Under the pieces are notes generated by a model. That model did not search any database and was not told the DNA's origin. It worked only from the letters and a program-made list of their open reading frames with translations. A stretch of DNA of 42,829 nucleotides from NCBI GenBank assembly GCA_937136025.1, contig CAKZOC010000135.1, forward strand, positions 1-42,829, written 5' to 3'. The position numbers and the translations under genes were made by a program. Source of the stretch: an uncultured Bacteroidota bacterium. Its GTDB lineage: Bacteria > Bacteroidota > Bacteroidia > Flavobacteriales > Flavobacteriaceae. Every line of letters starts with the position of its first letter. Positions within the stretch are counted from its first letter, which is position 1. This document shows positions 1 to 42,829 of the stretch, piece by piece.

Positions 1-508
1 GGTGTCCCTCCCAGGATATGCCGTCGAGCACCGGGAAAATATACCACAACATACTACCATAGACAAAAACCACACCCAGGGACAAAGCGACCAAACGGTA
101 ATACCTGGTGAATATCCCTTTAAAAAAAATAAAACTGGCCAGCACATAAATCAAGCCGCTGGCCCCAATATGATACGAAGGTCTTCCGATGAGCCAGGTG
201 ATTCCTCCCGACAGCAATATTCCCAGGATCAGGGTTTTCCAGGCAATGTCCCGATAGAAATAAAAAAGAGCCGCCGTAAGCACCACCAGCGGGATTGAAT
301 TGTTATAAAGATGTTCCAGGGAACCATGTATTCCCGGAGCTGTGAGCAGTCCCCTTAAACCCTTCAGGGTACGTGGATAAATCCCCCAGTTATTCAGATT
401 AATCCCCAGCCGCAACTCGGTATAATATACCAGCCATATCCCCAGCAAAAACGCTAAAGGGACCAAAACGACGGCATTGGTGTACCGGTAATGGGTATCC
501 TCGGTCAT
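1..508 (-). CDS. Rhomboid family intramembrane serine protease, partial (runs off left edge)
   Basis: My reverse-strand translation from ATG at 508: MTEDTHYRYTNAVVLVPLAFLLGIW...GRPSYHIGASGLIYVLASFIFF...SWEGH. It has the rhomboid GASG serine motif and hydrophobic segments. Absent from the ORF track because it is open at the edge. Confidence 0.85.
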   Translation of the reverse strand, partial: MTEDTHYRYTNAVVLVPLAFLLGIWLVYYTELRLGINLNNWGIYPRTLKGLRGLLTAPGIHGSLEHLYNNSIPLVVLTAALFYFYRDIAWKTLILGILLSGGITWLIGRPSYHIGASGLIYVLASFIFFKGIFTRYYRLVALSLGVVFVYGSMLWYIFPVLDGISWEGH

Positions 509-599
509 AAGATGCAAGGTACTAACGAAGCAGGCGAAAGTCCAAGAGAAATACACAAACTCCGAAAGAAGAACTGACGAATTGTAGTATTTTTAGGGC

Positions 600-1877
600 A
601 TGAATGAACCGCTGGCGGAACGCATAAGGCCCCGACAACTCGATGAGCTTATCGGCCAGGAACATCTGGTGGGCGCTCAGGGCGCTTTAATCCGCCAAAT
701 TGAGCAGGGTACAATTCCCTCACTAATCCTATGGGGCCCGCCGGGAACCGGTAAAACCACCCTGGCCGAAGTGATCGCCCTGCAAAGCGGACGCCCTTTC
801 TATACGTTAAGCGCCATAAACAGCGGGGTAAAGGATATCCGTGATGTTCTGGAAAAAGCGCGGCAGAGCGGAGGTTTATTTACGACCAAAAACCCGATAT
901 TATTTATTGACGAAATCCATCGCTTTAGTAAATCCCAGCAGGATTCGCTCCTGGGCGCTGTGGAAAAAGGGTGGGTGACCCTTATTGGGGCAACCACCGA
1001 AAATCCGAGTTTTGAAGTCATCCCTGCCCTATTGTCCCGCTGTCAGGTCTATGTCCTCAACGCCCTCGAAAAAACCGATTTACGCGCGCTTCTGGACCGG
1101 GCGCTACGGGAGGATGCCTGGTTGAAAACCAAAGCTGTCACGCTGGAGGAAACCGATATGCTGCTCAGGCTCTCGGGAGGCGATGGGCGGAAACTCCTGA
1201 ATATTTTTGAACTGGTCGTGGCAGCTTCCCCTGATGAGCATATCGAGATCACCGATGCCCTGGTGCGTCAACTCGTACAGGAAAACCCGCTCCGGTACGA
1301 TAAAACAGGAGAACAACACTACGATATCATATCGGCCTTTATTAAATCGATTCGGGGAAGTGACCCCAATGCCGCTGTATATTGGCTCGCCCGAATGGTG
1401 GAGGCAGGTGAAGATGTGAAATTTATAGCCCGGAGGATGGTCATTGCAGCCTCTGAGGACATCGGCCTGGCCAATCCCACAGCTCTGGTTATGGCCAACG
1501 CCACCTTTCAGGCCGTACAGGTTATCGGTCATCCCGAAGCGCGCATTATTCTAAGCCAATGTGCCATTTACCTGGCGACCTCTGCGAAGAGCAATAGCAG
1601 CTATATGGCGATACAACGGGCTCAGAAAACCGTGCAGGCGACGGGAGACCTGTCGGTACCCTTACCCTTGAGAAACGCCCCTACAAAGCTGATGAAAGAC
1701 CTGGGCTACGGCGCGGCTTATGCATACGCCCACGACCATCCCGGAAATTTCGTCGAGGCAGAATACCTACCGGAAACGCTGTCCGGTAGTTCGTTCTTTG
1801 AACCCGGAGAAAACAAAAGAGAAGCGGATATTAAGTCGTTTCTGCAAAAACGCTGGAAGGGAAAATACGATTTCTAA
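600..1877 (+). CDS. rarA: Replication-associated recombination protein A (RarA/MgsA AAA+ ATPase)
   Basis: [25 protein letters not shown], Walker [10 protein letters not shown], Walker [22 protein letters not shown]. Confidence 0.96.
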
Positions 1878-1911
1878 GGGCGGATATCGCTTTTAAAAGA
1901 AGTCGTGCGTC

Positions 1912-2703
1912 CTAAAATTTAAGTTGGAGTGGACGTACTTCGGTCTTGCCGTCTTTAAAAAATTCGTGCCACCACTGACCGTCCTTTTTATAGACCATTC
2001 CCATAGCCTGATTGTCTACCGTCGCAATGAAAGTGTCTTTTTGGGCCGTCTTTACGAGTTTCATTCGAATTTTTGGGGTACTGTCAACCAGCTGATACCC
2101 ATTGTCCGTTGCCTGAGCATACCAAATTTCCTCCCCGGCAGAGGTTTCTAACCGGACGGCTGTTCCGGGAATAGCTTCCTGAGCAGCGCTCTCCCTTCCC
2201 GAGGCCTCTGAAGGAACGGCTTCCCGTGTGGGTGCCTCATCCTTTTGAACAGCCAAAGATCCTATGACAGCCTCTGGAGGAATATAGGAATAGGGCAGCG
2301 CCTTCAGATCCTGAAAAGCTCCGTTGATGGCTTCCTTATAGGCGAGTTCATACTCTTTTGACTTGCTCTTTCCTTCCCCGGATTCATAAACCACTGCTCC
2401 ATTGCAGTCCCGGAGACCGAGACGCACTTTAGTGGCCAGCAGGGAAGAGTCGTCAATGAGCACCACTCTCACGCCTTTGCAGCGATCCTGCGCCAGGTCA
2501 GGAGGTATCTGATCATCATATATAGCCGTATACCCACTTTCGGAAAAGAGAAACTTAATCTGTGTACTGGTCCTGAATTGATTCTCGTATTTAAAGCCAT
2601 CGAACTTTTTGGGAACTATAATGTATTTATAGGAGTCCAGCTGGGCCCGTACGGACAGGTTCAGCAGGAGCACAAAGCTAAGACTAAGGACGGTTTTTAA
2701 CAT
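1912..2703 (-). CDS. Conserved hypothetical secreted protein
   Basis: 263-aa ORF with N-terminal signal peptide (MLKTVLSLSFVLLLNLSVRAQ) and Flavobacteria-like SYKYIIVPKKFDGFK start. Confidence 0.8.
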   Translation of the reverse strand: MLKTVLSLSFVLLLNLSVRAQLDSYKYIIVPKKFDGFKYENQFRTSTQIKFLFSESGYTAIYDDQIPPDLAQDRCKGVRVVLIDDSSLLATKVRLGLRDCNGAVVYESGEGKSKSKEYELAYKEAINGAFQDLKALPYSYIPPEAVIGSLAVQKDEAPTREAVPSEASGRESAAQEAIPGTAVRLETSAGEEIWYAQATDNGYQLVDSTPKIRMKLVKTAQKDTFIATVDNQAMGMVYKKDGQWWHEFFKDGKTEVRPLQLKF

Positions 2704-2864
2704 GTATACTGAGCGCTTATTACGCGCCCGAAGATAGGATATTTACCCCAAACTGTAAAGCGAAAGCCTGTTAGAAACCCCGGCTCCATTAAATCTATAA
2801 GCATTCCCCCTGCCTTCCAAATCCAATGCCTGAATCCGGCGTTTTTTTAAAACGCCCGGGGTGT

Positions 2865-3554
2865 CTATAAATACTGTTTAATTTGTTCTAAATCGAGAAT
2901 TACAGGACAAACCCCGTGGTCCGGATCCTTGTGAACGTTAAAATGCAGGGCCTGGAGTCCCACGGCGCGAGCCCCTTGTATATCGGCCTCCAGACTATCC
3001 CCGATCATCACGCCGGATTGCGGTTGTATTCCGGCCGCTTCAATGGCCATATGAAAAATACGCGGATCGGGTTTCTTGACCCCGGCCCGATCCGAATTGA
3101 CGACTGTCCTGAAGAAATGGGCTATTCCGCTGTTTAAAAGTTTGCGGGTCTGCACTTCTTCAAATCCGTTGGTGATAATGTGCATTTTATACCCCTTATG
3201 AAGGTACTCGAGAATCTCCATACAGTTCGGTAACAGATGTGTGTGCGAGGAAAGGTTCTCGATATAAGCTTCTGACAAATAGTTGATTTGCCGATCCGAA
3301 ACCCGAAGCTCCATCCGTTCAAATACAGTTTTCAGGCGCTCATAACGCAATTTTTCCTTACTGATCCTTCCCTCTCTAAACGCCTTCCAGAATATAAGGT
3401 TCAGGGGTACGTAGTGCTCCAGAAAATGGTCGAGGTCCACCTCCAGATCAAAATCCTGGAAGAGCTGTTGATAGGTAAGGGCCGAATTCCGTTCAAAATC
3501 CCAGAGGGTATGGTCCAGATCAAAAAAGATATCGGTTATGGGTTTTTTAAGCAT
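2865..3554 (-). CDS. YjjG family noncanonical pyrimidine nucleotidase (HAD superfamily)
   Basis: DIFFDLDHTLWDFE, IITNGF, KKPDPRIF, MIGDSLEADIQGA motifs. Confidence 0.93.
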   Translation of the reverse strand: MLKKPITDIFFDLDHTLWDFERNSALTYQQLFQDFDLEVDLDHFLEHYVPLNLIFWKAFREGRISKEKLRYERLKTVFERMELRVSDRQINYLSEAYIENLSSHTHLLPNCMEILEYLHKGYKMHIITNGFEEVQTRKLLNSGIAHFFRTVVNSDRAGVKKPDPRIFHMAIEAAGIQPQSGVMIGDSLEADIQGARAVGLQALHFNVHKDPDHGVCPVILDLEQIKQYL

Positions 3555-4842
3555 GAAAACGGCGTATTATCTTTTCATAGAGCTCCAGCCAGTTAATTCT
3601 TTGATCCCCCCCGAGCAGTTCATTCGAGAAAACAGGAATCAGACGGCCCTTCACGGATTTAACGCATTCATAAACCTCATCCAGATCCGCTAATAGCGTC
3701 TCCTCTGAGGTATAGCGCGTCAGGGCGTAATCGTGGAAAGCAAATGGACATATTTTAATCGGCTGTTGCGTTTCCAGGGCAATGTCATAGAAAAAAAACG
3801 GGGTACAGGTACTGGCTCGAAAACCAATCTCATGCGTATATCCCATCGAGAAATCGCGACTGAACTCTGCATCGACCAGATTCCTGTAGGTATTCGGAAT
3901 CTCCACCCTGTTATAGCGCATCCTCGCATTATCTACAGGGCGGTGGATGACAGCGGATAGGCGTTTTTTCTCTTCCTTCAGGGTTTCCGGCTCCTCGGCT
4001 GCCGAATAAGAAACGGCCAGGGAAACAACACAATAGTCGGCTACTGATTTGATCAGATACTTAAAAGCATTACTGTTCGGGGAAACGTTTTTATCATAGG
4101 TGGAATACTCGGCGAACTGGAAAAAGAACATGGTCCGCGCTTTGTATCGCTGATCCAGGGCAATTAGTTTGTCGAAGTTATCATAGGGGTCCAATGCCGG
4201 ATTAAAGGATACCCTAAGGCGTTCCCACACTCTTTTGATTTTCAGACGGGAGAGATCCAAAAGGAATCCGGCCATACCCCTGAAGAGACCCCTGTGGGCA
4301 TAACAATGGGAGGTAGTAACATCTACAATCGGGGTAAACCGATAGGGTTTTCGATCGGTAAGTATTTCAGGAAAGCGCTCCCTAAGATGTTCCAGAAGTT
4401 TATTTGCCCAAAGGTCAACCAAAGGCAGTCGTAAAAAATCCTGCTGATAGGCGATGCTCTGGGCGGGGGGAAATCTGCCGTGCTGATCGCGGACATGAGG
4501 AAGATACTCCTCATAACGGCTCAGCAGATAAAAAGAAGCTGCCATGATATCGAAAGGGACGTTGCTCCTGGGGCCGCTGGCAAAAAAACAAGGCAAATCT
4601 TCCCAGGTGGTCATTTGAATCTCTGCCTCTTCAATCCCCTGTTGAAAAAGCAACTCCGAACTCTGAATAAAGAACTCATTCTGAAGCGGCTGACGGGTGT
4701 AGGTAATCTTAGGCCCCTTGTGCTTGATGAAATCTTCCACAGCCGTAGTGTGCCCGATTTCAACCCCAAGGATATGGGAAAACACCTGGCGGGTAATGTA
4801 TTGAACCCTGGGCGTAATTTTATGTGTATAGATCAGCAGCAC
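3547..4842 (-). CDS. Polysaccharide deacetylase-like protein (DUF7033-type N-terminus)
   Basis: 431-aa ORF, MLLIYTHKITPRVQYITRQVFSHILG... with the overall pattern of flavobacterial polysaccharide deacetylase family proteins; overlaps the HAD gene by 8 bp. Confidence 0.78.
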   Translation of the reverse strand: MLLIYTHKITPRVQYITRQVFSHILGVEIGHTTAVEDFIKHKGPKITYTRQPLQNEFFIQSSELLFQQGIEEAEIQMTTWEDLPCFFASGPRSNVPFDIMAASFYLLSRYEEYLPHVRDQHGRFPPAQSIAYQQDFLRLPLVDLWANKLLEHLRERFPEILTDRKPYRFTPIVDVTTSHCYAHRGLFRGMAGFLLDLSRLKIKRVWERLRVSFNPALDPYDNFDKLIALDQRYKARTMFFFQFAEYSTYDKNVSPNSNAFKYLIKSVADYCVVSLAVSYSAAEEPETLKEEKKRLSAVIHRPVDNARMRYNRVEIPNTYRNLVDAEFSRDFSMGYTHEIGFRASTCTPFFFYDIALETQQPIKICPFAFHDYALTRYTSEETLLADLDEVYECVKSVKGRLIPVFSNELLGGDQRINWLELYEKIIRRFHA

Positions 4843-4853
4843 CTCAGAAGGAT

Positions 4854-5582
4854 TTATAAGAGTTGTTCATCCGCAAAACTATAATATTCTGAGCCATGTA
4901 CAATTAAATGATCCAGGAGCTTGATATCCATAATGGCTGCCGCCTTCTTCGTCTTGCGGGTAATCTGTATGTCGGACTTGCTCGGCCGAAGGTTCCCCGA
5001 GGGGTGATTATGGGCCAGAATAAGCCCTACCGCACCCAATTCAAGAGCCTTTCTAAGGATGATTCGCACATCGACCAGGGTACTGGTAAGCCCTCCCTTG
5101 CTCACTTGAAATCGAAATTGAACCCGGTTGGCATTATTGAGATAGAGTACCCAGAATTCTTCATGCAACAAATCCGCAAACAAAGGTATTAATTGAACAT
5201 GTGCATCCCGGCTCTGGCGAATAGTCTGACTCACCGTTACAGGGCTTTGGGTATACCTTCGGGCGAGTTCCATGGCCGCTACAACGGTTACTGCTTTTCC
5301 CGGGCCCACGCCCTGAAAGGTCATCAAATGTGCCGCTGGCATACGTCCCAGGGCTTTCAGGGGCTCTTCTCCGTCTCCCAGAAGACGTCTGGCCAGGGCC
5401 AGCGCGTGTTCTTTTCTGGATCCTGTCCCGAGCAATATGGCCAGGAGTTCTGCATTTGAAAGGCTCCCTGCACCTTTATGGAGCAACCGCTCCCGGGGTC
5501 GCTCCGACACATTCCAGGATCTGATGGATTTTGGAGTGGACTCATTTTTCATATCTGCCATAGGTACAGTAATACCTTGCAA
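4854..5582 (-). CDS. radC: RadC/DUF2466 family JAB-domain protein
   Basis: RERLLHKGAGSLSNAELLAILLGTGS and the C-terminal JAMM motif LAHNHPSGNLRPSKSD. Confidence 0.95.
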   Translation of the reverse strand: MQGITVPMADMKNESTPKSIRSWNVSERPRERLLHKGAGSLSNAELLAILLGTGSRKEHALALARRLLGDGEEPLKALGRMPAAHLMTFQGVGPGKAVTVVAAMELARRYTQSPVTVSQTIRQSRDAHVQLIPLFADLLHEEFWVLYLNNANRVQFRFQVSKGGLTSTLVDVRIILRKALELGAVGLILAHNHPSGNLRPSKSDIQITRKTKKAAAIMDIKLLDHLIVHGSEYYSFADEQLL

Positions 5583-5813
5583 TATTCCAGCGGGATTTTC
5601 CCGAATTTTGCTATTTCAAAGAAACCCGCCAAAATATGAAGTCTTTTTTTGACTCCTCAGCCCATACAGAAATCCTGGAGCGGCTGAGAAAACCGGAATG
5701 AGGAATGCCCCTGGATCCGAGTCAAACCTTTTTGAGGGTTCCCGGCGTTTCCCTGGCCCTCGGCCATCTTATAACGCATTGAAAGTCTTCCGGACAGGGA
5801 GATCGCAAAAAAC

Positions 5814-7169
5814 CTAGCGGACCCGGGATAACAATTTATCCAGATCCAGGCCCCCGTAGTTTCCACTGCTCATCAGAAGTAAGACCGTCTCATCCAGGGA
5901 AGTATCCTCCAGGTGTTTCCGAAGGGCCTCTGTCCGGGTGAATACCTGAAGGGTATCCCGCCCAAAAGCTCTTTTAATATCCTCGGTGGCAATCGGCTCC
6001 AGCCCTTTAATCTCAAGGGACTCAGGAACGTAAAACACAATGGCCTCATCCGCCTCGTTAAGACTGTCCCGGTACTGCTCGATAAAGGCGCGGTTCAGAC
6101 TGCTGTAGGTGTGCAATTCCAGGCACGCGACGATGCGGTGATCCGGGAATTGTTCCCGAACCGCAGCCGCTGCCGCACTCACTTTACTCGGGGCGTGGGC
6201 GAAATCTTTAAAGATATAACTTCCCGAACCTTTGGCGAGGAGCTCCAGGCGTTTCGAAGCCCCTTTAAAACTCCCCATGGCCTCATAAAAGTCGACCTCA
6301 TCCACCCCCATCTGTTGACAAATCCATTTAGCCCCGGCCATATTGCTGAGATTGTGCTGCCCAAAGACCTGTAAAGGCAATTCTCCTTCAGGGGTCTCCA
6401 GCAGCGTTGCCCCGTCCGCTACGCGGTACTCCGGTGTGCGATACGGGAATTTGCGAACGGGGGCATCCCACCCGGTGACCAACGCATTTAACACCGCATC
6501 TTCGGAGTTATAGGTAATACTGCCTCCGGGAACAATGGTATCCAGGAAAATCCGGAATTGCTCGGTATACGCCTCAAAAGTCTTGAAGACATTGATATGA
6601 TCCCATGCAATACCGCTTAAAAGCGCAATATTGGGCCGGTACAAATGAAACTTTGGCCGGGGATCCAGGGCAGAAGAAAGGTATTCGTCTCCTTCCAGTA
6701 CGATAAAATCATTGGTCTCGGTAAGCCTGACCATTCGATCAAAACCTTCGAGTTGTGCCCCAACCATAAAATCCACATCCCGATTCCAGTAGCTCATTAC
6801 ATGAAGAATCATAGAAGTAATGGTCGTCTTCCCGTGGCTCCCTCCGATCACAACCCGCGTTTTGTTCTTGGCCTGTTCAAAGAGAAATTCCGGATAAGAA
6901 TACACAGGAAGGTCCAGTTCCCGTGCTCGGGCCAATTCCGGATTATCGCCCTTGGCGTGCATCCCCAAAATCACGGCATCCAGGCTGGAATCAATCTTGT
7001 CCGGGAACCAGCCTTCACGCTCAGGTAGAATTCCCGCTGTCGCCAAACGCGACCTGGAGGGTTCAAAAATAACATCGTCACTCCCGGTAATGGTGTACCC
7101 TTTATCGTGAAGCGCAAGGGCCAGATTGTGCATGGCACTACCCCCTATGGCTATAAAATGTAATTTCAT
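5814..7169 (-). CDS. mpl: UDP-N-acetylmuramate:L-alanyl-gamma-D-glutamyl-meso-diaminopimelate ligase (Mur ligase)
   Basis: MKLHFIAIGGSAMHNLALALHDKGYTITGSDD, VIGGSHGKTTITSMI, LEGDEYLSSALD, HLYRPNIALLSGIAWDHINVF. ATG at 7169 preferred over the ORF-track start at 7244. Confidence 0.94.
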   Translation of the reverse strand: MKLHFIAIGGSAMHNLALALHDKGYTITGSDDVIFEPSRSRLATAGILPEREGWFPDKIDSSLDAVILGMHAKGDNPELARARELDLPVYSYPEFLFEQAKNKTRVVIGGSHGKTTITSMILHVMSYWNRDVDFMVGAQLEGFDRMVRLTETNDFIVLEGDEYLSSALDPRPKFHLYRPNIALLSGIAWDHINVFKTFEAYTEQFRIFLDTIVPGGSITYNSEDAVLNALVTGWDAPVRKFPYRTPEYRVADGATLLETPEGELPLQVFGQHNLSNMAGAKWICQQMGVDEVDFYEAMGSFKGASKRLELLAKGSGSYIFKDFAHAPSKVSAAAAAVREQFPDHRIVACLELHTYSSLNRAFIEQYRDSLNEADEAIVFYVPESLEIKGLEPIATEDIKRAFGRDTLQVFTRTEALRKHLEDTSLDETVLLLMSSGNYGGLDLDKLLSRVR

Positions 7170-7259
7170 AAAGTAAAGATACATATCCTGTAACCCCAAA
7201 ACCAATCTAGGGGATTTAAGAAGTTTCGAGTACCTTAGGGTCATTATAAAATCAATCCT

Positions 7260-7577
7260 ATGGATTTCTCTCTTAACACACTACCGGCACAGGAAATTAT
7301 CCCCGGATTTCAGGGCAAACTGGTCCATGGAAAAGAAATGAGTCTGGTGTTCTGGGATGTAACGCCCGGATCCGAAGTTCCGCAGCACCATCATAAAAAT
7401 GAACAAATCATGCATGTGATCGAAGGCCGGTTTGAGTTTACACTCAACGGAAAAACAAGAGAGTACGGACCGGGAGACATCGTGCTCATCCCAGCCCATA
7501 CACCACATAGCGGTAAGGCACTTACCGCCTGCAAGCTCATGGATATATTCAGTCCGGTAAGGGAAGAATACCTATAA
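7260..7577 (+). CDS. Cupin domain protein
   Basis: Cupin motifs VPQHHHKNEQIMHVIEGRFEF and PGDIVLIPAHTPHSGKAL. Confidence 0.9.
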   Translation: MDFSLNTLPAQEIIPGFQGKLVHGKEMSLVFWDVTPGSEVPQHHHKNEQIMHVIEGRFEFTLNGKTREYGPGDIVLIPAHTPHSGKALTACKLMDIFSPVREEYL

Positions 7578-7587
7578 ATCATTTCAA

Positions 7588-8373
7588 ATGCATATTTCAT
7601 TAGAAGGCAAGCACGCCCTGGTAGGAGGAAGCAGCAAAGGCATCGGGAGGGCCATAGCACTTCAGCTCGCCTCCAGCGGTGCAGAGCTCACCCTTGCCGC
7701 CCGCAGCGAATCCGTATTGAAGGAACTTTGTGACACACTAGAGCAGACCACCGGAAAATCCCACAGGTACCTGGTTGTCGATTATACCGATCTGCATGCG
7801 TATAAGCGCCTTATTCACTCGTATATCAAAAAACACCCCGTAGATATCCTGGTCAACAATACACAGGGGCCCCCGGCCGGTACCAGTCTGGAAAAAACGA
7901 ATGAAGACTACCAAAAGGCGTTTGACCTCCTTTTTCAAACGGCCGTCTATACCACGGAGCAGGCCATGCCACACATGCAGAAATCCGGCTGGGGTCGGAT
8001 TATAAACGTCGCCTCTGTTTCTGTCCGTGAGCCCCTTAATTATCTGGTGCTTTCGAACAGCATCCGCGCGGCCCTGGTCAGTTGGGCCAAAACCCTTGCC
8101 GGGGATGTGGGACCTTTTGGAATCACTGTGAATTCCGTCCTCACAGGATATTTCAATACCGAACGCCTGAGTGCCCTCAATCAGAAGAAAGCTGAAACCC
8201 TTGGCGTTTCCCCGGATGAAGTTACGGGCAAACTCCTCGAACAGGTCCCGGCCAGGCGACTCGGCCGGCCCGAAGAATACGGGTATCTGGCAGCCTTTCT
8301 GGCTTCAGAACAGGCCGCTTACCTCAATGGGGCGACGATCCCGCTCGACGGAGGGTTGCTGCGATCTTATTGA
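7588..8373 (+). CDS. SDR family oxidoreductase
   Basis: GGSSKGIGRAIALQLASSGAELTLAAR, VNNTQGPP, INVASVS, C-terminal LNGATIPLDGGL. Confidence 0.93.
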   Translation: MHISLEGKHALVGGSSKGIGRAIALQLASSGAELTLAARSESVLKELCDTLEQTTGKSHRYLVVDYTDLHAYKRLIHSYIKKHPVDILVNNTQGPPAGTSLEKTNEDYQKAFDLLFQTAVYTTEQAMPHMQKSGWGRIINVASVSVREPLNYLVLSNSIRAALVSWAKTLAGDVGPFGITVNSVLTGYFNTERLSALNQKKAETLGVSPDEVTGKLLEQVPARRLGRPEEYGYLAAFLASEQAAYLNGATIPLDGGLLRSY

Positions 8374-8496
8374 ATGGAAAGGTGCTTCGCCAGGGCGTTT
8401 GAGCCGCACGGATGAATTCGGGGCATGCGCACTTTATCATGAAACGCACAGCACTAACCCGCCTTTGACAAAATGAAGTAGTTTTAACTCGCTTTC

Positions 8497-9498
8497 TCAG
8501 GAATTGAGCAGCTCCCAAAGACGGTCTTTCAATTGCGACATACCCAATCCGGAGACCGAGGAGATAAAAACCGGGGTTACCCCGGGTAATTCTTCCAGAA
8601 GTACAGCTTTCATTTCTCCTATAAGTTCCTCATCGAGCATATCTGACTTGGAGATAGCCAGCATCCGGTCCTTATCCATGAGCTCCGGATTGTATTTACG
8701 CAACTCATTAAGGAGGATATGGTACTCTTTAGTTACATCCTTGCTGTCTGCCGGTACCATAAAGAGCAAAACGGAATTCCGTTCAATATGCCTGAGGAAA
8801 TAGTGCCCAAGGCCTTTTCCTTCGGCCGCCCCTTCAATAATGCCGGGAATATCGGCAATTACAAAACTGCGGTAATCGCGATATTTTACAATTCCCAGGT
8901 TGGGTTTCAGCGTGGTGAATTCGTAGTTGGCAATCTTGGGTTTCGCAGAAGTCAGGACGGAGAGCAAAGTCGATTTTCCCGCATTGGGAAATCCTACCAG
9001 CCCCACATCTGCAAGGAGTTTCAGCTCCAGGGTGATATTTTTCTCCTCTCCCGGAATTCCAGGCTGTGCATAACGCGGTGTTTGGTTGGTCGAACTTTTA
9101 AAGTGCCAGTTTCCGCGTCCTCCCAATCCGCCGCGGGCCGAAATCTCCTGCTGTCCGTCTTCTGTAATTTCAAAAAGGATTTCTCCGGATTCTGAATCGC
9201 GAACCACAGTACCCAGGGGTACTTCCAGCAAGACGTCATTCCCATCAGCCCCGGTGCTTCGCTGCTTGCCGCCATGTCCGCCGTGTCCGGCATCAAAGTG
9301 CCTTTTAAACTTAAAATTCAGCAGGGTCCAGAGGCTTTTATTTCCGCGAATAATCACATGTCCTCCCCGTCCGCCGTCTCCCCCGTCGGGACCGCCTTTG
9401 GCTACAAATTTTTCCCTTCTCAGATGCGTAGAGCCGGCTCCTCCGTTTCCAGAGGAAACATGGATTTTGACGTAATCGACAAAGTTTCCTTCAGTCAT
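8497..9498 (-). CDS. obgE: GTPase Obg
   Basis: Obg glycine-rich domain [47 protein letters not shown] domain [12 protein letters not shown] and [16 protein letters not shown]. Confidence 0.97.
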
Positions 9499-9531
9499 CG
9501 GTTCACTTTAGAGGTAAAGGTGCATAAGGGT

Positions 9532-10653
9532 TTAAAGTGCGTCAATCACACGGGCCAGGCGGTCGGTGATATCTTGAATTTCACCTACTCCGTTTATGCT
9601 GTGGAACTTACCCTGTTGCTGATAAAACGACTTGAGAGGGGCCGTCTTTTGGTTGTATTCCTCAAAACGATTGCGGATTTTATCCTCGTCCTGATCGTCG
9701 GACCGTCCGCTCACCTTCCCTCTTTCCAGAAGTCGTCCAATGAGAATTTCATCATCCGCTTCCAGAGCTATAGTCCCGTCGATCTGCATGCCCCGCGATT
9801 CCAGAAACCGATCCAGGGCTTCAGCCTGGGCGGTAGTCCGCGGGAAACCATCAAAAATAAACCCGGGTGCGTTGCTGGCCTTTTCCACTTCGTCCTGCAG
9901 CATTTGAATGGTCACCTCATCGGGGACCAAATCTCCCCCGTCTATGTAAGACTTGGCGAGCTTGCCCAGAGGGGTGCCATTTTTAATATTGTAGCGGAAC
10001 ACGTCTCCGGTTGAGATGTGAACAAGTCCGTATTTTTCCTTTAAGAACGCGGCCTGCGTCCCCTTTCCAGCTCCTGGCTTTCCAAATAAAACCAAATTAA
10101 TCATAAGTGGTTGATTTATATGATAGACATCTCTCAGGTTTCGGCCCTGCTCTTTAAAATCCAACCCGTAACCCACGATAAAGGTGTCGGGGATTTCCAT
10201 CCCGAAATAGTCGATCTGATATTCTCCGTTATATACTTCAGACTTGTAAAACAGGGTGGCAATTCGGAAATCCTTGACATTTTTATTTGAAAACATATGC
10301 CCGAGTTCCTGCAGGGTGCGCCCCGTGTCCACGATGTCCTCCAAAATAATCACATGCCTGCCTTCCACATGGTCGGGAAGGTCGAGGAGGGTTTCCACAA
10401 TTCCTGTGGAGGTCAGCCCCCTGTAAGAGCTGAGCTTCACAAAAGTTACCTCGCAGGGATACGGATAGCATTTCAGGAAATCAGAAACGAACATAAAAGC
10501 ACCGTTGAGTACTCCAACGAAAACGGGCACTTCATCTTTGTAATCCCTGGCTATCTCATCCGCTATCTTCTGAACGGCCTGAAGAACTTCCGCTTCAGGC
10601 AAAAAGCGCTGAAAGCGCTTCCCTAAAAGGCTTACCGATCGTTCCATAGTCAC
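9532..10653 (-). CDS. Bifunctional hypoxanthine phosphoribosyltransferase / adenylate kinase fusion
   Basis: N-terminal HPRT domain (VFVGVLNGAFMFVSDF; PRPP loop VIILEDIVDTGRT), then Adk (MINLVLFGKPGAGKGTQ; DGFPRTTAQAEAL) in one uninterrupted frame. Confidence 0.95.
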   Translation of the reverse strand: MTMERSVSLLGKRFQRFLPEAEVLQAVQKIADEIARDYKDEVPVFVGVLNGAFMFVSDFLKCYPYPCEVTFVKLSSYRGLTSTGIVETLLDLPDHVEGRHVIILEDIVDTGRTLQELGHMFSNKNVKDFRIATLFYKSEVYNGEYQIDYFGMEIPDTFIVGYGLDFKEQGRNLRDVYHINQPLMINLVLFGKPGAGKGTQAAFLKEKYGLVHISTGDVFRYNIKNGTPLGKLAKSYIDGGDLVPDEVTIQMLQDEVEKASNAPGFIFDGFPRTTAQAEALDRFLESRGMQIDGTIALEADDEILIGRLLERGKVSGRSDDQDEDKIRNRFEEYNQKTAPLKSFYQQQGKFHSINGVGEIQDITDRLARVIDAL

Positions 10654-10732
10654 TTGAAGTGCGAAGATAGTGTTTTGATTTTTCTTTTTTGTCGAGGGCC
10701 TGTGCTTTCTGAGATTTAGCCGTATTTTTGCC

Positions 10733-10740
10733 CAAAGCCA
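10733..10740 (+). promoter_or_regulatory. Bacteroidota-type -7 element (TAnnTTTG) upstream of purK
   Basis: TATTTTTG, 33 bp 5' of the purK ATG; -33 element not clearly resolved. Confidence 0.5.
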
Positions 10741-10772
10741 CTCTCTGAGGGTGTATAAAGGCGTACTGAACT

Positions 10773-11939
10773 ATGGACTTTTTTTCTTCAAATTTTACCC
10801 TTGGAATACTCGGTGGTGGACAGCTGGGGAAAATGTTACTCTACGAAACCCGGAAATGGGACCTGCAAACCCGGGTGCTCGACCCTTCTGCTGAAGCCCC
10901 TGCCCGGATCGCCTCCAATGTCTTTGTCCAGGGAGATCTTATGGATTATCAGACGGTGGTGGATTTTGGAAAAGGACTCGACCTGCTGACCATTGAAATT
11001 GAAAACGTCAATGTTTCTGCTCTTGAAGCCCTGGAGAAAGATGGCGTTACCGTTTATCCCTCCTCAGAAACCCTCAAGATCATCCAGAATAAAGCCCGGC
11101 AAAAATTGTTCTACAGGGACGCCGGGATACCCACGGCTCCATTCAGTCGCTTTGCATACACCAACGAGATTCTGGATAGTATCGAAAACGGCGGTATTTC
11201 ATTTCCTTTCGTTTGGAAAAGCGCCCGGTTTGGCTATGACGGGCAGGGGGTGAAAATTGTACGCACCAAAGAAGACCTGGCCACTCTGGACAATGTGGAG
11301 TGTATTGCCGAGGAACTGATTCCTTTTAAAAATGAACTCGCCGTAATCGTTGCCAGAAATACCGGGGGACAGACGATAACCTACCCCGTAGTCGAAATGG
11401 AATTCCATCCTGAGGCCAATCAGGTAGAATACGTACTCTGCCCCGCCCGAATCCCGGAAGAAGTGCAGCTTCGCGCGCGAGAAGTGGCACTTAAAGTCTC
11501 CGAACAACTCGGCCATGTGGGTTTACTGGCCGTAGAGCTCTTCCAGACGAAAGAGGATGCCATTTTGGTGAATGAAGTCGCCCCAAGACCCCATAACAGT
11601 GGACACTACAGTATTGAAGGGAGCTACACAAACCAGTTCGAACAACACCTCAGAGCCATTCTGGGACTGCCCCTGGGCAAAACGGACAGTAAGGTTTCTG
11701 CGGTAATGGTCAATCTGGTGGGATCTGAGGGATATGAAGGGCAGGTGCACTATCAGGGACTGGAAAAAATCCTGGAACTCCCGGGAGTAACTCCCCATAT
11801 TTACGGCAAAAGGCTCACGCGACCCTTTCGCAAAATGGGGCATGTAACTATAGTCGATCCCAGTATTGACAAGGCCCGGGAACGCGCCCGGGAGGTGAAA
11901 GAAAATATTCAAGTTGTTTCAAAGCAAAAAGTATTATGA
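10773..11939 (+). CDS. purK: 5-(carboxyamino)imidazole ribonucleotide synthase
   Basis: ATP-grasp protein: LGILGGGQLGKMLLYETRKW, NEVAPRPHNSGHYSIE. Confidence 0.96.
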   Translation: MDFFSSNFTLGILGGGQLGKMLLYETRKWDLQTRVLDPSAEAPARIASNVFVQGDLMDYQTVVDFGKGLDLLTIEIENVNVSALEALEKDGVTVYPSSETLKIIQNKARQKLFYRDAGIPTAPFSRFAYTNEILDSIENGGISFPFVWKSARFGYDGQGVKIVRTKEDLATLDNVECIAEELIPFKNELAVIVARNTGGQTITYPVVEMEFHPEANQVEYVLCPARIPEEVQLRAREVALKVSEQLGHVGLLAVELFQTKEDAILVNEVAPRPHNSGHYSIEGSYTNQFEQHLRAILGLPLGKTDSKVSAVMVNLVGSEGYEGQVHYQGLEKILELPGVTPHIYGKRLTRPFRKMGHVTIVDPSIDKARERAREVKENIQVVSKQKVL

Positions 11940-12433
11940 ACAAAGTAGCCGTCGTTATGGGGAGTACCAGTGACCTCCCCGTCATGCAGGAAGCCATTGA
12001 CATCCTGAAGTCTTTTAATATCGAAACCGTTGTCGACATTGTCTCCGCCCACCGGACACCAGACAAGCTGGCCGAATTTGGAAAATCCGCCCATCTCAAA
12101 GGTTTTGCAGTCATTATCGCAGGAGCGGGTGGTGCAGCTCACCTTCCCGGGATGCTGGCGGCCTACTCTCCCCTACCCGTTATTGGAGTGCCCGTAAAAA
12201 GCAGCAACTCTATAGACGGGTGGGACTCGGTCCTTTCCATTCTCCAAATGCCCGGAGGAGTTCCCGTGGCCACCGTAGCCCTCAATGGTGCTAAAAATGC
12301 GGGTATTCTGGCTGCACAAATCTTAGGTTGTCATCAGAAAGAGGTTTTAGCCAGGGTTCAGGAATATAAAAACAACTTAAAGGACAAAGTGACCCAGGGG
12401 GGCAAAGAGGTACAAGCCCGCTTCAATACCTGA
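11936..12433 (+). CDS. purE: 5-(carboxyamino)imidazole ribonucleotide mutase
   Basis: VAVVMGSTSDLPVMQEA, VVDIVSAHRTPDKL, IAGAGGAAHLPGM; overlaps the purK stop by 4 bp. Confidence 0.97.
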   Translation: MNKVAVVMGSTSDLPVMQEAIDILKSFNIETVVDIVSAHRTPDKLAEFGKSAHLKGFAVIIAGAGGAAHLPGMLAAYSPLPVIGVPVKSSNSIDGWDSVLSILQMPGGVPVATVALNGAKNAGILAAQILGCHQKEVLARVQEYKNNLKDKVTQGGKEVQARFNT

Positions 12434-12497
12434 AAGCCCACCCGGGCTATCCGAATTCACCTAATTCTAAAAAACGCTATCAAAATCCTTCTCAACC

Positions 12498-14528
12498 ATG
12501 CGCAATCCGCTCTTGGAACCCTTTGATCTGGCCCCCTTTTCGAAACTCAAAACAGCACATTTTAAACCTGCCTTTGAAGCCGCCCTGGATAAGGCGAGGG
12601 TAGAAATCGATACGATTACGAGCAATCCCGAGCCCCCTAACTTTGAAAATACCATTGCCGCTTTGGACTATGCAGGCTATGAATTAGAAAGGATCGCCAG
12701 TATCTTTTTCAATCTGAATTCGGCCGAAACCAATTCAGAAATCCAGAATCTCGCCCAGGAAATTTCCCCTATGCTGGCTGCCTTTGCCAATGACATTACC
12801 CTTAATGAAGCCCTTTTTAAAAGGGTGCAAAGAGTTTATGAAACTACGGACAATACCGGGCTCAGCGAGGAGGAGCACATGTTGCTCACCAAAAAGTACC
12901 GCAACTTTCAGCGCAATGGCGCCCTTTTATCGGATTCCGCCAAAGAAGAGCTGCGCGCGATCGATAAATCGCTTTCAAAACTCAAACTGACCTTTGGGGA
13001 ACACGTCCTGGCAGAAACCCAAAAATTCAAACTCCACCTTACCGATCCGGCAGATCTTTCGGGGCTCCCGGAGTCCGCCCGGGAAGGAGCCCGATCGCTG
13101 GCGGAGGCTGAAGGTTTAGAAGGATGGCTTTTTACACTGGATTATCCGAGCTACCTGCCCTTTATGAAATATTCCACCCGGCGGGAATTGCGAAAGAAAA
13201 TGGCCATCGCCTTTGGCAGTCGCGCCTTCCATAAAGATACCCTGGATAACCGGGAAGTCCTTAAAGAGATTGCCTCTCTGAGATTCCAGCGCGCCCGCTT
13301 ACTCGGATATGCGAATCACGCTGAATTCGTACTGGAAGAACGCATGGCTAAAACGCCGCAAGCCGTACAGGTCTTTTTGCAGGACCTCCCCGAAAAAGCC
13401 CTTCCTGCAGCGCGGCGGGAAATGGAGGAATTAAAGGATTACGCCCTGAATACCGATGGGGTTACCACCTTTGAAAAGTGGGATAGCAGCTTTTATTCTG
13501 AAAAGCTCAAAAAGGAAACTTTTGATCTGGAGGAGTCGGAGCTCAAACCGTATTTTGAACTCAATAGCGTGCTGGAGGGAATGTTCCGGATCGCAGGAGA
13601 TTTGTTCGGGCTTCATTTTGAAAAGGATCCGTCTATAGAGACTTATCACGAGGAAGTCATTGGGTTCAGGGTTCGCGATGTGGCGGATAACTTTACGGCC
13701 ATTTTCTATGCCGATTTCCATCCGAGGCCGGGCAAGAGGGCCGGTGCCTGGATGACCTCGTACAAACCTCAATTTCGAAGGGAAGGTAAAAACGAAAGGC
13801 CCCATATTTCCATTGTCTGTAATTTTACGCGACCCACTCAAAACACGCCATCACTGCTTACTTTCAATGAAGTAACCACCTTGTTTCACGAGTTCGGACA
13901 CGCCTTGCACGGCATGCTCGCAGACAGCACCTATCCCAGTCTGTCAGGCACTTCGGTATACTGGGATTTTGTGGAGCTCCCCAGTCAGATGATGGAAAAC
14001 TGGTGTTATGAACCCGAGGCTCTGGCTCTTTTTGCCAAACACTACCAAACCGGCGAAGTGATTCCCGAAAAACTCGTAGAGCGCATCCGGGCGAGTGCTA
14101 ATTTTCTGGAAGGGATCGCTACAGTTCGTCAACTGAGTTTCGGGATGCTCGATATGGCCTGGCACAGTGGGGACCCCGCAGCCGTAAGCGATGTAAAAGC
14201 TTTCGAAACAGAGGCTTTCGGAGAAACCCGGCTCCTGCCCGAGCACCCCCAGACCTGCATGAGCACCTCTTTTTCCCATATTTTTCAGGGTGGATATTCC
14301 GCGGGCTACTACAGCTACAAATGGGCCGAAGTGCTGGATGCCGATGCGTTTTCGTATTTCCGGGAAAAAGGGATTTTCAACCGGGAAGTGGCGGATAAGT
14401 TTAAGGAGTATATCCTGTCCAAAGGAGGCACGGAGGACCCCATGGATTTATACATTAAATTCAGGGGGCGTAAACCCGATCCACAAGCCCTGCTGGAACG
14501 GGCCGGTCTGGCCGATACCAAATCGTGA
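12498..14528 (+). CDS. M3 family metallopeptidase (oligopeptidase A / dipeptidyl carboxypeptidase-like)
   Basis: Zinc motif TLFHEFGHALHGML and N-terminal NPLLEPFDLAPFSKLKTAHFKPAFE. Confidence 0.95.
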   Translation: MRNPLLEPFDLAPFSKLKTAHFKPAFEAALDKARVEIDTITSNPEPPNFENTIAALDYAGYELERIASIFFNLNSAETNSEIQNLAQEISPMLAAFANDITLNEALFKRVQRVYETTDNTGLSEEEHMLLTKKYRNFQRNGALLSDSAKEELRAIDKSLSKLKLTFGEHVLAETQKFKLHLTDPADLSGLPESAREGARSLAEAEGLEGWLFTLDYPSYLPFMKYSTRRELRKKMAIAFGSRAFHKDTLDNREVLKEIASLRFQRARLLGYANHAEFVLEERMAKTPQAVQVFLQDLPEKALPAARREMEELKDYALNTDGVTTFEKWDSSFYSEKLKKETFDLEESELKPYFELNSVLEGMFRIAGDLFGLHFEKDPSIETYHEEVIGFRVRDVADNFTAIFYADFHPRPGKRAGAWMTSYKPQFRREGKNERPHISIVCNFTRPTQNTPSLLTFNEVTTLFHEFGHALHGMLADSTYPSLSGTSVYWDFVELPSQMMENWCYEPEALALFAKHYQTGEVIPEKLVERIRASANFLEGIATVRQLSFGMLDMAWHSGDPAAVSDVKAFETEAFGETRLLPEHPQTCMSTSFSHIFQGGYSAGYYSYKWAEVLDADAFSYFREKGIFNREVADKFKEYILSKGGTEDPMDLYIKFRGRKPDPQALLERAGLADTKS

Positions 14529-14557
14529 ACGGTGCTGGAAGAACCGGCCCTGAAACG

Positions 14558-14914
14558 TTATTCCTGCTCAGCAGTCAGGGCATCCCAACCCCCGGTAAGG
14601 TCTACCACCCGGTAACCCAGTGAATCCAGTACATGAGCTGCCATAGCGCTGCGGCCACCTTTTTTGCAATAGAGGTATACCTTTCCTCCTTTGGGAATAG
14701 TATCCCAGGACGCCATAAAATCATCCGACATCCAGTCGATATTCACCGCACCTTCAAAATGTCCTTCTGCAAATTCTCCGGGGGTGCGGACATCTATCAA
14801 AAGATCTTTCGCACCAAGCGCGTCGTTTGAAAAATCGGTGATGGGCATTTGGCGTTTCTGCTCACAGGAAAAAAGAAGCAGTGCCAGTACGAAAAGGGAT
14901 AGTATTTTTTTCAC
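14558..14914 (-). CDS. Rhodanese-like domain lipoprotein
   Basis: Lipobox LLLFSC; rhodanese LLIDVRTPGEFAEGH and active-site loop YCKKGGRSA. Confidence 0.92.
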   Translation of the reverse strand: MKKILSLFVLALLLFSCEQKRQMPITDFSNDALGAKDLLIDVRTPGEFAEGHFEGAVNIDWMSDDFMASWDTIPKGGKVYLYCKKGGRSAMAAHVLDSLGYRVVDLTGGWDALTAEQE

Positions 14915-14976
14915 AACATCTGGTGTTAGAGCCCTAAAGATAAATCTATTCTTGAAAATTCCTTTACTTTACGGGT

Positions 14977-15552
14977 GTGGATTCAGAAGGCAGACAAACG
15001 ATATTAAATCCGGAAGCCTGGGTAGATCGCTACGCGGACTACCTGTATAACTACGCGATTTCCAGGGTGGGAGATGAAAATATCGCGAAGGACATTCTTC
15101 AGGATACCTTCGTCGCTGCCCTGCAGGCCTCAAAAAGTTTTAAGGGAAATGCGGCCGAAAGGACCTGGCTGGTGGCCATCCTCAAGCACAAAATCATCGA
15201 CCACTACCGGAGATCCAACAGCCAGAAGGCCAAAGCTGAGGTGCCTTTGAGTTCGGAATTTGATTTCAGTGGTGAGGGGAACCCGCTTCAAAGGCAAATT
15301 GCAGATCCGGAGAGTATCCGGGAAAATGACTCCATCGAAAATTCAGAGCTGGGTGTGGCCATTCAGAATTGCCTTTCCCAAATACCCCAAAATCACGCCA
15401 GGGCTTTTTCTTTGAAAACCATAGAGCACTGGACAACAGAAGATATTTGTAAAGAATTGAATATTTCACCGTCTAATCTGTGGGTGATGGTTCACAGAGC
15501 GCGAACCGCTCTGATGGAATGCCTCAATACACAGTGGTTTAAAAATAATTGA
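14977..15552 (+). CDS. ECF-type RNA polymerase sigma factor (GTG start)
   Basis: YLYNYAISRVGDENIAKDILQDTFVAAL, LKHKIIDHYRR, C-terminal ELNISPSNLWVMVHRARTAL. Confidence 0.93.
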   Translation: MDSEGRQTILNPEAWVDRYADYLYNYAISRVGDENIAKDILQDTFVAALQASKSFKGNAAERTWLVAILKHKIIDHYRRSNSQKAKAEVPLSSEFDFSGEGNPLQRQIADPESIRENDSIENSELGVAIQNCLSQIPQNHARAFSLKTIEHWTTEDICKELNISPSNLWVMVHRARTALMECLNTQWFKNN

Positions 15553-15553
15553 G

Positions 15554-15793
15554 ATGATTTCATGTGACGAAGCCGCAGTAATTTGCAGCAAAACACAGTA
15601 CCGTGAAGCGGGTTTGTGGGAGGGGTTGCAACTTAGGATGCACCTGCTTATTTGTAAATCCTGTGCTTCTTTCTCCAGGAATAATAAGCAACTCTCCAAC
15701 CTCTGTGATCAGGCCGTTATTAAAACGCTCACCACAGAGGAGAAATCCAGGTTAAAAGAGCGCCTTCAATCCAGCCCTTCCAAAGATGCTTAA
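15554..15793 (+). CDS. Small zinc-finger (ZAS-like) putative anti-sigma factor, no transmembrane segment
   Basis: 79 aa directly after the ECF sigma gene; HXXXCXXC motif (HLLICKSC). Confidence 0.7.
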   Translation: MISCDEAAVICSKTQYREAGLWEGLQLRMHLLICKSCASFSRNNKQLSNLCDQAVIKTLTTEEKSRLKERLQSSPSKDA

Positions 15794-16593
15794 TGCTGGA
15801 ACAACAGCAGGAGTCCCAGGGCAGCCAGGGGAATCCCCTCTACCCAGAATGCCGCGTAATACCTGTGCTGCTTTTCAGTAGCAAAGGTTATGGAAAGTCC
15901 CATCAGCACGGCCACGATGATCTTCACCTCGTACTCTCCCACGGCAGGGGCATCTTTCATCCCCGTAGCCAGTGCAAATAAAACGGCGATCCCCCAGGCG
16001 ATATATCGGGTAGCCCGCAGGCCAAACCGCTGCGGTATAGATTTCATTTGGGGCGGATCAGACTTCATATCGCGAATTTCAAAGGGAAGCATCAAGAGGA
16101 AAACCCATACTACACGCTGAAAACTTTCGACCCCTGCATCCCAGCTTTTCAGATCTTCCAGACCCCAAAGGGGTGCCCAAACACTGAGAATAGTCCAAAC
16201 CAGGGCAACCAGCATCACCTTGAGTAAGCCATAACTCCTCAGGTTTACGCCACCGGGTTTCAATGGCACGGCATAAAGGGCCGTAATAAATCCGGCCATG
16301 AGAAAAAGCAACCAGACACCCGGGGGAAGTTGTATCAGAAAATAACAGCCCATCCCAAGGCTCAACGCACTCAGGACCATGACAAATCGCCGTTCCCGGG
16401 CCACTAAGCCCCAGTACTTTCCGGATTCCAGACCATATTTAATCGTGTTATACCCCGCTATGCTCCCAAAAAACAAGGCCAGGTAATACGCTGCAGATAC
16501 CTCAGAATCAAAAACGGCACTGGTAAACCCAACAAGGGCAATGAGGCATAGGGAGACGTGTATACTCGCCCTGACATACCACTGAAAAACCAT
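15790..16593 (-). CDS. Multipass membrane protein, UbiA-prenyltransferase-like
   Basis: Highly hydrophobic multi-TM protein with LPFEIRDMKSDPPQMKSIPQRFG resembling the second UbiA Asp motif. The ORF-track GTG start at 16608 lies almost on a -7 element, so the internal ATG at 16593 is preferred. Confidence 0.65.
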   Translation of the reverse strand: MVFQWYVRASIHVSLCLIALVGFTSAVFDSEVSAAYYLALFFGSIAGYNTIKYGLESGKYWGLVARERRFVMVLSALSLGMGCYFLIQLPPGVWLLFLMAGFITALYAVPLKPGGVNLRSYGLLKVMLVALVWTILSVWAPLWGLEDLKSWDAGVESFQRVVWVFLLMLPFEIRDMKSDPPQMKSIPQRFGLRATRYIAWGIAVLFALATGMKDAPAVGEYEVKIIVAVLMGLSITFATEKQHRYYAAFWVEGIPLAALGLLLLFQH

Positions 16594-16612
16594 CCGGAAC
16601 AGCTGCACCTGA

Positions 16613-16620
16613 CAAAGGTA
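16613..16620 (-). promoter_or_regulatory. Bacteroidota-type -7 element (TACCTTTG on minus strand) for the UbiA-like gene
   Basis: CAAAGGTA on the plus strand equals TACCTTTG on the minus strand. Confidence 0.4.
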
Positions 16621-16707
16621 GCCAAAGTGTTAATAAGCCCTTGAAATCGTTAAAAAGTTTCAGGTTTTGGTCCTGGGAAAAAAGGAAAGGAATCCGAGAA
16701 TAATAGT

Positions 16708-16715
16708 TAATTTTG
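16708..16715 (+). promoter_or_regulatory. Bacteroidota-type -7 element upstream of gcvP
   Basis: TAATTTTG, 29 bp 5' of the ATG at 16745. Confidence 0.5.
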
Positions 16716-16744
16716 TCAAGTTAAAAAGCGCAACGCACACGGCT

Positions 16745-19600
16745 ATGAAAACAGATCAGTTTGCTTCAAGACACCTGGGTATTCGAACGCGGGATCTCCC
16801 CCTTATGCTGGACACCATCGGTGTGGACAGTCTGGACACCCTTATAAACGAAACGGTACCGGATGACATTCGCCTGAATGCTCCCATGAACCTGGAGGCG
16901 CCTATGAGCGAATTTGAGTTTTTAGAGCACATCCGGGAGATGGCCGCTGAAAACCAAATTTTTAAAACCTATATCGGTCTGGGATACCACCCGTGCATCA
17001 CCCCTTCGGTGATCAAAAGGAACATCCTGGAAAATCCGGGATGGTACACTGCTTACACCCCCTATCAGGCTGAAATAGCCCAGGGAAGGCTCGAAGCGCT
17101 GATCAACTTCCAAACCATGGTAAGCGACCTGACGGGGATGGATCTCGCCAACGCTTCCCTGCTCGATGAGAGTACGGCCGCGGCAGAGGCTATGACGATG
17201 TTGTTCGACCTGAGAAGCAGGGATCAGAAAAAGAGGGAATGCCTGAGGTTTTTTGTAGATCAGAGCGTTTTACCCCAAAATCTCGCCCTGTTGGAAACGC
17301 GTTCGGCCCCTCTGAATATTGAACTGGTCACCGGCACTCCGGATACCGCAGAGTTGGACGACTCCTATTTTGGAGCCCTCTTGCAATACCCGGGGGCAGA
17401 TGGGGCCATTGTCAATCATCAGGCCTTTATTGAAAAAGCACACAGCCTCGACATGAAAGTAACGATTGCTGCCGATCTTTTGAGCTTGTGCCTGCTCGTG
17501 CCCCCCGGGGCTATTGGGGCAGATGTTGTGGTGGGAACCACCCAACGTTTTGGGATCCCCCTGGGTTACGGAGGACCTCACGCCGCATATTTTGCCACCC
17601 GGGAAGATTACAAACGACATATCCCGGGTAGGATTATCGGTATCAGTAAGGATATGGATGGGAAGCCCGCCATGCGGATGGCACTTCAGACCCGGGAACA
17701 GCATATTAAAAGGGATAAAGCTACCTCCAATATTTGCACGGCCCAGGTTTTGCTGGCAGTAATGGCAGGGGCATACGGCGTCTATCACGGGCCGGAAGGT
17801 CTGAAGGAAATAGCTAACCGTATCCATGTGGCGACTACTACTTTGGCCGAAGGCCTGGAAGCCCTGGGTATTTCTCTCAGACACGATTTTTATTTCGACA
17901 CCCTCAGCCTGGAATTTCCATCCGAAAAAGTGCGTTCCCTGGCAGAGCAGGCGGAGATAAATTTCTTTTACAGAAGTGAAAACGAAATTCTGATTTCCCT
18001 GAACGAAACCACCAGCCTTTCGGATGTCTCTGACATTCTGAAGATCTTTGAAAGCGCATTGGGCAAAAAGGGAATCTCCCTGACCCGGTGGAGCGAAAAA
18101 ACAGCGCTCCCAGCAGAATTAAGACGAACCACCGGCTTTATGGAGCAGGAGGTTTTTAACCGCTACCATTCTGAAACCGAATTGATGCGGTACCTCAAAA
18201 AACTCGAGCGCAAAGACCTGGCCCTTAACCATTCGATGATTTCCCTGGGCTCGTGTACCATGAAATTAAATGCGGCTTCTGAAATGCTGCCCCTCAGCAT
18301 GGCAGAATGGAGCAACATTCACCCGTTTGTTCCGGTGGAACAGGCCGGCGGTTATCACAAAATGCTTCGCGCCCTCGAGGACTACCTCACTGAAATTACC
18401 GGTTTTGCGGCCACTTCCCTTCAACCCAATTCGGGAGCACAGGGGGAGTACTCCGGCTTAATGCTGATTCGCGCTTATCACGAGTCCCGGGGGGAAGGAC
18501 ACAGAAATATCTGCATTATTCCGGCTTCAGCACACGGCACGAATCCCGCATCGGCGGTCATGGCCGGAATGAAAGTGGTGGTGACCAAAACGGACGAAAA
18601 AGGAAACATCGACCTTGCGGACCTGGAGGAAAAAGTAGAGGTCCACAGCGCAAATCTCGCGGCTTTGATGGTGACATATCCCTCCACGCACGGAGTATTT
18701 GAGTCGGCCATCCGTAAGATTACCGCTCTGATTCACAAGCACGGGGGACAAGTCTATATGGACGGAGCCAATATGAATGCTCAGGTTGGACTGACCAACC
18801 CGGCCATCATTGGTGCGGATGTATGTCATCTGAACCTCCATAAGACTTTCGCCATACCCCACGGCGGTGGAGGCCCCGGGGTTGGCCCGATCTGTGTAGC
18901 GCCTCAGCTGGTGGAATTCCTCCCTGGAAATCCAGTGATCCAAACCGGGGGGGCAAATGCCATCCCTGCGATCTCTGCGGCGCCCTGGGGTAGTGCCCTG
19001 GTGTGTCTGATATCCTATGGCTATATCCGAATGCTCGGAGCTGAAGGACTGACGAATGCCACGCGGATTGCCATCCTCAACGCGAATTATATCGCCGGGC
19101 GACTCAAAGGCGCCTACCCGATTCTCTACACAGGTGAAAAGGGACGGGCCGCACATGAGATGATCATCGATTGTCGTCCGTTTAAAAAACACGGGGTTGA
19201 AGTTACCGATATCGCCAAAAGACTTATCGATTACGGGTTTCACGCGCCTACGGTCTCTTTCCCAGTGGCCGGCACGATGATGATTGAACCTACAGAAAGT
19301 GAAAATCTGGAAGAGTTGGATCGTTTCTGCGAGGCCTTGTTGTCTATTCGGGCGGAGATTGAAGTCTCTGAAGAGAACACCCCCAATATGGTTCTTAAAA
19401 ATGCACCCCATACCCTGGACATGGTCACTGCGGATACCTGGGAATATCCCTACAGCCGAAAGCAAGCTGCCTTTCCGTTGCCCTATGTAGGTGAGAACAA
19501 GTTCTGGCCATCGGTGCGCAGGGTCGATGACGCTTACGGCGACCGAAATTTGATATGCAGCTGCGAGCCTATAGAGGCATACGCGGAGCTCGAACACTGA
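16745..19600 (+). CDS. gcvP: Glycine dehydrogenase (aminomethyl-transferring), P protein
   Basis: FASRHLGIRTRDLPLMLDTIG, YTPYQAEIAQGRLEALINFQTMVSDLTGM, CHLNLHKTFAIPHGGGGPGVGPI. Start moved from 16667 to ATG 16745, downstream of the -7 element. Confidence 0.97.
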   Translation: MKTDQFASRHLGIRTRDLPLMLDTIGVDSLDTLINETVPDDIRLNAPMNLEAPMSEFEFLEHIREMAAENQIFKTYIGLGYHPCITPSVIKRNILENPGWYTAYTPYQAEIAQGRLEALINFQTMVSDLTGMDLANASLLDESTAAAEAMTMLFDLRSRDQKKRECLRFFVDQSVLPQNLALLETRSAPLNIELVTGTPDTAELDDSYFGALLQYPGADGAIVNHQAFIEKAHSLDMKVTIAADLLSLCLLVPPGAIGADVVVGTTQRFGIPLGYGGPHAAYFATREDYKRHIPGRIIGISKDMDGKPAMRMALQTREQHIKRDKATSNICTAQVLLAVMAGAYGVYHGPEGLKEIANRIHVATTTLAEGLEALGISLRHDFYFDTLSLEFPSEKVRSLAEQAEINFFYRSENEILISLNETTSLSDVSDILKIFESALGKKGISLTRWSEKTALPAELRRTTGFMEQEVFNRYHSETELMRYLKKLERKDLALNHSMISLGSCTMKLNAASEMLPLSMAEWSNIHPFVPVEQAGGYHKMLRALEDYLTEITGFAATSLQPNSGAQGEYSGLMLIRAYHESRGEGHRNICIIPASAHGTNPASAVMAGMKVVVTKTDEKGNIDLADLEEKVEVHSANLAALMVTYPSTHGVFESAIRKITALIHKHGGQVYMDGANMNAQVGLTNPAIIGADVCHLNLHKTFAIPHGGGGPGVGPICVAPQLVEFLPGNPVIQTGGANAIPAISAAPWGSALVCLISYGYIRMLGAEGLTNATRIAILNANYIAGRLKGAYPILYTGEKGRAAHEMIIDCRPFKKHGVEVTDIAKRLIDYGFHAPTVSFPVAGTMMIEPTESENLEELDRFCEALLSIRAEIEVSEENTPNMVLKNAPHTLDMVTADTWEYPYSRKQAAFPLPYVGENKFWPSVRRVDDAYGDRNLICSCEPIEAYAELEH

Positions 19601-19604
19601 ATCT

Positions 19605-19630
19605 AAGGCCTGTATAAACAGGCCTTTTAA
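19605..19630 (+). terminator. Rho-independent terminator after gcvP
   Basis: AAGGCCTGT-ATAA-ACAGGCCTTTTAA perfect hairpin with a short T run. Confidence 0.75.
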
Positions 19631-19640
19631 ATGCTAATAA

Positions 19641-20183
19641 ATGTACGCTCACTACCCGGAGAAGCGCTATCGCAATACCCTGGAATTCCTGAAAAAACAC
19701 ATCGATACCGATGAGCGCATTCTGGATTTAGGGGTTCCGAATCCTTTTTCAGAAATCATGACTGAAGAAGGCTATACCGTCCTGAATACCGGGGGAGAAG
19801 ATCTGGATCTGGAACTGGATCCAATTCGAAAAACCGATGCGACCGTCGTTACCGCTTTTGAGATTCTCGAACATCTGGTTGCCCCTTTCAATGTGCTGAG
19901 GGAGATCCCTTCCAACAAAATTCTGGCGAGTATCCCCCTGAGGTTGTGGTTCGCTTCTGCATATCGCTCCAAAACAGATCCCTGGGACCGTCATTTCCAC
20001 GAGTTTGAAGACTGGCAATTTGACTGGCTTTTGGAGAAAGCGGGATGGGAAATTAAGGACCGTTTACAGTGGACGCATCCCGTTGGAAAAGTTGGCTTTA
20101 GACCCCTTTTGAGAAGATTTACGCCCCGGTATTATCTGATCTATGCGGAGCGCCCCCAACCTGTAGATTCCACCTCCCGATAA
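19641..20183 (+). CDS. Methyltransferase domain protein (SAM-dependent, class I-like)
   Basis: ERILDLGVPNPFSEIM..., TDATVVTAFEILEHLVAPFNVLREI. Confidence 0.8.
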   Translation: MYAHYPEKRYRNTLEFLKKHIDTDERILDLGVPNPFSEIMTEEGYTVLNTGGEDLDLELDPIRKTDATVVTAFEILEHLVAPFNVLREIPSNKILASIPLRLWFASAYRSKTDPWDRHFHEFEDWQFDWLLEKAGWEIKDRLQWTHPVGKVGFRPLLRRFTPRYYLIYAERPQPVDSTSR

Positions 20184-20196
20184 TCAAAGAATATTC

Positions 20197-21060
20197 ATGA
20201 AAGAGGACGCGGACAGAATACTGATCGTTATGCCCGCCCACAACGAAGAGGCGCACATCATTCAGTGCCTGGAGTCTTTTGCAAATCAGACCCGAATCCC
20301 GGATGAGCTCCGGGTCGTAAATGACAATAGTTCAGACCAAACGGGTGCTCTGGTCGCAGAGTTTGCTAAAAACAATCCCTGGATCAAACTTATAAACCGC
20401 ATTTCCTCCGAGGAGCACCTCCCCGGGGCTAAAGTCGTACAGGCTTTTCGTGAAGGACTCGGAACAGATTGGAGCTCCTTTGATTTTATTGGCAAATTCG
20501 ATGCAGACATCCTGCTCCCCCCGGACTATTTTGAAAAAATACAGGATACTTTCCTTAAAAATCCGAAGACCGGGGTCTGTTCCGGCCTCCTCTATATCGA
20601 GAAGGCGGGGCAATGGATCTATGAAGCCATCTCGAACACAGAACATGTCAGGGGTCCGGTCAAACTGTATTCCAAAGCTTGCTTTTTGAGTATTGGGGGC
20701 CTGCGCCCTTTTATAGGATGGGATACGGCCGATGTGCTTTTGGCCCGGTACCGGGGCTTTGAGGTCCGAACGCTCCCCAGTCTTAAAGTGAAACACCTCC
20801 GGCCCACAGGAAGCGGATATTCCACACAAAATGCGGAATTTCAGGGTAAGGCCTTCTATCACCTGAACTACGGCTGGCTCCTGAGCCTGATTGCCGCCGG
20901 TAAAATGGGGATGCAAAGAAGGAAAAGCACTTTGCCCTGGTACGCCATGAAGGCATATCTTCAGGCCTATATAGCCAAGGCTCCCAGAATGCTCGATACA
21001 GCAGAAGGCAAGTTTGTGCGCCGGTGGCGCTGGAAACAAATACTGGGGCGCTTACTCTAG
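20197..21060 (+). CDS. Glycosyltransferase family 2 protein
   Basis: ILIVMPAHNEEAHIIQCLESFANQTRIPDELRVVNDNSSDQT and FIGKFDADILLPPDYFE. Confidence 0.92.
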   Translation: MKEDADRILIVMPAHNEEAHIIQCLESFANQTRIPDELRVVNDNSSDQTGALVAEFAKNNPWIKLINRISSEEHLPGAKVVQAFREGLGTDWSSFDFIGKFDADILLPPDYFEKIQDTFLKNPKTGVCSGLLYIEKAGQWIYEAISNTEHVRGPVKLYSKACFLSIGGLRPFIGWDTADVLLARYRGFEVRTLPSLKVKHLRPTGSGYSTQNAEFQGKAFYHLNYGWLLSLIAAGKMGMQRRKSTLPWYAMKAYLQAYIAKAPRMLDTAEGKFVRRWRWKQILGRLL

Positions 21061-22737
21061 CACTTCAGCAATAGGGGTGCCCGTAGATCCATTGGGAAAA
21101 GCGATGCCCAGCATTACCGCCAGAGTGGGCGCAATATCCCGTATATACGTCTTCCGTACTGTACTGCCCGGGGCTACTCCTTTCCCGTAAAAAATCAAGG
21201 GGACATGGGTGTCGTAAATATAGGGGGATCCATGGGTAGTCCCGGTTTGGGAATAATCGATATGGGCGGGAGGGGGGACCAGGATCAAATCACCGGAACG
21301 TTTTTGATTATACCCATTTTTCAAAACAGCTTCAATACCCTCTGTAAAAGACCCATTGCGCATCTGCCCGGAAGTGTACACCTTGTAAATCCCGTCGTAT
21401 TTTAAAAGCTCTTCCGCAAACTGCGCACCTACGTATTCCGGATCCAACTCGAGATTGCGCATCAGGTCGTGATCGAGAAACAACTGATTGTTCGAGAACG
21501 CTTTCAGCAAATCCGTAGTTCCGTACGTAAAAGACATAAATTCCTCCAACCGCTCGCGCATCTTATTTTTATACAAATACCCCGCGGGAATTCCTGCCTC
21601 CGACAGGTAGGCCGGTACCGGGGATACCCCGTGGTCCGCCGTCAGGAAAACAGTATAAGCCCCCTCCCCTACGGAGCGGTCCAGTTCTTTGAGAAGGCGC
21701 TCCAAATCTTCATCCAATCGGATATAGGTGTCCTGAACCTCTTTAGAATTCACCCCGTACATATGTCCGACGTAATCCGTACTTGAAAAACTAATAGCGA
21801 GAAAGTCCGTAATCTCATCGGTCCCGAGCGCTTCTTTTTCCAGGGCCTCTATGGCAAAATCCAGGGTCAGACTGTTCCCAAAAGGTGTCGCTTTCAATAG
21901 GTCATACCCCCCGTTAGCCGCCCAAAGCGCAGGGAGGTCATGTGGGAATACAGGGGAAGTCTCGCCGCTAAACACCCCTTCATACGGTAGGTTATCCGGA
22001 CCGCTTTCCACATAAGTCTCCGGTTTATGGCTCAGCTTCCAGACTTGTTTATAACGCTCCGCCGAATTGGAGGCATTATATTGCTGCACCCAGGAAGGCA
22101 AGACATCCATATAATGCGAACTGCTGATCCAGTTTCCTGCGGCACCCCCTTCAAACCAATAGGCTGCATTGGCGGTATGCCCTCCGGGTAATACAGCTCC
22201 GCGATCTTTAATGGCGACTGAAATGACCTTGGAACGCATCTGATAATGAAGCCTTAACTGATCGGTGATCGTGGTGGTCATGAGTCGGTGAGGGGAATGC
22301 TGTCCTGCATTTGAAGTGGTGCCTACGGAGGTTTGGGATGTATCCCCCACACAATACACCCCGGAATCTGTGTATTTGTCATACCAGCTGTTCCCAATGA
22401 TTCCATGACCACTGGGCGTGGTTCCCGTATACACAGAAGCATGGCCCGGGCCCGTACTGGTCGGGGCATACCCGAAATGATGGTTCTTGCTCAGAAATCC
22501 GTCTCCAATCAGTCTTTTGAACCCCTTTTTTCCATAGTGATCCCAAAAACGGGTGAGATAATCGTACCGCATCTGATCCACCACAATCCCTACAACCAAA
22601 CGGGGCGGGTTCTCAAAGGTATCTGCAGTCCCGGAGTCCTCACGTTCCCGGTTATTTACCTGAGCTTCAAGACTTATAAAACCTCCCAGAAACAAGGTTA
22701 ACACAACGGCATTCAAGCGGTAAAAATGGATTCTCAT
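21052..22737 (-). CDS. Alkaline phosphatase family protein, PafA-like
   Basis: Signal peptide; RLVVGIVVDQMRYDYLTRFWDHYGKKGFKRL, YAPTSTGPGHASVYTGTTPSGHGI, LTADHGVSPVP, TTHGSPYIYDTHVPLIFYGKGV. Confidence 0.93.
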   Translation of the reverse strand: MRIHFYRLNAVVLTLFLGGFISLEAQVNNREREDSGTADTFENPPRLVVGIVVDQMRYDYLTRFWDHYGKKGFKRLIGDGFLSKNHHFGYAPTSTGPGHASVYTGTTPSGHGIIGNSWYDKYTDSGVYCVGDTSQTSVGTTSNAGQHSPHRLMTTTITDQLRLHYQMRSKVISVAIKDRGAVLPGGHTANAAYWFEGGAAGNWISSSHYMDVLPSWVQQYNASNSAERYKQVWKLSHKPETYVESGPDNLPYEGVFSGETSPVFPHDLPALWAANGGYDLLKATPFGNSLTLDFAIEALEKEALGTDEITDFLAISFSSTDYVGHMYGVNSKEVQDTYIRLDEDLERLLKELDRSVGEGAYTVFLTADHGVSPVPAYLSEAGIPAGYLYKNKMRERLEEFMSFTYGTTDLLKAFSNNQLFLDHDLMRNLELDPEYVGAQFAEELLKYDGIYKVYTSGQMRNGSFTEGIEAVLKNGYNQKRSGDLILVPPPAHIDYSQTGTTHGSPYIYDTHVPLIFYGKGVAPGSTVRKTYIRDIAPTLAVMLGIAFPNGSTGTPIAEVLE

Positions 22738-22754
22738 AGGTCGTAATTTCTACC

Positions 22755-22762
22755 CAAAAATA
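22755..22762 (-). promoter_or_regulatory. Bacteroidota-type -7 element upstream of the PafA-like gene
   Basis: CAAAAATA on the plus strand = TATTTTTG on the minus strand, 17 bp from the start codon. Confidence 0.45.
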
Positions 22763-22847
22763 CATATTAAACAAGATGATAAAAGCCTGTGAGGTTAAAT
22801 GAGTGTGAATATTGTTATTTTTACCACACAAGGGTTAAAAGATCTTA

Positions 22848-23585
22848 ATGAATTACCTCACCTCGATTGGAAGTTATGCCATAATGGTCCGCGAAGTTTT
22901 CAGAAAACCCACCAAATGGGGGATCATGAAATCTTTAATTCTCAAAGAAATTGACGAATTGATATACGGTTCCATGGGGATTATCATCTTTATCTCCTTT
23001 TTTATCGGGGGTGTAGTTGCCATACAAACGGCTCTGAACATCACCAGTCCGTTTATCCCCCGGAACCTCATAGGATTTGCTACGCGCCAGTCTGTCATTC
23101 TGGAATTTGCGCCGACCTTTACCTCAATTATCATGGCGGGGAAAGTAGGCTCCTATATTACCTCCAGCATTGGTACCATGCGGGTGACAGAACAGATAGA
23201 TGCCCTGGAAATTATGGGTGTTAACTCCCTGAATTACCTGGTCTTCCCTAAGATTGTCGCTATGATGCTCTACCCCTTTGTAATCGCTATCGCCATGTAT
23301 ATCGGAATCTTTGGGGGTTGGGTCGCAGGGGTCTTTGGAGGTTTTAGTTCCAGTGCTGATTTCGTGGAAGGGATCCAACTCGATTTTATCCCCTTTCACG
23401 TCACCTATTCTTTTATTAAATCTATAGTCTTTGCCTTTATCATAGCCACGGTTCCCTCCTATCATGGTTATTATATGAAAGGAGGAGCTCTGGAAGTCGG
23501 AAAGGCGTCCACCGTCTCATTTGTTTGGACCAGTGTAGTGATTATTCTCCTGAATTACGTGCTCACGCAGTTAATGCTCGGATAG
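22848..23585 (+). CDS. MlaE-family ABC transporter permease
   Basis: IYGSMGIIIFISFFIGGVVAIQTALNI, EFAPTFTSIIMAGKVGSYITSSIGTMRVTEQIDALEIMGVNSLNYLVFPK. Confidence 0.94.
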   Translation: MNYLTSIGSYAIMVREVFRKPTKWGIMKSLILKEIDELIYGSMGIIIFISFFIGGVVAIQTALNITSPFIPRNLIGFATRQSVILEFAPTFTSIIMAGKVGSYITSSIGTMRVTEQIDALEIMGVNSLNYLVFPKIVAMMLYPFVIAIAMYIGIFGGWVAGVFGGFSSSADFVEGIQLDFIPFHVTYSFIKSIVFAFIIATVPSYHGYYMKGGALEVGKASTVSFVWTSVVIILLNYVLTQLMLG

Positions 23586-23588
23586 CCC

Positions 23589-24356
23589 ATGATAGAAGTA
23601 TGCGATCTTAAAAAGTCTTTTGAAGGCACCCAGGTGCTCAAAGGGATTAGTACCGTTTTCGAAAAAGGGAAAACGAATCTGATCATCGGGCAGAGCGGAT
23701 CCGGAAAAACGGTGTTTATGAAATGTCTGCTCGGTCTGATAACCCCTACGAGTGGCACCATCCGCTACGAAGGCAGGGACTATGCGGAATTTAACATCGA
23801 AGAGCAGCGCAACCTGCGTCAGGAAATGGGAATGGTCTTTCAAGGGAGCGCTCTTTTTGACTCCAAAACCGTTGAAGGGAACGTCATGTTTCCCCTGGAG
23901 ATGTTCACCAAACAAAGCCGGGAGGAAATGCAGGAGAGAGTTGATTTTGTCCTGGAGCGGGTCAATTTGATTGACGCGCATAAAAAGTATCCTTCAGAGA
24001 TCTCAGGTGGGATGCAGAAACGCGTTGCCATAGCCCGGGCCATCGTAATGAAACCAAAATACCTCTTCTGTGATGAGCCCAATTCCGGACTCGATCCGAA
24101 AACAGCCATACTCATCGATAACCTTATTCAGGAGATTACCAATGAGTATCAAATTACCACCGTTATAAATACCCACGACATGAATTCAGTCATGGAAATC
24201 GGTGAAAAAATAGTCTTTCTGAAGGATGGCCTTAAAGAATGGGAAGGCAGTAGTAAAGACATTTTTAAAACAGACAACGAAGCGGTAAGCAATTTTGTCT
24301 ACTCTTCAGAACTCTTTAAAAAGGTCCGGCAAATGTACCTGGAAGAGCGCGCCTAA
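23589..24356 (+). CDS. ABC transporter ATP-binding protein (MlaF-like)
   Basis: Walker A IIGQSGSGKT, ABC signature EISGGMQKRVAIARAI, Walker B YLFCDEPNSGLDP. Confidence 0.95.
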   Translation: MIEVCDLKKSFEGTQVLKGISTVFEKGKTNLIIGQSGSGKTVFMKCLLGLITPTSGTIRYEGRDYAEFNIEEQRNLRQEMGMVFQGSALFDSKTVEGNVMFPLEMFTKQSREEMQERVDFVLERVNLIDAHKKYPSEISGGMQKRVAIARAIVMKPKYLFCDEPNSGLDPKTAILIDNLIQEITNEYQITTVINTHDMNSVMEIGEKIVFLKDGLKEWEGSSKDIFKTDNEAVSNFVYSSELFKKVRQMYLEERA

Positions 24357-25843
24357 GGACTCACCACTTCCCGAACCTGAATCCGTTCGTTTTTTAAACG
24401 AAGTTTGAGCCATTCTGTAAGTTTTTTGAGCTGATCTTCCCGCTTTTCGGAACTGGCATCTTCTTTCCACCGCGCCTCAAAAACAGGAATCGTATCGGTT
24501 TTAGTGAAGTCTGTCTGCAGGGTGTAGGCAAAACCCAGGCCCGCCAAAGCGTCGTAGTTTACCCGGGCCTCTTCCGAAACTGACGCGAATGGAAATAAGC
24601 CCTCCGCAAGGCTGCTCATCTTGGACAACTCCTCCTCTAACAGCCGGATCCGCTCGTCTTTGTTCAGCAGTTCCGACTTTTTGGCTTCGTAGAGTTCACT
24701 TACATAACGCAATTTTTCATCGCTATCCGATTGTGCACCCTGCACTACCCTGTATTCCGCTTCCTTGAGTTCAGAATAGTCTTGCATCTGACTCCTCCAG
24801 GTTGAGACTATGTTATCTGGAATACGTTCATTACCCATACAAACCACCTCCACAAAGGACTGACCTTTAGGGTCGTAATTAATTTCGGTGAGGTTGTCAA
24901 TATACCGGCCATTCCCTGAAAACTGGTATACTCCGATCGTTTCCTGAACCAGACGCTGCGCCTGACTGCGGAAACGGGATTCCTTAAACTCAAGGTAAAA
25001 GGCGTAAATCGCGGGAATCATGACTAAAACCGCAATGACCGAAGCCATCCTGGAAATAAAGGTCCTGCGCTTTGAATTGGCGTAGCGCACCATAGGAAAT
25101 CGAAGGTATTTGAGGACCAGAAAAGTCGCCAGGGCTATAAAAATAGCATTGATAAAAAACAAGTACAGGGCCCCCAGGGCGTAATCCCAATTGCGGATGG
25201 CAATACCGAATCCGACTGTACAAAGGGGAGGCATCAGGGCCGTGGCAATCGCCACACCAAAGATTACGCTGGCAATGGTTCCCTTCCGGGCCCGGGCAAT
25301 GACAAGTGCCAGGCCTCCAAAAAAAGCGATCAGTACATCCCGGATATCCGGTTCGGTTCGGGCCAGTAACTCTGAGGATTCATCCCGAAGCGGAAAAAAG
25401 TTAAAGAAGAGGTAGGCCGTGAGCACACTGAGCACCACCATGACCGTAAAATTCTTCAGCGACCGTCTCAGCGTATCGATATCATTGGTGGCTATGGACA
25501 TTCCTATTCCCAAAATAGGACCCATAAGGGGGGAAATTAACATCGCTCCAATAACGACAGCCGTTGAATTCGCATTCAATCCTACGGAAGCGATAAAAAT
25601 AGAACAGACCAAAATCCAGGAGGTGTGGCCCTTGAAGGGAATATCCTGTTCAATGGCCGCGCGAGTCGCCTCCTGATCCGTATTGCTGCGGATGTTTAAG
25701 AGATCGCTGAGAAAAGTTCGGGCACTGCCCAGGAGTCCTTTAAAATCCTTCTTGACCTCATCTCCTTTTTCCTGAGATTCCCGGTCGCTTTCAGTGCGTT
25801 CTGCTTTCTGACGATCCAGTTCTTCCTTTTCCGATGCTTCCAT
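24353..25843 (-). CDS. DUF389 domain-containing (TIGR00341-type) membrane protein
   Basis: GLNANSTAVVIGAMLISPLMGPILGIGMSIATND, FFGGLALVIARARKGTIASVIFGVAIATALMPPLCTVGFGIA. ATG 25843 preferred over 25870 to avoid overlapping the upstream gene's stop. Confidence 0.92.
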   Translation of the reverse strand: MEASEKEELDRQKAERTESDRESQEKGDEVKKDFKGLLGSARTFLSDLLNIRSNTDQEATRAAIEQDIPFKGHTSWILVCSIFIASVGLNANSTAVVIGAMLISPLMGPILGIGMSIATNDIDTLRRSLKNFTVMVVLSVLTAYLFFNFFPLRDESSELLARTEPDIRDVLIAFFGGLALVIARARKGTIASVIFGVAIATALMPPLCTVGFGIAIRNWDYALGALYLFFINAIFIALATFLVLKYLRFPMVRYANSKRRTFISRMASVIAVLVMIPAIYAFYLEFKESRFRSQAQRLVQETIGVYQFSGNGRYIDNLTEINYDPKGQSFVEVVCMGNERIPDNIVSTWRSQMQDYSELKEAEYRVVQGAQSDSDEKLRYVSELYEAKKSELLNKDERIRLLEEELSKMSSLAEGLFPFASVSEEARVNYDALAGLGFAYTLQTDFTKTDTIPVFEARWKEDASSEKREDQLKKLTEWLKLRLKNERIQVREVVSP

Positions 25844-25850
25844 AACCCGC

Positions 25851-26936
25851 TTAAATAAAATCCGGTCCAAAAGTGTCTTTCACTCTGGATACCCATTGTT
25901 TAATTTCCTGTTCTTTTTCTTTTGGGAGAACCAAAAGTGCTTTGTCAGTATCGACCACAATATAGTCCTTCAGACCTTCCAAAACTCCAATTTTACCCTC
26001 TGGCAGACGCACCATGAGTCCCTCACAGTCCCTGGTGAGCACACGGCTTCCCGCACCAGCGTTTTCAGAAGCGTCCTTCGGGAGTTTATCGTAAAGTGAA
26101 CCCCACGTACCGAGGTCATTCCAGTCAAATCCTGCAGGTAAGACGTAAACGGAATCGGACCTCTCCAAAATGGCGTAATCTATCGAAATATTGGCGGCAT
26201 GGGGATAGTTCTCCGCAATAAATCCTTCTTCTTCCCGGGTGTTGTATACCGCGGTTCCCTTTTCAAAAAGGGCATACTCTTTCGGTTGATACGCTTTAAA
26301 TGCCTCGATGATCGCCGATGCACTCCACATAAATATCCCGGCATTCCAGAGAAAATTCCCCTGATTCAGAAAGTGCTTTGCGGTAGCGTAGTCGGGTTTT
26401 TCCCGAAACTGTTGCACTTTTTTTACTCCCGGTTTGGATTTTTCCTGTGCATCGAATTCAATATATCCAAACCCGGTATTTGGAAATGACGGAGCGATAC
26501 CCAGGGTACAAAGCACCGGGGCCTCTGAGCACTTTTCGAAACAATGGACCACGTCATCTTCAAACGCCTGTTCATCTTCTATCCAATGGTCGCTGGGAGC
26601 CACCACGATAAGGGCCTCCGGATTCATTTTCCGGATTTTCAGAGCGGCATAGAGAATACATGGAGCCGTATTTCTCATGGCGGGTTCAGCCACTACCTGG
26701 GACGCTTCAATCCCCGGCAACTGTTCCATCACCAGTGTGGTGTACCGCTCGTTGGTCAGGATTAAAATGTTTTCAGCAGGTATGAAGCGAGAGAGCCGCC
26801 CGAAGGTTTTCTGAAGCAGGGAAACGCCTGCCCCCAACATGTCGTGAAACTGCTTGGGGTATTCCGTGGTACTTACAGGCCAAAAGCGGGATCCAACCCC
26901 ACCAGCCATCAATATTGCGTAGTAATTTGAATTCAA
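25851..26936 (-). CDS. Mannose-1-phosphate guanylyltransferase (likely TTG start)
   Basis: NSNYYAILMAGGVGSRFWPVSTTEYPKQFHDMLG, VVAPSDHWIEDEQAF, NAGIFMW, FDWNDLGTWGSLY. Confidence 0.94.
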   Translation of the reverse strand: MNSNYYAILMAGGVGSRFWPVSTTEYPKQFHDMLGAGVSLLQKTFGRLSRFIPAENILILTNERYTTLVMEQLPGIEASQVVAEPAMRNTAPCILYAALKIRKMNPEALIVVAPSDHWIEDEQAFEDDVVHCFEKCSEAPVLCTLGIAPSFPNTGFGYIEFDAQEKSKPGVKKVQQFREKPDYATAKHFLNQGNFLWNAGIFMWSASAIIEAFKAYQPKEYALFEKGTAVYNTREEEGFIAENYPHAANISIDYAILERSDSVYVLPAGFDWNDLGTWGSLYDKLPKDASENAGAGSRVLTRDCEGLMVRLPEGKIGVLEGLKDYIVVDTDKALLVLPKEKEQEIKQWVSRVKDTFGPDFI

Positions 26937-26961
26937 AATAGTTTCTTTAAAATTTGTGAAA

Positions 26962-27567
26962 TCAGGATTTGGCCAGCCATTCCACCTCTGCCTGAGGTTG
27001 AAAAAGATACAATTTTCCACTTGCAACCTCAACACATTGGTATCGTTTTATTTTCTTGGGACCCCGGCGAAAAATACGACCATTATACATGCGAAACAGA
27101 CTGCCTTCCGGGATTTCAAAAACGTAGTGTTTATCCCGGTCTTCCAAATCGTATTCCCTAAGGGCCAGGGAAAGCACAGAATCCGTACTGCTGCTCGCCT
27201 TTGGGTTCTTAAAATGCCGGGCGAGCAGGGGAAGAAGCTGATTGGGAAAAACTTCAGGTCTTAAAAAAGGGAGCATCATCTGCTGAAAAGTGTATTTCCA
27301 TTCTTTCCCATGGGGTTTTATCCGCCTTCCATACGTCTCAAAAGCCACCAAATGGGCAAATTCGTGGATGAGGGTTATCAGAAAACGATACTTATTAGAC
27401 ATGGAATTCACGGTAATCATATGCCCGCCCCCGGGAAGCATCCGATAATCTCCATGACGGGTAACCCGCTGATTGACGATTTTTAAATGAATGCCATACT
27501 TTTTAATAAGTTCCAGACAGGGTCCGATGGCCCGTTCCGGAATATAGCGCTCCAACACCTTTTCCAT
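26962..27567 (-). CDS. SprT-like zinc-metallopeptidase domain protein
   Basis: RFLITLIHEFAHLVAFETYGRRIKPHGKEWK (HExxH). Confidence 0.92.
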   Translation of the reverse strand: MEKVLERYIPERAIGPCLELIKKYGIHLKIVNQRVTRHGDYRMLPGGGHMITVNSMSNKYRFLITLIHEFAHLVAFETYGRRIKPHGKEWKYTFQQMMLPFLRPEVFPNQLLPLLARHFKNPKASSSTDSVLSLALREYDLEDRDKHYVFEIPEGSLFRMYNGRIFRRGPKKIKRYQCVEVASGKLYLFQPQAEVEWLAKS

Positions 27568-27623
27568 TGAGGTAAAGTTAGAAAAATAACGCGTGTATTT
27601 GCCTTTGCTTAAAGTGCCCGGGC

Positions 27624-28304
27624 TCAGGGCGTAGAATTACTCACAGGTAGAATTTTTCCATTGTAAAAGGCATGTCCGGTGAGTGCAAAATGTCCTATAT
27701 ACGCAGCCATTTCCCCCGCGCTTAAAGGCGCCTGATATCCTGGAAATGCAGCCTCGAGCATTTCGGTTTGCACCGCTCCCAGCGCCAGGACATTAAACGA
27801 AGGCCCGGTGGCTTTATACTCTTCTGCCAAGAGCTCTACAAGAGTAATGACGGCTCCTTTACTCGAACTGTAGGCAGCCAGACCCGGAAACTTGGCACTC
27901 CCCTGTACACCCCCCATAGAACTTATGGTAAGCACATGGCCGTCTGTTTCCATGAACGGGATAAGGGCGCGGGTCAGTTCGGCCACCCCAAAGACATTGA
28001 CCTCGTAAACAGCTCTGAAGTCTGCAACTGTTGAATCCGTAAACGGACGATTTAACAACACTCCGGCATTGTGAATCAGCACATCGGCTGTTCCCCATTC
28101 CGATTGTACCCAATGTGCGGCCTTTTCAATATGGGCAGCATCCGTAATATCGAAGCCCCAGGTGGTTACCCCGGGTAAGCCCAGTCCTAAAACCGGGGTT
28201 TCATTTCGGGACAATGCCAGTACCTGATGACCCGCTGCGGCCAGCTGGGTCACCAACTCAAAACCAATACCCCGGCTTGTACCTGTTATAATAATCTTCG
28301 ACAT
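27624..28304 (-). CDS. SDR family oxidoreductase
   Basis: KIIITGTSRGIGFELVTQLAAAGHQVLALSR, LIHNAGVLLN, YSSSKGAVITL. Confidence 0.93.
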   Translation of the reverse strand: MSKIIITGTSRGIGFELVTQLAAAGHQVLALSRNETPVLGLGLPGVTTWGFDITDAAHIEKAAHWVQSEWGTADVLIHNAGVLLNRPFTDSTVADFRAVYEVNVFGVAELTRALIPFMETDGHVLTISSMGGVQGSAKFPGLAAYSSSKGAVITLVELLAEEYKATGPSFNVLALGAVQTEMLEAAFPGYQAPLSAGEMAAYIGHFALTGHAFYNGKILPVSNSTP

Positions 28305-28306
28305 GC

Positions 28307-29281
28307 CTAGTTTAGTTTGATCTCTTCATTCTCCGCGTTGGCGATACCCTGAATGACAGGGATCATCCGACTGACCACTTCCGAGAGATGCTCATAATCC
28401 ATTCGGGATGCCTCATCTCCGGGTTGGTGGTAGTAGTTGTAATTCTCAAAGTCAAAAGATGAAAAAGTATGGGAGGGTACGCCAAAAATTTCCCAGAAGG
28501 CGTAATTATCTGAGCGTTGAAACAGGTTAAACGCTTCGGCCTTCGGTAAAAAACCGATCAGATCTGAACCCCCGTAGGCATTGGAAATAGCAGCGAGATT
28601 GGATTTTTCATACCCGGTGAGATAGAGGAGGTAGTCCTTGCCCTGCATGGGGACCCCCGTCATCTCAAAGTTGAGCATGGCATAGAGGTTTATCCCGGAA
28701 TCCTTTAGAACGGTCGCCAGATGTTTTGACCCCAATAACCCCTTTTCCTCTGCACTGAAAAACGCAAAAATCAAACTTCGTTTCGAAGCCTTTTGTTTTC
28801 CAAAAAAACGCGCCAATTCCAGTACCGTAGAAGTTCCGGAGGCATTATCATTCGCCCCGTTGGCAATCTCATCCCCATCCTTGGGGGGAACAATACCGAT
28901 ATGATCAAAATGGGCCCCGATAAGGATGTACTCCTCTTTCAGAAGGGGATCAGATCCTTCAATAACTCCGACCACGTTGTAAGCCAGGGCACTCGAATTG
29001 GAAAGGGTGTCCCGAAAACCGCTAAAAAAGGGAGCTATCCCATAAGCTTCAAATTCATCTTCCAGGAATTCCGCGGCCTTCTCAATACCCTCAGATCCGG
29101 TATCCCGGCCTTTGAGTTCGTCTGAGGACAGGTACGTCACCACCTCGTTCATTTTCTTGGCGCTGGGCACGCTCCCGCAGGAACTCAGCAACAACCCGAA
29201 CGACGAGAACAGGCATACAATCTTGAGCTTGTGCTTCAGAAAAACAGTCCTGTTCAAACCGGAAAGGATAGCGTTGAGCAT
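28307..29281 (-). CDS. M28 family peptidase lipoprotein
   Basis: Lipobox LLLSSC; ILIGAHFDHIGI, GANDNASGTSTVLELARFF, FFSAEEKGLLGSKH. Confidence 0.93.
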   Translation of the reverse strand: MLNAILSGLNRTVFLKHKLKIVCLFSSFGLLLSSCGSVPSAKKMNEVVTYLSSDELKGRDTGSEGIEKAAEFLEDEFEAYGIAPFFSGFRDTLSNSSALAYNVVGVIEGSDPLLKEEYILIGAHFDHIGIVPPKDGDEIANGANDNASGTSTVLELARFFGKQKASKRSLIFAFFSAEEKGLLGSKHLATVLKDSGINLYAMLNFEMTGVPMQGKDYLLYLTGYEKSNLAAISNAYGGSDLIGFLPKAEAFNLFQRSDNYAFWEIFGVPSHTFSSFDFENYNYYHQPGDEASRMDYEHLSEVVSRMIPVIQGIANAENEEIKLN

Positions 29282-30924
29282 CAGGCCAGCATGGTTACAG
29301 GGTGTTCCAGATACGCCCTCAGCGTCTGCAGGAACTGAGACCCGGTAGCCCCATCAACCGTGCGGTGATCGCAAGCCAGGGTGACCTTCATCGTATGTCC
29401 TACTTTTATTTCTCCCTGGCGCACCACGGGTTTTTCAACAATGGCACCCACAGATAATATGGCTGAATTCGGCTGGTTGATAATAGAGGTAAATTCAAGA
29501 ATCCCGAACATTCCCAGATTCGAAACGGTAAACGTACTTCCCTCCATTTCGGCCGGGGTAATTTTTTTGATGCGGGCCCTGCCTGCAAGATCTTTAACCG
29601 CTGACCCGATCTGCGTGAGACTCATCTGATCTGCAAATTTAAGTACCGGAACCACCAGTCCTTCATCCACGGCTACCGCAACACCAATATGGATGTGCTT
29701 ATTGTATTTCATCGCTTCCGCACTCCAGGACGTATTTACCTGTGGATGCTTCCTAAGCGCCATGGCACATGCCTTGACAACCATGTCGTTGAAAGATACT
29801 TTCGTATCCGGGAGGGCATTTATACTTCCTCGAGAAGCCATAGCCTGTTCCATATCCACCTCTATCGTAAGGTAGTAATGCGGGGCCGTAAACTTGGATT
29901 CACTCAAACGCTTGGCAATCACCTTGCGCATTGTAGAGTTCTTGACTTCCTCGTAAGCCTCTTCCCCTGCAGGGATATACGAAGTGACAGGGGCCGCAGC
30001 CGCTTTGTCAGAAGCTTCAGGTTGTGCAGCGGCTGCCGGGGCCGATGCAGGAACAAAGTTCTCACTATCCCGCTTTACGATGCGGCCTGAATCCCCGGAT
30101 CCTGTAACCTGATTCAGATCAATTCCCTTTTCTTCGGCCATTTTCCGGGCGAGGGGTGAGACGAAAATCCGATCTCCATTTGCCGTTTCGGTCTGTTGAG
30201 GTTCCGAGGGAGTCTGTGGTTCATGAGTCTTGACTTCAGGCTTTGCAGGGGCGGAATCCGACGGGGTCTGCCCAGCCGAAGAAGGCGCGCTCAGCACAGC
30301 CGAAACATCGGTGCCTTCTGGCCCAATTACGGCCAGGACGGCATCCACAGGGGCAGATTCACCTTCCTGTATCCCTATATGCAGAAGGGTTCCTGTATAG
30401 AAGGATTCAAATTCCATGGTCGCCTTATCTGTTTCGATTTCAGCCAGAATATCACCTTCCTCGACACCGTCTCCCACTTTTTTCAACCAGGAGGCCACGG
30501 TGCCTTCTTCCATAGTATCGCTGAGTCGGGGCATGGTGATGATTTCAACACCTTCGGGAAGTTCATCCGAACCGGACGCAGGTGCATCCGCATCTTCCCC
30601 AGCCGATGCCGCCTGAGGTGCTTCCTCGGGAGCCGCGCCGGAAGGAGCGCTTGCCTGCCCATCGAGCAATCCTGAGATATCTTCACCCTTAGCACCAATA
30701 ATGGCGAGCAGAGCATCCACAGGAGCCCCGTCACCTTCGGCAATTCCGATATGCAGTAAGGTACCCTCGTGAAAGGATTCAAATTCCATGGTCGCCTTGT
30801 CCGTTTCAATTTCGGCAAGGATATCTCCTTCCTCAACGGTGTCCCCAACTTTTTTGAGCCATTTTGCCACGGTGCCTTCTTCCATGGTATCGCTCAGTCG
30901 GGGCATTGTGATAATCTCAGCCAT
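29281..30924 (-). CDS. pdhC: Pyruvate dehydrogenase complex dihydrolipoamide acetyltransferase (E2), two lipoyl domains
   Basis: Two copies of EIITMPRLSDTMEEGTVA.WLKKVGD..EEGDILAEIETDKATMEFESF; E3-binding motif VSPLARKMAEEKGIDLNQVTGSGDSGRI; catalytic DHRTVDGATGSQFL. Confidence 0.96.
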   Translation of the reverse strand: MAEIITMPRLSDTMEEGTVAKWLKKVGDTVEEGDILAEIETDKATMEFESFHEGTLLHIGIAEGDGAPVDALLAIIGAKGEDISGLLDGQASAPSGAAPEEAPQAASAGEDADAPASGSDELPEGVEIITMPRLSDTMEEGTVASWLKKVGDGVEEGDILAEIETDKATMEFESFYTGTLLHIGIQEGESAPVDAVLAVIGPEGTDVSAVLSAPSSAGQTPSDSAPAKPEVKTHEPQTPSEPQQTETANGDRIFVSPLARKMAEEKGIDLNQVTGSGDSGRIVKRDSENFVPASAPAAAAQPEASDKAAAAPVTSYIPAGEEAYEEVKNSTMRKVIAKRLSESKFTAPHYYLTIEVDMEQAMASRGSINALPDTKVSFNDMVVKACAMALRKHPQVNTSWSAEAMKYNKHIHIGVAVAVDEGLVVPVLKFADQMSLTQIGSAVKDLAGRARIKKITPAEMEGSTFTVSNLGMFGILEFTSIINQPNSAILSVGAIVEKPVVRQGEIKVGHTMKVTLACDHRTVDGATGSQFLQTLRAYLEHPVTMLA

Positions 30925-30935
30925 CTGACTTTCTG

Positions 30936-31934
30936 TTATAATTTATGTTTCAGGAATGGATAATCCTTTTGTTCGTAGACCACATCGTAGAGTTGTTCTA
31001 CGGGAGGGAAGGGAGATTCCTCTGCAAATTTCTCGCATTCCTTCACCCGTTCTTTTACGCGGGCATCTATTTCCTTCAGCTCTGCTTCCGTGGCGTATTT
31101 TTTTTCCAGGATGACCTCCTTGACCTGACTGATCGGATCGATCTTTTTATATTCCTCCACCTCATCTTTGGTTCGGTAATGCTGGGCATCCGACATAGAG
31201 TGTCCGCGATACCTGTAGGTCTTCGCCTCCAAAAAAGTAGGGCCTCCTCCACTTCGGGCCCGCTCAATAGCCTTATGCACTTCTTCCGCTACCGCCACCG
31301 GATTCATACCATCCACAGGACCGCAAGGCATTTCATACCCCAGTCCAAGTTTCCAGATATCGGTGGTGTAAGCCGTTCGGGCTACAGAAGTCCCCATGGC
31401 ATAACCGTTGTTCTCACAAATAAAAACCACCGGCAACTGCCATAACATAGCCAGGTTAAATGCCTCGTGAAGGCTACCTTGTCGCACAGCACCATCACCC
31501 ATGTAGCACAAGGTAACGGCATCTCTTCCAAAATATTTGTCCGCAAAGGCAAGGCCTGCACCTAAGGGAATTTGCCCTCCGACGATTCCGTGTCCTCCAT
31601 AAAACCTGTGTTCTTTGGAAAAGATATGCATGGAACCTCCCATTCCTTTGGAGGTTCCGGTCACTTTCCCGTAGAGCTCGGCCATCACTTTTTTGGGGTC
31701 TTCCCCCATCCCAATAGGTTGTACGTGGTTTCGGTACGCCGTGATCATCCGGTCTTTTCCGAGTTCCATAGCGTGCAGAGATCCCGCCAGAACAGCCTCC
31801 TGCCCATTGTAAAGGTGCAGGAAACCCCTAACTTTTTGCTGGATATATACCGCGGCGAGTTTGTCTTCAAACTTCCGCCAGAAAAGCATATCCTCATACC
31901 AGTTCAGGTATACCTCTTTGGTAATTTTTTTCAT
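30936..31934 (-). CDS. pdhA: Pyruvate dehydrogenase E1 component subunit alpha
   Basis: HLYNGQEAVLAG, GGHGIVGGQIPLGAGLAFADKYF, CYMGDGAVRQGSLHEAFNLAMLWQLPVVFICENNGYAMGT, YRYRGHSMSDAQHYRTKDEV. Confidence 0.97.
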   Translation of the reverse strand: MKKITKEVYLNWYEDMLFWRKFEDKLAAVYIQQKVRGFLHLYNGQEAVLAGSLHAMELGKDRMITAYRNHVQPIGMGEDPKKVMAELYGKVTGTSKGMGGSMHIFSKEHRFYGGHGIVGGQIPLGAGLAFADKYFGRDAVTLCYMGDGAVRQGSLHEAFNLAMLWQLPVVFICENNGYAMGTSVARTAYTTDIWKLGLGYEMPCGPVDGMNPVAVAEEVHKAIERARSGGGPTFLEAKTYRYRGHSMSDAQHYRTKDEVEEYKKIDPISQVKEVILEKKYATEAELKEIDARVKERVKECEKFAEESPFPPVEQLYDVVYEQKDYPFLKHKL

Positions 31935-32005
31935 GAAGGCCTGTTTCTTTCGTTTTTGGGGTCAGAAAACCGAGACAGACTGCCTGTTTTCCCGACGTAG
32001 AAGAG

Positions 32006-32013
32006 CAAAAATA
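32006..32013 (-). promoter_or_regulatory. Bacteroidota-type -7 element upstream of pdhA
   Basis: CAAAAATA on the plus strand = TATTTTTG on the minus strand, ~70 bp upstream of the pdhA ATG. Confidence 0.45.
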
Positions 32014-32073
32014 CACATTAAATCAATTAGGAAAAAAAAATGGAACCCAAAGACTGAACCTCCTGAAAGTTAA

Positions 32074-32568
32074 TTAATATCGGGAGTTCAGATAACTCTG
32101 ATCAAAGCCTAAGGGAAGCAGGGCTGAAACCGAAGGACATTCATAAACCGATCCGTTGTCGGCCTGAAGCAGGATTCTAATCGGGCTTTCCTGACGGTGC
32201 TCATATTCCAACAGGGATTGACGGCAATTCCCGCAAGGGGCGGCCGGGATCTTCAAATGCTTGCCCGGCGACAAAGCAACAACAGCCAAAACCTCAATGA
32301 CACCCTCCGGAAAGCGGGCGCCTTTCTGAAATACAGCCACCCGTTCCGCACAGAGTCCGGAAGGGAACGAGGCATTCTCCTGATTACTTCCTATGATTAC
32401 TTCTCCCGATTCCAACAACAGGGCGGCGCCTACCCTGAAACCCGAGTAGGGTGCATATGCACTTGAAGTGGCTTCCCGTGCTTTTGATAAAAGCTCCCGA
32501 TCCCCGGGAGGCAGGGATTGTTCTCCCTCATATATGGTAAGGTCAAAACCCACATGTCGTTTCTCCAT
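32074..32568 (-). CDS. cdd: Cytidine deaminase
   Basis: SSAYAPYSGFRVGAALLLESGEVIIGSNQENASFPSGLCAERVAVF and PCGNCRQSLLEYE. ATG 32568 preferred; the longer ORF start at 32628 overlaps the porV terminator. Confidence 0.95.
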   Translation of the reverse strand: MEKRHVGFDLTIYEGEQSLPPGDRELLSKAREATSSAYAPYSGFRVGAALLLESGEVIIGSNQENASFPSGLCAERVAVFQKGARFPEGVIEVLAVVALSPGKHLKIPAAPCGNCRQSLLEYEHRQESPIRILLQADNGSVYECPSVSALLPLGFDQSYLNSRY

Positions 32569-32611
32569 AATTAAAGATACATTCCCCTGACCAAAAAGCA
32601 CGGCAATGCGC

Positions 32612-32641
32612 AAAAAAAAACCCGCCATGTCGCTGGCGGGT
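32612..32641 (-). terminator. Rho-independent terminator after porV
   Basis: Minus strand ACCCGCCAGCGACATGGCGGGTTTTTTTTT. Confidence 0.85.
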
Positions 32642-32663
32642 CCGAATATATGTGGATGCAGTT

Positions 32664-33806
32664 TTAGTCGTTGTAAAATTCCTGTCCGAGGTAAAAAGTG
32701 AGCGAAAACCGCAAGGTATTCTCCAGCGGGTTCCGCACCTGTGCTGTCGAGAAAAGATAGGAAAGGTCAATTTGTGCATTGTTATACCGGAATCCGGCAC
32801 CCAGGCTAAGGAACTTTCGAAAACCTTTCTCCTCACTTTCATTAAAATACCCGGCCCGGAGCATAAAAGCCTCCCGAAAGACGTATTCGGCTCCAAGAGC
32901 CCAGGTAATTTCCTTTAATTCTTCGCTAAACCCATCAGGGGCGTCCCCAAAGGATTTAAAAACTCCTTCGAACCAACCGATTTCCTGATAGATAGCGTTG
33001 TCTTCCTGGTCCAAAAACCCATTCCCATTAAAATCCTGAGGGGTTGGCACGAGTAATTTATTGAACTCTCCACGGAGGGACAGGGCGTTGTCCATGTCAA
33101 AAATAAAATCAAACCCTCCGCCTAAACCGAGATTGGTGGGAATAAAATTCTCCTGTCCTCCGGCATCGTATTGTATTTTAGGGCCCAGGTTGGAGATATT
33201 GAACCCCCAAACCCATCGGCCGTCAAAATTATCATAGGCTCGTTCCCTGCCGTAGTAGTACCCTGAAATATCCACAGAAAACGTCTTTCCGGACTGCACA
33301 GCATTACCCAGCTGGGGAATTTCCAGATTGGAACTGATAAACCGTCCCGCAACGGCCATGGAAAACTGATCGCTTAATTTCAGGGAATACGAACCGTCTA
33401 TAGATAATTCATTAGGTTTAACCAGGGTGCCGATTTCCTCAAAGGAGTTTCGCAACTCGATTTCCCCTAACGTAAAATACCGTATGGATACTGCAAAGGC
33501 ACTTTGGTCATTGATTTTATTGAAGTAACTGCCGTTAAGCAGGGCGATATCCGTAATAAGACTCTCCAAATAGGGCGTGTAGCTGATCCCAATTCCCATT
33601 TTGCGCTCCGCAAAGGCAAATTTAGCGGGGTTCCACTGCTGAGAAAAACCATCGACAGAGCTGGCCACTCCAATGTCGCCTATGGCCGAAGACCTGGCAT
33701 CTGCTGCAATCCTCAAAAAAGGTACTGCCGTCGTTATAACTCTTTCATCCTGAGCAAACCCCTTGAATGAAGCGGTGAGTAAAAGTATTACGCAAAATTT
33801 TTTCAT
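32664..33806 (-). CDS. porV: Type IX secretion system outer membrane protein PorV
   Basis: Signal peptide; VITTAVPFLRIAADARSSAIGDIGVASSVDGFSQQWNPAKFAFAERKMGIGISYTPYL, characteristic of PorV/LptO. Confidence 0.93.
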   Translation of the reverse strand: MKKFCVILLLTASFKGFAQDERVITTAVPFLRIAADARSSAIGDIGVASSVDGFSQQWNPAKFAFAERKMGIGISYTPYLESLITDIALLNGSYFNKINDQSAFAVSIRYFTLGEIELRNSFEEIGTLVKPNELSIDGSYSLKLSDQFSMAVAGRFISSNLEIPQLGNAVQSGKTFSVDISGYYYGRERAYDNFDGRWVWGFNISNLGPKIQYDAGGQENFIPTNLGLGGGFDFIFDMDNALSLRGEFNKLLVPTPQDFNGNGFLDQEDNAIYQEIGWFEGVFKSFGDAPDGFSEELKEITWALGAEYVFREAFMLRAGYFNESEEKGFRKFLSLGAGFRYNNAQIDLSYLFSTAQVRNPLENTLRFSLTFYLGQEFYND

Positions 33807-33826
33807 CGTAGCCATGTGCTTCTTAA

Positions 33827-33851
33827 ATAAAAAACCCTTTTTCGCAAAGGG
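33827..33851 (-). terminator. Terminator-like hairpin immediately upstream of porV
   Basis: Minus strand CCCTTT-GCGAA-AAAGGG-TTTTTTATTT, about 20 bp 5' of the porV start. Confidence 0.65.
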
Positions 33852-34012
33852 CAGAAACCCGAAGAATCCTGTTCCTTAAATACTCCGGTGTATTCTATGG
33901 TAACGGCAATTTTCGAAATATCTTATGTGACACTTCCCGAAACCTTCAGGGTTTTTAAGAAGTTTAAAGTTGATTTTATACCTATTATTATATAGCATCT
34001 GAAAAATGGCCA

Positions 34013-34020
34013 TAACTTTG
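34013..34020 (+). promoter_or_regulatory. Bacteroidota-type -7 element for gldJ
   Basis: TAACTTTG matches TAnnTTTG and implies a ~230-nt 5' leader; no clear -33 TTG. Confidence 0.5.
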
Positions 34021-34257
34021 CACCGTTGAATTCCCCCAACTGGCTGGTTTAAAAACCTATCCGGGCTTATACTAGATCGACGAATTACTCGTTATCTATG
34101 CACACAAGGCCGGAAACAATTCGGCTTTGGCCAATTAGAGTTTTTGTTAAAGGTGTAAAATATAATGAACTTTTACCCGTTTAATTAGCCGAATAGCATT
34201 TAAAAAACGACTGAAGGCCCTTAAAGGCCCGATCCGAAACTTAAGTCCGAAATACAG

Positions 34258-35934
34258 ATGAAACAAACACGTACCAGCACATTCCTTATGGCAGCCATTG
34301 TCGTCGGATCCCTGAGCATGCAGAGTTGCAAGAAGTCTTTAGGATCCAAAGATACTTCAAGAGCTACAGGTTGGAAAATTAATGATAAGGAAGGAGGATT
34401 TCAGTACAATTCCGATTTCAAGGAGCAGGAAACCGCTCCCGGACTTGTCTTTGTAGAGGGAGGAACCTTCACTAAAGGTAAGGTTCAGGACGACGTTATG
34501 CACGACTGGAACAACACTCCCACAACGCAGCACGTCCAGTCCTTTTATATGGATGAGACAGAGGTGACCAACGTGATGTACCTCGAATACCTGGACTATC
34601 TTAAAAGCGTTTATCCGCCTGAAGATCCGAAGTACGCCAATATTTATATAGGTGCCCTTCCGGATACATTGGTTTGGAGAAACCGCCTGGGTTATAACGA
34701 AACCATGACCAACAACTACCTGAGACATCCCGCCTATGCGGAATATCCGGTTGTCGGTGTGAATTGGATTCAGGCCACTCAGTTTGCTGAATGGCGTACC
34801 GACAGGGTCAATGAAGCCATGCTGGAGCGTGAAGGTTATTTGGCTGAGGACGTTAAATACAGGGCGATGAATGGTGAGATCGCTGGTAATTTCAGTACAG
34901 AGACTTATCTGAATGCACCTAAATCTGTGTATGGAGGTCAAATCGATACGCTGATGGGCAAGAATGTTAAGGATTCGGTTCCCTCCTTTGCGAAAAGAAG
35001 TAGCGGAATTCTGATGCCGGAATATCGTCTGCCTACAGAAACAGAATGGGAGTATGCAGCGGCTGCCTTGGTGGGAACCCGTGAATACAACAACTACCGT
35101 GGAAGAAAGAAATACCCATGGGAAGGCGACTACACCCGTAACGGCCAAAGAGTCGGAAGGGGAGATCAGCTCGCAAACTTTAAGCAGGGTAAAGGAGATT
35201 ACGGCGGGATTGCCGGATGGTCAGATGACGGGGCCGATATTACAGCTCCTGTAATGTCTTACAAGCCCAACGATCTGGGATTATACGATATGGCTGGTAA
35301 TGTTGCTGAATGGGTAGCTGATGTCTACCGTCCGATTGTAGATGATGAAATCAGCGATTTCAATTACTATCGCGGAAACATATTTACCAAAAAAGCCATC
35401 GGTGAGGATGGAAAAGTAATGGTCCTTACTGAAGGAGAGATCGTTTACGACACCCTGCCGAACGGAAAAATAGTAGCTCTAAACCTTCCTGGTGAAGTAA
35501 AAATGGTTGCTGTGGACGAAGAGGACACTTACCTGAGAACCAATTTCTCTAAGAGTGATAACCGTGGATACAGGGACGGAGATCCGGGATCTTCAAGATT
35601 CTTTGACCGCTTCAGCGATGAAGAAGAGGGCGCCGACGACAGAAAACAGATGTACAATGCTCCTAAACACAAGGTAGAACGGGACTCAGAAGGTCAGATG
35701 GTTCGGGAATACGACAAGAGCAATTACCGCACATCCCTGATCAGTGACGAAGTTCGCGTCTACAAAGGAGGATCGTGGCGAGACCGCGCCTACTGGTTAG
35801 ATCCGGCTCAAAGGAGGTACCTGCCCCAGTATATGGCGACAGATTACATCGGATTCAGATGTGCCATGTCCAGAGTGGGAAGTAAATCCAAAGGAAAGAA
35901 CAAGACGATTCGGGGTAAAAAAGTTAAAGGATAA
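34258..35934 (+). CDS. gldJ: Gliding motility / type IX secretion lipoprotein GldJ
   Basis: Lipobox SLSMQSC; SUMF1/FGE-like fold (VEGGTFTKG, SFYMDETEVTNVMYLEYL, YRLPTETEWEYAAAA, KGGSWRDRAYWLDPAQRRYLPQYMATDYIGFRCAMSRVG); flanked by murF and porV. Confidence 0.94.
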   Translation: MKQTRTSTFLMAAIVVGSLSMQSCKKSLGSKDTSRATGWKINDKEGGFQYNSDFKEQETAPGLVFVEGGTFTKGKVQDDVMHDWNNTPTTQHVQSFYMDETEVTNVMYLEYLDYLKSVYPPEDPKYANIYIGALPDTLVWRNRLGYNETMTNNYLRHPAYAEYPVVGVNWIQATQFAEWRTDRVNEAMLEREGYLAEDVKYRAMNGEIAGNFSTETYLNAPKSVYGGQIDTLMGKNVKDSVPSFAKRSSGILMPEYRLPTETEWEYAAAALVGTREYNNYRGRKKYPWEGDYTRNGQRVGRGDQLANFKQGKGDYGGIAGWSDDGADITAPVMSYKPNDLGLYDMAGNVAEWVADVYRPIVDDEISDFNYYRGNIFTKKAIGEDGKVMVLTEGEIVYDTLPNGKIVALNLPGEVKMVAVDEEDTYLRTNFSKSDNRGYRDGDPGSSRFFDRFSDEEEGADDRKQMYNAPKHKVERDSEGQMVREYDKSNYRTSLISDEVRVYKGGSWRDRAYWLDPAQRRYLPQYMATDYIGFRCAMSRVGSKSKGKNKTIRGKKVKG

Positions 35935-35953
35935 CAAACCCCTGACATAGCAT

Positions 35954-35988
35954 AAAAAAAGCCCTGACTTTTCGGTCGGGGCTTTTTA
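35954..35988 (+). terminator. Rho-independent terminator after gldJ
   Basis: AGCCCTGAC-TTTTCG-GTCGGGGCTTTTTA. Confidence 0.8.
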
Positions 35989-35998
35989 TATTTACCCG

Positions 35999-37276
35999 AT
36001 GAATATCGAAGAAATATATTCCCGCTTTCTGGAATACCCCTCAATTTCTACAGACAGCAGGAACATCCTGCCGAACAGTCTGTTCTTTGCCTTAAAAGGA
36101 CCTAATTTTAATGGGAACCAATATGCGGCGGAGGCCCTTGATAAAGGAGCTGCCTTTGCTGTGGTGGACGAGGCTCAATACGCTGTGAATGACCGGACCC
36201 TTTTAGTTCCTGATGTCCTGAAATTCCTGCAGGATCTCGCCACGCACCACAGACGACAAAGCAAGGCTACCATAATTGCACTAACGGGAAGCAACGGTAA
36301 AACCACAACGAAAGAGTTGATATCGCGCGTTCTGGAGCGCACCTATAAAACCCAGGCCACGGTTGGAAATCTAAACAACCATATCGGGGTAGCCCTTACC
36401 CTCTTGCAGATCCGTAAGGACACTGAAATGATGGTTGTGGAAATGGGCGCCAATCACCAAAAAGAAATCGCTTTTTTATGTGCTTTGGCAGAACCGGATT
36501 TCGGATACATCACCAATTACGGAAAGGCCCACCTTGAAGGTTTCGGGGGTGTGGAAGGTGTGATCAGGGGAAAGAGTGAAATGTATGACTATCTCATTGG
36601 GGAAGGAAAAACAATTTTTCTCAATGCCGATGACCCCATTCAAAGAAAAAAACTGGAATCTTATGCAAACACAGTAGGGTTCAGCACCTCAGACCCCGGT
36701 TATTTCCGTATTGAGAATCAGGGAGCGGATCCGTTTGTGACTCTGAAAATAGAAGATACGATTATAGAAACGTCCCTTAGCGGGGCTTATAATTTCAGTA
36801 ATTGCGCCATTGCCGCGCTCATTGGAAAGCACTTTAACGTCCCCCTGCCGGAGATCCGAAAAGCCATAGAATCCTATGTTCCCGAGAACAATCGGTCGCA
36901 ACTCCTGCGAAAAGGCTCTTTGGATATATTGCTGGACGCCTACAACGCCAATCCGAGCAGTATGTCTGCAGCCCTCGAGCACCTGAAGGCTCTTGAAGCT
37001 CCGAAAAAATTCGCGGTTCTGGGAGATATGTTTGAACTCGGAGCAGATTCGGTATCTGAACATCAGCAGATTGCTGAACAGGCCCAATCGCTTGATCTGG
37101 ATACCCTGATCCTGGTGGGGAATGCTTTTTCCGAGACCACTGTAGACGCGCACAGATTTAAAACCTTTGAAGCCCTGGTGGAGTTCCTGAAATCCAATCC
37201 GATATCAGGGCCGGGCACTATTCTTATCAAAGCCTCCCGGGGCATGGCCCTGGAGCGTTTAAAGCCTTATTTATAA
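35999..37276 (+). CDS. murF: UDP-N-acetylmuramoyl-tripeptide--D-alanyl-D-alanine ligase
   Basis: STDSRNILPNSLFFALKGPNFNGNQYAAEALDKGA, ALTGSNGKTTTKELI, VEMGANHQKEIAFLCALAEPDFGYITNYGKAHLEGFGG, DAYNANPSSM. Confidence 0.96.
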   Translation: MNIEEIYSRFLEYPSISTDSRNILPNSLFFALKGPNFNGNQYAAEALDKGAAFAVVDEAQYAVNDRTLLVPDVLKFLQDLATHHRRQSKATIIALTGSNGKTTTKELISRVLERTYKTQATVGNLNNHIGVALTLLQIRKDTEMMVVEMGANHQKEIAFLCALAEPDFGYITNYGKAHLEGFGGVEGVIRGKSEMYDYLIGEGKTIFLNADDPIQRKKLESYANTVGFSTSDPGYFRIENQGADPFVTLKIEDTIIETSLSGAYNFSNCAIAALIGKHFNVPLPEIRKAIESYVPENNRSQLLRKGSLDILLDAYNANPSSMSAALEHLKALEAPKKFAVLGDMFELGADSVSEHQQIAEQAQSLDLDTLILVGNAFSETTVDAHRFKTFEALVEFLKSNPISGPGTILIKASRGMALERLKPYL

Positions 37277-37390
37277 GTCTTTTTTGCGGGTCCAGTCCGC
37301 GGGGCCGAGTGACCGCCGAAGGTCCACTGGATTACGGCTTGCGCCGTGATCCAGATACATCCCCCTCCTGCAAATAGAAAACGAAAACCC

Positions 37391-37419
37391 ACAGCCCCTT
37401 ACGGGTCTGTTGTTTTTTT
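37391..37419 (+). terminator. Putative murF terminator
   Basis: ACAGcCCC-TTAC-GGGtCTGT followed by TGTTTTTTT. Confidence 0.6.
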
Positions 37420-37466
37420 CCGTTTCGCCCTTGCTTACGAGTACACTCGACGCAGGTCGAAACGGA

Positions 37467-37495
37467 AAAACCCACGTCCTGCGGACGTGGGTTTT
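37467..37495. terminator. Bidirectional terminator between murF (+) and tRNA-Val (-)
   Basis: AAAACCCACGTCC-TGC-GGACGTGGGTTTT, 13-bp perfect stem with T runs on both strands. Confidence 0.8.
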
Positions 37496-37505
37496 CTGAG
37501 TGATG

Positions 37506-37580
37506 TGGGATATACTGGATTCGAACCGGTGACCTCTGCCCTGTCAAGGCAGCGCTCTAAACCAACTGAGCTAATATCCC
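37506..37580 (-). tRNA. tRNA-Val (anticodon GAC)
   Basis: Minus strand GGGATAT-TA-GCTC-AGTTGGTTTA-GAGC-G-CTGCC-TTGACAG-GGCAG-AGGTC-ACCGG-TTCGAAT-CCAGT-ATATCCC-A; 75 nt, full cloverleaf with one T-stem mismatch. Confidence 0.92.
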
Positions 37581-37764
37581 CTTTAGGAAGGCGCAATTTC
37601 GTAAAAAAACCGGGAGTGAGAAAACAGGGGGAAAGAAATCTTTTCCCCAGCTTTCAAAATCAAAAAAAAGAAGCTTGCTGATCTGGGTCATTTTAAAGAA
37701 CAGGACTCCTTCTTACATTCGCTTTGACATGCGAACCCACATTGTTTAATTTAAATTTCGTCTC

Positions 37765-38229
37765 ATGGACTTAACTAAATTCAAAAAAAGACATCCCAGT
37801 AGTCTTTTGTCGCAAGATTTTTTTGACCTGGATAACTTCTTTGATGATCGCATGTGGAAATCGGGTCTTATGAATGCCGATTTTTGGAATGGTAAGACCG
37901 TTGAACCCGCCCTGAACATTAAGGAAAATGAAAAGGGATTTGAAATTGAACTGGCCGCTCCGGGGTTCTCAAAAAAGGACTTCAATATTACCATTGAAGA
38001 CGGATGCCTGAATATCGCTGCCGAAAAAGAAGGATCTGAGGAGGAAACATCCGAAGATTTTACGCGTCGCGAATTCAACTATAAAGCCTTCAAAAGATCG
38101 CTTCAACTTCCCGAATCAGTGAGGGAAGAAGAAATAAAGGCCGAATACAACAACGGTATACTCAACTTCCGCCTTCTCAAAAAAGAAGTACCCCAAAAAA
38201 GACCGCCTAAGGTGATTGAAGTGGGCTGA
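37765..38229 (+). CDS. Hsp20/alpha-crystallin family small heat shock protein
   Basis: NIKENEKGFEIELAAPGFSKKDFNITIEDGCLNIAAEKE and YNNGILNFRLLKKE. Confidence 0.94.
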   Translation: MDLTKFKKRHPSSLLSQDFFDLDNFFDDRMWKSGLMNADFWNGKTVEPALNIKENEKGFEIELAAPGFSKKDFNITIEDGCLNIAAEKEGSEEETSEDFTRREFNYKAFKRSLQLPESVREEEIKAEYNNGILNFRLLKKEVPQKRPPKVIEVG

Positions 38230-38252
38230 AAAATGTCTTTTCAATACTCCTG

Positions 38253-38299
38253 TCCCTGTACTGCAAATCGTCCATAAGTGCGCAGTGCAGGGATTTTTA
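38253..38299 (+). terminator. Long-loop hairpin terminator after hsp20
   Basis: CCCTGTACTGC ... GCAGTGCAGGG followed by ATTTTTA; overlaps the 3' end of the convergent patatin gene. Confidence 0.55.
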
Positions 38300-39067
38300 T
38301 AAGGTTTTTATCGTGTCCGAAGCCTCTTGAAGGCGCTCTTTAGCCTCCTGGTATCCCAGTTGAAAAATAGTGTCGAGATCTTTTTCAAGAAACGTGCTGA
38401 AGCGACTCAGTTCCCTGGGGTAAACCAGAAGATCGCACAACGGAAACTTTTTTATGGAATCGGAGGCTGTTTTGATCTTCAGTACGCGTTCCAGGACCGC
38501 AACGGAGTGTTTTATTTTGGCTTTATCCGCCGGCTCAAAAGGATTGACATAAACGCCTATGAGAAAGTCTGCCTGTTCTCGGAGTAAGTCAACAGGAAAG
38601 TTATTGAGTACCCCTCCGTCTACGTAGTAGCCTTTTCCGATCTCTACGGGTGCGAAAAATCCCGGAAAAGCCGCTGAAGCCAATATTGCCCGGATTAAAG
38701 GACCTTTGCTGAACACCTTCAATTCCCCGCTCAGGATATTGGTCGATGTAACCTGAAGGGGAATTTTGAGCGCTGAAAAATCATCTTCGGGAAGTATTTC
38801 GAGAAAGCGCTTATAAAAACTTTCAGGATCAACCCATCCCGGCTTTCCAAAGGCATAATTTCCAAAACTCAAAAATTGGATACTTTTAAAGAACTCGAGC
38901 ATATCCCCGGTTGAAATTCCATAGGCATAGAGCGCTCCAACCACAGACCCCGCACTGGTGCCCGCAATAGCTTCCGGTCTGATCCCCGCCTCTTCCAGGG
39001 CCTTCAAAACCCCAATATGGGCAATTCCTCTATACCCTCCTCCCGATAATGCCAGGGCTGTTTTCAT
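38297..39067 (-). CDS. Patatin-like phospholipase family protein
   Basis: ALALSGGGYRGIAHIGVLKALEEAGI, GTSAGSVVGALYA (GXSXG), and YVDGGVLNNFPVD (DGG). Confidence 0.95.
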   Translation of the reverse strand: MKTALALSGGGYRGIAHIGVLKALEEAGIRPEAIAGTSAGSVVGALYAYGISTGDMLEFFKSIQFLSFGNYAFGKPGWVDPESFYKRFLEILPEDDFSALKIPLQVTSTNILSGELKVFSKGPLIRAILASAAFPGFFAPVEIGKGYYVDGGVLNNFPVDLLREQADFLIGVYVNPFEPADKAKIKHSVAVLERVLKIKTASDSIKKFPLCDLLVYPRELSRFSTFLEKDLDTIFQLGYQEAKERLQEASDTIKTL

Positions 39068-39226
39068 AATTCAGATGGACCGGTAAATAAACTGAAAGAG
39101 GGCTCTACTCGCTGCATGACCATTATCATATAAAACATATGTATACGCGTAGTATCTTTATAGATGGCTGCTTAGGTTCCCTTCAATTTCAGCCGTAGTG
39201 CAAGTTAAGATATATACACCATGCAT

Positions 39227-39238
39227 CTACAATTGTAG
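39227..39238. repeat. Perfect 12-bp palindrome CTACAATTGTAG
   Basis: Self-complementary dodecamer ~55 bp upstream of the histidine kinase ATG; possible operator. Confidence 0.4.
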
Positions 39239-39292
39239 CGAACTTAGGGAAATGATAAATGGGGATTCGAGCGGACCAGAATTTGTAGCAGC

Positions 39293-42200
39293 ATGAAAAA
39301 CTCCAAAAAAGGGTCGGGATTGTTGGATGCGCTGCCTGACGGCAAGGCCGAGGCTGTGCTTATCCTTGATGCCCAGGGGTGTTTTCTGGACTATCTCCCC
39401 GCACTTGATCAGGAGTTTCTCCTGCAAAACAAACACCTTAGAGGAAGCCCGCTAACCGACTCCCTTCCCGCCCATGTCGGCCCCCTTTTGCTCAAGGCAT
39501 TACAGGGCGTCCGGGAAAACCAAAAACCACAACACCTGGAATTTTCCACAAAAGGCGAACCGGAAAGACATTACGAAGTGCGGTTACTTCCTCTGGACGA
39601 TGAAAAAAATATTATCGCCTTTCGGGATATTACCGAAAGGGTACAGAATAAGCAGGATCTCATCCGGGAAAAAAGTCGTCTGAGAAATTATCTGGATTCG
39701 GCGGGCTCGATGTTTATCGTGCTAAAACCAGATTACCGGATTGCCCTTGTAAACCGCAAAGCCTGCGAGGTACTGGGATATCCGATGAAAGATCTTTTGA
39801 ATCAAAACTGGCTGCCCTTTATCAGTGGTGAGAAAGAACAGAAAAGGCTTAAAATCCTCTTTGATCAAACTTTCAGGGTCAAAAAGGAGTTATCGGATTA
39901 TTTTGAGAGCCCCGTAACTTCAAAATCGGGAACTACCCACATCATCCGCTGGCAAAATGCCCTTTTAAAAGATGCTTCGGGAAATCCGACAGGGCTGATT
40001 TGTTCCGGAGTAGACATTTCTGAACAGAAAGCTGCCGAAAACCAGTTCCGCAAAAGTGAGGAAAGAAACCGGGCCATACTGGAAGCCATTCCGGACGTTA
40101 TCCTGCTCCACGACCGCCATGGGCGCGTCCTGAGGGTAAAAGAATCTGCCCATTCTCCCCATTGCTTTCAAAAAGAGCGGATAGAAGGGAAATGTGTTGC
40201 GGATATCTTTCCTGGAAAAACAGGTCGGGAAATGCTCTTAAAAATTCAGGAATCCTGCCAATCAGGACAGACAAAAGTCCTGGAAACAGACCTGGATACG
40301 GACCAGGGGAAACTGTCTTATGAAATCCGATATGTATGTATGGAGGACCAGCAGGTTTTAGCTGTAGCCCGCAATACTACCGACACCCGTACGACCCAAC
40401 AAGGTCTCAACCTCAGAAACCGGGCACTGGAGGCCGCAGGTAACGGCATTATTATAGTGGATGCAATCCTGCCGGATTTGCCGATAATTTATTCCAATAA
40501 GGCCTGTACTGAAATCACTCAATATTCCGCAGAAGAATCGATTGGGAAAAATTGCCGTTTTCTTCAGGGACCACAAACCGATCCGGAAAAGGTAAGGCAG
40601 ATCCGGGAAGCCCTTGAACATGGTACTCAGTGCCGGGTAGAATTGAGAAACTACCGGAAGGATGGCTCCCTTTTCTGGAATGAACTCACCATAACCCCCA
40701 TTCGCGATCATACGGGCGCGCTTACCCATTTTATCGGAGTTCAAAATGACATCAGCACAAGAGTACTCGAAGGGGAACGCAAAGACCATATCCGAAAGAT
40801 TCTGGAGGCCATAACCCACGACAAACCTTTGGAGAAAACCGCTGGTATGATCGCTTCCTTCCTTCGCGCCTATTTTCCTCATACGGGCATTCAGATAGCA
40901 CTATGGCAACCGGGAGGCGAAGTACTGGAAACGCTTTCCGAAATAGGACTTCCTCCGGTCCTGAGTCACAAACTCAGGAAAGTTGGACTAAAAAAAGATA
41001 CGGGCTGCCCATGTGCTATGGCGGTAAGAACAAAAGAAGCGTCGGTACTCGAGGATCTCGAAAAAAATGAAGCCTCGGGAAAATTTATCAAAACCATAAA
41101 AGCTGTGAATATTAAGAGTTGCTGGTCCTTTCCCGTATTGTCTTCGGAAAACAAGGTGCTCGGGACCTGTACTTTTTATGGCCCGGCGTCTGCCAAACCC
41201 GACAAAGAAAAGCAGGAAATGGTGCAGGACGCCACGCAGCTCGCCGGTCTTGCTATCGAAAGGTACTTCACCCGTATTCATCTGGAAGAAAGCAATTCTA
41301 AACTCGAACAATACGCCAAAAACCTGGAAAAAGACGTGGCGCAGCGTACCGAGCAAGTGGAGTCTACGCTACAGAAACTCACAGAGAGCAACCTGTCCCT
41401 TCAGACCCAGATTAAAACGACTCAGAAAGCAGAAGAGCGGGCTCTGGCCAATCAGGAACTCTTTGCGGCAATCGCCAGGAACTTTCCCAGGGGCGTCATC
41501 ATGGTATTCAACGCCTTAGGGCATTACGTGCATCTCGAAGGGGAAGAACTGGACCGGATGGGGCTCCGAGACTGGTTGTTTTTGGAAAAACCGATAGTCA
41601 AAACTCCGGGCTTTTCCCCAGAAAAACTCAAGGACCTGGATCACAAGGTTCGTCAGACGCTGCTGGGGCAGCACCTCTCTTTTGAAGTTCACATTAAAGA
41701 AAATACCTATGCAGTGAATTCTATGCCGCTATACGCAGGGGAAACTCCCGGATGGGCGCTTTTGGTACTGACCAATGTCACAGAGCAAAAAAAGTCAGAG
41801 GAAGACCTCTTGCGCGCCCTTCGGATTGAACAGGAACTCAACGATCTCAAATCGCGCTTTATCTCTATGGCTTCTCACGAATTTCGCACCCCCCTCAGCG
41901 CCATTCATTCCTCAGCCATCCTCATTGGAAAACAGAACACTCCTGGCTTGGAAGACAAGCGGTTACGCTATCTGAGACAGATTAAAAACAACGTGCGCAA
42001 TCTGGTAGTCATCCTGGACGACTTCCTCTCCTTGAGTAAACTCGAAGAAGGGAATATAGAGGCTCAACCCGATACCTTTGACGCGCTCGACCTGATTCGG
42101 TCCGTACTCGAGGAACTCGAAAGCAATCTGAAAGTAGGACAACATTTTACAGAAACTTTTGAAATGTCCGCGCTGCAGGTGTATCAGGATCCTAAACTTC

Positions 42201-42529
42201 TGCGTCAGATTTTGGTAAATCTCCTGTCTAATGCCATCAAATACGCCCCGGAGAAAACCGGTATTTTTATTGCTATTGAAAAAGGGGAAACCACTTTTAC
42301 CATTTCTATTAAGGATAAAGGGATAGGGATCCCGGAGCAGGAGCACGAGCAGTTGTTCAATCGCTTCTTCCGCGCGCGTAACGCTATAAATATTCCGGGT
42401 ACAGGGTTGGGACTGCATCTGGTTAAACTCTATACAGAACTGATGGGGGGAAGCATTACATTTACGAGCGCACTGGATAAAGGCAGCACCTTTACCCTCA
42501 GACTGCCCCTGGTATTTAATCCGAACTGA
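39293..42529 (+). CDS. Multi-PAS/LOV/GAF sensor histidine kinase
   Basis: Several PAS domains, LOV signature SIGKNCRFLQGPQTDPEKV...NYRKDGSLFWNELTITPI...FIGVQNDIS, GAF-like region, coiled coil, HisKA SMASHEFRTPLSAIHSS, HATPase NLLSNAIKYAPE...GTGLGLHLVKLY. Confidence 0.94.
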   Translation: MKNSKKGSGLLDALPDGKAEAVLILDAQGCFLDYLPALDQEFLLQNKHLRGSPLTDSLPAHVGPLLLKALQGVRENQKPQHLEFSTKGEPERHYEVRLLPLDDEKNIIAFRDITERVQNKQDLIREKSRLRNYLDSAGSMFIVLKPDYRIALVNRKACEVLGYPMKDLLNQNWLPFISGEKEQKRLKILFDQTFRVKKELSDYFESPVTSKSGTTHIIRWQNALLKDASGNPTGLICSGVDISEQKAAENQFRKSEERNRAILEAIPDVILLHDRHGRVLRVKESAHSPHCFQKERIEGKCVADIFPGKTGREMLLKIQESCQSGQTKVLETDLDTDQGKLSYEIRYVCMEDQQVLAVARNTTDTRTTQQGLNLRNRALEAAGNGIIIVDAILPDLPIIYSNKACTEITQYSAEESIGKNCRFLQGPQTDPEKVRQIREALEHGTQCRVELRNYRKDGSLFWNELTITPIRDHTGALTHFIGVQNDISTRVLEGERKDHIRKILEAITHDKPLEKTAGMIASFLRAYFPHTGIQIALWQPGGEVLETLSEIGLPPVLSHKLRKVGLKKDTGCPCAMAVRTKEASVLEDLEKNEASGKFIKTIKAVNIKSCWSFPVLSSENKVLGTCTFYGPASAKPDKEKQEMVQDATQLAGLAIERYFTRIHLEESNSKLEQYAKNLEKDVAQRTEQVESTLQKLTESNLSLQTQIKTTQKAEERALANQELFAAIARNFPRGVIMVFNALGHYVHLEGEELDRMGLRDWLFLEKPIVKTPGFSPEKLKDLDHKVRQTLLGQHLSFEVHIKENTYAVNSMPLYAGETPGWALLVLTNVTEQKKSEEDLLRALRIEQELNDLKSRFISMASHEFRTPLSAIHSSAILIGKQNTPGLEDKRLRYLRQIKNNVRNLVVILDDFLSLSKLEEGNIEAQPDTFDALDLIRSVLEELESNLKVGQHFTETFEMSALQVYQDPKLLRQILVNLLSNAIKYAPEKTGIFIAIEKGETTFTISIKDKGIGIPEQEHEQLFNRFFRARNAINIPGTGLGLHLVKLYTELMGGSITFTSALDKGSTFTLRLPLVFNPN

Positions 42530-42530
42530 G

Positions 42531-42728
42531 ATGAAAAAAATTCTGATTATTGAAGACAATGCCGATATCAGGCAGTTGATCAGGAAAGGACTAACTGAAA
42601 CGCAAGGCGAGATTCCCTATGTTTTCGTGGAGGCCGACAACGGTATTACCGGCATCGAGTTGGGAAACCAACACATTCCCGACCTGATTATTTCAGACAT
42701 CATGATGCCGGGGAAGAATGGGCTGTAG
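42531..42728 (+). pseudogene. Response regulator receiver domain, truncated by an early stop just after the phospho-Asp region
   Basis: MKKILIIEDNADIRQLIRKGL...PDLIISDIMMPGKNGL*; the ORF ends after ~65 aa, well short of a complete receiver domain, and follows the kinase by 1 bp. Confidence 0.6.
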
Positions 42729-42829
42729 CGCAACAAGCATGGATATCACAGTTTATGCTCCGAGAAAAACAATTGCGCGTGCGCCAAAGAACTGGGCAAG
42801 GAATGCTTGGTCTGATGTTTATCGGCACG

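Follow-up and report, generated by a model that had tools for sequence, protein, structure and literature searches.

A LOV histidine kinase, its REC-CRP partner and a predicted stress-gene regulon in Flavobacteriaceae

Results

Near the end of the window, that is the whole stretch of 42,829 nt of DNA that was analysed here, lies a gene for a LOV histidine kinase of 1078 aa (39293..42529, forward strand). It was recognized by its open reading frame, by Pfam matches and by full-length orthologues, the closest of which occur in Robiginitalea aurantiaca (71%) and R. marina (55%). On the same strand the kinase gene is followed by the start of a receiver (REC) gene (42531..42725; Response_reg, E 5.9e-10) that is cut short near the end of the contig. 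The divergent neighbour encodes a patatin-like phospholipase (38297..39067, reverse strand; Patatin, 6e-39), and a gene for an Hsp20 small heat-shock protein lies at 37765..38229 (forward strand; HSP20, 2.8e-22); both are predicted members of the regulon described below. A tRNA-Val(GAC) gene is located at 37505-37580 on the reverse strand, and the 111-aa open reading frame overlying it (37346-37681) is probably spurious.

Kinase architecture

The layout PAS-PAS-PAS-LOV-GAF-coiled coil-PAS-HisKA-HATPase, which had been proposed in a preliminary description of the kinase, was found to be correct, with Pfam supporting the three PAS domains ahead of LOV as well as GAF, HisKA and HATPase_c, and a structure model supporting the final PAS. 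The domains span the residues 20-117, ~129-246 and ~263-366 (PAS), 376-490 (LOV), ~547-656 (GAF), 853-920 (HisKA) and 966-1073 (HATPase), and the coiled coil is placed between GAF and the last PAS. For the latter (aa ~730-835) the Pfam search gave no match; the AlphaFold model of aa 720-862 (41450..41878, forward strand), which includes the start of HisKA, reached a pLDDT of 87, and its Foldseek matches in the PDB were PAS domains with E ~1e-5. The GAF region (aa ~491-669; 40763..41299, forward strand) yielded generic matches only (GAF_2, 1.7e-8; GAF, 8.5e-8), for which reason a bilin-binding GAF was rejected. The kinase core (41840..42526, forward strand) carries HisKA (1.8e-13) and HATPase_c (2.5e-30), both above the Pfam cut-off, together with the motifs SHEFRTPLS and GTGLGL, as in HisKA-type sensor kinases. 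An HWE-type core as in LovK and the Brucella LOV-HK was considered and dismissed, Pfam assigning an ordinary HisKA domain. Membership in two NCBIfam families was rejected as well, with 144.8 bits against a cut-off of 250 for the YtvA family, the match being limited to the LOV part, and 131.6 of 450 bits for the blue-light histidine kinase family.

The LOV domain

The LOV segment at 40436-40758 of the forward strand, in frame within the open reading frame 39293-42529, reads AGNGIIIVDAILPDLPIIYSNKACTEITQYSAEESIGKNCRFLQGPQTDPEKVRQIREALEHGTQCRVELRNYRKDGSLFWNELTITPIRDHTGALTHFIGVQNDIS in translation. The preliminary description had called it a canonical LOV domain with these coordinates, with a photoactive Cys421 and with counterparts of the flavin-contacting Asn and Gln residues, and each of these statements is borne out. 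The translation was reproduced; counted from the ATG at 39293, residue 421 is encoded by the TGC at 40553..40555 (forward strand), which places the adduct-forming Cys within GKNCRFLQG in alignment with the photoactive Cys of CrLOV1; and N420, C421, R422, Q425, R438, N453, N463 and Q484 are identical with CrLOV1, that is, all eight aligned positions that were tested. The top PDB sequence matches were LOV domains, namely those of Meiothermus ruber (E 1.9e-36), Chlamydomonas phot LOV1 (7.7e-32) and YtvA (1.4e-29), far beyond chance. Comparison with LOV structures, which had also been suggested, gave a close match: the AlphaFold2 model of the domain with its flanking helices (aa 372-500; 40406..40792, forward strand) has a mean pLDDT of 91 and superimposes on PDB 9vf7 with a TM score of 0.95 and an rmsd of 1.1 Å. 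The Cys in GXNCRFLQ, the flavin-contact set with the terminal Gln and the LOV/PAS fold, three features of LOV photoreceptors, are present. At one place the domain departs from the usual LOV sequence NxxFxxxTGY and reads NKACTEITQY instead. Sequence and model together support a canonical LOV domain that appears photochemically competent and is located deep inside a multi-PAS/GAF histidine kinase. By itself it is an ordinary addition to a known kind, and its surroundings are more interesting.

The REC-CRP partner

A response regulator of 356 aa with REC, cNMP-binding and HTH_Crp domains directly follows the kinase gene in R. aurantiaca and R. marina. In locus L023 the three domains are combined in one protein, as they are in full-length homologues elsewhere, and almost every sufficiently long LOV-kinase locus of Flavobacteriaceae has such a REC-CRP regulator directly downstream on the same strand. 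In the recognition helix of CRP, a Glu and an Arg read TGA. Both residues are retained in the regulator (xxxETxxR) and the REC Asp is conserved; the cAMP-pocket residues of CRP are absent.

In the genome of the window, what is seen of the regulator is a REC head on one contig and a C-terminal fragment on another. The head at 42531 departs from the orthologues after ~10 codons and runs into a stop at 42726, followed by a unique tail of 105 bases that ends the contig; this tail has no other match in the genome and gave no sign of a repeat or an insertion element. Taken at face value, this divergence would mean a broken pair in this strain, with a different or truncated receiver and a kinase lacking its CRP-type output. 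We regard such a break as very unlikely, since the divergence starts close to the contig end and another contig, C25, opens with the part of the gene that encodes residues 214-356 (83% identity) and then keeps the R. aurantiaca gene order of holin-like, YtxH, sigma-like, acetate kinase, pta and Usp genes, which argues for an intact gene. From this arrangement, the regulator most likely spans the contig gap. The REC sequence at 42531-42725 probably either belongs to the beginning of the partner regulator or results from chimeric assembly, and the tail of the kinase contig may be chimeric.

Distribution of regulator and LOV domain

Among 399 genomes of the family, the regulator family was detected in 212 (E 1e-60 or better) and a LOV match in 69 (E 1e-18 or better). 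Compared by position, 25 of the 33 regulators of the closest type stand beside a LOV match, this type being defined by about E 1e-94 or better against R. aurantiaca with a cut chosen after seeing a gap in the scores. The other eight are loci L143-L150, seven of which keep the kinase core with other PAS heads or with a PAS in the LOV position; for L150, inspection identified no upstream kinase. Same-family kinases at L147 and L148 have another PAS free of LOV motifs in the LOV position. Among the more distant regulators, those inspected (L151-L162) are paired with a short PAS kinase (~411-443 aa), and others with a kinase of ~630 aa in which LOV is the second domain. In a set of 148 genomes from across the phylum, no regulator was seen outside the class of the window. 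One genome of the same genus (G193) has neither the LOV kinase nor the regulator nor the island-type Hsp20.

A predicted operator before stress genes

TGA-N6-TCA is the spacing of CRP/FNR operators. A palindrome of this spacing, TGAY-N4-RTCA with TGACCTAGGTCA as its best form, precedes the genes of the island. Two predicted operators lie in the window. One, TGACCATTATCA at 39117..39128, is situated in the divergent patatin/kinase promoter and is conserved in alignment in four species, as ATGACCATTGTCATATAA in L023 and L025 and in close forms in the window and L024. The other, TGATCTGGGTCA at 37679..37690, is located 86 bp before the start of Hsp20 and recurs in orthologous Hsp20 promoters. TGACNNTTRTCATA has one match in the window and none in 100 shuffles. 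Three more predicted operators were found on C25 (locus L113), two between YtxH and the sigma-like gene (1597 and 1624) and one between pta and Usp (6416), and all five are intergenic and before island genes; three further matches elsewhere in the window are about the number expected by chance.

Across loci, TGAY-N4-RTCA occurs upstream of Hsp20 in 22 of 22 (0.22 expected from shuffles), YtxH in 16 of 16 (0.16), patatin in 16 of 19 (0.30), the sigma-like gene in 9 of 10 (0.13), Usp in 6 of 10 (0.14) and pta in 2 of 2. Upstream of the regulator gene itself it was found in 0 of 34. As in a CRP/FNR regulon, the TGA-N6-TCA sites stand upstream of conserved genes. At L029 and L053, several near-perfect TGACCTAGGTCA-like palindromes lie ~450 bases apart at ~16.8-18.4 kb, where a simple gene finder matched no gene starts to them.

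Of the 34 genomes that carry the closest regulator type, 25 contain the exact motif TGACCTAGGTCA (65 sites), versus 21 of 365 others (25 sites). The odds ratio is 45 and the Fisher p 7e-20, an optimistic value, because the genomes used to define the motif overlap with those used to define the regulator class and related species do not count as independent observations. A reversed control pattern showed no comparable enrichment in regulator-bearing genomes. Hsp20 paralogues outside the island had the site in 0 of 14 cases; they come from regulator-lacking genomes and include a second Hsp20 copy in G340, an R. aurantiaca-like genome whose island copy does have the site.

The sites might be bound by another protein of the CRP/FNR superfamily, in which recognition helices are similar, and the kinase pair might control something else; the genome of the window does encode at least one more CRP/FNR-like protein (C133). 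We consider this unlikely. The occurrence of the exact motif goes with that of the closest regulator type, many genomes have the listed sites clustered no more than some tens of kb away from the regulator gene, and G193, which lacks the regulator, also lacks a site before its Hsp20. Coincidental synteny around an ordinary LOV kinase could be invoked too, as LOV kinases are common and the Robiginitalea genomes are related, yet operator and gene pair are conserved over many genera despite different surrounding gene order; these data from distant genera largely refute it and leave it extremely improbable. The exact motif was also present in the eight genomes in which the regulator has no adjoining LOV, and the LOV domain was accordingly rejected as the cause of the operator distribution.

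Loss of the photoactive cysteine

The Cys is retained in 43 of the 46 paired loci of the first set and in the clade of the window. In three paired long-form kinases it is replaced by Ser (L030), Gly (L033) or Trp (L035), with the same REC-CRP regulator adjoining each, and in the short form of one genus its position is taken by Phe (L182, L186) or Ile (L191). In a tree of the kinase core, Cys-bearing relatives surround both the Ser/Gly pair and the Trp case, which are two distinct events; with the short form included, the photoactive Cys was therefore likely lost at least three times. The count of eight Cys-state changes on the tree is probably one too high, as L007 (GLNCRILQ) has the Cys. Gln484 is replaced by His, Leu or Ser in several relatives, a known kind of natural variation (PMC9098866).

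Orthologues that lost the Cys or lack the LOV domain suggest that the kinase-regulator pair can work without light. This raises the question whether the LOV domain serves mainly as a sensor of flavin redox state or oxygen history, in a redox or stress kinase that happens to keep its photochemistry. The gene pair is kept where the Cys is gone, in the long and the short form alike, Cys-less LOV domains can signal via flavin reduction (Yee 2015, PMC4682037), and for the Brucella LOVHK an effect of light on the general stress response could not be shown, and redox sensing was suggested for LovK (PMC4438053). The predominance of the Cys among paired loci and in the clade of the window argues, on the other side, for selection on adduct chemistry, and we judge a mainly redox-sensing role to be fairly unlikely.

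Discussion

The adjacent REC-CRP regulator and the operator-bearing stress island are the more informative part of this locus and were missed by the preliminary description. Domain identities, the conserved gene pairing and the distribution of the predicted operator are established at the level of sequence comparison. Together they lead to a scheme from LOV kinase via REC-CRP regulator to the predicted operators of the stress island, which, as a whole, we hold to be probable. Blue light would induce a flavin-Cys421 adduct in the LOV domain, and the signal would reach HisKA/HATPase by way of GAF, coiled coil and C-terminal PAS. The next step would be phosphorylation, by the kinase, of REC in the CRP/FNR-type regulator whose gene directly follows, and the phosphorylated regulator would bind the TGA-N6-TCA palindromes (TGAC-N4-GTCA and close forms) before Hsp20, patatin, YtxH, the sigma-like gene and pta/Usp. 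We infer both the role of light as the physiological input and the direction of its control. The remaining PAS/GAF domains probably feed redox or metabolite signals into the same kinase.

The deep position of the LOV domain had been taken to suggest that blue light is integrated with other inputs. This idea fits the comparative data, because the LOV domain varies while kinase core and response regulator stay. The LOV domain would be one of several plug-in inputs on a conserved kinase core, since related kinases keep core and regulator while LOV is swapped, deleted or Cys-less. Likewise, light appears to be one of the exchangeable inputs of a wider stress system, because the exact motif accompanies the regulator both with and without a LOV domain in the kinase.

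From these surroundings a concrete and testable circuit can be drawn for marine Bacteroidota, leading from blue light to operator sequences and named target genes, and light could help to set the stress defences of a marine Robiginitalea-type flavobacterium. Orthologues that combine the same core and regulator with a LOV-Cys, a Cys-less LOV or no LOV form a natural experiment on the need for the adduct, and also inform how photoreceptors are gained and lost. In the openly accessible papers that were searched, no description of a LOV two-component or LOV/REC-CRP system in Bacteroidota was found, and nothing on point appeared for LOV in flavobacteria, CRP response regulators, Robiginitalea or Winogradskyella. 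More broadly, Flavobacteriaceae and relatives may possess an undescribed general-stress regulon under a REC-CRP regulator with exchangeable kinase sensor heads; the LOV head, present in many genera including that of the window, would then form a third independent pathway from light to general stress besides YtvA-SigB and LovK-PhyR, a proposition that we regard as evenly poised.

Among known systems, the closest solved LOV domain is that of the Meiothermus ruber histidine kinase Mrub_1259 (PDB 9vf7/9vf8; 49-54% identity, TM 0.95), whose host belongs to a different phylum. YF1 (PDB 4gcz) also joins a LOV domain via a coiled coil to a HisKA-type kinase, but it is engineered and its LOV domain lies directly next to the kinase, unlike in the window. 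On the output side, the regulator shares the TGA-N6-TCA operator spacing and the recognition-helix Glu and Arg with CRP/FNR factors, from which it differs by its REC fusion and its lack of the cAMP-pocket residues; FixJ, unlike the regulator described here, is not CRP-type, whereas FixK, downstream of FixLJ, is. YtvA of Bacillus subtilis likewise has a canonical LOV domain with its Cys and feeds blue light into the general stress response through the SigB stressosome, but it is a LOV-STAS protein without a kinase, whereas the system of the window consists of a histidine kinase and a CRP-type regulator. LOV histidine kinases of Alphaproteobacteria are HWE-type and linked to the general stress response (PMC4438053). 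LovK/LOV-HK with PhyR and LovR in Caulobacter, Brucella and Erythrobacter resemble the present pair in feeding that response, but act on PhyR/anti-sigma partner switching, whereas here a HisKA kinase adjoins a REC-CRP regulator with a different operator. With these differences, the LOV-kinase/REC-CRP stress regulon may represent a Bacteroidota counterpart of YtvA-SigB and LovK-PhyR.
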